In this document: piece after piece, positions 1 through 64,000 of the stretch
Position numbering within the stretch: the stretch's first letter is position 1
How the letters are laid out: every line of letters starts with the position of its first letter
Source of the DNA: Chlorops oryzae
Lineage: Eukaryota; Arthropoda; Insecta; Diptera; Chloropidae
Reading direction: 5' to 3'
Length of the DNA: 64,000 bases
Assembly: GCA_020466095.1 (NCBI GenBank)
Contig: CM035806.1
Span: forward strand, 32,192,571 to 32,256,570
The notes under the pieces: model-generated
Database searches by the model: none
The model's input: only the letters and a program-made list of their open reading frames with translations
Told to the model about the DNA's origin: nothing
Program-made: the position numbers and the translations under genes

Positions 1-440
1 CTGTCACATGCCCGATTATTTACAAAAAAAAAAATATAACGATATTTGTGGTAGGGAAAAACGTAAAGAATTGTGGGGATTTTTTTTTAGTTTGCAGGGA
101 ATTTTGCGTTTGAGTGTGGCAGCATTGCCTGTTTGTTTACTTTGGTTTTTCCAGAATTTGACAGTAGTGTTGCAGCATTTCTTCGATACATATCGAAAAA
201 CACAGAGTTGCATTCAGTTTGTTCCGGATTTCTCTTGGGATTTCGTTGAAATCCAATTTCTGAGCGGAATTCGTTTGACATTCATTTGTATGGGAAATCC
301 GCTGGATTTCGACTAGTGAAATGATGACGATGACGATGCCGTCTGAATGCCATATAAATACCACTAGTTTTTTATAACTAGTTATAAAATATTTATCAGA
401 AGCGTTATAAATGCTTCATATATAAGGGGTTTGAATCTTC
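1..440. other. Intergenic, nothing recognised
   Basis: AT-rich sequence with only short unconvincing reading frames on both strands. A small palindrome built on ataactagttat lies near 373-388. No gene, RNA or mobile-element signature was recognised before the ribozyme motif that follows. Confidence 0.6.
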
Positions 441-450
441 AAATTCCTTA

Positions 451-528
451 GCACCCCCAAAGGCCCTGATGAGTCAGGAGTGGCGAAGTGACGAAACATG
501 GCCATGTCCGCCCACACGTGAAAGGTGC
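451..528 (+). ncRNA. Hammerhead ribozyme motif (type I, short stem III)
   Basis: All catalytic-core blocks occur in order. CTGATGA is at 466-472. Stem II is GTCA (473-476) pairing TGAC (489-492) across a 12-nt loop. GAAA is at 493-496. A short stem III is ACAT (496-499) pairing ATGT (504-507) around a GGCC loop. Then comes C at 508, the predicted cleavage position in the GTC context. Stem I closes the motif: GGC (462-464) pairs GCC (510-512), and after an internal loop GCACC (451-455) pairs GGTGC (524-528). The only blemish is a C-C mismatch (465/509) at the base of stem I. Type I hammerheads with a very short stem III are known from Penelope-like retroelements and small retrozymes of animals. 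No reverse transcriptase is visible nearby, so the host element is unknown. Cleavage activity is inferred, not shown. Confidence 0.8.
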
Positions 529-539
529 AAAGGCGGTGA

Positions 540-860
540 AGCTCGAATAATTTTCAAATAACATGCAATTTTGAAATATTTTGATATAAAATTCTCACGT
601 GGCGGTGTTTATTATCAAACTCCTCCGCAACGGCTCGACCGATTTTTATGAAATGTTGTGTGCATATCGGGTAGGTCTGAGAGTCGGCCAACATTTATTT
701 TTCATTTTCCTAAATCCCAATATTTGGTCCCATCGAGCAATTTTATTTTAAGTTCCCAATGTATTAGCAATGTATTCATAGAAATATTTTTGGACTGTTG
801 CAGACGCATTTTTAATCATCTAAGTATATTGAGGGAAAGGGAGCTGGAGCGACGGAGAAG
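540..860 (+). repeat. Probable dispersed-repeat body next to the ribozyme
   Basis: Directly downstream of the ribozyme is a block around 620-705 (cggctcgaccgattttta, then tgtgtgcatatcgggtag, then a cggccaac stretch). From memory this type of sequence recurs in non-autonomous insect elements, often ones labelled Helitron-like. No element ends were found, so the assignment is tentative. The block runs into the GA microsatellite at about 860. Confidence 0.35.
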
Positions 861-861
861 G

Positions 862-1175
862 TGAGAGAGAGTGAGAGTGGGAGAGAGAGAGAGAGAGAGA
901 GTGAGTGAGAGAGAGTGTGAGAGTGTGAGAGAGAGAGAGAGTGTGTGATAGAGAGAGAGTGAGAGAGAGTGTGTGAGAGAGAGAGAGAGTGAGAGAGAGA
1001 GAGAGTGAGAGAGAGTGTGTGAGAGAGAGAGAGTGAGAACGAGAGAGAGAGAGTGAGAACGAGAGAGTGAGAGAGAACGAGATATGAGAAAGAGAGAGCG
1101 AACGAGAGAGTGAGAGAGAACGAGATATGAGAAAGAGAGAGAGCGAGAAAGTGAAAAAGTGAGAGAGCAAGATAA
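862..1175 (+). repeat. Purine-only (GA)n-type microsatellite
   Basis: About 310 bp consisting almost entirely of GAGA, GTGA, GTGTGA and GAACGAGA units, strongly purine-rich on the plus strand. Long reading frames across it (polySer/Leu) are artefacts of the repeat. A short tract of this kind often acts as a GAGA-factor-type binding platform in flies, but there is no gene beside it here. Confidence 0.9.
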
Positions 1176-1208
1176 GGAGCGACCACTTGATTTTCTGCTT
1201 ATATTTAT

Positions 1209-1306
1209 ACCCGACACACTCTGTGTCGAGAGTATTTTGCGTTTGTGTGGTTCTGTGTAACACCCAGAACCAGTCGAGATAGACCATACAAAATATATAT
1301 AGATGA
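1209..1306 (+). repeat. 5' fragment of dispersed repeat R1
   Basis: About 98 bp nearly identical to the start of the longer R1 copy at 5170: the CGACACA/TGTGTCG hairpin, then the tract through cacccagaaccagtcgagat and the following accatacaaaa. The copy stops abruptly after the atatatagat stretch, so it is a truncated insertion. Confidence 0.75.
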
Positions 1307-1309
1307 GTC

Positions 1310-2103
1310 CTCTTTTAAAGTGCGATAACTCAATAACGGGACCTTTTAGACTGGTGGTATATACATACATATATATATAAGTATAGTAAGCGAATGTTCT
1401 CCATATCCCTATATCAAAACAAACACTCTTTGCGAAAGAGGAATAGATTCTAAGACATCGGCCCATTCATGCTCATATCTGTGATTACGCAATAACCAGA
1501 CACATTTGGTATCACACTGCGGATTTGAATAGTCAGACTATTTGTCAACTATTTTTTATCTCCGAATTTTTTGTTCTTTTTATTTTTAATATATTTAAAA
1601 TACTTTAATCTGATGCCTTTCAAATAAAAAATTTAAAAAAATATTTGTTTATACCATATAAGATTGCAATAGTTTTAAAATGATTTCCTGTTCATCTTCA
1701 AAAGTTTAACAATAATCCAAGGGTGTACAAATATCTGCATTTATTCTAAGAATTTTTTTTCTCTATGGTGTTGAAAACAGTGCATGAATAATAATGATCG
1801 AACATTTTGGCAGCTAATCTTTCGAAGTGATTTTTTTTTAAATATTATTTTCTCATATGTATTGACTTATATTTTATGAAAGGAAAATTTTTTGTTGTAA
1901 AATTATATAAAACCAAAATAAAGCATGATGATAGATGGAATTATATGACCCATGAATTCAGGCCCTCGAACAACGTGGATGCAAATCACAAAAAACAAAA
2001 AACAAAAAAAAAAAAATAGGAAGAGAAAAGCATCAAATTACAAGCTCTGCAATTTATGTGAGATAAAATTTACATAAATGTGTGAACACAATATGAGGCA
2101 GCA
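1310..2103. other. Intergenic AT-rich stretch
   Basis: No coding frame or recognisable element. Contains A- and T-homopolymers (for example around 1990-2015). Confidence 0.5.
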
Positions 2104-2666
2104 CAGTAGAGTCACAATTATCTGAATCAAATAAAACCCAGGGAACTCCATATAATCGGGAATCCGAATAATCCGAATAATAGTTTCAAAGTCAAATCAA
2201 TTTAATAGTTTTAATATTTTTTTTTTTTATTTTACTATTATAGAAAGGGTATTACATACATCATCCAGGCAATAGGAGGGACCGTAATGAAATATAAGGA
2301 ATGTGGAAAAAACCAAATATAATGATAACCTGATTTTTTTTTTTAATTTTTTCATCAGGGAATAAAACAACGTTATAATCAGCATTAAGGCGCGATATTC
2401 AAAAACAATGGACCCTCATCACCATCGAAAGTTCATTCCGACAGCATTAAAGGCTATCTTTTAACCTCTGACTCAAAATGGAGAACTAAGAGGATACGGA
2501 TTTGTCTTCCTGGCGTAAAAAGAATTCAGTAGAGGTCCCTGGAGAATAAAGTATGCAGTTTAAGATTTCGGTTGGAAGTAATTTTTAATTAATTCGGTTT
2601 TTCGATAATTAGATCCATAAAAACTTAATCCGTATAATCGATGTTTGGGTAATCGAGATTCTACTG
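2104..2666. mobile_element. pogo/Tigger-like MITE (563 bp)
   Basis: Imperfect terminal inverted repeats begin CAGTAGAGTC on the left and, read as reverse complement, CAGTAGAATCTCGATTA on the right. The CAGTAG start is typical of the pogo/Tigger branch of Tc1-mariner. The right flank is TA but the left flank is CA, so the expected TA duplication is imperfect and the copy is old. There is no transposase reading frame; it is non-autonomous. Confidence 0.6.
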
Positions 2667-3497
2667 TACTTAAAAAATTATTATAAAAAAAAACCAAAGC
2701 ACAGAACATTGGTTTTTGAACGCTCTGCTCGTTATCCTTGAGAGGAAAAAAATGAAATAAATATATAAAAAAGGAAACAACGTGCAGAATGCTAAAATGG
2801 ATATTTCATTTTGGGAATACAACACTTTTAACTTTATTCTTGCACATTTCAAATATGCATACGAACGACCATGAACATAAAATGGGTGAAATGTGAACTA
2901 TATTTATAGTATTCTGTTTGGTTTTTTTTATATTTTTTTATATTTTTTTTTTTTTGTTTCTTTGGTTTCCGTTCGTTCGGAAAACCACATTTCCAACTGC
3001 GTGTAATGCCACAAACTAGTTTTGTGGACTGTGCACACGGGCTTTCCTGTGAGGCAATGTGCTACACTCTATTTATTTGTGCGTATGTATGCATGGAAAG
3101 GCTACACCGCCAACCACAAACTCACACACACAAACACGTTAAAATAAATCTTTAAGCCATCCCAGGAAACATTTTCGATTGCAGAATATTCGTCCTGATC
3201 TCGTCGAGGCGATGATTTTACTCGCGCTCGAGTCCTGTTTTCTATGGCTGCGAATACACCCGATCGAAGGAAACGTTTTCGTTTTGTTAGTCAAAAAAAA
3301 AACAACCCCTACCCCCCTTTTGTTTCTAAGTCAAAACGAAACGGTTTTCTGGCGTGCTCACTCTCATAAGGAAAAATGTACTATTGTTTTTGGAAACCGT
3401 TTCTTTCGACTCGACTTCGTTTCGTTTCGTTTCGTTTGATCCGGTGTGTTCGCAGCCTTATCGCTAAAGATTTACTGTTGCCAATAACTTATCCGCC
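2667..3497. other. Intergenic, nothing recognised
   Basis: Includes T-rich runs (2925-2955) and a short TCGTT repeat near 3408-3440. The open stretches seen here have no family resemblance. Confidence 0.5.
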
Positions 3498-3501
3498 TTA
3501 A

Positions 3502-3784
3502 CCCTAGAATGGTAAACATAGCCTGTGAGGCGAAGCAAATTTTTTTTTTTTTGCGATATTTCCTGAACGCTTACTCGTATTAACGCGTTATATGTATATA
3601 AAATATGAAAAAATGAATAGGTTTTTGTTAATTTTTGTTATTAGACATGCATTCAATATATTCTCATTTTTGGTTTAATAAATATTTGTTTTTTTTTAAG
3701 AATAAATATGCGTTTTCTTAAAAAGTCGCCTCACAGGCGAAGGTTACCATTACAGAGAAAAAAAATATGTTTACCATTCTAGGG
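3502..3784. mobile_element. piggyBac-like MITE (283 bp) with TTAA target duplications
   Basis: Flanked by TTAA on both sides (3498-3501 and 3785-3788). The terminal inverted repeats start CCCTAGAATGGTAAACATA, the classic piggyBac-superfamily arrangement. A second, inner inverted pair (GCCTGTGAGGCGA against CGCCTCACAGGCGA) brackets an AT-rich centre. It encodes nothing and must have been moved by a transposase in trans. Confidence 0.85.
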
Positions 3785-3966
3785 TTAAAGCGATGATGAT
3801 GGATCTGTTGAGCGTTTGTGGGCCGCTTTAGGAAATAGTCTTGTGAAAGCTTTATGCGATTGCGAATTGATCGAGTAATATTCATTAAAGCAATCAATTG
3901 ATTTTTTTATATATGAGCAAATCCAGCAGAAAGTAAACCAAGCAAATTTTTGTTGCAATTTTTCAT

Positions 3967-4120
3967 TAGGTTATGTTAGGTTACTGTGGCTGCCACCATT
4001 AAGGTTGAGACACTAAGGCCTCATGGTTCTCAAAACCGCATCCACGAGCTGAGAGTCGAACCCGGGGCCTCTCACTTCGTGAATCGGGTAACTTCAGTCA
4101 ACTACAACACAGAGGCCGTC
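3967..4120 (-). mobile_element. tRNA-derived SINE, family A copy 1
   Basis: On the minus strand a tRNA-like head starts GGCCTCTGTGTTGTAGTTGA, with box A in the first 25 bases and a box B-like GGGTTCGACTC. A tail follows containing TTAATGGTGGCAGCCACA. The same head and tail recur at 34151-34310, which defines a family. The predicted fold is a diverged cloverleaf and the 3' body shows it is a retroposon, not a functional tRNA gene. Confidence 0.7.
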
Positions 4121-4484
4121 AGTTTTTCGTTAACAGTTCATAGAATTTTTCCCACTGTATTTATCGCTCCCTGCAACGGGCTTTATAGAATAACCAAGGA
4201 TCTCAAAGCGTCCCCATAACCACTACCTTGACGAACGTGCTTTCAAAAATCATCGAAATGCTTGCTGGGTTTTTTACACAAATGAATGCGATAATGGGCA
4301 GAATTGAGAGTTAAAGATCTTTAAACACATTGCTATGGTGTTTTTCGGTTTATGGAATTTAACAATGCCACAAAAAAAAAAATTTTTTTAAATATAAGTA
4401 TTTCTGAAACTATTATTCATAATTATTTATTGTTCAATGCCAATATATTATGTAATATGTATATTTCCCAAGGGCATCAAAAGA

Positions 4485-5095
4485 AGACAAAAATGGAAGA
4501 GGAATACGAAGAAATGCAAGAAAAAGAGTAAGAAGAAGAAAAAGAAACAGACGAAGATGAAGAAGACAGAAGAAACAGACGAATAAGAAGAAGAAAAAGA
4601 AACAGAGAAGAAGAAGAAGAAGAAGAAACAGAAGAAGGCACAGAAGAAGAAGCGGAAGAAGAATAAATTCCCGAAGGCCTTAAAAAGGAGAAACAGAAAA
4701 CGAAAGATAAGAACAAGGTGGAAGAAAATAGGAAAAGCAGACGAAGAAGAATGAGAAGAAACAGAAGAAGACGCATTAGAAGAACCAGGAAAAATCATAA
4801 GAATAAGCAGAAGACCACGCAGAAGAAGAGATTACCGAAGGCTCTAAGAAAGAAGAAAAAGAAGGCGAAGTTCAAGATGGAAGAAGAATATGAAGAAAGA
4901 TAGGAAGAAACAGGCGAAAAAGATAAGAAAGAAGCAGAAGAAATAGAAGAAGAAGAAGAGGAAGAAGACAATCGACCAAGATCAAGATGGAAAAAGAATA
5001 CGAAGAATAGGAAGAGTAGAAAGAAACAGAAGAAGAATCAGAAAAAAAACAGAAGAAGAAGAATTAGAATTAGAAGAAGAGGAACACCAAGATTA
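4485..5095 (+). repeat. Degenerate AGAAGA purine minisatellite
   Basis: About 600 bp of AGAAGA/GAAGAA-type units with occasional cgaag or aaattcc interruptions, almost pyrimidine-free on the plus strand. Within it, a longer unit (from about 4660 and again from about 4825, beginning attaccgaaggc / attcccgaaggc) is duplicated. Reading frames through it are polyLys/Glu or polySer artefacts. Confidence 0.85.
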
Positions 5096-5169
5096 TAGAA
5101 TGAGCTAATCATTGAAATTAATGCTGTCGAGACTAGATTGACTTTGGTTAGCTCATTCATTTTCTTTAT

Positions 5170-6026
5170 TCCCGACACACTCTGTGTCGAGGGTATATTG
5201 CGTTTGTGTGGTTGTGTGTAACACCCAGAACCAGTCGAGATAGACCATACAAAACATATATAGAAATGATCAGCGTCACCAGGAGATTCGATTTAGATAT
5301 GTCCGTCCGTCTGTCTGTCCGTCTGTTTGTATACAGTTATCTTATCGAAGGAGTTGAGCTATCTTGACAAAATTTGGTATGCGTGTTCACGGGGACATGA
5401 GTAAGAACAAGTTCGAGAATGGAACCGATCAGACCATTTTTAGGGGTACCTCCAGTACTAGGGTCTGCTACGAAAACAACAAAAACTGCTCTAAAATCGG
5501 AGTTTTTCAAGAAATTTTGATGAAATGTGGTATTTGAACATGTTTAAAGGCAATTACTATGAATTGAAAAAATTGAAAAAGTGGGCGTGGCAGAAGGGCG
5601 TTTTTTGAAAATTCTCTCCTATACCCGAAATTCAAATGAGACTTGAACGAAGTTAGCACTTATGCCTCGTATGTAGCCACAAACATCCTCCCCAAAAATT
5701 TTTTTAGGCGGTCCATTATTAAGGGTACCTCCAGTACTAGGATCTGTCACAGAAATTTCAAAAGTGCCCCAAAATCGGATTTTTTCGAAATATTTCAATA
5801 AAACTTAGGATTAGAGCGTATATCTAAGCCTCCGATTGAAAATTCAAAAAAAATTGAAAAAGTGGGCGTGGCAAATGGGCTATTTTCATAAAGAAATTTA
5901 ACAAAAGTCGATATATGCGGCCCCTTATGGCCTTAAACACTTCTTGATATTAAAAATTATTCGAACATATGTGTCTGTGTCGGGCATTCTATTGTCAGGC
6001 TCGCCTGACTATAACACCCTTACTTG
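5170..6026 (+). repeat. Dispersed repeat R1, near full-length copy
   Basis: Starts with a perfect hairpin (CGACACA-ctc-TGTGTCG, 5173-5189) and ends with another (GTCAGGC-tc-GCCTGAC, 5994-6009) followed by TATAACACCCTTACTTG. Between them is a GTCCGTC/GTCTGTC tract near 5302-5325 and two diverged internal copies of a ~280-bp unit: ggtacctccagtacta at 5446 and 5725, and agtgggcgtggca at 5580 and 5860. No coding potential. The terminal hairpin suggests, but does not prove, a Helitron-like mode of movement. Confidence 0.65.
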
Positions 6027-6030
6027 TTTT

Positions 6031-6506
6031 TATTATTATAGGTATTCTTTTGGTTGCCGCAGGGCAATCCAACCCAACCCAACCCGACATTTTAAATAGT
6101 TTTGCCTACACACTTCACACTTGACAGTGTTAGCCCACAAGTGGTATGTCTTTCTGTGGGTTACGGCCTGAGACCACCGGTACCGCAAAAATTTAGCTCA
6201 ATAATAACTCAATAAAGGCCATAACAAAGTGTCAAAATACACATACAATTTAGATTACTTATCTTTTTAAGCCATCTTGCAACTAAAAACTTCATGGCAA
6301 TGATAGCTAATGGATGCACTGCCCCACTGGGCACTTATATCCATGGTATGAGTGATCCCAGAGCAATCAGCATTGCTTGTGTCGGATTCCGAGGGAGAGC
6401 AAACTGAAGTTTATGTCCCCGCGGGTTCATATCGCCCGAATAATCAATCAATTGGGCGAGGGACTCGAATGATCTGACTTAAAGAATTCGAACTCTCTTT
6501 GAATTA

Positions 6507-6545
<39 letters not shown>

Positions 6546-6910
6546 GTTTAATAACTTAATCGCCTATTCTTTATAAGAGAGATATCGCAACGGCAAATGA
6601 TAATAATTCAAGGGTAGCTTTCGAATGCCAAAATATTGTTGTTTATCACTAAAGACGCTTCAAAGAGCCCACCGCGAAGTGCAGGCACGTATGCAGAAAA
6701 TTGTTTCTCAAGGAGTATTATAGGCCTTGTGTGTTCTTTTGAGCTCTCTTGTGATTCGGAGGGGTTTTCAAATCCGCAAAGCCACCTCGCGCACGACTCT
6801 GCTTGAGTAGAAAGGCTTTCAATGGATGAAAAAAACAAAAAGAGTTGAATTTCATTGCTGCCTTATCGGCTGTGTGCGTGTGTGTGTGTGTGCGTGTTCT
6901 AACTTGAATA
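6031..6910. other. Intergenic stretch with a 41-nt poly(A) tract
   Basis: No gene seen. A run of 41 A at about 6508-6544 follows a few hundred bases of unique-looking sequence and could be the tail of an old retroposon, but no head was recognised. A short TG-repeat lies near 6872-6892. Confidence 0.45.
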
Positions 6911-6912
6911 TA

Positions 6913-7291
6913 CCCTGCAGGAAGCCTGTCGCCATATGGCCCCATGTCTATATTGACGTCAATATAGACAAGAGAACAATTTCTAACGTCAACAGTATTT
7001 ATAGGCAGTGTCATTAAAGAAACTGTACTGTCAAGGGGTATATTTCATCTTTATTGACCATGTCAACAACGTGTCTCCTTATAAAAATGAAAGAGTACCC
7101 TTCTGTCTACATAATAGTAACGACGTCAATAATTCGTCGATATTTCTTCGTTCAATTGTTGACATGCAATGCCCACTCAATGATAAAATGTCAATAGGCA
7201 AAGGCTTGGGGCGGGTATAACTGGTCAGTAGTGACGTTGACGCGGTCAGTAGAAAAAGAGTATAAATTCACTATTGACATTTCCTACAGGG
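6913..7291 (+). mobile_element. MITE family M1, copy 1 (379 bp), upstream of alkaline phosphatase
   Basis: Terminal inverted repeats CCCTGCAGGAAG on the left and CCCTGTAGGAAA on the right (as reverse complement), flanked by TA on both sides. A 380-bp near-identical copy in the same orientation is at 51784-52163, flanked by CA. The element contains a perfect 26-bp palindrome at 6945-6970, centred on TTGACGTCAA, plus further TGAC/GTCA motifs. It ends about 170 bp before the probable alkaline phosphatase start site. Superfamily not assigned: the 2-bp duplications (TA, CA, AT in family members) are unusual. Confidence 0.8.
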
Positions 7292-7459
7292 TATTTTGTC
7301 GCTAGCACACGATTTTAAAACAATTGAAAACGATTTGAGAATCTACATATATGTATATAGGCTCGAGGTACGAGGCAATTGACGATTAAATCAAAATCGA
7401 TTAGATTAAAAATATTGCGATATTCAGGATTATCGAAACATCGAAAATTCTGCTGCCTC

Positions 7460-7465
7460 TCAGTT
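7460..7465 (+). promoter_or_regulatory. Candidate initiator of the alkaline phosphatase gene
   Basis: TCAGTT matches the arthropod initiator consensus TCAGTY and lies 82 bp before the start codon at 7542. No clear TATA box sits 25-30 bp upstream. The placement is a prediction from motif and spacing only. Confidence 0.35.
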
Positions 7466-7541
7466 CGGCTCCGTTCAATTCAATTCAATTTAGTTCAGTT
7501 CATTGCCTTTTAAGGAAAGACAAAAAACGATTGAGCGGAAA

Positions 7542-9305
7542 ATGTTGCATCAAAGGATTTTTGCCTTTTTCATTTTTATTTGCATTTTAAGCGTTTCTGT
7601 ACTCACAGAACGGGGTAAGACGAATTTCTTGCTTTCCACAGCTCTCACAGTTCCCAGAAATCCTACAATTCGCACATAAATCAATTAATCAACCAATCAA
7701 TAAATCAATCAATCAATCAATTAATCTTGCTTGACAGCCCACCCGCGGACGGCACGCATGCAGGGCCGTCGACTCAAGTACGCAGAAGAAGGTTCGGCGG
7801 CCTATTGGGATAGAAAAGCGCAGGAGACTCTAATGCGAAAAGTGGCACGAGTGGACACCACGAAAGCGGAGAAGGCGAAGAACATAATCATGTTCCTGGG
7901 CGATGGTATGTCAGTTCATACGGTGACTGCTGCTCGCAATCTAATGGGCGATTCGAATCGGGAAGTCTTTTTCGAAAAGTTCCCATACCTTGGCCTATCG
8001 AAGACTTATTGCGTTGATCGTCAAGTGGCCGATTCGGCGTGTACGGCAACAGCTTATCTTTGCGGTGTTAAGGCCAATTACGGTACGATTGGTGTGAATG
8101 CTCAAGTGCCACGTTCGGATTGTAAGGCGGCAACGAGACCGGCGAATTTCGTCGACAGCATTGCTAAATGGTCGCAAGATGCTGGCATGGACGCAGGTCT
8201 TGTGACAACGGCTCGCGTGACACACGCCTCGCCAGCTGGTGTCTATGCGCATACGGCCAATCGCAATTGGGAGAATGATGATGAGATCCGAAAGAACGAT
8301 TGCAGTCCATTGGAGAATGTTGATATTGCACGGCAATTGATCGAATGGCCGGTGGGCAGGAATTTAAAGGTCATACTCGGCGGCGGTCGACGTAATTTCC
8401 GTAATCAAACCGTTAACGACGAAGAAGGTATGGCAGGCGGACGAAGCGATGGTCGTGATTTGATACATGAATGGCTTGAGCAAAAGAAGAATATCGGAGC
8501 CGAGGCTAAATATGTCTGGAGTCGCAAAGGATTAAATAATATCGATTTTAAACGGACGGAATATTTACTTGGAATATTTAGCAGTTCACATTGTCCGTAT
8601 CACGGGGATTTGAAGCGTCAATATTTGGAAAATGCTGATCCTTCGTTAAGTGAAATGACTGAGGCGGCGATCAAAGTCTTACAAAAGAATTCGAAGGGCT
8701 TTTTCCTGTTTGTCGAAGGTGCCCGCATCGATATGGCACATCATGAGACATGGGCACGAAAATCTCTCGAAGATACCGTCGAATTTGCTAAGGCCGTTCA
8801 ACTGGCGAGACAAATGACATCCGAAGATGACACTTTGATCGTTGTCACCTCGGATCATTCGCACACGATGACCATTAATGGCTATCCGGTAAGTTTGTGC
8901 TATTGAATTTGTGCTATTTGTGCTTGAGCTTTTAGAATAGAATCGCTAAGTAAAAAAAAATTTTTTTAGAGCCGTGAATCGGATATTACTGGTCTCTCGG
9001 ATGGTTTAGCCGAGGATGGACTTCCCTATACGATATTGTCGTATGCTAATGGTCCGGGCTATTACAATACGTATTCGAATGAGAATGGCCGCGTTAAAAT
9101 ATCAGCCAAGGCTACGGAGAGTGCAACTTTCGGGTATATGGCTTCGGTGCCGCTCGATTCTGAGACACACGGTGGCGACGATGTTGGGGTTTTCGCGTCT
9201 GGCCCATACGCACAGTACTTCAGCGGAAATTACGAACAGTCGAACATACCCGCGATGATGGCACGCGCTGCAAATATTGGTCCATTCGCCAATGTCGGTC
9301 TGTAA
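7542..9305 (+). CDS. Alkaline phosphatase, secreted, three exons, complete
   Basis: Phosphate-monoester hydrolase of the alkaline phosphatase family, predicted 519 residues. Exons: 7542-7614, 7738-8888 and 8970-9305, with GT-AG introns and consistent phases. Exon 1 supplies ATG and a signal peptide (MLHQRIFAFFIFICILSVSV). Zinc and magnesium ligands are all present: D80 in FLGDGM, catalytic S124 in VADSACTAT, H187/S189 in THASPAG, E351, D356 and H360 in EGARIDMAHHE, D397/H398 in TSDHSHT, and H475 in HGGDD. Two normally conserved positions of the EGGRIDHxHHE motif are changed (G to A, H to M), but these are not metal ligands. The protein ends at IGPFANVGL without the hydrophobic C-terminal tail needed for a GPI anchor, so a soluble or extracellular enzyme is inferred. 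Introns are 123 and 81 bp. Which paralogue of the fly family this is cannot be told. Confidence 0.95.
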
Positions 9306-9372
9306 TCTATTCGTTTCAAAAATGTCAAAATTTCGAAGCATTTCAAAAACAAATTTGTAATTTAAGACTTTA

Positions 9373-9974
9373 AGGGCCGTTTTCTTCAACTTTTTTTTTT
9401 TATCTGTAAGTTTAATTATCCTGATGATAATTTCATACAAATTTGATTAATAAGTCAAAGAAATTTAAATGTAACTGGCAGATAGAGCTTAAAATTAGGA
9501 TGATACGGCATTTACATATACGTTTTAGCGCTACTCGTTTAAGCTAAAACGACTAAGTTAAAACGGGGTGTTTACACATGCGCATGTCGTTTTGTCATTT
9601 TGTGGTTATCTTTTGTTTGCTCAACACGTGAAATAAGAGTGAATATTGTAATTTAGAAAAGAAGCAATTATTGAAATTGCGTTCGTTTTCTACATTGGTT
9701 GTGGAAACAACCTCACAATTTTTAAAATTGAAATTTCAATGACCATATGTTTTGAATTTTTATAGTGATGATACTCAGATTTCGATATTTTTATCAGTTA
9801 TAAGCAGGATTTATCTTGTTTAGCTACTTATTTTAAATTAAAACAGGAAAGATTCTCGTTTTATTTTTGTATGATAAAACGGGAAAAATCTAACTTGTTT
9901 TAGTCCTAAAACGGGCAAAGTTGCTAAAACGCAAATAAAACGGCATATGTAAACGGCCTATGAGAGACGGCCCT
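9373..9974 (-). mobile_element. MITE family M2, copy 1, split by a nested insertion
   Basis: Begins AGGGCCGTTTTCTTCA and ends GACGGCCCT. Its 142 bp of own sequence is the reverse complement of the intact M2 copy at 39038-39177. The right end is interrupted at 9501-9503 by a second element (9504-9960). It lies 68 bp after the alkaline phosphatase stop codon, so it probably falls in the 3' untranslated region or just beyond. Confidence 0.75.
9504..9960. mobile_element. MITE nested inside M2 copy (457 bp, TGA target duplication)
   Basis: Ends TACGGCATTTACATATACG on the left and TAGGCCGTTTACATATGCCG on the right (reverse complement). It is flanked by the trinucleotide TGA on both sides (9501-9503, 9961-9963), and removing it restores the M2 right end. 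It carries repeated aaacgg and ctaaaac motifs and no coding frame. A 3-bp duplication fits the PIF/Harbinger or Zator type, but the family is not assigned. Confidence 0.7.
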
Positions 9975-11165
9975 AAAAATTCAAAAATATTAACAATTTG
10001 AAAAAAAACCCAAAAAAATTTTAAATTTCTAAAAAAATTTAAAATTTTAAAAGATTTTAAAAACTTCAAAATTCCAAATATTTTAACAATTTCTAAGAAT
10101 TGAAAAAATTAAAAAGTTTTTTTTAAATTTGAAAATTTTTTTTAAATAAAAAAATTCGAAAATTTTAAAAATACTTATTTGAAAATTCTAAATTTTTAAA
10201 ATTTTAAAAATTAAAAATACTTACTTAAAAATTTCAAACAATTTTGAAAAATTCCTACAAATTTTAAAATTTTTAAAATTTAAGTTTTTTAAAGTTAAAA
10301 AATTTTTTAATTTCCAATTTGTTAACAATTTCAAAAATTGTAAGATCCAAAGGCTCTTAAATTTTTAAAAATTCCAAAATTTTAAATATTTTTTAAATTC
10401 TTAAAATTTCAAAGAGTTTCAAAATTCAAAGTATTTAACAATTTCAATATTTAAAAAACTTTTATGCAATTCGACATCATAATAGGCCTATTATGATATC
10501 GATTTTAAAATCATAATGAAGCATATTATGACACTAGTTTTGAGAAAGTATAAAAAATTGTTTATACAAACAAAAAGCATGGCATACTACATGGTTTTTT
10601 AAGAATGAATTTCAAGGCGTGCAATAATAAATTTCAAAACGCACGCATTTCAAAAAATACAAGGCAAGGCGTGCAATAATAAATTTCAAAATGCACGCAT
10701 TTCAAAAAATACAAGGCAAAAATAAGCAGAGCATACTACGAAGTTGTATAATAAAGAATTTCAAATTATGAATCTGTCAAATCAAAATAAAAAATTTCTT
10801 CACAATAACAAACAAACAAAAAACACGCTTTCTTAAATTTAGGTTAAAATCTAGTTTAAATCTTATTGCATAAAATATTGTTCGGCACTCGTGTCGAAAC
10901 TCAGCTTTTTTCGCACTCGTGGTATTGTAAAACTCGGCTGCGCCTCGTTTTACAACATTTACCACTCGTGCAAAAAAAAGCTTCATTTCGACACTTGTAT
11001 CGAAAATATCTATTAAAGTTTTTTAAATTTAAACACTTAAAAAAAATAAAACCATTAACGATTTTCAAACGGGAAAATTTTCGAAAATTCCTAAACTTTA
11101 AAATTTAAAAAACATAAAAAATTTCAAAATTCGAAAATTCAAAAAAATTTTAATTAAAATTGAGA
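9975..11165. other. Very AT-rich degenerate region with a 58-bp tandem duplication
   Basis: From 9975 to 10470 and again 11000-11165 the sequence is a succession of near-repeats of aaaattttaaaaattt type, self-complementary and without genes. At about 10613-10720 a ~58-bp unit (ggcgtgcaataataaattt, then gcacgcatttcaaaaa) is repeated twice in tandem. A block 10880-10990 is locally GC-richer (ctcgtgtcgaaactc). Confidence 0.6.
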
Positions 11166-12556
11166 AAATTCACTTAAATTGCTGCCACCGGGTTTTCGGA
11201 AAGCCAAACTAATTTCTATAAAATAGACTAATCAAAACAATGTCGTATTTAATTGGACTAAATGATATTCAAAGCCCAAATTGCTTTATCAAAATCTCAG
11301 TCAACATCGTTGTCGTCAGCGTCAGCGTCGGCGTCATGGCATCATAATCATCATCATCATCATCATCGGTCTTTGTCACCTGCAATGTTAAAGAACGTAA
11401 CACGGCCATGCCACGAAAATGGAAACTGCAAATTTAATTAAATGTCAATTTCGAATGCTCACATGGAGCACTAATTTGGGCTGAGTGCAATGTTTCAATG
11501 CTGGTGTAAGAGGAATGTTGTCAGCGATTTCGACAGCATGAAACTTACATACAATGCACTAGCGAACATACATCTAGACACATATAAGAACACCGAAAAT
11601 CTAAGTGTTTGCTGACCCAATTTCACGTCCTTGCCTTGGCGTTTTAGTTGCATAAGGTATATATGTATGTATGTATGTACATAAGTACATATCCGGTTCA
11701 GTTGATTACGAATTCACATGGAAAACTCTTCGCAAGGAAATCCGAATTCAGGAAATTCGTTCCTTCACATATCGCACCCTTGCTACTAAATCGGCACAAT
11801 TCAAAAATTCGCATTTCTCGAAAATCATTCAATCTCTCTTGAAAGTAAGGAGAAATAAAATTTTTCTAAACTAATATTACTCTTAATTGACTGCTGCATC
11901 AGTCAATATAACCGTTCATTCTCAAGGTGTTGGGTTTCTTACAGCAAAATTCAATCGAACATAAAAAAATTGATTACAAAGAATTTTGAATTGTGTCGAT
12001 TTATTAGCAAGGGTGCGATATGTACATTGTTCATACACACATACAATATATGTGATTATTTTTGGCAAAGTTTAGTTGGCTGAAAATATCTTAAAATAGT
12101 TAAATAAAATATTCGATAAATTATATTAAAAAGCTCCAGAGTCATATCTAATGATTTTGTTACAAAAGACATCTCTCTCCGCCTCTGGGTGCGACGTAGC
12201 GACATTAACGAAAGAGATTACCCTGTCTTAAGACCAGAGAAAGGGCCCATGTCAAGAGGATATGGTTTTAAAGCTCTGTACTGGATAATTATTAATAATA
12301 TTCCTTAGATTGATGTTATAGCTTGGCCAAAACAAAAACAATGTTCACAATTAGCACTCAAAAATATGAATATAAAGGGTCTGCTAAGAGCCTTAGTAAA
12401 TATCTGTGTTGATGGATAATTATATAAAATTCCTCTGAATATTTTTAGGTACTCCATTCAAGTATTTTCCGCTGCCCTGCCCAATAATAGACTAAAGATG
12501 CTTCTATATTTATGGAATTTATGGAATTATACGCTTCATTTATTTATGGAATAAAG
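11166..12556. other. Intergenic, nothing recognised
   Basis: Contains a CATCAT microsatellite near 11340-11368 and an ATGT microsatellite near 11657-11685. No gene or element boundary could be supported. Confidence 0.5.
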
Positions 12557-13948
12557 CAGCCTTGCAGTAAATGGGACCGGACCTAGTCAACCGCGGGTCG
12601 GTCTTAAAGAGGTCAGGACCGGTCGCCTTAACATACATTCATATTTACCTCTTTTAACATGGGTCTGTCATTGAAAACCAAGCGGATCCTTTCCGAAGCG
12701 TATGGGGGATAGTTCCGGGCGTGTCGCGGGTCGAGTTCCTTTGGCTGAGCTCATCCAACTACGCTCATTTTGCTACTTGGCTAGGGCGAGTCCGATAGAG
12801 GTTAACCCTAGACCGGTTGCGTTTCATATAAAATTGGAGTCGGTCCTACATGGACTTACATAGATCTGGTCCTTTTTTACACCGAAACCATTTCATAACT
12901 ACAGGGAAATAAACTACTCCATGCGATATACCAGTTATAACACGAACTATTTAGAACGATCAGAAAATTTCCCCGACTCCATTGAAATCTGAAGTCCTTG
13001 CTAAAAATAATTAAAACTTCTAGCTTTCATTATCCTTTATTATTCTGAATATATCCTCCTTTCGAAGCTAATTATACCCACAAAATATTGGTTTACAATC
13101 AAATTTCATATAGGGGTAAGACCATTAAAATTTCTTAATAAATTTTAAAAAGCTCCAATTGAAAAAGGAAATTGTAAATCGTTCGCAGGGTAACTTTAGG
13201 ATTTGTTTACGATTGCTATTTAAAAACATAAAAATTCGCATCCCTTCGATGGAGGATTTTTATAGCTGACCTTTCAAATGAATTTTCTCGACCGAATGTG
13301 TTTGAAAATTTGTTGTTCGACTTTTTATCTTCTTCATTTCTTCATGTCGACTTAATTCAAATTCAATTTTTTTGTTGTTCCTAGATTATCCTTTTTCAGT
13401 TAATTTGATTGGCTCCAAATAAAGCCTTTTGAAAATTTACGGATTTAACGAAATTAAGCCAAGGAGTTGAATAACCAAGCTCGTATAGCCTATTTTCTGG
13501 GTCTTCCTTAAGCCTAAATTTTTCTCCATTCACATTCACATTACACAAATTCTTTTTTCCAAAAGATTTAATTACATACCTTTAGGCGCATTTAAATAGA
13601 GCACTCCGAAAAGGAGCGTAAAGGCCAAGAAAAAAACCGCCTAAGAGCATTTAGGGAAGGAAAAGGAGTCTTATTAAAAATTTATAACTGAATAAGTCCA
13701 TACAGACTATCTAAAGGATCATTCTAGGACTAGATACATTTTGAGATCCCGAATGTAGGATTTTTCTATATTGTCTTCGGCGATCTTTTCTCTCGAAAAA
13801 ACATTCATATCGAGCTCCTGTCAGAGCGAAAATAACGCTAAGGGAATCCTTAGGAGCGCCGTGCGGACTCCTTTGGTTGACTGGGAAACGATTTTATTTC
13901 AAAGCCTAAATATATGCAAGTAAATAATTGAAATAAAAATTCAACTTA
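12557..13948. other. Intergenic with GC-rich fragments of a repeat
   Basis: Around 12560-12860 the sequence (ccttgcagtaaatgggaccg and several ggtcggtc blocks) resembles the end and body of the element at 13949-14447. It is probably a second, decayed copy whose other end I could not find. The remainder is unremarkable AT-rich DNA. Confidence 0.4.
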
Positions 13949-14447
13949 CCCTGCAGTAATGATCCGGTCAATTTCCTTAGAAGGACTGGCCTTTGACCGG
14001 TCCAAACCCTACCGGTTATATTATGGCAGTTCGATCCATCGAATTCGGTTAGCCGGCGGTCGGTAATAAGCGGGTTGGTCTAAGGGAAGTCTGTTTTAGC
14101 ACAATAGATCCTTTGTGGTCGCGGTGCGCATTACTCCCAAACTTTAATAATAAGGGTAGTCTGTAAATGAAACTTTCATCAACTTAGAATATATATAATA
14201 TATAAGAAATTGGTTTTTTATTTTCCTTATTTGACTATCCTATAACCAGAAAAAATTATAACAATTGACCCAAAAAAAACTTACCAACGGTCAGCCGTTT
14301 TGCAGACTAGTCCCTCTACAATGACATGCCCATGTCAAAAAGGTCAGTTGAATACATTAGAAGTGGAATCATGAGGGGACTAGTACTGATAACATGAGGG
14401 ACCTACCGAAGGCTACACTTGGGTCAGTCCATATTACTGCAGGATAT
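13949..14447. mobile_element. Element with CCTGCAGTAAT terminal inverted repeats (~0.5 kb)
   Basis: Left end CCCTGCAGTAATGATCCGG; right end, reverse-complemented, TCCTGCAGTAATATGGACTG. Both ends are related to the M1-type CCCTGCAG termini found elsewhere in the window. The inside is rich in ccggt and ggtcgg motifs and has no reading frame. Precise target duplication not resolved. Confidence 0.5.
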
Positions 14448-14789
14448 ATAGTTATAAGCCCTTATTTGCACAAAGCTTAATTAAGGCTCTAAGTAGGCCC
14501 TATAACTTTTGAAAGTTTTACTCGATTTTTTTCCAAATGCGCATATTTACAGGAATGAATCGATATTTAGATGCATACTTTAGGGCACCGAATTCAATTA
14601 GATTAGACTCTCGACTATTCGAAAATGCGTATATCCGATTAACCGGACTAATTCTTCACGGCTCTACTTAACGAGCTTATCACAATTTACAACCAATATT
14701 TTTTAAAGAGGCTTACTCTTTTTTAGTGTGTATTGGTTGGTTATGACTCAAACAATATCGCAAAGGGTATGGTTAGATACAGATATTGA

Positions 14790-14975
14790 GAAGAGACAAA
14801 ATATCCTGGTCCAGCCGTTTGGAAAGAGATCCGACCACAGACAGACGGACAGACGGGCATGTTTAAATCGATCCTGATCAAGAATATATACTTTTGTCTA
14901 TATCTACGGAGCTTAATTCTAGCTGCAACAGGATCCGTACAAAACTCATATACCTTGCTTACGCTCGGTATAAAA
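14790..14975 (+). repeat. Dispersed repeat with CAGACAGACGGACAGACGG tract, copy 1
   Basis: A cagacagacggacagacgg tract is followed by cgatcctgatcaagaatata, tgtctatatctacgg and a promoter-like gctcggtataaaat. The same order of blocks occurs at 42590-42912. Similar blocks lie at the ends of common fly transposon remnants; the family is not identified. Confidence 0.55.
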
Positions 14976-15038
14976 TTTTTACACCCACTCACTATCTCAC
15001 TATGTTTTCGGGGTCGCTGCATCCGAATGTGAGTTATA

Positions 15039-17415
15039 CAGGGTGTCCTGTAAAGAATGGATAACCTTAAACTGGCTTATAGCTGACATCATGACGATTC
15101 CAAAACCGTTGCGGAACTGAATCTATCCCTCCTAGATCCCGAGTTATGGATTTTTAAGAAAATGTGAATACTTTTTGACTTATTTGTTTCCTATGCACCA
15201 CGATCGTAATCATCAATGAATTTGAAAAAGTTTTTTCTAAATATTATTCGTCTATCACGCTATTGGGTGGATGATTGAAAAAGGCTATGGCGAGCGATAT
15301 AATATTTAATTTCTATAATTAAAACTCCTGTGTTTACGAAAATTTCAACACAAAAATATTTTCTACAAACTTTAAGCACCTCTGGTTTAAAAAAATGTAT
15401 GGTAATGTGAGTGACCAATACCTATAAAAGTATGCGCGTTTATTGCAGTTTTCATAATGGTAACATTAGTTATTGTATCTTAACTACTTACTGAGTTATT
15501 GGTATATTTCTCAATAAGAACGATATTTGAATAAATAACAAAACTTAAAATTTTTTATGTTTTAGCTTCTTTTTCGTTTTTTTGGTTTTATCTGGCGACA
15601 AAGTCAATTAAGTTGGAGTAAGTGGACATGAATTATAACAGATGTTCAAATTGTTTGCCACCTTCTCTTATGCAAACTCTGCATCGACGAATAAATGACG
15701 CTCTCAGAAGTCTAGCAATGCGTCTTTCAGTTATTTTTAGCGCGGCTGTCCTTACACGGCTGAGTAAGTCTTCAAAGGACCTGATCGGTTTTTTATAAAC
15801 CTCTTTTAGGCACCCCCAATAAAAGAAATCCAAGGAATTTAAGTCCGGAGAGCGTGGAGGCCACAAAATTGGCCACATGCGACCAATCCATCTGTTCGGT
15901 ATGTGGAATTTAAGTATTCCCGTACACAGACCGCATAATGTGCCGGACAGCCAACGTTTTGGAGCCAATGAGATTCCATCATCTCCTCAGGACCTTATAA
16001 TAAATTAGGGAGATCATTCCTTAGGAATTCCAAATAACTTTGGCCAGTTAGGTTCCCCGGTAATACGAATGGCCTATATCTGTCCATTTAAAATACCAGT
16101 CCAGTAATTTATTTAAATTGGTACCGTGACCTGCCTTCTCGTCTCAGGTGAGGACTTTCAATGGACCAGCCATGAAGATATGCAAATTTAAGTAGCCATC
16201 TTTTTTAACGTCGATTCGTCGCTCCAAAGTAATTTGTTAAAAATTCTGGGCCCTCTTCAATCAATGAAAGCATTTGTCGACAAAAATTTAACCTCATGGC
16301 ACAATCTCTTGTTTCAAGATTTGCACGCGGTAACATGAAATGGGTAAAAACCGTTGTTTTTAAAATGCTGTGAAAAGAAATTTACTTATTCCAGTGCTCG
16401 AGCTATGGATCGCGTAGAGGTTGAACATCGTGCGCAATTTCCTCAAGCACCACCTCATCTCTTTGATCACGATTCTTCCAGTGCCAGCCCCACCCACACC
16501 GCTACCAGGCATTCGCCCTTCTGAAAAACAATTATGAACCCTTATAAATACGCGGTAATCGGGATGACGGGCGTTGGGATATCTCTCTCCATAAAGTGCT
16601 GCGGCCGCATTTGCATTGCCTCCACATTCCCCATAAATGAAATGCATATTGGCATATTCGGCGAATACTAGTTACGTGGCACTGTCGTTCACAATATCAC
16701 AATCAGTAACGATGGAAATATACCATTTAGACAGAAAGATTTTCTTTCAACTGATTGACAGCAACCCATAATTATTTTCACGAAAAGATATTCAGGCACG
16801 TCAAAAATAATACTTTGATGCCACCATAGCTTCTTGAAATTTAATAAATTGAATTTGTCGCCAGATAAAACCAAAAAAAACGAAAAAAAGAAGCTAAAAC
16901 ATAAAAAATTTTAAGTTTTGTTATTTATTCAAATATCGTTCTTATTGATAAATATACCAATAACTCAGTAAGTAGTTAAGATACAATAACTAATGTTACC
17001 ATTATGAAATATGCAATAAACACGCATATTTTTATAGGTATTGGTCACTCACATTACCATACATTTTTTTAAACCAGAGGTGCTTAAAGTTTGTAGAAAA
17101 TATTTTTGTGTTGAAATTTTTTCGTAAACACAAAGTTTAATTATAGAAATTAAATATTATATCGCTCCCAAGCCTTTTCAATGCATCCACCCAATAGCGT
17201 GATGAACGAATAATATTTAGCAATAAACTTTTGAAATTCATTGATATTACGATCGTGGGCATAGGAAACCAAATAAGTCAAAAAGTATTACCATTTTCTT
17301 AAAAATACCATAACTCGGGATCTAGGGGATAGATTCAGTTCCGCAACGGTTTTGGAATCGTCATGAGTCAGCTATAAGCCAGTTTAAGGTTATCCATTCT
17401 TTACAGGACACCCTG
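15039..17415 (-). mobile_element. Degenerate mariner-type transposon with ~560-bp terminal inverted repeats
   Basis: TA target duplications (15037-15038, 17416-17417) flank terminal repeats beginning CAGGGTGTCCTGTAAAGAA. The inverted arms extend about 560 bp on each side (15039-15605 and 16856-17415), unusually long for this group. The inside encodes a broken transposase on the minus strand. The N-terminal helix-turn-helix part (YGECGGNANAAAALYGERYP) is at 16360-16647 and the C-terminal catalytic part (WPPRSPDLNSLDFFYWG) at 15633-15968. Confidence 0.85.
15633..16647 (-). pseudogene. Mariner-family transposase, frameshifted remnant
   Basis: The N-terminal fragment matches the DUF4817-type DNA-binding start of many insect mariner transposases. 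The C-terminal fragment contains FHIPNRWIGR followed by WPPRSPDLNSLDFFYWG, which holds the last catalytic aspartate in SPDLNSLDFF. The middle, with the first two catalytic acids, is spread over different frames with stops, so no functional enzyme can be made. Confidence 0.8.
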
Positions 17416-17417
17416 TA

Positions 17418-18630
17418 TATACTTATATTATACATTATACAATATACATAGCTCGATCGGGTCTAGGTTTAGCCGTAAACTCAAAAATAGGCACTAAAAT
17501 CCCTCTCGCGGATGTTTTTTTGAGATTATGGCTATGGAGACACATGGGATTGAATTTTGGATTTTTTTTTTTTGTATATAGGACTTTGCTATTAGATAAA
17601 AATAAAACGTCGTTTCGGCATTTTTCTTTTACTACAAAAAAATCAACATAGTTTTCTTCAACTTAATTTCTTTTGAATTTCTTCCATGAATGATTCATAT
17701 TTTTTAATCTCATCTGTCCGTCATTAGAATGATTACGTTGTGCTTTCACATGGCATGGCAATATTTCATTCTATCGTTTTCTGAGAGCGGATTTTCCGAA
17801 AGGATTCCACAAGCTCTATATCCAACATACTACCTTAAACAATATATACATACATATATACCTACATGCTTATGTATGTATGTATGTATGTGTGTATGTT
17901 GTGTTCAAATGTAAAGCAGCTCTTAGCACAACAAATTTTGACCCAAATTTGCTTAGAGCTTCCAAAAAGGATAAAATAAGTGTGTAAAAGAATAAAATGG
18001 AAGCCATTAAGTAGCGTGCTCAACGTGCGATTTAAGCGAACTTGTGCCACTGTGAGCATGTGCGCTGTGCTTGTGTGTGGCATTTGGGGCTTGCGACTTG
18101 ATACATACATTGCTCCACACAATTCAGACCCCGCCTCTTTTTATATTTCACTTTATCTCGTTCGCATGCACACGTTTTCGCTGATGCAACGAACTTAACT
18201 AGGTTACATGGTATGTGGTGGTATACCAGCATAAGGACTCTTGAAGCACAAGCGAATCACAGCCGTGCAGTAATCGTCACTAGTTCCTCCGACACCATTA
18301 CTAGTGACCGACTGTACCCGTGCCATTGTATTCTCCAATTGACACTTTGTATGAGCATATTTTCGAGCGGACACCAGTTGACGATTGAACCTGTGATGCA
18401 GTGGAGGCAGAACATTGCCTTGGCTACGTAAATTTGGATGGGGTGCCTCAATGTAAATAGTCTAGCGTATCGGTCCGAGGTACCCGAGATTGATTTTTGT
18501 TTTTTTTTTAAGTAGATAGTATTATGGGTTCGTAACAGAGAATTCAGAACAGAATTTCTTTCTCTCTTCGCACCCATAAGAATCTATTAGAACAATCCTC
18601 CGAATTTTACAAATTTTTCCACTGCTTCTC
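17418..18630. other. Intergenic, nothing recognised
   Basis: Contains a T-run near 17560, an ATGT microsatellite at 17860-17900 and small unsupported frames. No family resemblance was seen. Confidence 0.5.
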
Positions 18631-18715
18631 CCCTGCTCTGAGGCTCAAATACGAGTCTTCAGATTGCTGATCGGACATGCTAACCATTACACTGCGGAGC
18701 CTTCTGATTTTCGCG
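18631..18715 (-). mobile_element. tRNA-derived SINE-like fragment, family B copy 1
   Basis: On the minus strand: ggctccgcagtgtaatggtt (box A-like), then agcatgtccga, agcaatctgaag and a decayed box B. It shares the ggctc start and the agcaatctgaag block with 31355-31430. Confidence 0.5.
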
Positions 18716-19316
18716 CACCAACTTCATAACATGAATGAACTAGAAAATTCGAAATCTAGACCTCCTCGTTGACCATGTCTGTAGAATGACAGTGGTCACA
18801 ACGGGGTCCATTTGCCCTGAATTTACTGCAGGGAGGGTTTCTTTTTTTTCGTGTTTGTGCCAATGTGCGTGCCATTCGGTATTTGTAGATGTATGCACGT
18901 AAAATCCGCATGGCAACATCGACCAAGTAGGACAGAAAACAATCGAAATAGAACAAACAAAAAATGAAATAATAAAAAAACTAAAATAATAACAAAAATA
19001 ATATAAAAAATGAAATAATAAAAAACTAAATTAAATAAATTTTTGAACTTAGCTCCGACATGAATGGAGTTCATAACTTTACATAATAATTTGCCCTCTC
19101 TTGCTCGCTCTTTCCGCCTTGCCTTAGTCCCTTTCGAATGCACTCTTTGAAAATTATAAAAATAATTTTTTTTAATTAAATTTTTCAGGAAAAAAACACG
19201 CACAAAAAATACAAAAATTAGTACATAAATGACAGATTGAAAATGAAGAGGAGAAGAAAAACATGAAGAAGGAAAAATTACAAGCATAAAGAATGAATTT
19301 CAGTTATGACAAATGA

Positions 19317-19590
19317 CAGGTCATCCATCCATGGAGCTCAGCATAAATTTCGCAACCGCGCATAAAGTCACCAATAAAGGACACGAGTCGAATGTTTCTC
19401 GAATACATTTTGTGAATTCGTTCGGTCCATGCTTCTTTGGGTACAGAGTTCACAGCCACCAGCATCGCCTCGTAATGGTCATAGAGATTGAGTTTAGTTT
19501 TGTAATTTTCGAAATTGGATTGCATCAAGGCGTTGTTGCAATTGGAACAGCACCGCACCATCACAGAACGCACACACGCGCACACAGTCA
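19317..19590 (-). other. Orphan reading frame with coding-like character (weak)
   Basis: A minus-strand frame of about 90 residues downstream of a GA microsatellite reads CCSNCNNALMQSNFENYKTK and continues through a helical-looking segment to ELHGWMTCHLS. Composition looks more protein-like than neighbouring frames. There is no recognised family, no splice context I can defend, and the start is unclear. It may be a gene remnant or chance. Confidence 0.2.
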
Positions 19591-19593
19591 CAA

Positions 19594-19595
19594 AT

Positions 19596-19644
<49 letters not shown>
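19594..19644 (+). repeat. (GA)n microsatellite
   Basis: An uninterrupted run of about 24 GA units. Confidence 0.95.
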
Positions 19645-19719
19645 GAGAGATGCAAGCACCCACAACTTCGCAATGTGAAATGAAAAATTCATTTCGAACT
19701 CTTCGAGGATAAAGCACAA

Positions 19720-22407
19720 ATCATTGCCGGAAAATATGCAATGCTGTCTTCATTTTGTTCACCTCCATCTTCCTCTCTACAACCTCCCACTCCACCAAAA
19801 AAAAATACCATTTCCTGTTGCAATTCATTTAAGCTTTCATTGGTATTTTCTTCTTCTATTTTGTTTATTCATTCGTGCCATTCGTTTTATGCGCTCTTTG
19901 CAGCAATTTTCATTTTCATTTTCATTTCCTTTTGCTAACGTGATTTACTATTTTATGCTGATTTCAATGACGATTAGCTGGCCATATTCCGCTCCCCTTA
20001 CTATTTACTTTCGATGGCCCTGTGTAGCCGAATGCGCGGCGTCATTTTAGGGAAAAGAAAAATAGGGAAAATTCCGTCGAAACAATAGAATACAATTTTC
20101 AAAAGGAATAATCAACTACGTCAAGCTTTTTCAAATGGCTAAAATGCTAAAAATAATTCTTACTATTGTTACTATTGTTAAATATAAAGCAATGATAAAA
20201 ATAATAATAATTGAAAACGGCATATCCTAATTGTGTTGTGTGTAACCTTTGAAGTTAAGCCCATTTTTAGGCCACCAGAAGGCGTAAAGAACCAAAGAAA
20301 AGATACTGATGTATCCTCAGAAGCAGCCCCGTAGAGCAAGAAGATGTAAAAAGGGATGATACCCTTGGGGTTGGATTCCGTGAAGAAGCCTACAATTTCT
20401 GATGGATTCCGTTGATAGCATTTAAGTCATATTTTTCTAGTTTTAAACTACTCTGTGACCATCTCACGACCTTCTTTTCGGCATGCACATTCAATAATAA
20501 CAGAGCCCAAAAAAAAAAAAAAAACGTATATCTCCATCGGCTCTAGATTTAGCCGTATTCTCAAAAAAGCATCCACGAGCTCGAGGTCGTGGCGAATTCT
20601 TGACCCGATGGACCTATATAGACCTCAAATTCGAGTCCAGCGACCCCGAAAACATATAATAAGCACAGTGAGGTCTGACATTTTTTTTTTGTTTGATGCT
20701 CTGTAACGAAAGGGGCCCTGAAGCAAAAACTTTCCCCAAGGGCCCAAAGTTCTCTCTACGGACGTACTCAGTAATGATAAAACTATTGTGGTAATCCAGA
20801 AGAAGTCCTGGAGCCTCTTGAAGATAAATTTAAAGTAAGCACTACGTCATCGGTATTTTTTTTTTTTAAATATCTGTTGTGTTCTCATGGAGTTCGTACA
20901 CTTCAAAAATTTTTGTTGTAAACTCTAAACTTATTTAAACTAATTCATAGTTTAGGGTTCACGCATACTAAAATTAGTTTAGAACTTAAACTTTGCAAAA
21001 TTATAAAATGTTTTCACACCGAATATATTTTCTTTTAAGCTTTTTTTGTTATAAACCGAAATTTTTAAACTAAGAAACGTATATTTTAAACCAATTAAAG
21101 ATATGAATTTATTTTACACCAAAATTGTATAGAGTTTAAACTATTTTTGGTTTAAAACTATAGCAACCATCTGCTCTCGCAACGTAAATAAAACAACAAA
21201 AAACGGTTGGTTTGCACTTTTGCCTCTCCTCTCTTTCACTTTTCTTTGTAAAGTTGATTAAAACAATTGCAGCTTGCTAAATTTAAGGCATTGCATTGAA
21301 TTCACGAGTGCCAAAGTGATTTGAATATGGAATTATTCATCATGTATACGGATTTGGAAATACTTAGTAATTCCCGTCAAATATGACGACATTTAATCGA
21401 AGTGTGTAGATATTAAAAATTTTTCAAGTGATGATTGTGGTTTATCGTACATGGACTTTGTACCTACTATCAGGTAATTATAAATTATTTTATTGCTGGA
21501 GGTTTGATCAAAATGGACTTCACAAAATATGTTTACATGATCAGTTTTTTTTTTTTTCAGTTCTAGAAAATAGCGGAATTCTCCTAGAAGAATTCGATTT
21601 CTTTGTCAACGTTAACGACATAAGAATTGATAAAGACGTATTTTTAGATCTAATTTTGGAGCCATATTAACATCCAAACTACATATCTGCTGAAGGTCAT
21701 AAAGAAGTGCCAAAATGCAAAATCACAATATCTCAAACGCGTTACTCCAGTCTTTGATCTCATCACCTTACAGGTAAAATGCACTTATTGAGCTCTCCAA
21801 GTGCGAAGCCGCTGCATTGGATAGAATATTTTGCATAATTTTTTAGTGGCCTCTTGGTGACGGCTCCTAGTATTGAAGATATTTCAAAGTCTGAAATGTG
21901 CTGCCAAATAAATTACATAAGTTTAGAAAGCCATACTATCTATGTATATTCTTTGCACAGAATTTAAAATTTATGACTTGAGTGATTTCCACAACTCGTT
22001 TTAGCTTATTAAAACAAACGAAAAGTGTGTTTTAAGTTTCGCAAACTTTAAAAATTTCAAATCATATGAGCTTATTACATCTCAAAAAAAAAAAACAATA
22101 AGATGTTTATACTAAGAAAAAGCTTATAAATATTTACTTATAATAATTATATCTATTGTACATATACTTAAGAATGGCTTTTTATTGTTAAATGACAACA
22201 TTAATTAAAATAAATCTTCTTAGATTGAGAACAAATTGCACAGTATTTCATTTTTCATTTCATTAATATTTATCTGAATAAAAGTTTTAAAATAACACTT
22301 CATCCCCTATAAAACCACTTTAAACTGATGTTCGCATAAATGTGACACCTTGTTGGTGTAAAACAATTTCACACATTATTATTATATATATATATATATA
22401 TTTTCAG

Positions 22408-22452
<45 letters not shown>

Positions 22453-23159
22453 AACTATCAAGGTGTAAAACCTGTGTAAACTATTTTTGTTATCAATTGT
22501 ACGCGGCTGATGGTATAAATCACTTTTATAATATTATCTACATTTTATAACATTCATCGTTTAAATTTTTATAATTGGCGATGGTTTACATTTTAAACTA
22601 ATTTCGTGTGGATTTATATACAAACCCTTGGAGTGTACCCTTGGGAGTTATTTTTCAGATAAGTTTTTTTTTTTTTTTTAATTTATTTTATTAGAAGTAG
22701 GGTAGGGATTAATCACTAAATTAATTATGAGCTAGGAGTCCTAGTAACCGATACCTTCGGGTCTCAAAAATATTAACAATGTGCGGTTAAAAGAATTCCT
22801 TTGAATCCTCAATTTAAGGACCTTTAAACCCTCTAAAAAATTCTCGAATTATACTTTCCCTTAGTCGATATTTAAAGCTGTGGGTTATCCGATCCTTTCG
22901 AAGGCCCGTGGGCCATGGTAATCGAACCCACAGAGGATATGACATTTGAACGACCTCTCTTGCATTATTTCTTTTAAAAACTGCAAACAATCTCGAGAGT
23001 TCTGTTTTTTTATTTGTTTATTTTAACGAAACTTATTTTATTTTAAATGGTAATAGAAGACAAAATGAAGTTCCTTGTTCATTCTTAAATTTCGAATTGA
23101 AAAGTGAATTTAGTGTATAGAAGAGATTACCCTACTTAAAGGAAATGCCAAACCAACAA

Positions 23160-23160
<1 letters not shown>
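19720..23160. other. Intergenic, AT-rich, microsatellites only
   Basis: No supported gene. (AT)n and (TTA)n microsatellites lie at 22380-22450. Fragments such as 20530-20600 (ctctagatttagccgtattc) recur in diverged form at 17460-17500. Several box B-like motifs (for example near 22925 on the minus strand) hint at decayed SINEs. Confidence 0.5.

Positions 23161-23202
<42 letters not shown>
23161..23202 (+). repeat. (CA)n microsatellite
   Basis: About 21 CA units. Confidence 0.95.
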
Positions 23203-23203
<1 letters not shown>

Positions 23204-23739
23204 CAATATCAATTTTTATTCATTCCTCTGCTCCATCGCATGCGAGAACGATGAATCGAATAACCCCGATGCGGGAGAAACACAAGCCGAACCATACGAA
23301 AATAAGTAGGTACCATGCCATGGAGTCGAGCAATGCTTTCCTGCAGTGCTGATAAAATAACCAGTTTGATCCCGTTGGATCTAATATCATGTCCCGCACG
23401 TACGTATGTACATGTATCTATGGCGGGTTTATAAACTTTCGAACACGTTATAGGGGAAGGGAATTTTTTAAAGTTCTTCCGATTGCTAAAAACTTCAACA
23501 AAAAAAAAATGTTTCTTAACAAAGGAAAAAGTGCAAAAGAGAAAGGAGAAGAAGAAAATTGCAGAAATAAGGGACGTGCCCGCTTTTTTGCACTTCAATT
23601 TCGTGCACTTAAATATGAAATTAGAATTGGGGGAAAAACTCAACTAAATGGCTATGAGCAATGCATTCTGTATGACGTAAAGCGGGAAAGTTAACAAAGT
23701 GAAGCATATTTCTGGGGCTTTGCGATCACGAATGTCGGC

Positions 23740-24610
23740 AACTGTTTTGGGTAATTTTGTTCTGGATAATTTTGTTTTTGGGAAATATTCTTATGAATAC
23801 ATTTGTTTGTGGGAAATTTTGTTCAGGATATTTTTATTTTGGGTAATTTTATATAAAAAAAATATTAAATTTGAGAAATTTTGTTTTAGCCCTTTTTTTT
23901 GGAGTAATTTTCTTGTGGATATTTTGGTTTTGGGTAATTTTTTTCAAGATATTTTTGCTTTGGGGAAAATTTATTGTGGATACTATTGGTTTCGGCTAAT
24001 TTTGTCTGGATAGTTTTGTTTAGAGTAATTTTATTATCGAAATTCTATGTATTGGGCAATTTTGATTAAGACAATTTTTGTTTTTGGGTAATTTTCTTCT
24101 GGATATTTTTGATTTGCGTAATTTTGTTTCGGACGTTTTTGATTTTTGGGTAATTTTTTTCTAGCCATTTTTAGTTTTTGGGTAATATGGTTCAGGACTT
24201 TTTTTGGGGAGGAAATTTTGTTCAGGATATTTTGGTTTTTTGGTAATTTCATTTAAAAAATTTTTCATTTTAGCTAATTTATTTTAGACATTTTTGTTAA
24301 AAAGTTGTTTTGATCTGGATACTTTCAAATTGGGAAATTTTATTCTGGATATTGTATTTTTTTTTTGCGTTATTTTGTTGTGGATATTTTGTAATTTGGA
24401 TCTGGATATTTCTGTTTTGAGAAATTTTTTTCAGGATATTTTTGTTTTTGGGTAATTTTGCTCTCAATATTTTATTCCGGAAATTTTTCTTTTTGGGTAG
24501 TTTTGGTGAAGATTTTTCTGATTATGGCTAATATTGTTCCGAATACATATGTAGTTTTGTTTTGAGTAATTCTGTTTAGGAATTATTTTACTAACGGGTA
24601 ATTCAAGATT
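23740..24610 (+). repeat. Degenerate T/G-rich minisatellite, period ~30-36 bp
   Basis: About 870 bp built from roughly 25 diverged units of the form tttttgggtaattttgttc + tggatattttg. The plus strand is nearly devoid of C. Unit length varies because of small indels. Short peptides predicted through it are repeat artefacts. Confidence 0.8.
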
Positions 24611-25734
24611 GACCATGTGGTAAATTATCTATTTAAATTCCTTTTTCGATGCAGCACTTTTGGCTTCAATAAACATTGATTCCGTTTTGGCCTACTTGCT
24701 CGTTCGTATGACATCGGCATCGACATCGAAACTTTTATTGCTCATGCGGTAGTAATAGCGTCAGCAGTGTACATGATATGTCAAGCACAACGCATGCCGT
24801 CCGTCACAGCGATGCGAACTAGATCAACTTTTGATTCTACGGATCTGGCTTTCGGATAAGCCAGCAAGAAGCAAGCACAGGCACAAGCAATGAACACGCA
24901 ACATGATGAAGGAAGAAGAAGGAAGCAAGTAACCGAACCGACCGACGTCATGGAATATCAGAGGCAGAAACCATTTCGAATGCAGCGCGTTAGTGCAATC
25001 AGAATATGAAGATAATAAAAAGTGTAGAGGCAAAAAAAAAAAAAAAAAAAAAATGGAAAAAATGGAAAAAGAAAAACAAGAATTGGCCATAAAAAGAAAA
25101 AAAACTTGAAAGCCAACAACGAGAAATCAAGTAATGCGACGAGAATGCAGAAAATAACAAAAAGAAGAGTGCAATAAAGAAGAGAAGAATCGAATAGAAT
25201 AGCAAAGAGAAGAGCATCGAAAAGCAGGGTGCGGGGCAAGGGACGAGACGAGATGAGCGAACTGTTTGAAAAGAAAGAAAACTGTAGTGTATGCACTCCC
25301 CAAAGTAGGTCACTTGGATATTATAAAAAGCGAGAAAATCGTTTTTGTTCGGGGAAAAAGAAAAAATAAGGAGAAAAACTTGATAAAAGCACTATGACGG
25401 CTACCAAGGCAACCACCATGCAATGCGACTGGCAATGATGATGATGATGATGATGGGTATGATAATGACGATGATGGTTGAAGGCGATGATGGCGACTTT
25501 CATAATGATGCTCAATGTAGTGCGGTTTTCGATTGCATAGGGGTGCAATGTTTAAAACTATGCAGCTTATAGCTTTTTTGTTTTTTTTTTTTTTTCCTTG
25601 AACACAAAAGTTTCGGGTCTTTGTTGTTGCTCTAAAAGAGTACCTAGATTTTGAATACCGAATGTCAAAGGACTTGAAAATTTTATTATAACCAGAGGGT
25701 GCCGATTTTCGGAAATTACAAAATTACGTTGTAT

Positions 25735-25785
<51 letters not shown>

Positions 25786-26860
25786 ATCGTGACTGTGGCA
25801 CAGCGAGACATTGGGCCGCCCCGGCCACAGTTCTAAATAAAAAGACCTTTATCAAATTAATGCGTCTGTAAAATATTCTCAGAATCTTTGATTAAGCCCG
25901 AAAAATCATGCGTCTTACTATTTTTTGCATTTTTCTTTTATTTTTTTTTTATATTTTAATGCATTGAATTTTCAATTGTGATGACTGCGGAATTCCACCC
26001 ACCCTCCCCCCATCCCCCTCACCTGATTTAATGGCACTTGTTTTACTGTCGTTTTAAGTGAATTTTTGTCCGTGCCCTTGTTATTTGGTATTCGAGCCCC
26101 TAAAACCCCCCCTGGCTGTGTTCCTGGATACACCTATAATATTGTAAATATAAGTTAACGCATACATCGAGCTGATAAAATTACAGCGCTGAGGCTCGGG
26201 AACAATTAAAATGACCCCATCTTCAGAAAGCTTAGATCACATAATATGCTCTACAAATTTTGTCGAACAAGAAAATGGTTCTGAGAAGCTGAGCTGATCG
26301 GATGAAAAACGAAATGTGATGGAAAAACCAAAAAAAAATTTTTTTTTATCAAAAAATACATATTTTTCACACATAGGCAACCAATCTTTTATCGAAAGCT
26401 CATCGAGAATGTCAATGCTTCGCTTGGCTTGGGAATTCAATGCATTTTCGATGGAATTTTCAAAGCTTTAGGATTGTGGTTGTCATTCAATGCTTGCGAA
26501 ACAATCGAAAAAATTAAAAAAAAAAAAAAATAAATAAAAAAATAGGTAGAAAAAAAACATGGCGCGTTAAGCTTTATAGTCTGATTCACTGTTGACCTAA
26601 AGCTGTTCTTAACAAGCTTAAGTTCTGTTCTTTTTTTTTTTCTTTTGTTTCTTCTCTCATTTCTATTTTCGAATTCTTTTTTTTTCTTCGATTTTCTTGA
26701 GTTGGAATAGCATTTTTCGAAATTCCATTTACGCACTATTTTTTTTGTTTGTTTGTTTTTGTGTTTTATTATAAAAACATTTTCTTTGCTTCGTTAAATT
26801 CTTCGCTTGAGTAAAATTGTCTATTGCGTGCAATGATTTTTCATGACGGGGAAAAAGGAA
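24611..26860. other. Intergenic with microsatellites
   Basis: Contains a GATGAT tract (25436-25455), a (TG)n run (25738-25783), A-homopolymers and, at 25790-25860, a remnant (cagcgagacattgggccgcc) resembling the hAT-like element at 30583-30738. No gene supported. Confidence 0.5.
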
Positions 26861-27004
26861 GGAAAAAATGAATGGTGGTTGTTGTTGTTGTTGCTGTTGA
26901 TTCTTCGGTATGTATCTCGAATGAAGGCACTGGGTCTGTAGAACTTTTGTGGTCGCTGCTGCAGCAAGTTTTCTTTCTAATGAAACTGGAATTCGTGTTC
27001 GTAT

Positions 27005-27123
27005 TTAATTTGCTTCTGTTTCTTCCTCGCCATCATCATCATCATCATCGTCGTCATCATCATCGTCATCGTCGTCGTCTTCTTTTTCTTCTTCCTCATG
27101 TTTTTCCTCTTGTTTTTGTCGCG
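27005..27123 (-). CDS. Candidate terminal exon encoding an acidic tail (weak)
   Basis: On the minus strand a plausible acceptor (cttcgctag) is followed by an open frame to a TAA at 27007-27005. The frame encodes RQKQEEKHEEEEKE, then 15 aspartates, then GEEETEAN. GAC/GAT and GAA/GAG codons are mixed, which suggests selection on the protein rather than a pure triplet repeat. Acidic C-terminal tails of this kind occur in chromatin proteins such as HMG-box factors (fly Dsp1 is one possibility) and histone chaperones. No upstream exon with a recognisable domain was found in the window, so the gene is unidentified. Confidence 0.3.
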
Positions 27124-27133
27124 CTAGCGAAGT

Positions 27134-28960
27134 GAAATTGAAAAGTCAATACCAGTTGTGCTTTGAGGCATAGCAGCTGAATCGGTCACTCCGTCCGTCC
27201 GTCTGTCCGTCGTCCGTGTCCGTCCGTCCGTCGTCCGTCCCTCCGTTAGTCAGCCAACGTAGATAGTTAAGATACAGAACGTACATAGCTGTGGCTGTGG
27301 CTTTCGATTTAGCTGTAGCTCATGGTGCGATGAGGGGTGGGAGATTTTGTATCTTATATAGCGCTCGATAGGTGAATTTCAGGTTTTTCGAGTGCCTAAC
27401 ATACAATTTCGGAGCGTTTTACGTACTGCGATAGCCATTATAAACTTGTTTGAGGCGAACCATTTGAACGTTGGAATTGTAGTTTGTAGCTAAAAACACA
27501 CAGCCATACATACATGCATACGTTTTTTCTTTCCATGTTTCTTGTTGTTGTGCCGTCGTCGTCGTCGTCGTCGTCGTTTTCGTTTGTTTGTCAATTCGTT
27601 GCTTTTTTATAAATTTTTTTTTCCTTTCTTCCATATACCACCACCAGGCCCCACAGAAAAAAGAGCTTTCGAATTTAACGAAGCTTTTCAAGCTACATCT
27701 TACGTTAATTTTTTTTGTTTGTTTTTTTTTTTTACCTTTTCTAATACCAATCAAATTTCGTATCTATGTGATTATCTACCAATTGGAGAAGCAGCTTGTG
27801 CAATTGTAGTTGTAGCGCGCTACAAATACATGCGCAGTCCGAAAAAGTGGGGTATCTACAATGAAGAATTTAACGAGCAGAATTCATATGTGCACGATGA
27901 ATTCGGTTGCGGCCGACGACGGCGTTAGCGTTAGCGTCAGTGTCATCGGCAGCGTCGCAGCCGGAGTTAACGTCGTCGCTGTCATCGCCATCGCCATAGC
28001 CATAGCCATCGTGGCAAATGTATGCGTGTATGCATGTATGCATGTATGTATGTATATGTGCACGGAGACGAATGAAAACGCTTCTGAGTTGTTTCCCCAG
28101 TTCCCCAGTTCGCGTTTGGAGCACAGCAACGAAAATCCTCCTCCTCCTCTTAGACATTAGCCTATGCGATATACAATGTGGGTACTTGTAGCTTTGCAGT
28201 TATGAGGCTTTTTTCACGCCATCATATGTAGACATGGCACATACGAGCTTATTTACCAATGAAATACATAATTTTATGTACATACATATACATATACATA
28301 TACATACAATATGTATGTAAGTATTTGATGTATGTACACATGGTATGTTTAAGTCGGTGACGTTTTTTCCACTCTTTTGTTTTTCTTTAAAGGATTTCCT
28401 ATGACCAGCTCATGAGAATTGTGTCGACGCAACAATTCAATTTGATGAAAGGCAATTGCAATGTGAAAATTTCTACATAAAATACGAGAGAAAAATACAA
28501 AAAATTTCTTAACCCCTTCCATTCCGAAACGCCCGCATATCGTGAATTTCTGTATATTTGACGCATATTAACAAATATGTATGTACAGTGTATAGGTACC
28601 TATAAAAAATATTTTTTCTGTGATTAGTAAGCATTTGAGCTTATGGAATTTATTTTAATTGAAAAAATTTTCTTGCTCTCTCGAATTGCGGAAATGGGTT
28701 ATCGCACTAGCGCACTTATGTACAAAGGTGTACGGATGTATGTACATATGTTAGTACATAACTTCTATTCGTCGTGCTCGCTCAGTGAGCGGTTTTGAAA
28801 GCTTTCAACGCGAATACCCCTAAAATTACACTATATGCATATAATATACATATATATTTATACGTATGTATATTTATGTACATATATATACTTATGTGTA
28901 CATATATAGTATGAATATCAATAATTAAATAAATATATACATATATATATATAAGTATTC

Positions 28961-28991
<31 letters not shown>

Positions 28992-29340
28992 CAACATATA
29001 AAGCAGTCAACGATATGGGTATATGTTCAGCGTATGTACAAGCAGCTCTTCATTTTGGCTTACATATGATTTTCCATATATGCATACATGCGTACACACT
29101 TACATACATATGTATATGTATATATATATATATATATATACTTCAAAACATACATATGTATATGTACGTACGTACGTAGGAACATGGTAATAGAATAACA
29201 GAAAAAGTTTCTTTGTTCCAGTTGCATGACCACATCTCGTGTTCTGCCATAGAAATTGTTACAAGTTTCTATATAAAAATCGATTGTGTGATTTCATTTT
29301 CTCGTCTTCTCCAAGTGGCTTTTACTTCGACTTTTCTTCT
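27134..29340. other. Intergenic, low-complexity
   Basis: Contains a CCGT/CCGTCGT tract (27188-27245), a GTC run (27557-27580), alternating GCCATC/GTTAGC blocks at 27905-28010, and extensive TATG/TATA microsatellite between 28250 and 29180. Reading frames here are low-complexity and lack family resemblance. Confidence 0.5.
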
Positions 29341-29345
29341 CTTAT

Positions 29346-29540
29346 TTGCGCGCTCTCACTCTCTCTCTCCCTCAGTCCCGATCTCTCCCCCCTCCCTCCT
29401 TCCCTCTCTGTCACTCTACCACCCTCTCTTCCCCTCAGTCTCTCCCTCGCTATCACCCTCACTCCTCTCTATCTCTCTTCACCCCCTCTCTCACGCTACT
29501 CATCTCTCCCTCTCTCGCTCTCCCTCCCTCTCTCTCTCTC

Positions 29541-29584
<44 letters not shown>

Positions 29585-30040
29585 CCTCTCTTACTCTCTC
29601 TCCCCCTCACACCCTCTCTGTCTCTCTACCTCCCTCTTTTTCTCTCTACCACCCTCTCTGACTCTCTACCTCCCTCTCTGTCCTCTACCTCCCTCTCTCT
29701 CTCTCCCTCCCTCTCTCTTCCTCTCTCTCCCTCTCACCTCTCTCTCACCATCTCTCTCTCCCTCTCAACCTCTCTCTCACCATCTCTCTCTCCCTCTCAC
29801 CCTCTATTTCTCTTCTCCCTCTCCCTCTCTCTCTCCCTCTCCCTCTCTCTCTTTCCCTCTCTCTCCCTCTCTCTCCCTCTCTTCTCTCTCTCTCTCTCCC
29901 TCTCACCCCCTCTCTTTCTCTCTCTCTCCCTCTTACCCCCTCTCTTTCTCTATCTCTCTCTCCCTCTCACCCCCTCTCTTTCTCTCTTTCTCTCTCTCTC
30001 CCTCACTCAGTCTCGCCCTCTTTCTCTCCCTCTCATTCAT
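29346..30040 (+). repeat. ~690-bp pyrimidine-only (CT)n-type tract
   Basis: Units of CTCTCC, CTCTCT, CCCTCTCT and CACCCTCT; the plus strand contains almost no purines except A in CAC or TAC. The long polyLeu/Ser/Pro frames through it are artefacts. With 862-1175 and 4485-5095, it is one of three long polypurine/polypyrimidine tracts in the window. Confidence 0.9.
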
Positions 30041-30580
30041 TTACTCTTTTGTAAGTTTTCTTAATATGAAGTAGTTTTGTTGCGTTTATTCGAAATTAAT
30101 TAACAAAATCAAATCGATTCGAAAATTATTGATTTTTCACGATAGAAAAAGAGTATAACCTAAGGAAACTAAGCAGATATACATACATACATACATACAC
30201 ACGTCAACATCATTTCTGACAGTGAAATAACATTCCGCCTTATTAAAATCGAATCAATCTTTTCCATTTCCCAAACAATGTTGAGATACAAATTTCTTGA
30301 TTAGATTTCACACAGTAAGCCCCAACAATTATCCTCTTCTACCCATTTCGTTCTCAATGAGATTCTCAAAAACAATTCTCATTTGTTCAATGAACAGTAT
30401 TGCTCAGATATATGTAGGTATGCAGTCCGGTTAAAACGATTCCCCTCTTAATAGTATCGAAACTTGATACTGAATTCCTTTGGATACAAGCTTTCTTCGC
30501 TTAAAACGACAAGTTTGTTTGCATATTTTCATGGTGCTTACCATCGAGGAATATTCTACATATATGTACATACAGTGGCG
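30041..30580. other. Intergenic, nothing recognised
   Basis: Includes a short ATAC microsatellite (30178-30200) and a pogo-like end fragment (gcagtccggttaaaacgatt at 30422). No gene. Confidence 0.5.
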
Positions 30581-30582
30581 TA

Positions 30583-30738
30583 GCGAGACATTTCGGCGCC
30601 CGGGGCCCGATGGGGGCACAATGCAGGAAATGCCGCCCCCTCCAATCGACCTCAATAAAAATACCTTCATAAAATTTGAAATGTGATTTGGCGCCCGGGG
30701 CGACTGCCCCCTTCGGCCCCCCTCACTACGCTACCGTG
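30583..30738. mobile_element. hAT-like MITE remnant (~155 bp)
   Basis: Ends CAGTGGCGTAGCGAG and, reverse-complemented, CACGGTAGCGTAGTGAG, typical of hAT-type short elements. The inside is unusually GC-rich (ggcgcccggggcccgatggg). Target duplication is not clean. A related fragment is at about 25795-25860. Confidence 0.55.
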
Positions 30739-31354
30739 TACATATATAATATATATATATATATTATATAATATAGAGTAAAACCGATACCAACAATATC
30801 GATATCAATATCGATTCCGTGACATCAACAGAAAGTTAAATTCCTATACATATTTTACAATACGCTAAGTTTAAAAAAAAATTGCTTTCTCCCATTTGTC
30901 TTTTTTTTTTTTTTAATTCCTACAAAAAGGGAAAATTCCCAAGATGTCTTAAAACTGGTCCCAAAGACTCTTCAAATTGATTTTCATCGATTTCTTTTAG
31001 TTTGAAAATACATTAAAATATTCATTCATGAGAATGTTTGCGCTGAAAAAACGTTTCACTTTTCGACAAAAAAAAAAAAAATATTATGCATGTATGTAGG
31101 GCAACTTAAAATGTGATACTAATATCCCTGCAGTAACTTTGAAGATGATTTGCTTAACGTGACTACCTGTTACGTCACCAGAAACAAATGAAGTAGTCCA
31201 AATGAAGATAAAGATTGTAGCAAGTACAGCTAGAAAATAAATAGATACAAGAGGGTTGGTTTATTTCTATTGACTTTGTCAACAGTTTGTTGACGTTTTG
31301 TATGTTCAGCACAGTTCGAGTTTCATTCATTTAATATACATATTTCCTGCGCGC

Positions 31355-31440
31355 GGATCAGAGGGCTCGTTGGCGTGGTGGAAGTGTTTCTGCTTAGCAA
31401 TCTGAAGGTTCGTGGTTCAAGTCCCGATGGAGTCGAAAAA
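31355..31440 (+). mobile_element. tRNA-derived SINE-like unit, family B copy 2
   Basis: A box A-like tggcgtggtgg and box B GGTTCAAGTCC are separated by agcaatctgaag, followed by an A-run. It is related to the minus-strand fragment at 18631-18715. The tRNA resemblance is restricted to promoter boxes. Confidence 0.6.
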
Positions 31441-32325
31441 AAATGTCTTAAAATTGTAATTTTTAAAATCTAAAAATTAAAAATAAAAGTAAGAAAGTGT
31501 TCTACCCCAGCGAGCATTTTTTGAAATTTTTAATCAAAAGCGAGTCTTTTTCGAGTCGCCTTTCTGATTAAAAAGATCAAATATGCGCTCGTTTTCTGAT
31601 CAAAAATGATACTTTTGTCGGGAGAAATTGGAACCCTAGCCGCGAATCTTCTTGGCGAGTCATATTTGATATCATTTGCGAGTCGTTTTCGAGTCATATA
31701 TGTCATCATAATCGAGTTTTTTTTTACTCATATTTGGGATCATTTTCGAGTCTTTTCCGAAATATATTTACAATTGAACCCGGGAACTCTCGTTTTCGAG
31801 TCCAATGCTCACCCGTCGACACCGTGTTTTCCAAATCGAAAAACATGGATTTTTTTCGTTTATAACTTTAAATTCGCATTCCATTCAATTCAATTTTGAG
31901 TCAAATTTTGAGTGAAATAAAGGATAGCAACAATTTGAATGATCATATTTCAATCCCATACGTGATTAATTGGCGATTGCTCTATATTTTATTTTTGTAA
32001 TTTGAATACGACTCGCTTTTGAATCAGATTGGAGAGTCGTTTTCAAATCTTCTTTTAATCGTGCATGTGATCGATCATTTTCTAATCATAAAGGGGGCTC
32101 GAAAAAGACTCGTAAATGAACCTTCTCATAAAACAGTTTTCCAAATGTTGGGTGGGACGCTCAGGGATGGGAAAACAAATTAGGTGCAAAAAAAGATTTT
32201 TAAAAACTCGATGATCTTTAATTTTATTATTTAAAAACTTTTTGCACAAAAATGTTTGTCGAAAGCCAGTTGATTTTTTAATTTATTATCGACTTAAAAA
32301 AAAATTGATAAAAAAAAATAACATA

Positions 32326-33837
32326 CAGTAGAATCTGGGTGGTGTGAACTAATTTTTGCAAGGCCTGTTCATACTATCCAGATGTTCACACCATTAGGAT
32401 ACAACTTTTTCTGTTAAATTTGCTTTATTTAATAAAGATATGTACACAAATTTACATGTTACATATGGGGCATTCCATGTGAAAACGACAACTTTTTTTT
32501 TATGTCTCCGAATCTTTCCAATTTTTTTTTTTTTTTTTTTTTATAGCACCTCTATACGTGTATATGAAAATACCAAGTTTTTAGATTCGAAAAGTAACGG
32601 GTGTTCTAGATATAGGGTGCTGAAATTTGCAAAATTGCAAAATTTTTATCGAAGTTAGTGACACTTAAATGCTCATAAAGTAGGCAAATTTCATTAGATT
32701 TTGTTTTTTTTGAACATGGGCATTTGGAAAGCCGTTAAAACGGTCTTCAATAGGGTGGCAAAAAAAAAATTTTTTTTCTAACTGCATTATTTATTAAAAA
32801 ATAAATCTGGCAATATATCAATGACCGGGACGCTTCTAATTTTTTTTTAAATTTTGTCATCATGCTGGTTTTATTACCTGTAAAATTGATGTATAAAAAT
32901 TTATGGGCCGACAAGGATTTAGAGGAACACTTAAAAAATGTAGCGAACTGCGTTCATTCATATGAAACAAAGTCACCGTTCTGCTTTTGGTAATGCACTG
33001 AAGTATGCGTAACGTATGCCATACGAATAACAGTTAGCGGAAATCGATCATCAATTATTCATTAAATGATAGGTCTGTAATTAAAAGTGTTTTCTTGAAA
33101 AGGCACTCAACAATTGCAATAAAAATGACTTTCGAGAAGTTTTCTAATCAATAACTGTTGGAATAAATATTCATGTTGTCATTAATGACAATTCTTACGT
33201 TAACTATTACAATTGCAATGATATGAGGAAACTTTGTGGGAATAAAGTCAATGATTTTTTACGAGCTACAATTCTAAGATGATTCTAAAGGTAGTAGAAA
33301 CTGAGATAATATCTGCAACTGTCCAAAAAACCATCTGAGAATTTTGACATCTGGGCACGATTTTCAGCCCTTGTCGAGACCTTTACAACGATATACTACA
33401 CTTGATGATCGCACATCAAATAACAGAGATATTAAGAAAACGCCGCTTCCAGGACGAAATGGCGACATCTAGCTTAGAGAGCAAAATCTTTTTTAAATTA
33501 CATTATAAATTATTTCTAATAAACTTTCAATTTGGCTGGTGACAAACGAACATTTTTTTGCTGATACGCTCTAATGTATATACGTTAGAAAGAGACAAAA
33601 AATCGTCATGACAAACAAAACAAAAGAATTGACATCAGATTAACTGTTAATTTTCTTGTTTTTGCTTCATTGTGTTTATTGTGCTGTTCCTTTTTTTGTT
33701 TTTCGGTATTAAAATTTTGTTCACACTACACAGATTTTTGCCTGTTCACAGTACAGAGTACTCAATGAAAAAATTTGTGTGTTCACTCGACCGAGGTGTT
33801 CACTCTAACCGGGATTCACACCATCCAGATTCTACTG
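32326..33837. mobile_element. pogo/Tigger-like element (1512 bp), non-autonomous
   Basis: TA flanks both sides (32324-32325, 33838-33839). Terminal inverted repeats begin CAGTAGAATCTGGRTGGTGTG. The interior has no long transposase frame, so it is either an internally decayed or a non-coding element. Confidence 0.8.
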
Positions 33838-33854
33838 TATAAGTATAAAAAATC

Positions 33855-33960
33855 CAATTCTCGGCTGGGATTCGAACCCGCGGACTTCAAAATAATCATT
33901 TATGTCAAAATTTAGCAAACGCTGTGTCTAAAACTAATTCAAATGTATCAAATTGGTAGG
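33855..33960 (-). repeat. SINE-like fragment with box B
   Basis: The minus strand contains GCGGGTTCGAATCCCAGCC, a strong box B and T-arm, but the upstream part does not form a tRNA head. It is probably a decayed SINE end. Confidence 0.4.
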
Positions 33961-34150
33961 TATACCTGTTTCTAGTATGTCAATAGTCATTGCGTCACTG
34001 GTAGATTCGTAGGACAACATAATGTTAATAATGGATAGGCGAAAGCATTGCAGCGTGGATAGAATGTGACTAGTTATGTTGAAATGAAAACTACTTTTAA
34101 ACTACTCACGCTTCCTGCAGGGATATTATACCCTCATCAGTAGCATTAGT

Positions 34151-34310
34151 CGGCCTCTGTGGCGTAGTTAATTGAGGTGCCAGCTTACGATGCGAGAGGC
34201 TCTGGGTTCAACTCCCAGCAGAGGTCGTGGATGTTATTTGTGTTCTTTTTTTTCTATTTCTGTTGTTATTTCCCCTTAATGGTGGCAGCAACACTAACCA
34301 ACCAACCAAC
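34151..34310 (+). mobile_element. tRNA-derived SINE, family A copy 2
   Basis: Head CGGCCTCTGTGGCGTAGTTA; a paired acceptor-like stem (GCCTCTG against CAGAGGT) and a perfect T-arm (CTGGG-TTCAACT-CCCAG) give a near-complete cloverleaf. The tail through CCTTAATGGTGGCAGCAACA matches the copy at 3967-4120. The conserved tail shows that it is a SINE rather than a tRNA gene. Confidence 0.75.
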
Positions 34311-34619
34311 AATCAGTAGAATTATGTCGGTGAGGATTTTTATTTAAAAAAATTTTAATTACGAACTCGAGAAATCTTTGAAATTCTTTTTCTTTAACAG
34401 CTCTCGTTTTCCGCTTCTTGTCGCTTGTTGCTAAATCTTCTTTGAGGTCATGCATCCATCTAATAATTTTATATTATCGTCCTTGGTCCTTTGTTTGCGG
34501 TACTTATTTCACATCTAAAGAGTATAGTTCGCTTCCTTTTCTTAGGCTAAGGGCATTCTTTATATAACTGAAGCGTTCCATGAAAAACCTTCAAATTTCT
34601 AAAATGAATTCAAGGTTCT
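34311..34619. other. Intergenic, nothing recognised
   Basis: No gene or element boundary could be supported. Confidence 0.5.
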
Positions 34620-34872
34620 AGGATTTACACAGAATCCGATAGACTGTCGGAATCGGAATTAAAACCGATCGTAATATTTACATAGAGAAATTTATGAAAT
34701 TTTGTTTTTTTTGTTTTGAATCGGATTTTTACCTATTTAACTTTTTCGAGTATCCCCTTAATTGCACAGAATCCTATTTTATCCGGCTGTCTAATAAAAA
34801 TATATATGAAATTTCAGCTCAATCTAAAATTACACGATTCCGACAGTTATCGAGATTCTGTAGAACACCCTG
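34620..34872. mobile_element. MITE family M3, copy 1
   Basis: Inverted ends sharing AGAATC, CGATA and TGTCGGAATCG blocks. It is closely related to the better-preserved copy at 36967-37189, and the interior blocks (aaaaccgatcg, ttttgaatcgg) are also shared. Confidence 0.6.
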
Positions 34873-36966
34873 AATAGCTCAAGAGAAATTAAATTATTCT
34901 ACCTCAAAAATTCTTCTAATGGCAATTTTAACGAGCAAAAGCAAGTCCTTCAAAGATAATTCAACCGAAATCTATCCGATAAATCCTGGTAATTAAGTAT
35001 ACACATCAGTTTTGAAGTATGATTTCAGAAGGCTTGACCTTGTATGCCAAACATCTTTAGGTGTCGCACAGTGGGTATTTTGTGGAAAAAAATCCAATTT
35101 TCGACCAATTGATTTCAAATCACAAGTAACGCGGTTTGATAATTGATAATTGCAATATAAATTTGAAGAAAAAAAATCGATAGTATACTTTTAGGGTAAA
35201 CGATTATAATGACAGTGATGGGTGGTGGTCGTGGCAGATTTTGATGAAACTTCATGTTTTTCATAATTATGTCAAAAAACAAAGACTGTGCCAAGTTTCA
35301 TTATTCTAGGAACACTCCTTCTATTTTTTGTCAAGAAATGTATGAAGCGTAGTCACTGTGCGTCGTTACTTAGCGGTATATTTAGTATGGAATTTTATTT
35401 ATTTCGAGCTATTCCAGTTGAAATTAATCCCGAGTGAAGAGCATCCTTAAGCGTAAATTTAATATTCTGTTATACAAGATTGCCAATTACTAGCCTCAGA
35501 GGCGTCCCAGTGATTGGGTGATCATCATTCTTGCAAACAAAATGAAACAGAAAAACATTAAATGGAAAAGTTTCATAAAATTAACTTTAAAATAAACAGA
35601 AAAAAATTATAAAATTTGTATAAAAAAAAAGAAAAAATTTTGTATTGGAAGACACTACAAAAAATAGTTAGGTACCTTTATTTTTTCAGTTGAGCAAAAC
35701 TTAGAAGTTCTTTAAAAAGAAAGAGTTTCATGGTAGTCGTGTGCCTAATATTCTTAGCATATTTTTGGGCTAAGAATTAAGTTAGCTGCCAACTCAAACT
35801 GAAGATCGAGTATTCAAAATGCGTCGGACTATTTTAGCTTTCGGAGATAATAGCTGATTATCTATGAAATCGAAGCTTTTTACCATTTCTCCAGTTTCTT
35901 GAATTGTATGAAGAATTTAATACTTTTTTGTGACAATGGAAGTAGAGGCATTCATTACTCTATAATAAATTAGTATTCAAATCTCGATTATTTTTAGAAT
36001 TTTTTCAAGGAAAATCTTTATCATGAAATGAATCTTTTCCTTGTCGATCTCTTGGCAACTGATTCCGAAAGCAACGAGAGCATTTTAAGTAATATACTTA
36101 GTAATTACAAAATATATTTCTTAGGATTTTTTAGCTTCTTTAATGATTGATTTCTTGTGGAAATTTTTTTCCAAACCGATATACTTAATACTAGAATTTA
36201 ATAAATAAATATTCACGACGCTAATTTTTCTTCATACTGAGCGTGTATTTGGAAGATTAAAATATTTTAAGGTACTTATAAAAATTTGTTAATTAATAAA
36301 TAAGATTCGAATCGATTCTCCTTGCCATGGGATTTAAGAGCAGATTTTCAAGTAAAATTTCCGGAGTCAAATGAAACAACTTGATTTCGCGCCACTTTCG
36401 GTCCGGTCACTAATGGGATATGAAAAAATAAATCCACAAAGTTGCATACAAAAATATGTATAATCATTCACAAAATCACGGCTTCTTTATTCTAACTTCT
36501 AGCACAAGATTCGCTAGTTCGAGGGTGGAAGCATTTTGCGTTCAAAGCTCAGTTTGTCTTGCTGTATATAGGCGGATTATCAGATCATAAGCTTAAGAAG
36601 CTCTAATTTCGATGATAAAAAAAGCTTTTCGGTTCGAAATAGCGGAATAAAATTCCCCGCTACTCCCGCTCGCGATGTGATCGCATTGAACGGACAATAC
36701 GAAATGACGGTTGAATACAAAACTGTGCACGAGGATCATCAGGCAAGCGAGCGAAACTTTTAAATGCGAAATTATTATTAGTATTTCAATTGAAATACAA
36801 TTTTGCAATTTCTCTTACAACACTTCTTTTTACCTTGATTAAAAGATCGGTTAAATAAATTGTGAAAATTGAAAAACAAAATTCGTATCAAAAGATACAG
36901 TTATTGATTAACATGGGCTCGAAGTGGCACTATCTATGTTTCTTATATCATGGCCATATGTACATT
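34873..36966. other. Intergenic, nothing recognised
   Basis: AT-rich, with no coding frame, RNA or element boundary that I can support. Confidence 0.5.
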
Positions 36967-37189
36967 CAGGGGTGTCACAAAATCCGATAGCTGTCGGAAT
37001 CGGAATTAAAACCGATCGAAATTTCATACAGAATTTACAAATTTTGTCGTTTTTGGTTTTGAATCGGAACCATTATCGGTTCTTAGTTGCACAGAACCCT
37101 ATTTAATTCGGCAGTCTATGTGATATATATGAAAATTCAGTCGATTAAAATTCCGATTCCGACAGCTATCGGATTCTATGACACCCCTG
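36967..37189. mobile_element. MITE family M3, copy 2 (223 bp)
   Basis: Terminal inverted repeats of about 40 bp beginning CAGGGGTGTCAYARAATCCG, nearly perfect. The CAGGGGTG start is hAT-like, but the flanking octamers do not match. Non-coding. Confidence 0.7.
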
Positions 37190-37872
37190 ATTATTATACC
37201 CATTTTACATGCTGTTTGTAATGTTAGACCCAGGAGCATGGGCGTATTTACAGCAAGGCAGGGAGGGGCAGCTGCCCGCCTCTAAATATTTTCTGCTCAG
37301 TATACACGGCAAACGAGCTTTCCAGGAGTATCAAGAAATGGGACAAGGCCGCCCAAATCATTTTTCATAAGATTAAAAATAAACCTATGCTAAAGTGTTA
37401 CCATACATGTAGAACAAACTATTTGTGCCTTTCCCCTCCCTGACTGAGATTCTGGATACTCTGTATTGCTATGCGATACGCAATTCGATGCGATAACTTA
37501 TATCGAGTCGCAACTTGGAACGGATTTTTATAGTTTTTTGATTCGCAAAAATGTACTTGTTACTGTCAGGGACAAAGGGGAGTAAACGTACCTGTTCTTG
37601 ACGACGAAGATGTGGGGGTTTTTCTCCTGGGTATTGTTCATTTTGCCGGCATTTGCGCGACGCGATTAAAAGTTGTGTTTGATTTATATGTTCAATAAAA
37701 TGTTCGCCTTCGTGGCGTTTGAATGTAAGAAATAACGGAAAAATTAAACTTGCGATTTGCTTTTTTATTTCATACCGTAAGTGCACTAAAAATTGTTTTT
37801 TTCTTTTGTTTGATTCACTTCACTTCTCTTTGCCTTTTTTTGTGTTCACTTGAATTTATACTTTTCTTTCTG
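37190..37872. other. Intergenic, nothing recognised
   Basis: Contains a short GC-rich block at 37228-37290 (gcatgggcgtatttacagc) that resembles hAT-type element ends. No gene. Confidence 0.45.
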
Positions 37873-37874
37873 TT

Positions 37875-38045
37875 AGGCGGCATTTACACAATTGATATTT
37901 TTGTCAAAATCTATGTCAAAACAATCTTCAAAAAGTGTACACGTAAGAATTTTTGACATCAAAATCGTTTTTTGAATCGAAAAAACATTTTAAATTTTGA
38001 AGTCAATTTTTTTTATTGTCAAACGTCAAAAGTGTAAATGGGCCT
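37875..38045. mobile_element. Short MITE (~171 bp) with TTA flanks
   Basis: Inverted ends AGGCGGCATTTACAC and AGGCCCATTTACAC, with TTA on both sides. The inside contains several tgtcaaaa/ttttgaca units. Non-coding. Confidence 0.6.
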
Positions 38046-38217
38046 TTAGATAGTTCATTCATGAAATTTCTTTTGTTCTAATTTACTTTTATGATTTAGA
38101 ATCTTTTTTTTTTTTTTTTGTTTGCGATTTTAATTTCTTGGGTTTTTGCGGTAGCGGAGCGGCGAGGCGAGCCTCAACGAAAAAAAAAAAAATCGAAAAA
38201 TGTGTTTATGTCGGAGC

Positions 38218-38685
38218 CAGCGTTGCCAGACGTCCCGCATTTTGCGGGATGTCCCGCTTTTTGGCCTAAAATTATAATGTCCCGCCGGGACATGAAAAAT
38301 CCCGCTTTTTTTCAAATATATGGAAACTAACTTTTAGTTTGTTAAAGATAAAAAAGAAATCTTAGATTCGGTGAAAGGGTCAGAAAAGTACAAATAAATT
38401 TGAAATAATCTACTAATGTAACAAAATGTAAGAAATTTAAAAATAATTTACTAACGTAACAAAATGTTTAAAATCTTTGAATGCGAGCAATAAAGCCATA
38501 GAAAGAAAAAGTAATTCTGAATATACATAATTAATACTTTGTTAAGGGGTTTTTGTTGGAATTCCACATTTGTTGTCTCGCGAAAGTAAATTTAAATTTG
38601 TCCCGCAATTGCTTGTGAAATCCCGCATTTTTTGGATAAATTTTAAAAAATCCCGCTTTTTAAGAAAATTCATCTGGCAACGCTG
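38218..38685. mobile_element. hAT MITE (468 bp) with perfect 8-bp target duplication
   Basis: Terminal inverted repeats CAGCGTTGCCAGA / TCTGGCAACGCTG, flanked by GTCGGAGC on both sides (38210-38217, 38686-38693), the textbook hAT signature. The inside carries repeated TCCCGC motifs on both strands near the ends, which may be subterminal transposase-binding sites. No coding frame. Confidence 0.92.
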
Positions 38686-39037
38686 GTCGGAGCGGACGTG
38701 CGCGCTTTAGCGAAAAAGATCGAACACACTGTTCCGTCTTCGCTTGAGCTCGAGCTGTTGAACGAAAAGGATGAGTTTTTGTTGAATCGGTTGGTTTAAG
38801 GGCTCGTCCCCATTATAGCTACGGCTACGGCGAAAAACTGACAGTTCATATATGTATAAATATAAGAATAATGGCAGATGGTAAATTGTGATTTCTTCTC
38901 ATATCACATTGGATTCCTCACAGAGCACGCGACACTCATTTGAAATAAATAAAAGACCAAAGAATTTTTTTTTTACAATGACAATATGACTAAATTATAT
39001 TTGAATGACGTTTTTCACATTTTTATATATCTGCTTT

Positions 39038-39177
39038 AGGGCCGTTTTCTCATCCTACTTTTAAGCTCTATCTGCCAGTTAAATTTCAATTTCTTTGACT
39101 TATTAATCAAATTTGTATGAAATTATCATCAGGATAATTTAACTTACAGATAAAAAAAAAGATGAGAAAATGGCCCT
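39038..39177 (+). mobile_element. MITE family M2, copy 2 (140 bp, intact)
   Basis: Ends AGGGCCGTTTTCTCATC and GATGAGAAAATGGCCCT. The interior is the reverse complement of the M2 copy interrupted at 9504. It defines the full length of the family. Confidence 0.8.
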
Positions 39178-39685
39178 AAATGTTTTAAATTTTCTTATAA
39201 CTTTTTCACATATAGTTTCGAATAAAACTAAAACAAAACCCCATCATAACTTCTTCGTTTCTTTATTATTTATATATTTTTATATTTCATTGCCAAACTT
39301 ATGCGCAATAAATGTGTTAATAATAATACAAAAATAAACGTACCTATCATTAAAGTAGTAAAGAGTGAAGAAAAAAAAAGAACTTTAGTAATTCAGTTGA
39401 ATGGTAGAAAAATTACTTATTGTAGTATAACGACAATACGATCACTTTTTCAAAAGATTATTAAACTTTAACATTTTTAAAAAAATTTTATACAATTCAA
39501 AGAATATTATATTCTTTCAGAACTGAGTGGATAATGACGCAAGATACATGAACACGGCAATCATTCGACTAAAAGAAAAAATTGAAAGAAAAAATATATT
39601 TACTTTTATTATATTAGCAGAGAGGTATAAAAAATTACTTAAAATTCTTTTTGTTTGTTTGGTGATTTTTTGTTGATGTGTTTTG

Positions 39686-39728
<43 letters not shown>

Positions 39729-41106
39729 ATATATAGCGCAATCGTGTCAGCTGGAAATATCATCATCAATATTTTACATTACAAAAACGAAAAACAAAAC
39801 AATTTATTTTATTTTGACAGACCATCACTGGAAGGAAAAAAAATTTTATAAACAGAAATGGTAGAGCTTCCGAACAAGATTTGAGCTATATTGATGTCAT
39901 CCCATAATATTCCCTGCTGAGTACATATTGAACGCATAAGTGTGTTTTTTTGGGTTTTTTTTTTTGATTTTTTTTCTTTTTTTTTTTTTTTTTTTGGAAG
40001 GCAATTAGGTATTGCATCGATTGTTTTGCTTAAAATTTACAAAAATAAAACCTTATGATAATTAAATTAATTCAAATTCATTGAAAATCCCCATGCAACA
40101 TCGCAATGCAATGAATTTCAAGTCTACTACTTTAAAATGAAAATAGTATTGAAATTCCGAATTCGATAGAACGCTGCATTGCGAAGCTGCATGAGGACCC
40201 TCCGTATCTCTCCCGTATAATCTTTTTCTCTTTGTAGTAGCGGCCGATTTTGCGCAAAGTATGCAACATTTATTGATTAAAACACAGTAAACGAATGCAC
40301 ACAGATAAGTTAAATTGCCAATGGCCTTAACTACAGTCAATTGCGTTACTATTATTTTTTTTTTTTTTGTTGCTTAAATTTTCTCTACATTTATCCACCA
40401 TCCATGAACCTTCCTTTTTAACTATATATGTATATTAAATTTATATTTTTCGTTTTTCGATTTTTTTTTTGGTTTTGTTTTTTCTACCTTACGCAATTTT
40501 TCCTTTTTTTTGTGTAACTTTTTACTTTTTTACATATGTTTATTTAATTTTTTTTTTTTTTTTTTTAAATATATTACAGTATTCCTTTGTTTTGTTACTT
40601 CAATAGAACTTCAATTTGCAGATAATTTTCGGTATCGTTAATGAACCAAACGATTCATTTCGAATGCACCCTTAAATACTTTTGATTCTATAACGTAATT
40701 TAATGAATTAATTGATTAATGTTTGTTTTCTTTTTTTTGTTTTTTTCTTTCTTGTCAACAAAGAAGTTTATTTCGTGAAACAAAAACCGTTGTTTGATTT
40801 TTGAATATTTTGTTCTTTTATAGATATATATATATTATATGTTACACACATGAAACAGTTTCATTAAAATGTTTTCAATTGATTTCTCACTACTTATTTT
40901 AATATTATTTAAGAAGTTACCTTTTTTACTTAAAATATTTAAACATATTTAAGAAAAAAATATATATTTTGAAATCTTTATATTTTGTTGTAGTTGTTTG
41001 GGTTGTTGTTTTCCTTAATCGTTCATATACTACTGTTTTTGTTTGTTTGTTTTTTTTTGTTTACTCGTTCGCGCATGTTTTATAATTATTTTTGTCTCAT
41101 TTCTTT
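39178..41106. other. AT/T-rich stretch, partly possible Not1 3' flank
   Basis: Contains an (AT)n microsatellite at 39690-39736 and many T-runs (A-runs on the Not1 sense strand). Several TTTATT motifs on the plus strand (minus-strand AATAAA) could serve as downstream poly(A) signals of Not1. No other gene supported. Confidence 0.45.
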
Positions 41107-41112
41107 TTTATT
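41107..41112 (-). terminator. Candidate poly(A) signal of Not1
   Basis: AATAAA on the minus strand, 25 nt after the Not1 stop codon. This would give a very short 3' untranslated region; further AATAAA motifs occur downstream, so this one may not be the site used. Confidence 0.3.
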
Positions 41113-41136
41113 TACAAACACGCAGCAGGCCTGAGT

Positions 41137-41233
41137 TTAACTCATTTCCGATATATCGCTGCCGTCCATGTTGTTCATCTGCTGTGGGTGATTCGATTTG
41201 ACCATACAAGAACGAGCTACAGATTCAAAGAGT
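41137..41233 (-). CDS. Not1 exon 9 (C-terminus)
   Basis: After acceptor ctctttag the exon completes a lysine codon and encodes [14 protein letters not shown], then the C-terminal end DGSDISEMS and TAA. LFxSVA is the conserved end of the NOT1 homology domain. It is separated from exon 8 by a 2.7-kb intron, so the exon is easily missed. Confidence 0.88.
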
Positions 41234-44200
41234 CTAAAGAGGGTAATACATATATTCATTACAGACTGTTTTAAAAAAAGTGTTATTCATAAACAAGGAC
41301 AAAGCGAGGATAAATGAAAAATTAAATGATGAAATTTTGTTGTAAATGAAATCGAGGTGAAGGGCAATGCGGATCGTCGTATCGTCCAACCATGTTGTAT
41401 GTTTGTAGTATATAAAAACAACCCGTATTGGTTTTAGAAAAAATATCCCATACTTTTTACCCTCGCGAGGATACGTGGAAGAAATCAAGAAGAAAAAGTC
41501 AATTCTATTCAAAATTTTTGGAATTGGTTGTGACGGACTCGAGCTCGCTACGTGACGTGTTAACATTGATCAATCCATATGGAGTCGAACGGTGACACAG
41601 GCTAATGATTTTTGTTTTTTTTTTACTGATCCCAGAGTGCATTCTACAAAACTTTTGAGAATACCTACCAACAAAGCAACACACATGTGTACACCACCTT
41701 TAACAAATTCTGGGGAGTTTTTGATAACCACGGTAATTATATACATATTGGTATTTTTGATGGTACTGTTTCTTAAGATCTTTATAGGCCGATTATATAG
41801 TAAAACTACCACATGTTGGTGAGGAATGCTTTGGGTAATCGGAAAGGAAAGCGTTCGAGAATACCCACTAGAAAAGCAATGAATTAAGGAACAAAATTTT
41901 GTGAATTCAAAGAATTCAGGGATCGCAACAATTATAAGATTTATTATATAAATTACAATTTAATAGTTATTTCAAAACTCTTTGAAGGAAATTAAAAAAT
42001 AAATATTATTTCAGAATTTTTTTCATCATATTACAAAACAAGTAAAAAAGTTTACATCGGCTAAGCCGATTGCACACATACCTTTTCCTCAGCCTGAAAT
42101 ATGTTAAAACATTACCTTAACAAAAATTCCTGCCCTTTTCGTTGTTCTAGCTACACATTATCTGTGCTTCGATTTAGCTTCACAAACTCGAAATTATATT
42201 TAAGTACAAATTTTTTGCGAATGGTGGGCATGGTCAAATTTTAACCGTTAGAGGACATTTTGTCTAGCAGCGAAATACTCAATTCAAAATAGTGAAAATG
42301 AAAATTTTTGCGAATTTCGCGAATGGTGGTCAAATTTTAACCTTAAGTGACGACTTTATTTGGCGGCAAAATACACAATCAGAAGAAGCAAAAAAAAAAT
42401 CACTTTTGTATACAGATATGAGAATAAGAGAAAGAGTGTTTTTTTCTAATGTGTAGGATGATGACCATAAATATAGCGATGTCGCAATTTTTTTTCAGCA
42501 AAAGCTTAAGTCTACATAGTAGCTATACACACACACCAAATTTCAATAAGCTGGGATGTATAGTAAAAAAGTTATTCACGAAAAACGTTAAAAATCGTGA
42601 TTTTTGAAACTTCTGAACCACTTCCCACGACCCAAGAAGGGACTACGAAAAAAATTTGTATGCAGTTTTTCGGACATTTAACTGGTTCAAGTCCATGCCA
42701 AATTTCAATATGATATCTTTCATGGCTTAGGAGTTAATTACGAAAAACTAAAGTGTGACCGACAGACAGACAGACATGGCTAGATCGATTCCTCTTGTCA
42801 CCCTGATCAAGAATATATATATATGTCTATATCTATCGCGACTCCTTTGGTATGTTACATACTCCGCGCCAAACTTAATATACCCTTTCCTTCGGAAAAG
42901 GTATAATAAGACTTATTTTCTAATACTTATATAAAAATTGAAAAATATCTCTTAAATCCTAAGATTTATTTTTAAATCATAGAATAAGTCTTATATTTTG
43001 ATTTTTATTTCAAACTTAGAACATAAGTCTTATTATATTACGATACTTATATTGAAATCGAAAAATAATAATTATTTCTGATAATTATTTTAAAAATCAA
43101 AAATTAAAATTGATTTTACATATTTTTCGAACGAAACGGCATATGGGAAAAAATTTTAATGTATGCATACTATGAGCGTTTATACCCAGTGGCGTTTTTA
43201 GGCCTAAGTCATTGCAAGGCTGTTGGCCTGACAGGTAATAGCTCAGACATTACCCTTACAATACCGGTCCACTTCTTTTTGCCCATGCAATTTCCTACTT
43301 ACGTATTGCATGAATAGTAGCTGGATATTCAGGCTGGAATTTCGCAAGTAATTATCAGAAATAATTATAACTTTTCGATTTCAAAATAAGTATCGTAATA
43401 TAATAAGACTTATGCTCTAAGTTTGAAATAAAAATCAAAATATAAGACTTATTCTATGATTTAAAAATAAATCTTACGATTTAAGAGATATTTTTCAATT
43501 TATTTATAGGCATTAGAAAATAAGTCTTATTTTGTAATATGTTTAAAAAAATAAGAAATTAATAATTAAATTGCAATTTTTAAATAAAAATTGCAAATTA
43601 AGGTTTTTTTTTTTTTAGGTATTTCATAAAAAAACCAATAACTTTGGTGTATCTCAAGTTTTCGTAGAACAAATAATGCCCAATGATTTTTTCGGTAAAA
43701 AAAATCGATGTCATAATTATTATTTTCGATCCCTGCTTTAAACCACCAATGAAGGTATGTAGGATGTACATATGTGCATGTGTTGAGTGTGGACTGAATC
43801 GCGAAAATTATATCTTCGATTGACCTTTAATCGAATGGAAGATTCTTTTGAATGTAACCGCGCGTTCGTGTGCTTCTGTATAATTTTCTTTAATGGCGGG
43901 GGTTGGTCATAATAAACTGAATGAATTTAATAGATTATACTTACTTAGCAATCTCTGGTGCACAATGCACAAAGTCATGATCCCAGAATTTATAGATCGG
44001 ATTTTTAATTAGCTCAATAAATGTTATCAGCAGTCCCCACGGATGTGGACGATTTACGATTAGACGTTCCAGGAGTACGCGCGTGATTTGCTCTTGAATC
44101 GCTTCTGAATTCGCTTCGGCGAACAAGTGCAACACGGCGCAACTGAAATAGTGCGTATGACTATTCGGGTAGCGCAATTGATTAGCGATTGCATTCAAGA

Positions 44201-47200
44201 ATAGATAACGCCCTTCGGTATCCAGATCAACAGCAAGATTTTGAAAGATATCCATATGAGCACTGTGCGCTATATTTGATATATTCGGTACACAGTTTTT
44301 GCTTCTGCATTAAAACAACGAAAAAAATAAATAAAATAAAATAAAATAAAGTCAAAAGATATAAATGATGACATATAGAGATTTAAAGAATATACTGTAT
44401 GTATGTATGTATGTTGGTATGAATGAGGCTCACCGTATATGTGCAATCGCTTGTGTCCCGACATACAGAACGAGCGCATTCATCAATGGAATGTTATAGC
44501 GCGAACCGGGCTCATTTGATATTTGCAAATGACTGCGCATCTCGGATAGGAAGGTGACTGGGGCGCGTGCCTTAATGTACGAGTCGAGATCCTTTTTGAA
44601 ATTCGCCGGCTGTATATTTATAACATAATTCGAGCAGATCTTTGGTGCAGCGGCTGTCTCAGCTAGCATATCTACCTTGAGATTCGGTGTGAAAGGATCT
44701 GGTAAACGCATATTACGTGGAAATGCAGCCAATATGATATTACGCATTTGAATGCAATTTGGTGGTATAGCATCACAGAAACCAAAATGATAGTCACATA
44801 GGAATTCAGGATAGTCGTGCAGCAATACCAATAGTACACGCAATGTACCATTATACATAAGATGCACTGGTTTAGCTAATTCGGCATTGCGCAGAAATGG
44901 TGCTAGATACTTAAATAGATCCATCAGCAATTGAGCATAGAGCGGCCAGCCCTTTTGTTGTGGTATCTGGCCCAATATCCGACCAATGAAAACACGATGC
45001 GATATCAGTTCGAGCCAAGCATAACAGAAGCTCGGCGCAAGCGATGGACAAAGCAGATGGTAAGTGTACGAGAAGGCAGCAACGATGCTGTGCATTAAGC
45101 TCTCGAGTACAGCGTCAGGTGAGTTTAATTCAAGGAAGAGCATAATAAAGAAACGATGGTAGCCAACCTGTTGGAATGATGTACCACGTAGCTCTTGATC
45201 TTGTAGCAAAAGTCCTAGAACAATGCCAAGAACTTTGTTAAGTAGATTTATTTTGGTCATTGGATTTCCAGCTTCGCCGGAATGACGGACGAGCAGTGCA
45301 ATCAAATGTACAAAGGCATCGATCCAGTGGAAAATTTTTGTTTTAGCTTGTATTGCATTTTGTGTCTGATCATTGAGTATACGATATACAAGATCGATAC
45401 AGAATTGCGTTGATTGGCGAAAGAAACGTGTGATCAGATCGTCGGTTGTAAGAATTCCATAGAAATTCATTTTTTGTACAAAAGACGTAAAGTTTTTCGT
45501 TTCACGTGATAGTGTATTGGTCTGTGAGTAAATCGATACCCAATCCTTGAGAAGGAATTCTGTTTTCTCGAGCAATCCGGGCGGGTCTTCGCCATCATTT
45601 GCTCGTACATGTTGCATCCCAGAGTGTATATATTGCGTGGCACCAGTCAAATAACGATCGACAGTACCAAATGCTGCTGCACTATCGACAGCATTGTTGT
45701 TCGCTATGCTAGCATTGCCAAGACCACCACCCCAAAGCATTTCAATAAGGCGTGTTAATGCCTCCGGATAACGATGGCGATGTTGTGTCATGCGACCGAG
45801 CATTTCCAGTGTTCCCATGAATTCCGTTTCGGCAACAACCGAAACAGAACGCTCATCGACGAGCAGACGCTCCATTAAAGTCATAGTAAAGGTAACGGCA
45901 AGATAATTGTTACCATTATCCATAGCATCGCGCAATAGCATATCGAATTGTGGTACATTTATCAAATGTGATGTGATAAGTAGCTTAATGGCCTCAACAT
46001 TATATCGTACTTCGTCGCGTATATCGAAAATGCATTTTGTGATTGCACGTTCGGTCGCCGGTGCTCCAAATGTGCTCTGCAGCAACGTCAGTATCCGTAA
46101 ATGTATGTCACGGTACAGTTTCATTGGCTCGACATGCTCGGGTAGATTCACATAGCCTTCAATAAAGCCTTCAATCGTTCGCGTTAGTAAATTCAATGCA
46201 GATTCATTATCGCGCAAACGTCTTGCGACCATCAATGAATTGAGCAGAACATGCACTTTCGAGGCTTGCAATTGCAAATTTGTTGCATTGACCGTATTAT
46301 TGAGGAATGCCTCCATTTTCTGTGCCAATTCCGTATACAATAGACCCAATTCATCAGTTGCGAATGCAGTTGGCGGCGGTAGATCTTGCGGCTTTGGTAA
46401 GAAGAGTGCAATGTCACGTTCGGACATTGTCTGGAAGCCTGGTAGATTTCGTGCGAATTCTGCATAGACAGCAAATTGATTGGACGGTATAACGCCAACT
46501 TTAAGGCGTACCTGCTCAGGCATACGTTCTGTTTGATATGCTAGAGTTTGTGCATCGAAGAATCGATTACCTTCGTCGCGTGATATCTTTCTTGTCTCAT
46601 AGTCGGTTGCTAGTCGACGATCGATTTCGGGTGTTGATTTTTCCGCTGCCGTTTTCTGTATGAACGCACAGGCGAGTTCGGCATTATCACTGGCCATTTG
46701 TTGTGCCGCTGCGTCGACTTCTTGGAAATTTGGACCATTGGGGCCACTGTTAGAGAGTGCTGCGAGAAAAGCCTTTTTCAAATTATTATTCAATGCCTGA
46801 ATTAGCTGATCCTTGCAGGTAATCATTGCCATGCCAGCAGCCAGATTTCGTACCATCTGGTGTGCGGCTGTTCGCATCCGATGTTCATCTCCGTCCAGCG
46901 CAAAATCTTTCCGTATGATGTGCTCTGTTGTGGTAGCAGCAATACGTACACTCCGATCAACCACTGGCTGTAACCATTCGGTGACCGTGCGTTCCAATGC
47001 GGCTAAAAGTAAATGCTTCAGGCTCGGATTGGCATGCAAGAATGCAACATTGGGAGAGAGTACAATGTGCTGGGCGATCAATTGGAAATTGGCAATATTA
47101 ATGTCTATATAAGCATAGCGTGGTTCACGTGCTGGTATGATCATTTGTGTTGACGTTGATTCGTTTCCGATACTTGGTGATGGTATAACAGCTCCTGGTA

Positions 47201-50200
47201 CACCAGGAACAACACTACCGCTCGCTATCAGCATCGCTTGCGCATCATTTTCGGCATTCGAGCTCATTGGTGTCGTTTGTGCTGTCGTTGGAGCGGTTGG
47301 TGTTGGTGTCGGTTGTTGCTGGTGCTGTGGTTGTAGCTGTTGCGGCTGTTGTTGTTGTTGCTGCTGCTGCTGTGTTGTTGCTGTTGCAGCTGCTGCTGCT
47401 GCTGCTGTTGTTGTTGTTGTTGTTGTGTCTGTTGCGGTTGTGGTTGCGGTAGTGGTTGCGGCAGTGGTTGTGGTTGCGGTTGTGCAGCTGGTGTATCACT
47501 TGATTTTGATTTCAATTGTGACATTTGATGCTCTAAATTTATTGCACGACTTGGATCCTTGAGATAAACGATCGGCTTTATTTTCTGCAAGTCAATGCTC
47601 AAGTGTTTTGCAAAGAACTTCAATTTCGAATTTGAGATTTAATTTTAAATCGGGCTCCTGATGTAGTTCAGCGAGCACCATCATAATGCCCATTGTCCAT
47701 GGATTCGGTGATTTGAAAACTTTCGATTTATTTGTTGATTCCATGATTTTGGCAATAAAAGGTACAACAAAAAGCAATTCTTGCTGTCCCTTAAGATATG
47801 CTTCCGCAAGTAAACCCTTTAAATCTAAATCGACTTGAAGAATTGGCTTATTCTTTGACAGAGTCATCATACCTAACCAATGGCCAAGATTTTTTAATAG
47901 ACTGCGATCGGAGAAATTTACAACGCCTTTATCGGTGCGTAATAGTACTTTTATATTACGCAATGTTTCTTTTGTAACGTATTTGTTAATTTCAGGATTC
48001 TTAAGTGCTTCCAAAAAGTTGAAATATGACGAATGGAAATTAAATTCTATTGAGGCACGCTTTAACACCAAATACTGTGCCAGCCATGGCCAATATTCTT
48101 TCGTCATAATTTCCTTGATCTCTTCACATTTCTGCGGTATATTCAATTGGCTTAAATTATTGAATATGAATGCGGTCTTATCCTGTACGGTTTCTGGTGG
48201 AATTGTCAGCTTTTCCTCTTGATTTGCAACGAGTAAAGTATCAATATTTGTTGCAGTCGCAATGGACTTCATACGCGAAGCGTGTATTGACTGTGATACT
48301 ACCATGGGTTTCTGTTGTGTGGGAGTAGTAACTAAATTGCCTGAGGCGGGAGAAAAAAAAAAAGAAAAACTATTTAATATTGACTAATAAAACATTCAAT
48401 TCAAAATTGAATTCAATTCAATCAAATCGAATTAAATTAATTAAATCGTCTACACCCGCATTCATATTCATATCAGACCTGTTAAATCCCGATTAAGATT
48501 AATAATCATGAATTATTGTTCTTTTTTTAATCCATAATCATTATTAATTTAACTTCTTGAAATTTTTGATTATTAATGATTGCGATTACCAAATAATCGT
48601 GAAATAATCATGATTATTTTAGATTAATGAAAAAAATCAGAAAAAATCAAAAAATAATCAAAAAAATAATCCCGATTAATTTTAGATTATTTTTGAATAT
48701 TTTTGATTATTTTTGATTTTTCCTGATTATTTTTGGGTTTTTTGATTTTTTTTGATTATTTTTGATTTGTTCTGATTTTTTTTTATTAATTTTAATTATT
48801 TTCAATTTGTATTTGAATAACATCGTTTTTCCAAAGTTTCCCTATAGTCCGTGGGACCGGCACCGGACAAGTGAATTCACCGGCCACCTGTGGTTAGGAC
48901 CACCCCTCGTCAAACCACCGGCAATACTTTCGAGAGGCGAATTTTACATTGCGATGTCATAGGCAAGGACATATGGGCCCCTCGCTGTACTACATTTAAT
49001 TATATTCAATTACAAATTGAAAATAATTAAAATTAATAAAAAAATCAGAACAAATCAAAATTAATCAAAAAAAATCAAAAAACCCAAAAATAATCAGGAA
49101 AAATCAAAAATAATCAAAAAAAAATCAAAAATAATCTAAAATTAATCGGGATTATTTTTTTGATTATTTTTTGATTTTTTCTGATTTTTTTCATTAATCT
49201 AAAATAATCATGATTATTTGGTAATCGCAATCATTGATTAATATAGGTCATACAAAAATAATCATTAAATAATCACTATTTCACTCATAAGAAAAAAATA
49301 ATCTGATTAATTAATCATTAATTAAATAATCATTATTTAACAGGTCTGATTCATATTCATAATCACATTCACATTCACATTCGCATTCACATTCAAGTCG
49401 ATTACTCACCTGTCACTGAATTACTTCGATAACTGTAACACGGTTCGGCGTTTGGCATTCCAGTTGCACTGCTACCATACTCGACGTACTGTATTAGATG
49501 CGGTGGAAAATCTTGAAAATGCGGTATGGAACGTATAAACTCGCAGTATTTGTTATAGGTATTTAAACGTGTCTTAAAGCGATCCAGCGCAGTTATACCA
49601 AAATAGTACATTTTTGTGCCCTCTGATTTCTTTAAAGCATCGAGCACGCAACGCAAGGCCAGTCCGAGTGCAACTGGTGTAGGTACTAAATTACGTTCGA
49701 TTATGCCACCGAATAATTGTGCGGTTATTTGTAATTCCTTTTCCGGATACTTGGGAAAGAAGCGGTACTCTTCGAATAGATTTCGTAGCATACAGAGATA
49801 GACCTCCTGTTCGCGTCGTATGTTCGAGTCTTTGAAACGTTGTAATATATCGAGTACTTCATCGATCGAAAGTGTCGGATGTGGTGAATGATTGTAGATT
49901 CGTTGAAAATAGGAGTTTGCTTCCTTTTCGGTTTCCTTTGAGACTGGTGCATGAAGATCGGTTATTTCGGGATTATTTGGATTGTTCGGATTTGGTGGTG
50001 TTGGTGCTGGCGGGGGCGCTGTTGGTGCCGTCGGTGGCATACGGCCCAAATTGCCAACGTTCGGTGGTGGTGGTGCTTGCATTTGCATCGGATTCATTGG
50101 ATATGGACTAACAGTTGGATTCATTAGGCGTGATGGTGATGCTGGCGTTGAGACAAGATTTCCTTTAATTGAAATTTCCAAGGGAAATATTGAAATAATA

Positions 50201-53200
50201 ATAATATAGATAGATAGATAGGATGGCAGATGAATAAATCATATTGTGAATAGATAGACAGATATGTAGATATGTATGTACATAGATAAATAGCAAACAT
50301 AAAAATATAGAAACATAGATAGATTAGATGGATAGGATAGGATAGGATAGGATATGATAGACAGATATATACAGAGAGATACATATGTAGATCGATTGAT
50401 GATCAACTTACCCAGCATATTTCCAAAATTAAATGCACTGCCATTGGGATTGCCTAGATTCAGTCCAGCTATATTTGTCGTAAGATTTGAAAGCGTATCC
50501 ATGCTCGGGCCAAACATTTGCTGTGCATTGAGATTTGCTGAAAATGGTATTGGCGGAACGCCTGTAGGTCCAACACCGCCGCCGGTCATATCGATGCCAC
50601 GATGACCGCGCATTACATTCGGTTGTGGTGGCATTATTCCTTGTGGCCCTTGGACAGCACGTGCCTTATTCGTTAGCATCGTACAATTGGCTGACATTTG
50701 CATAATTAAATCAGCAATTTCTGGAGGTACGCTGGCCATCTGTAGACAAGTTAACATTGTTGCGACTGTATCCGGTGGCAGTTGTGCCTGCTTCGGTGGT
50801 AATTGATCCTCGGGAATTTTGGCATTCGTTATTTGTGGACAGCGTCGTTGTAGACACTTTAGCATAGCCTGTATAAAGGGTTCACCATGTTCGCGTATTT
50901 TATCACCTAACCATTTTTCCAATTTCAGATATTCACGTCTCGATGCGAGACATGCCAGATCAATCGAAAAGAGAAACGAACGGACATTCAAAAGCGTCGA
51001 TAGAGCTTTCAAATCGTGCGCCACATCCAATATACGCGATAATTTACCCTGATCGTATTCCGTGCCACGTAAATACCATTCCGACATTGCGTGCATTATG
51101 ACCGGACGCAGTGTTATACCGAAATTTGCTGAATTCCAAGCTCCAGCCAATATAACAGACGCATTCGGATGACTTGATAAAAATGTTGGAACCAGTTGTG
51201 TAAAGAGCTCCGAACGTAATGCTGTCATCGGTGGATTTATATGCAAGAGTGCCAGAAATAGTATATCCGGACATGTTGTTATTGGGAATTTAAAGAGATC
51301 ATGGACTTGTGAATAGTAACCCTGATCGGCGATATACAGCAGCACTTCAACTAAATGCATATTCTTCCATGTACCGATCTCCTTATTCTCGGGATCGGGT
51401 AATGACTTGAGCATATCGAGAGGTACGGATGTATAGATGTGATCGGCAAACGAGAATATATCGTTATATTTCAACATCACAGTTATTAGGGACAATTGTC
51501 CTTCGACATTTTGCCAATGACGATAAAGACACTCCGGATGAGGAAACCCATTCGATTGTGTTGCCAAGCGGAGTATGGTCATCAATAAGTCGAGTCCGAT
51601 ACGATCTTTGATTAGGAATTCGGGATGATCGAATTCTAAAAAATTATAATACAGAAGAAATATGATAGATTATTCTTTGAAATGGGGGGGGTTCATAATT
51701 TTTCAATTTTTTGTCATTGCTTTGTTCTTCCATTGTGTCGGAAATTCTTGCAAATATTTAATACATGCAAACGTTTGGAGCCACCCTGCAGGAAGCCTGT
51801 CGCCAAATGGCCCCATGTCTATATTGACGTCAATATAAAAAAGAGAACTAGTTCCAACGTCAACAGTATTTATAGGCGGTGTCACTAAAGAATCTGTACT
51901 GTCAAGAGGTATATTTCATCTTTATGGACCATGTCAACAACGTGTCTCCTTATAATGCGAAAGAGTACTCCTTTTGTGTACATAATAGTACCGACGTCAA
52001 TAGTTCGTCAATAGTTTTTTCGGTCTACTGTTGACATTCAATGACAACTCAATGATAAAATGTCAATAGAAAAAGGCTTGGGGCGGGTATAACTGGTCAG
52101 TAGTGACGTTGACGCGGTCAGTAGTGAAAGAGTATAGATTCACTATTGACATTTCCTACAGGGCAATTACAACAAAAGAATGAGCAGTTGATTGCAACTC
52201 GTTCTATATGTTTGCGTGTGTTGAACAACAGTTTACGCTATTGGGAACCCCTGGTATATTAAATTTGAGCAAAGGAAACATACTATTTCCAGGTATTGTT
52301 CTCATAAAAAGAATATAATTAATAAAAAAAAAAAAATAAAAAAAAATTGTAATGCATCACCCTCTAATGCTTAACAGAGGCTCAAGGCATTCTTTACAAA
52401 ACCTTTTTCAATGGCAAACGTAAAAAATTTTAATGCGGAAAACCCGTTTTTAATGGTTATAACAGTTGTATGAAAATATCTGTAGAATCTTGGAAAACTC
52501 TCAAAAGCTTCCTTCTCTATATAGATGGAGATATATCTTCCGTTACACATATCAAGAATGTGCATTTACGACGAAAAAAATTGGACGTGGACGTGTTTTT
52601 CTTTCATATTCCATTTTAAGTGATTTTTAAGTTCCTCGATCGTGCTTATAATTTTTTTTTCGAACAGATTAAGTTTAAGTTTTATTGCTTGGAGGAACAT
52701 TGAACATTATTGAAGGTAAGTTCTTTGTGATATCAGTTAATTATCAATGAGTGCCTGCCTTAAGGCACTCTTGGGCATTCAAGAGTAAATTTTTTACAGC
52801 TTTTTGTTCTGGATTTCTTTCAAAGAGGACCACTTTTGATTGTTTTTTTGATTAGCATTTTCTTTAAAGGCTTGGTAAAGGGGGATAATATTGATCTTCA
52901 TATAGAAATGAAGAATATGAAATCAAAATCTGAGTCTCCAAATCGGATAGAATCGAATTTTGACGTATTGAAATATTTATTGACCTTAGTTATCTTAGTG
53001 CTGCGGGTAAGCTATTGGCTTCAGCGATGTGGTTAAGTGTATAAAGTGGGGGTTCGTGCCCAGTTGGGGACAACTCATGGTTACTTTTTTTGCGATAGTG
53101 TTAATTTTTTTTTTAATTCCACATTTAGTGGTAGTGCAATTTTTTTTTCAATTACCACTAAAAAGTAGTGCTAGTGCAATTTCGATTTTAAATTCCACTA

Positions 53201-56200
53201 CCCATGTAGTGGTAGTGCAATTCTTTTACTTAACTACCACTAATCATATATTGGTAATTAAATATTAATCCCACTACCACTAAAAAAAATAGTGATAGTG
53301 AAATGGTTAGTGCACTACAAAACTAGTGCAGTGTGCCCATCTATGGCCCCGACCTACTTACCCAGACAGACTTCCTTCCAGTTGATTTGAGGTATGACCT
53401 CCTTAACGGCCTGTACGAAGACATCTGGTTTCCAGGCCTGTGTCGTATCAGTGCTGCTGGTTGCTGCACTACTGCTACCAGCATTACTGTTCGTTTTCTC
53501 CTTCTTATCATTGTTGTTGTTATTGTTATTGTTGTTATTATTGTTGTTGTTGTTCGATTTATCAGCTCCATTATTGCTGTCATTATTGTTAGAACTACCG
53601 TTTTGTTGTTGTTGTTGTTGTTGTTGTGCAGCACCGCCAGTTGGTTGTCCTGGCCAGAAATTAGCTGGTGTTGGTAAGCTTACATTACAATCGAGCAATG
53701 AGAGATGCCTACGGCACATAAGACCAATGATGCGTGCCACATCTTGGGCCTGAAGTTCACGTGATCCGCAACGTAAATGATTCTTGCAATCTTCGACGGT
53801 GGAGGTAAATTCATAACCGATTTCCAGTATTAGGTTTATCCAGGCTGTTTCCATAATATTGTAATTCACCTAAAACACAAGCAAAATTGTTATACATACC
53901 TATTTATAAATTAATTTGAATTATTTAAGCTATATGAGCTAGCGGAGGCTAGACTGGTGTCTGAGGAGAAGGATGTACACATAATAATAATTCCGCACCT
54001 GAGTTTTAAATATTGTTTCGCATAAATTGTCAAAGGTATCTTCGACACCGACTTCGGTCAAATACCCAAGGACGCCACGTTGCTTATCGTCTGTTGAAGC
54101 GTTTCCAGATAAAATTTGTTCATCTGTCTCGGAGGTCGATAACGATGGTACAGTACGATATAAGTGTGGTGCCAAAATCAATGGCACACGCGAGCGTGGA
54201 AACTCGATGCGTAGCTTTTCTAAAAACTTATCCTGCACGGATTGCGGGACAAGCTCCCGCGCTTCGTCCAAAATCAATTGAAGTAAATCAGTCGATATAT
54301 CGTAGAGATTGTTTGCGACTGGGGCGGTGGCTACGTTATTCCTTCCCAAGTATGATTCAATGAGCTCGGGAAGTGCACGTTTCAAATGTTCCCGCGCGTG
54401 TTTGCGCAATTCAGTATGGGCAGCATGCGTTAATGCTATACATACAAAGCATTCAACAAGCTTATTAACGCCAGTGTGTTTGATGAGCTGTTGGATGAAC
54501 GATTGCTTAAGCGGCTATACATAAAAGAAAAGATAATATAATGTAGAACAAATGTCATCAATTATATATATTAATACTTTTTATTATATATATGTATATG
54601 TAATTACACACTGTGTATACAGTAGTAGAATATCACTACTCCGGCACTATTGGAAACCGGGTGTTGTTGATTGGAAGTTTCGGATTATATCAAAAACTTC
54701 GTATCAAATGAATTATCCGATCCTTGATTTAAGTCTGTTTATGTGCAACTTCTAGTCCGTGTTTAAGAGCGTTTTGTTTCCTCGCGGGCGGGGCCGCTGG
54801 ATTGTTGGCTGTGTGCCGGACTAGTGAGATCCTACTGCATATATATATATATATATTTGAATGTACATATGTATATAGATTTATTTTTTTAGAATGCCTC
54901 ACCTTCCAAATTGGAAAACAAACATCGAAAGCAAAGCAAATCGTCGATGTCGCAGGTGACCTTAGGAGTTGTTTCTCAAATTGTTGCCCAAGTAATTTGG
55001 CTTGCAATTGGGAAGTCGGGCTCAATGGTGTTGGATCAGTGAGATTTATAGCAGATATAAGGCAACGCAGAGAATACCGATCTGCTTCTAAGCCGAAATC
55101 GTCAATGCACTGCAATCAGTTAAAATAGAAAAACGAGACAATTTCATCATCACTACGTTTAATTTTGTTGATCAATATATTTGACAAACAATTTGACTTA
55201 AGATTTTCAATAAATTTCATTTGCTGATTTTATGAGATATTTAAAAATTTTTTACTTTGTAAATACATTTTTTTTTTTTATTCAATTACTATAAATTGAA
55301 GATTATGAGGGCTAAGGAAAATAAAAAAATAACAACTTTTCCTATTATTTTTTACTTTGCATTCTTTGTTCTTTTTTTTTTTTTTTTTTTTTTATTGAAT
55401 AAAATTCTACTCAGTAAAAAACGAATAGACTACAAAATATTTCTCAAGATTTTCAATACAATAGTAGTTTGTCGGTGACAGACGTACGGGGAAGGGAGAG
55501 GGTTTTTTTCTCCCGTACCGGCGACACTCTTTGTGCTTGTCATTCGCAATGCTAAAATCCAATATGGCGACGAAAATGAAGAGTCGCGAGACATTTTTAC
55601 ATGGATAGACACGAAGGAGGCATCGAAAGAGAATTTCAAAAAATTTTCGTGCGAGTGTCAGCTAAATACGGACGATTTTGACGTTTCTGCATATACACAC
55701 TCATCCACTTACACACATGCAATTCTGATTGAAAAATCGATCTTCTGTCCATTGCTTCGATAACCGTGGTAAGCATATAGTAATATTGTTTTATAATGTG
55801 TCTTACTCTTTCAATACTCAGATTTTCACATTTTTAAATGCATTTCATTTAGATTTCAACGAATTTGTGTGCACGATTCACTCACTTTCCTTTGACGTCT
55901 ATTAGAGCTGTAGCAACCCGTATGTGTGTTAGTTAATGACGGGTAACGGGTGCGCCTGTAGTACCGAGTAACCGATATATGCAATCTCGATATCGAAAGC
56001 TGGCTATTAGTAGCCGAAGGATCTGGAAAGCTGGCTATTAGTAGCCAAAGGATGTGGGAATCTGGCCAGTTTGGGTGTTACCTTTTGCTACATACAAGCG
56101 AACGAAACAGCTTTTTCCCAGTATATACAGATTATTCCCACTAAGACTCGAATCCAATTAGCAAATTTCATAAGGAGCCAGCTATTCTGGAAAGTTTGTC

Positions 56201-57524
56201 GAAATACGAATGGGAAAGCTGGAAATTTGGGAGTTTGTCTTTGTTAACCGAAGAGAGTGATGGTAAGCTAATACAACCGAATCGCTGTTGAGACTCGAAC
56301 CGAATTAGCAAAAGCCGTTAGAATTATCAAAAGGTAATTTTTCAATTAAGAGGCAGTTTTCTAAAGAGGCATAGACACGGTTATGCGGCATGACCTAAAC
56401 GAACATGTACGTGTGCATGAAGCTCGAACGTACATGGGCATGCCGGGCCTTTCATGCATTCATTTAATTTAAAATTTCAATCAAAATTTTTGGATTTTTC
56501 GTCATGCATCGTACGTGTGTCATATACAATGCATATATTCACTAATATACACATACATGACCGTCATGCCGCATGACCGTGTCTATGCCTCTTTAGAAAA
56601 CTTCATACGGTTAGCTCTATATAGGAAATTAAAGCTTTAAAATATAAATTTTGAGTGGGGATGAAATCTACAGTGGGCGTGGCAGTTACATTACGATTGA
56701 TGTTTTTCATCGAGACCATTTTAGACCCCCACGCAACCATCAGACTTCCATGAATGCGAGCATAAGAATTTTCGAACAAAGGATCTGTAACTAGTTTTAA
56801 GTTTAAAAGAATTTGTTATTTTGAAATTCAGAGTTCACAATTTTTGCTTTACATTTATTTTTAATTTTCGTTTTGATTTTTTTTTTTTATCTCAAGCGCA
56901 ACAGATATTTATATGCAAATAAACGTGTCTAAGGGTATAGTATTAAATAAATTTGAATAATTTTCAAATGGTCGTCTCCTAACGGCTTTTGCTATTTGGG
57001 TTCGAGTCTTACTGTTAGTTAGTGACTTCGATTACATTTAGCAAGGATAACCCCCAACTAGAGGAACTTTCCAAATATCCCTTCCAATGGAGAGCCTTCC
57101 AACGGACATCTTTCGATACATCGATTGCATATATCGGAGGTTCAGCTACTCGGTACTAAATAGGTACCCGCTACCCAGTAACGAGTACGCTTTGCTCTAA
57201 GTTGACAGCACTGGCGCGAATGAGCAATGCTGCCGTTCTAGAAAATTTTGGTAGAATTTCTCCGATTCGAACAAGTTTGTTGTTGTTGTTGTTGTTGTTG
57301 TTGTGTTCTAACCTCACACCCACAAATGCAAAACAAAATCCAACTGATTCGAACAACAACAAAGCGAAGAATTACAAAACGTCCATTGGTTTCAGATTGT
57401 TATTACTATCACCCACCTTATTCAATGAATCGCTGGTCTCGTTGAAGTTCTTTTTATTCACTTGCTTCACCAAATTATTTATCTGCGATTGCTTTTCAGA
57501 AAGCGTTTCAGTTGAATACCACAT
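41137..57524 (-). CDS. Not1/CNOT1, scaffold of the CCR4-NOT deadenylase complex (9 coding exons)
   Basis: Central scaffold of CCR4-NOT, which shortens mRNA poly(A) tails and is recruited by repressors and microRNA machinery in the cytoplasm. Coding exons: 57524-57417, 55109-54903, 54514-53999, 53869-53362, 51635-50412, 50162-49410, 48340-44434, 44304-43945 and 41233-41137. All introns are GT-AG with matching phases, and the sum is 7680 nt, i.e. 2559 residues, close to the size expected for the fly protein. Domain order: N-terminal HEAT repeats (~1-850); TTP/Nanos-binding MIF4G-like domain (~900-1100); MIF4G that binds CAF1/POP2 (~1130-1350); CAF40-binding helical domain (~1510-1650); C-terminal NOT1 superfamily homology domain (~2000-2540) that binds NOT2 and NOT3. 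PolyN/polyQ tracts lie in exon 4 and between the MIF4G and CAF40-binding parts. Two compensating one-base frame breaks occur near 47600 and 47373. The introns carry several mobile elements. Confidence 0.93.
42590..42912 (+). repeat. Dispersed repeat with CAGACAGACAGACA tract, copy 2
   Basis: Same block order as at 14790: a cagaca tract, gatcgatt, ctgatcaagaatatatatat, tgtctatatctatcg, then tataccctttccttcggaaa ending the copy. It lies in the last Not1 intron, antisense to the gene. Confidence 0.6.
42906..43535. repeat. Fold-back element (two ~190-bp inverted arms) in Not1 intron 8
   Basis: The left arm (42906-43095) and the right arm (43343-43535) are inverted copies with few differences, starting aataagacttattttctaat and continuing through the cttaaat and aaatcatagaataagtctta blocks. 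The ~250-bp loop includes a hAT-like cagtggcgtttttagg end. Transcribed as part of the Not1 pre-mRNA it would form a long hairpin. Confidence 0.8.
43945..44304 (-). CDS. Not1 exon 8 (NOT1 homology domain, C-terminal part)
   Basis: Encodes the most conserved stretch of the family, including [27 protein letters not shown] and [18 protein letters not shown]. This surface forms the NOT module with NOT2 and NOT3. It is bounded by acceptor ttttaatgcag and donor GTAAGT. Confidence 0.95.
44305..44433 (-). other. Not1 intron 7 (129 bp)
   Basis: GT-AG intron containing an (ATAAA)n run and an ATGT microsatellite. It is the smallest intron of the 3' half of the gene. Confidence 0.85.
44434..48340 (-). 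CDS. Not1 exon 7 (MIF4G, polyQ linker, CAF40-binding and NOT1 domain start)
   Basis: A 3.9-kb exon. The 5' part ([19 protein letters not shown] through [12 protein letters not shown]) is the MIF4G domain that docks the CAF1 deadenylase. Then comes a linker with [20 protein letters not shown] and glutamine-rich sequence. The CAF40-binding domain follows ([40 protein letters not shown]), and a long helical region leads into the NOT1 homology domain. The frame is broken after CKTL and restored in the polyQ tract. Confidence 0.93.
47263..47523 (-). repeat. Glutamine-coding CAG/CAA tract in Not1
   Basis: About 260 bp of CAA, CAG, CCG and CCA codons encoding PQPQ and polyQ, with mixed CAA/CAG. Opposite-strand frames (polyCys, polyVal) are shadows. 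The reading frame switches inside this tract near 47373. Confidence 0.9.
47372..47604 (-). other. Two compensating frame breaks in Not1 exon 7
   Basis: The frame leaves register after CTT at 47603-47601: one extra base would otherwise give TGA at 47594-47592. It continues as conserved [19 protein letters not shown] and returns to the original register inside the polyQ tract near 47373. Net change is zero, and total coding length stays divisible by three. Confidence 0.75.
48473..49349. mobile_element. Fold-back element (877 bp) in Not1 intron 6
   Basis: Arms of about 350 bp (48473-48820 and 49000-49349) are inverted copies built from aataatc/gattatt units. Outer ends are TCAGACCTGTTAAAT, with a GC-richer ~180-bp centre. 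The flanks share the 12-mer ttcatattcata (48461-48472, 49350-49361), but this lies in a local ttcata microsatellite, so it is only suggestive as a target duplication. It almost fills the 1.07-kb intron between exons 6 and 7. Confidence 0.85.
49410..50162 (-). CDS. Not1 exon 6 (TTP/Nanos-binding domain)
   Basis: Starts with proline-rich linker ([26 protein letters not shown]) and then encodes the conserved helical domain: [56 protein letters not shown]. This is the module that metazoan CNOT1 uses to bind tristetraprolin-type and Nanos-type repressors. Confidence 0.93.
50163..50411 (-). repeat. Not1 intron 5, filled with GATA/GGATA microsatellite
   Basis: A 249-bp intron. Most of it is (GATA)n and (GGATA)n on the plus strand (50203-50395), so length polymorphism between individuals is likely. 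Confidence 0.85.
50412..51635 (-). CDS. Not1 exon 5 (HEAT-repeat region)
   Basis: Encodes [37 protein letters not shown] and [20 protein letters not shown], a strongly conserved block of the N-terminal scaffold, and ends in a glycine/proline/methionine-rich linker. Acceptor ttttttag, donor GTAAGT. Confidence 0.95.
51784..52163 (+). mobile_element. MITE family M1, copy 2 (380 bp) in Not1 intron 4
   Basis: Nearly identical to 6913-7291 and in the same plus-strand orientation, here antisense to Not1. Ends CCCTGCAGGAAG / CCCTGTAGGAAA with CA on both sides. It retains the TTGACGTCAA core, but one arm of the palindrome is mutated (aatataaaa). Confidence 0.85.
52990..53330 (+). repeat. SINE-like unit followed by ~40-bp tandem TAGTGGTAGTGCAA repeats
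   Basis: A tRNA-promoter-like head (gcgatgtggttaagtg, then gggttcgtgcccagttgggg) precedes three units, starting at 53126, 53166 and 53207, that contain tagtgNtagtgcaat. Weaker copies continue to 53320, alternating with the complementary ccactaccacta motif. It occupies the end of Not1 intron 4, adjacent to the exon 4 donor. The tRNA resemblance is limited to box-like motifs. Confidence 0.45.
53362..53869 (-). CDS. Not1 exon 4 (HEAT region with polyQ/polyN insert)
   Basis: Encodes [20 protein letters not shown] and [16 protein letters not shown], then a low-complexity insert (QQQQQQQQ, then about 15 asparagines) at roughly 53480-53630, before returning to conserved [17 protein letters not shown]. 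The insert has no counterpart in the vertebrate protein. Confidence 0.92.
53999..54514 (-). CDS. Not1 exon 3 (N-terminal HEAT region)
   Basis: After acceptor tgtatag encodes [20 protein letters not shown] through [20 protein letters not shown], ending IFKTQ before donor GTGCGG, a less usual donor. Phase 0 on both sides. Confidence 0.92.
54620..54837. mobile_element. pogo-like MITE (218 bp) in Not1 intron 2
   Basis: Ends CAGTAG(TAG)AATATCACT with a ctccggcac block and, reverse-complemented, CAGTAGGATCTCACTAGTCC. TA flanks the left end and CA the right. It fills more than half of the 388-bp intron. Confidence 0.7.
54903..55109 (-). CDS. Not1 exon 2
   Basis: Encodes [20 protein letters not shown] through [13 protein letters not shown]. 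It is bounded by acceptor gattgcag and donor GTGAGG, phase 0 on both sides, so it joins exons 1 and 3 cleanly. Confidence 0.88.
55110..57416 (-). other. Not1 intron 1 (2.3 kb)
   Basis: Holds a MITE (56355-56602), a duplicated gctggctattagtagcc unit near 56000-56050, several long T-runs, and two fragments (55905-55975 and 57147-57200) of a dispersed repeat sharing tactcggtact and gtaacg blocks with 60858-60925. No additional exon recognised. Confidence 0.6.
56355..56602. mobile_element. MITE (248 bp) with ~39-bp near-perfect inverted ends
   Basis: Inverted ends start AGTTTTCTAAAGAGGCATAG and continue through a gacacggt-atgcggcatgac block with a single mismatch. The inside carries further palindromic cgtacatg/catgtacg words. 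Target duplication not evident; family unknown. Confidence 0.75.
57417..57524 (-). CDS. Not1 exon 1 (start codon)
   Basis: ATG at 57524-57522 is preceded directly by an in-frame TAA, so it is the first possible start unless splicing occurs in between, and no acceptor is available. The 36 codons ([14 protein letters not shown], then [13 protein letters not shown], then NETSDSLNK) align with the family N-terminus (an ISYLV...KKNF-type motif), and donor GTGGGT joins exon 2 in phase. Confidence 0.78.
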
Positions 57525-58865
57525 TTAAGGAAGCTATTATTTAACATTCACATTGAATACACTTAATTCGCGCGGTCGTCCGTTTAGTTTGCGTTGTTGG
57601 ATGATTCTTGGACTTTTGGCCAAATCTTTCCAAAGATGGCGACTTGCGACTTGCAATACTCCTTATAATATGTGGGTCTTTGTTAAATGCAACCCTGTCG
57701 GCTCCTAATGCTAAAGCTTAGTTATAAGGGAGCTCGGATCTGTATAAAGCTTAGTTACAGGGAGCCGCGAGACGTCAAACCGTTGTTATAAGGAGCCCCG
57801 ACGCTTCAAACCCATGTTATAAGCCCAGAGCCGTTTTGGTAGTTTTTCAATCAAATTGGCTAATTTTTGTAGCTTTTTTTTTGCGAATACGCAGGCTTGC
57901 ATTTTTCCTTTCATTTCGGTTAATTTTCAAAATGTTTTACAGTTCTATTAATAGAATTCGATGGTTATGATAAACAGCTGAGCACCTATTCAGTAAGCAG
58001 GTGTTTGTATGGAAATTGTTCTTTGAATCTTAGAAAAAATCATCTGCCATTTTTGACTCAATTGGTTTCAAAAGAGCAAAATTGCAAGAAAACATGTATT
58101 CCAAATAGTAAAATCAGGCCTATTGTAAAAGGGCGCTCTGAAAATTTTGATAAATACCTAATTTTTAGTTTTCCTCCTCATAACATTTATGAATTACGGC
58201 GTTTTTGAACTGTATTTGAACTGTTTCTATCCAATTATTGAATCACAAATTGCAGAAATATTGCTTCAGAATAATCCTTTTGAATATTTGAACGTTCGTC
58301 AATTGAGAGACGCAAAGGCGAAAGGGGTATTAATTTAATTTTAGCCCAGCCTTATACCCACTGCAATGTGAAAAATGTACGTGAAAGGTGAAAGGTCGGT
58401 AATTAACACATCATAAAAGCCCAGTTTTCTTAAGCCGAGGCCCGTAATTACAAAAAATTACATTCATAAACGTTTCTATAAGTCGGAATATGCTCTGTGA
58501 TATCCTAAAGGAGTGATCCAATAAATAATATATAATGTCTTTAAAAAAAAAAAAAAGGTGAAAGGTCAATTAGATTCGTATACGAGATATTTTTCAATTT
58601 AAAAGACGAATAATATGTACACCCGTGTAAATTCAACGAGTACATACACATTCCCATTGTCTCAAAGTCTTTCTGTCTTGTGTATTGATAGTTTTTTTTT
58701 TTTTTTTGTTTAGTGGACGGCGCGAAATTATCTTGGTGACTCTTTCTCTAATGCCGTTATCTATCGTTAAATGTCGTTCGTGGACCCGAATATATTAGAA
58801 TTAGTTATTCAATTCACAAAGTACCAAATGAAAAACTGTTAAATCTCACAGGACAGCTCGCTTAC

Positions 58866-58950
58866 CAGAAATCTGCTGCAAGCCGATGTTAGAGGTCTTC
58901 ATTCGCGATTTCATCATGCACCATGCATCGAGAAATAGTGTTTGTGATAA
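58866..58950 (-). other. Possible non-coding 5' exon of Not1
   Basis: A strong donor (ttctg|GTAAGC) at 58865 on the minus strand follows a short open segment (MKTSNIGLQQISG). Splicing to the coding exon at 57524 would not keep frame, because exon 1 has a stop just before its ATG. If used, it is therefore 5' untranslated sequence. A DRE motif lies about 100 bp upstream. The exon's upper limit is unknown. Confidence 0.35.
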
Positions 58951-59048
58951 ACAGGAAAAGAAAATTTTTATAAATAAATTTTTGTGGTATACTTAATGGC
59001 TGTTGCGATAAATACTGGAGCATAAGGACCAATTACTAAAACAATCGA

Positions 59049-59056
59049 TATCGATA
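59049..59056. promoter_or_regulatory. DRE motif (TATCGATA)
   Basis: Perfect match to the DREF-binding element found in many fly housekeeping promoters. It is placed between the putative Not1 5' exon and the ZFC3H1-like gene. Its position about 100 bp upstream of 58950 on the minus strand supports a Not1 promoter here; functional use is inferred. Confidence 0.4.
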
Positions 59057-59890
59057 CTGCCGATAGTATTTATGGATATTATCGAAAGCTGTCAGCTCTA
59101 GCAAGAAATATGTATGGGAATTAGGCAGATATTTGCACAAGCCTGAAATAATGGAAGTTACACAAACATGTAATGTATGGAAAGTATGCAAACATTAAAT
59201 TTATAGATAATTTAAAATTTTTTATAGAAATGTTAAAAACATATATAGCCAGTAAAAACTGTTGTTTTTTTCCAAAACATTTGTGCTTCAAAATATTTTT
59301 GACGATTGAAATTAATTTAACCGGCAGCGGGTTGCGAACCCATCGACAGAAAAATTGTACATATTGCAAAACGACACCTCCAACCACAATGCAAAGTACC
59401 ATACACCGAATATAAAATTAAAATAATATTTTCCTTGAAAGTACTTATACCGCATATATTTCCATTTGCTTTTAATTGATAAGCTTAAGAAAAGTGTTTT
59501 AGTTTATTCGATTGTTTTTGATAATGGGTGTTCACAGAAAGGTGGAATTTCACAAAAAAAAAAAAAAAAAAATTTAACATAGCTGCTGACAGCTTTTTTA
59601 AGAGCTTTAGAAATACTCTTTCTCCTTTTTTAAAGTTTTTTTTTTTTTAAACTAAATAAAAATCATGTAAAGTTCTTATTATTATATAAATAAATAAATT
59701 TCCTTTTAATGATATTAATTTCTTGCCCTGACATTTAAATACAAGCTAAGAGAACCCGTTTAGTTTAAAATTTTACATTCCATTTTCCCTAATTGTCAAA
59801 CCTCTTAAATAAGAGCGGGCGTAGACATCATTTAAAGCCAAATGGTAAACAAAATGTTAAGTTTGGGATATCTTTATGTATTGGGTCTAA
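59057..59890. other. Intergenic between divergent genes
   Basis: AT-rich, with A/T homopolymers (59554-59575, 59636-59650) and one box B-like motif near 59325 on the minus strand. No gene. Confidence 0.5.
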
Positions 59891-59893
59891 GTA

Positions 59894-60061
59894 AGGGAAC
59901 GTGTCCAAACTACGTGACCCTTTTAGGGGGGGGGGGGGGTCCTAAAAGTACTACACTTGGACAAATTGGTCACTTAAATTATTCTATGGATTGTCACCGA
60001 GGGGGGGGGCAGGGGGTAAAAAGTAGTAATAAATGATTCACGTAGTTTGGACACGTTCCCT
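59894..60061. mobile_element. MITE (168 bp) with 24-bp perfect inverted ends and G-runs
   Basis: Perfect inverted ends start AGGGAACGTGTCCAAACTAC and continue four more bases. The interior has a run of 14 G (59926-59939) and another of 9-10 G followed by cagggggt (60001-60016). Target duplication unclear; family not assigned. Confidence 0.8.
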
Positions 60062-60220
60062 AATATGCTTTAGGTTTTCAAACTTAAATAATTACGTGCC
60101 CAAAGGACCATATAAAAAGTGGACTGAGAGATATCTCTACTGAGGTTTTGGTAGTAGTTTCTTGCTTGGTATATTGGAGTTTTGGAATCAATTTTCGATA
60201 TACTGAGACGAAAAACTTTA

Positions 60221-60576
60221 AGCGCCACATAAACATTCAGTCAGTTAATTGTGCTAGTGAAAAAAAACATGTGTGCGATACACCAACACGATTTTCAATT
60301 GATGCATCAGTCAACCAAAATATCAAAATGAAATTGATATTTTCCCATGACGTTTCAGTCAAATTACAATTTGACGCATCGTGTGTAACAAAATCATTTG
60401 AATTTTTCTGTAGAAGCGAAAGCATTTGCACAGACGAATACGAAAAAGAAGAAAAAAAGAGAAAAAACAAGGGAGAAATTCGTGACTCAGCTAAAATGAT
60501 GTCAAATGAATGGGCAAGTGTACATCAACACGTACACGGGTAACTGATCAGTCAGACTGAATGTTTATGTGGCGCT
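60221..60576. mobile_element. MITE (356 bp) with TTA target duplication
   Basis: Perfect 22-bp inverted ends start AGCGCCACATAAACATTCAG, flanked by TTA on both sides (60218-60220, 60577-60579), as in PIF/Harbinger elements. A plus-strand frame runs through the interior but shows no family resemblance. It lies about 380 bp upstream of the ZFC3H1-like start codon. Confidence 0.8.
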
Positions 60577-60596
60577 TTATTCAAAAATTTCATTTC

Positions 60597-60604
60597 GATG
60601 TATC
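60597..60604 (+). promoter_or_regulatory. DRE-like motif upstream of ZFC3H1-like gene
   Basis: TATCGATG, one mismatch from the DRE consensus, about 360 bp upstream of the start codon. Weak evidence only. Confidence 0.2.
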
Positions 60605-60857
60605 GATGTTTTCAGCACATCCCTATGATGTAAAAGTAACGAAAAATAACGGTACCCGTAAGTATTCGTAACTATAAGAATAAGTTCTCGTTACTATCGT
60701 TACAAGTTACTTCTGATACTTTATAAAGTACTATGTTATGTTAGAATGTTTAAAAAACACGTTAACATGCATTTGAACTTGAAACAAAATTACGCCACAC
60801 GTTGTCGGAAACGAAAAAAAAAACGAGTACCGAAAGTTTTTCGTGAGTAGCGTTTCA

Positions 60858-60925
60858 TTACTCGGTACTATATGGCGCACCAGCTACTCAGTAACGAACA
60901 CATACGATTTGCTGCAACTCCATTA
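60858..60925 (+). repeat. Dispersed repeat fragment abutting the ZFC3H1-like 5' end
   Basis: ttactcggtactatatggcg then cagtaacgaacacatacg and gctgcaactcc. Diverged copies are at 57147-57200 (same strand) and 55905-55975 (opposite strand). It lies 35-100 bp before the start codon, so part of the 5' untranslated region may be repeat-derived. Confidence 0.5.
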
Positions 60926-60959
60926 TAATGTAATTGTTAAAACTCGAGGAAGTACAAAA

Positions 60960-63900
60960 ATGTATAATAGTGCAAAAGATCGCGAAGAAGATGGCAGAGA
61001 AGAGGGGGAAATCGTCGATTCTGATGAAGAACAGAATATGCGACAAAGGATAAAGGAACTCGAGGCGAAAAACGATGAACTGGAAAAGATCGCATCAATA
61101 TCCGGAGACTACACAAATCAATACCGTAAGTTGTCTATAACTGTTCTATTTTCAACATCCACGTATATAGTAACAACGACCCTGAACACCCCTGTTCATA
61201 GGAACGTCGTTACTGCCTTCTAATATGCCACCCAAATTCTTCATTTTTGTTCATTTTTGACATTGAGTTGTCATTTAGAACATAATTAATTCCACGAAGA
61301 TTAGGAGTATTAATGGTCAATTGGAGGTCAGTTCCCATGAACGACTGACTGTACATCTACTGGACGACTTTTATTGATTCATTCTTATGAATGAAATATT
61401 ATAAATTTGATTAGTCACCGTCCTTAAATTTTTAGTTCTGTTGATTTAGCAATATAATAGGGATGTTTTTTTTTTTTTTTTTTTTTTTTTGTTTCATTTG
61501 ACACTTGGTGATCAATAGAGTTGAAATTGATAAAAAATCCGTTCATTGCATCGTTTTTGTTGCGTCATGCATAAGAAAAAGGATCAAATTCTCATTTTTC
61601 CAGATTATGCGACTGAATATGGATATAAGAACAGCAGGATACTGGGAGCGAGTACGAAGCAAAGAGTAATGAGCCAAAAAGATGTGGCTCGTATACCATC
61701 AGATGCTTCTTCCATATCGTCCGATGAAATGGAGCCCGTTAAACGGCGGATCAAGAGGAAAGGACGAAGTAAAAAGAAGGAGAATTCAAAGAAATTCCGT
61801 TCCAGATCACACAGCTTGCATAAGCATAATAATAATAATAATAATAATCGGGTGCATAAGGTTTCAGCCAATCATAATTGCCGAAAGCATAACAGATTGC
61901 GTTTACAAAAGCTGAATTCGCCGATTTTGATAAACGACAATTATTTGGAAACGATATCATTAGATTCGGATGAAGACTTGGATCGTCCAAAATCAATTTC
62001 AAGTCGCAGTGATTACGAAGGCAAAGATATTCCGCACTATTTAAATCGTGATGAATTAAGATTCGCATTGGCACGTGATAGAATAAAAGACCAAAAAAAG
62101 ACCAATCGGAATCTCTTGCGCGAACGGCTTAATAATGGGAATTGCTTAATAGAACATAAGGAAAATATTCAATACATGTGAATTAGTTGCAAACAGTTTA
62201 GATGGTATAAAGACAAACGGCGATCCTATGACAGAACACCAACACCATCATTCGCAAGGGCAGCATTCCGAAAAGGATGAATGTGCAACGCAAGAAGAGC
62301 AGGAACTACGTCTGATCGCTTTGAAATCGGCAATTTTAAAAAAGCACATTGCAAGGAAGAAACGTAACGCTGAAATGGCTTATTCACCAACAGACTTCGC
62401 ACCCGTGACAGCAAATCTGAACATCACCGATGATAATATGGATGTGGTAGAAGAGGAACTCGATGAACTGAACGATGTTATGGAGATAAGTCCAATAAAT
62501 TCACCGAAACTTGTCTTAAGCCCAACGAATGATTGTGAAGTAATTGAAAGTAATTTCAAAGATGCCGTCGACAATAAATCAATCGATATGGATATTGCTG
62601 ATAGTGGAAGCGAGGAGGAGGATATGATGATGATCATGGGTAGTGCTAAAAAAGATCAATGGTTTCCAATTGAAAATGCTCCATTGACAACTGAGCCGAA
62701 TGAACTGAATAATGTTCTAAAATATCCTTTACCCATACATTATGGTATATACGTACCTGAAATGCAGTATCAAGTAACACCTCCAAATATTGCAAACGAA
62801 CGAAAGGAATCAACGAATATTGAAAAGATATACAATTTGAATTCTTCGGATACGTATGAGAATTTCATATTCGATGATGAGCCAGCGCCACCACCTCCAA
62901 GCATGTACATGAAAATCTCTTCAAACGATGAAGACTCAATTCCAGCACACATAAACAATATTATATCTGAGAATTCATCGGACGAACAGGCACCTCCACC
63001 GCCACCATTTTTCCGGGAAAATGGTTTGGAAGAAAGTGGAAACAATATCTTTCAGCGTTTGGGAGAAAAGACTGAAGAAACCCCATACGATTTAACAAAT
63101 TTACATAATGAAGACGAGCCGAGTACTGAAATTAAAAAAATAAAAATTGAACGTCATGATTATGAAACGAACGCGCATGACGTGCATACGATGGATGAGA
63201 ACCGAGATAGCGATGAAGAAGCAAGCGCATTGCGTGCCGTTTTGCTTTCAAAATTGCAAACATCGAAATTCCTAAAGAAAGAAAAGAAAGACCAAAGTCC
63301 CAAACAACAAGACTCCGAACAATCATTAGCAATTTTAGACATTGAATCGAATGCCGTTCAGGAGCAAATGTCTAAAAATGGCGTTGAATCGATCCTGCAG
63401 AAAGCTCTAAGACGTTTAAAATCAAATTTCACTTCAAGTTATAGTTGGAAAGAAAATGATGCTATTAGAGCCATGAAAATAAAGACGGAGTCAATGGACT
63501 CACCATCTCCGGAGTTAGACGTAAATAATCCCGTTCAAGGGACTGAAGCAGAACCGAAATCAACTACTACTGGAAAGAATCGAATTTTGAAGAGGCTTAA
63601 AAGTATTGGCAGCAAGTCGACTTCGAATTTAGCGGTGGTAGCACATGATTGCACAACGGAAATTGAATCCAAAGATGAAGAAGAGCCTTCGACACAAGCT
63701 GAAAGTACAATTCAAACAATTGTTGAGAGTACAAACGATAATGAATGTGGACAACCTGTTAGGGACGAAAACGAGGCCAGCAATAACAGTGTTACAAAAA
63801 CTGAAGAGAATAAAGAACCTAACGAAATTCAGAGCCTTGTGAAATGTAATAAAAATCAAGAAAATACATGCAAGGAAAAGCAAAACGAAATAAAACCACC

Positions 63901-64000
63901 AACAGCGAAAATTCCATCGTCTAGCGAGAATGATAATAAACAAGAACAGATCAGTTTGAAGAGAAAAGTACTGAATCCAGTTGCGACGGCACAGGTACAA
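60960..64000 (+). CDS. ZFC3H1-like nuclear exosome adaptor (PAXT), 5' part, runs off the window
   Basis: ZFC3H1 links the MTR4 helicase and RNA exosome to polyadenylated nuclear transcripts (PAXT connection). Exon 1 is 60960-61125 (ATG; acidic REEGEIVDSDEEQ, then a short coiled coil RIKELEAKNDELEKIA), with donor GTAAGT. Exon 2 starts at 61604 after ttttccag, in phase, and stays open to 64000 apart from one frame break near 62150-62180. Recognisable family blocks are EELRLIALKSAILKKHIARKK (62297-62360), proline clusters DDEPAPPPPS and APPPPPFF, and DSDEEASALRAVLLSKLQTS (63209-63270). The N-terminal region is basic/serine-rich with an asparagine run. The C3H1 zinc finger and TPR-like repeats expected downstream lie beyond the window. 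The identity rests on these short motifs and overall layout. Confidence 0.65.
61126..61603 (+). other. Intron 1 of the ZFC3H1-like gene (478 bp)
   Basis: GTAAGT...TTTTCCAG, phase 1. Contains a ~30-nt T-run at 61467-61492. Nothing else recognised. Confidence 0.75.
62153..62181 (+). other. Reading-frame break in the ZFC3H1-like gene
   Basis: Exon 2 is open in one frame until TGA at 62179-62181. The conserved downstream coding sequence is open in the next frame from 62153 to 64000. The overlap (62153-62178) is too short for a normal intron and lacks usable GT-AG sites. A single-base insertion near 62175-62180 would explain it. Either an assembly error or a true disruption. Confidence 0.6.

Follow-up and report, generated by a model that had tools for sequence, protein, structure and literature searches.

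A type I hammerhead motif in the window

The window analyzed here, a 64,000-nucleotide stretch of Chlorops oryzae DNA, contains a frame matching the insect CCR4-NOT scaffold CNOT1, several repeats, a marginal tRNA match and a hammerhead motif that lies within a fragment of a repeat family (Table 1). An earlier note on this DNA had named the core letters, three stems, a GGCC-capped stem III and an internal loop in stem I at positions 451–528, and direct reading of the window confirmed all of these letters and pairings. They stand in the type I order: an open stem I, CUGAUGA, stem II, GAAA, stem III, the letters UC (of which C508 is C17) and the returning strand of stem I, where the naming of C17 follows established hammerhead numbering. 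Judged by its letters, the motif lacks no part of a type I hammerhead and has a single C-C mismatch, which adjoins the cleavage site. That it lies in a fly-like genome, as the note had also proposed, agrees with the CNOT1 match and with the Penelope-like protein of this genome, the best named relatives of which are from flies.

The mismatch (C465-C509) occupies the 1.1-2.1 position, beside the predicted cleavage site; the remainder of proximal stem I pairs 462–464 with 510–512 in the window copy. The core positions C3, U4, G5, A6, N7, G8 and A9, G12, A13 and A14, the A15.1-U16.1 pair and H17 are found both in the window copy and in the consensus of the family described below. PMC3088659 gives as a criterion for a hammerhead that the core has no mispair adjacent to it. 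The window copy has one at 1.1-2.1 (C-C), and the family consensus has none; we therefore class the window copy as decayed and the family as a member of the type I hammerheads. The hammerhead in the window probably has little or no activity.

A relaxed type I descriptor, drafted after the motif had been seen and with distal stem I optional, matched the window once and matched dinucleotide-shuffled windows 9 times in 2000 shuffles (0.0045 per window), which scales to approximately 30 chance matches over the whole genome. The descriptor alone leaves chance open at the scale of the genome. The reading that a 64 kb window fits a relaxed hammerhead pattern by luck, to which those 30 or so accidents lend some room, is nevertheless barely conceivable: the motif belongs to a high-copy family and is paired beside the core, and it is this membership, rather than the descriptor rate alone, that rules out chance over the whole genome. 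The plain fold of 441–538 was ordinary (z −0.87).

An Rfam covariance search, which the note had suggested as a check, gave no hammerhead family in the window even at E ≤ 10, and copies of the family whose core is fully paired likewise lacked a hammerhead match. This silence carries no weight, because 12 phage or prokaryote loci that pass the descriptor, searched as a control at the gathering threshold, gave only tRNAs and a twister, and were thus missed as well. The covariance model R1, built from 66 phage type I hammerheads with no fly sequence included, matched the window at 460–514 (+) with 20.3 bits (E = 3.1e-4), the sole other listed place having E = 0.48. On 21 fly loci it gave 48 matches; 36 scored 26.6 bits (E = 1.5e-6), and a weaker tail ran to E = 0.07. 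On 27 further loci, a run from which L199 was left out, it gave 37 matches in 25 loci (none in L197 and L210), the best at 29.9 bits. Intact, fully paired family copies score 26.6 bits and more (E about 1e-6). Scanning viral contigs with a hammerhead pattern gave 0 matches, and 17 prokaryote contigs matched, none of them of fly origin. With the pattern CTGATGAGTCA..TGACGAAAC, 13 of these 17 are from Legionella (L001–L011, L015, L016), and the type I hammerhead descriptor fits somewhere in 7 of the 13.

Table 1. Features of the 64,000-nt window. Unit position 1 is the base that follows the cleavage site.
Feature	Position	Strand	Remarks
Retrozyme fragment	357..569	+	Unit positions 208–356, then 1–59; 82% identity
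Distal stem I, 5' strand GCACC	451..455	+	Sequence; seen in most aligned copies
Proximal stem I, 5' strand GGCC	462..465	+	C465 mismatched; family consensus G
Conserved core CUGAUGA (DNA CTGATGA)	466..472	+	Sequence, descriptor, model R1
Stem-loop II, GUCA/UGAC	473..492	+	Strands 473–476/489–492; family consensus adds a fifth pair
Conserved core GAAA	493..496	+	A496 is 15.1; sequence, model R1
Stem-loop III, ACAU-GGCC-AUGU	496..507	+	12-nt palindrome; strands 496–499/504–507, GGCC cap
C17 at cleavage site	508..508	+	Predicted cut at the 508/509 bond
Proximal stem I, 3' strand	509..512	+	C509 mismatched; sequence, model R1
Distal stem I, 3' strand GGTGC	524..528	+	Sequence
Tail motif AAGCTC	539..544	+	Position common to Penelope-like tails of the same genome
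Possible dispersed insect repeat	601..720		Just downstream of the retrozyme; no second copy within the window
Direct repeat, 100 bp	1204..1303 and 5165..5264		95% identical; related stretch in L158 and L160
Inverted repeat, 292 nt	15292..15583 and 16876..17167		Arms 93% complementary, separated by 1.3 kb; probable DNA element of the foldback or MITE-like kind
Marginal tRNA match	34153..34226	+	29.5 bits, cut-off 29
Frames adjoining the CNOT1 frame	44430..50238	-	Possible further exons
Frame matching insect CNOT1	50239..51669	-	Best match 65% identity

The motif belongs to a family of retrozyme-like repeats

The search for other genomic copies that keep the hammerhead, proposed along with the motif, came out positive: the 23-nt core comprising stem III and the cleavage site occurs at 210 places in the 442 Mb genome at ≤1 mismatch (reversed control pattern, 0), and the consensus hammerhead is paired beside its conserved core. 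A 116-nt query against the same genome gave 40 scored places of 329 candidates, all at E ≤ 2.4e-30. The host element, which the note had proposed to define from flanks aligned genome-wide, is a retrozyme-like unit of ~356 nt that is found singly or in tandem. One tandem array (L146) consists of 17.8 units of 356 nt that are 98% alike, a second has 3.4 units of 363 nt, and further neighboring family copies are spaced 346–386 nt apart. The unit has a GC content of 37.9% and its longest frame, even when read round, is 49 codons. It thereby has the traits of a non-LTR retrozyme, being a repeat in the range of 150–450 bp with a type I hammerhead, in single and tandem copies, with a GC content below 50% and no protein frame. 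The reverse transcriptase plus GIY-YIG frame of a Penelope-like element (PLE) is lacking: no frame exceeds 49 codons, and there is no similarity to the PLE loci compared.

The note had placed the motif with Penelope-like elements and retrozymes, and had left the carrier unexplained. A mobile element it is, but not one with the minimal Penelope-type motif, as stem III has four pairs and a tetraloop; the carrier is a retrozyme-like repeat. Because such a repeat is non-autonomous, no reverse transcriptase is expected beside the motif. By its sequence, 357–569 is what remains, truncated and decayed, of one copy of a non-autonomous retrotransposon of the type known as animal retrozymes.

Within the fetched loci, 91 hammerhead stretches were found, of which 41 and 16 fall on two modal sequences that are one loop II base apart. 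The dominance of these two sequences points to a recent spread; considering that the loci were chosen by their hammerhead matches, intact copies are over-represented among them. The alignment of 18 copies has a mean column identity of 95%, which makes the copies too alike to bear out the claim that GTCA/TGAC and GCACC/GGTGC are compensatory pairings. The C-C mismatch, correctly noticed, is confined to the window copy: the base at 2.1 is G in the other 17 of 17 aligned copies and C in the window copy alone. In addition, stem II of the family is GUCAC/GUGAC (5 pairs), while a G at the fifth position leaves the window copy with 4. Since all 17 other copies have the 2.1 G, and L150, L151 and L155, which are of the same older type as the window copy, keep both this G and the fifth stem II pair, both changes are private losses of the window copy. 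In six of six old copies the hammerhead part is nearer to the consensus (91–96%) than the rest (82–88%), a result that is favored by the hammerhead-centered query. The window copy was assigned by BLAST to the shorter of two 3' end classes (see below), with an uncertain border, as ~8 extra nt are followed by a resemblance to older copies up to about 584. The window copy has lost its 1.1-2.1 pair and is probably a fossil, in a retrozyme family that is otherwise young.

The predicted circular fold of the unit is −101.3 kcal/mol, compared to −70.7 ± 5.0 kcal/mol for dinucleotide shuffles, none of 200 being as low (z −6). For a 91-nt consensus, the minimum-energy fold (−30.0 kcal/mol) beats the forced hammerhead (−20.1 kcal/mol): the hairpin CCGCC-CACA-GGCGG competes with stem I and wins. 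Whether the RNA cuts may therefore be governed by the order in which it folds, by tertiary contacts, by the presence of tandem copies or by a protein; PMC11167929 reports a PLE hammerhead that is assisted by protein. A pseudoknot between loop II and stem I was considered and dropped, as by eye at most 3–4 pairs appear possible (GUG/CAC). Simple patterns for Pol III boxes A and B found none on the sense strand of the unit and one A-box-like match on the other strand.

Insertions end at two sites downstream of the hammerhead

Ends were mapped for 53 element pieces, omitting L154, of which the lower end reaches the edge of the fetched stretch; L138–L145 are duplicates of other loci, and L167, an edge row, lies outside the 53. 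In this set, L198 and L199 share their 3' flank, so that one insertion is counted twice, and two ends come from each of L146 and L161. A stricter set of 47 drops duplicate, edge, N-flanked and twin-primed cases (L199, L167, L217, L146, L161). Among the 53 pieces, 20 of the 3' ends fall at unit positions 45–60, 31 at 101–121 and 2 elsewhere (89 and 173); the latter, from the second piece of L149, falls at 194 under other BLAST settings. In other words, 51 of 53 3' ends fall in two windows that make up 14% of the unit length. With windows of 45–66 and 99–126, which were drawn after the ends had been seen, the strict set has 45 of 47 3' ends inside and only 2 of 47 5' ends. There are therefore two 3' end zones, about 55 and 114 nt past the cleavage site, whereas the 5' ends are scattered, and at both 3' end sites ATATG precedes A-rich sequence.

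Direct repeats of 7–13 bp are in excess around these insertions. Repeats of at least 8 bp flank 9 of the 47 insertions (1.6 expected; none of 5000 flank-exchange permutations reached 9), although the repeat of L221 is an A-run and that of L157 overlaps element-like letters. Target duplications above 4 bp, a trait of non-LTR retrozymes, are thus present, while most insertions lack repeats of at least 8 bp. The flanks have an AT content of 83% on the 3' side and 74% on the 5' side. L146 and L161 carry inverted 5' pieces that terminate on their outer side at one of the same two 3' end sites, an arrangement as in twin priming, and the flanks of L200 and L210 read like such cases. Insertions longer than 400 nt make up 18 of the 47.

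Ordinary satellite DNA, spread by unequal exchange and carrying a hammerhead incidentally, would account for tandem arrays of up to 17.8 units. It would not account for the 29 of 47 insertions that are at most 400 nt long and dispersed, nor for two 3' end zones with scattered 5' ends and direct repeats, so that plain satellite DNA is largely refuted by the insertion ends and most unlikely. From the pattern of ends we infer instead reverse transcription from a circle or multimer with two internal start sites. Two internal 3' end sites downstream of a hammerhead are also the pattern expected of Penelope-like mobilization.

A possible tail motif shared with Penelope-like elements

PLEs are present in the same genome, as they are for non-LTR retrozymes. 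At least 19 GIY-YIG matches were found, all within 17 loci; 16 of these loci were compared and fall into PLE lineages, L194 (GIY-YIG match at C4) being omitted because no RT-like frame was seen. Pfam found RVT_1 in three of three PLE frames (one below cut-off). It found GIY-YIG in two of them, and for the remaining frame the genome search had given a GIY-YIG match. The PLE-A frame has 730 aa, while complete relatives, in several flies, mostly have 800–830 aa; an intact autonomous copy may therefore be lacking, though L178 and L179 show 99.9% identity across 2479 bp.

PLE-A, PLE-B and PLE-C carry the letters CTGARGA...GAAACGTT, with the variant GAATCGTT in L190 and no stem III loop, which we take, from letters and position, for a putative minimal PLE hammerhead. 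On the 17 PLE loci, R1 left these minimal motifs unmatched, and its one match is another hammerhead. This second and different hammerhead (L191:1799–1847, minus strand; 22.4 bits, E = 1.2e-4) has a 2-nt loop III and lies about 1.3 kb past the end of a PLE-B copy. The suspicion that the window motif is the hammerhead of a PLE's own terminal repeat finds some footing in the existence of these motifs and in the stem II letters of PLE-A (GTCAC/GTGAC), which equal those of the retrozyme. However, the PLE motifs have CTGARGA and no loop on stem III, and no sequence similarity links the unit with the PLE loci that were read (best E 0.27), which refutes this origin for the PLE copies read and makes it very unlikely overall.

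We read 13 PLE tails, two of the three in L186 sharing a flank and thus not being independent, and placed the short PLE ends by eye, where copies part. In PLE-A, AAGCTC lies at +56/57 after the cleavage site of the motif and the end at about +116, with end letters common to six of six copies, all of which showed the long end only. In PLE-B, AAGCTC lies at +53/54, with ends at about +117–120 in L185 and L186 and a short end about 25 nt after the A of AAGCTC in L191. In PLE-C it lies at +54, and the end follows about 24 nt on (L190, L193). The PLE tail of L188 has TAGCTC in its place, and a fourth PLE lineage (L189) reads AAGCTA. The retrozyme has AAGCTC at +30, with its short end 26 nt on and its long end at +114. 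AAGCTC thus precedes the short end by 24–26 nt in PLE-B (one copy), PLE-C (two copies) and the retrozyme. The long end, counted from the start of AAGCTC, lies at 85 nt in the retrozyme versus about 61 in PLE-A and roughly 65–70 in PLE-B. A stem opens immediately ahead of N-AAGCTC in both kinds of element, though with different sequences (GACCAA/TTGGTC in PLE-A and PLE-B, GCGGT/ACCGC in the retrozyme), and in both the short end falls in the loop of this stem and the long end beyond it.

When the unit was shuffled, any of six PLE-conserved 6-mers was shared in 149, 297 and 461 of 20000 shuffles for distances of 24–26, 22–28 and 20–30 nt, respectively. The resemblance suggests that a PLE reverse transcriptase may move the retrozymes, although the statistic is modest (1–2% by chance) and the PLE ends are few. 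We lean slightly towards the view that animal retrozymes are parasites of PLEs: retrozyme RNA would mimic a PLE tail by its hairpin, AAGCTC, a short start ~25 nt on and a long start past the hairpin, and the PLE reverse transcriptase would begin at these sites.

It is also possible, if less probable, that a LINE moves the retrozyme by L1- or RTE-like target-primed reverse transcription, the two 3' ends being recognized by the LINE or simply A-rich. The 7–13 bp direct repeats and the inversions that resemble twin priming fit such a machinery, as do the A-runs that follow the long end in a sizeable share of copies (e.g., L165, L196, L195 and L207), since L1-type machinery gives A-runs too. Many retrozyme 3' ends have no A-run, however, two internal start sites are a published signature of PLEs (PMC11167929), and AAGCTC stands at an equal distance in the PLE tails.

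Proposed mechanism

Taken together, we consider it very likely that the window holds a decayed retrozyme copy from a family that is copied from circles or multimers at two sites, with a PLE enzyme as its less firmly held part. In this scheme, tandem copies would be transcribed, and each hammerhead would cut at C17 to release unit-length RNAs, which a host ligase would circularize. With AT-rich target DNA as primer, a reverse transcriptase would then start some 55 or 114 nt past the cut, at either of the two internal sites, and would read round the circle or along a multimer, giving insertions of less or more than one unit. Less firmly, the enzyme would be that of a PLE, the own RNA of which appears to have a hammerhead-like motif, a tail bearing AAGCTC and the same short and long kinds of 3' end.

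Comparison with known systems

Animal non-LTR retrozymes, as presented in PMC7229834 and PMC7761336 for coral, mussel and axolotl, resemble the fly unit in having a type I hammerhead; in being repeats that measure a few hundred bp and occur in tandem or singly, with low GC and no long frames; and in their direct repeats over 4 bp, a predicted self-paired circle and PLEs in the genome. This likeness is one of description rather than of sequence alignment, and these sources call animal retrozyme sequences species-specific. PMC7229834 mentions insects among the hosts of animal retrozymes, with no fly named in the parts consulted. Among Diptera, the hammerheads of Rhagoletis, Musca, Hermetia and Drosophila pseudoobscura covered by PMC7936874 share the internal loop in stem I, but are of type III, with an open stem III, whereas the window motif is of type I, with an open stem I. 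The hammerheads of Aedes aegypti repeats in PMC3088659, again compared by description, are likewise borne by repeats in a dipteran, and a palindromic stem III and loop III are mentioned there for several such repeats. Our literature search, which covered openly accessible main texts, found no type I retrozyme in a higher fly and no PLE-like double end in a retrozyme. The kind of element is already known; novelty may lie in the double 3' end and in the motif common to retrozyme and PLEs.

With respect to PLEs, the closest parallel is the lizard element of PMC11167929, which starts at two adjacent internal sites and so acquires an optional "tail" of 30–40 bp. The fly retrozyme has the same signature, a hammerhead followed by a tail with two putative start sites, and both PLEs and the retrozyme have AT-rich targets and tandem copies. 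They differ in that the retrozyme has no protein, has a hammerhead with a real stem III, and has 30 nt between hammerhead and AAGCTC as opposed to 53–57 in the PLEs of the same genome. With a retrozyme, PLEs, a pair of 3' end zones and a short common motif all in one fly genome, the question of the enzyme becomes directly testable. PLEs were proposed as helpers of retrozymes from their co-occurrence, according to the 2020 review PMC7761336, which also states that no known motif tells the autonomous partner; if the mimicry of the AAGCTC tail is true, the two 3' end zones and the PLE-shared motif seen in the fly would provide the first sequence feature that names the machinery moving animal retrozymes.
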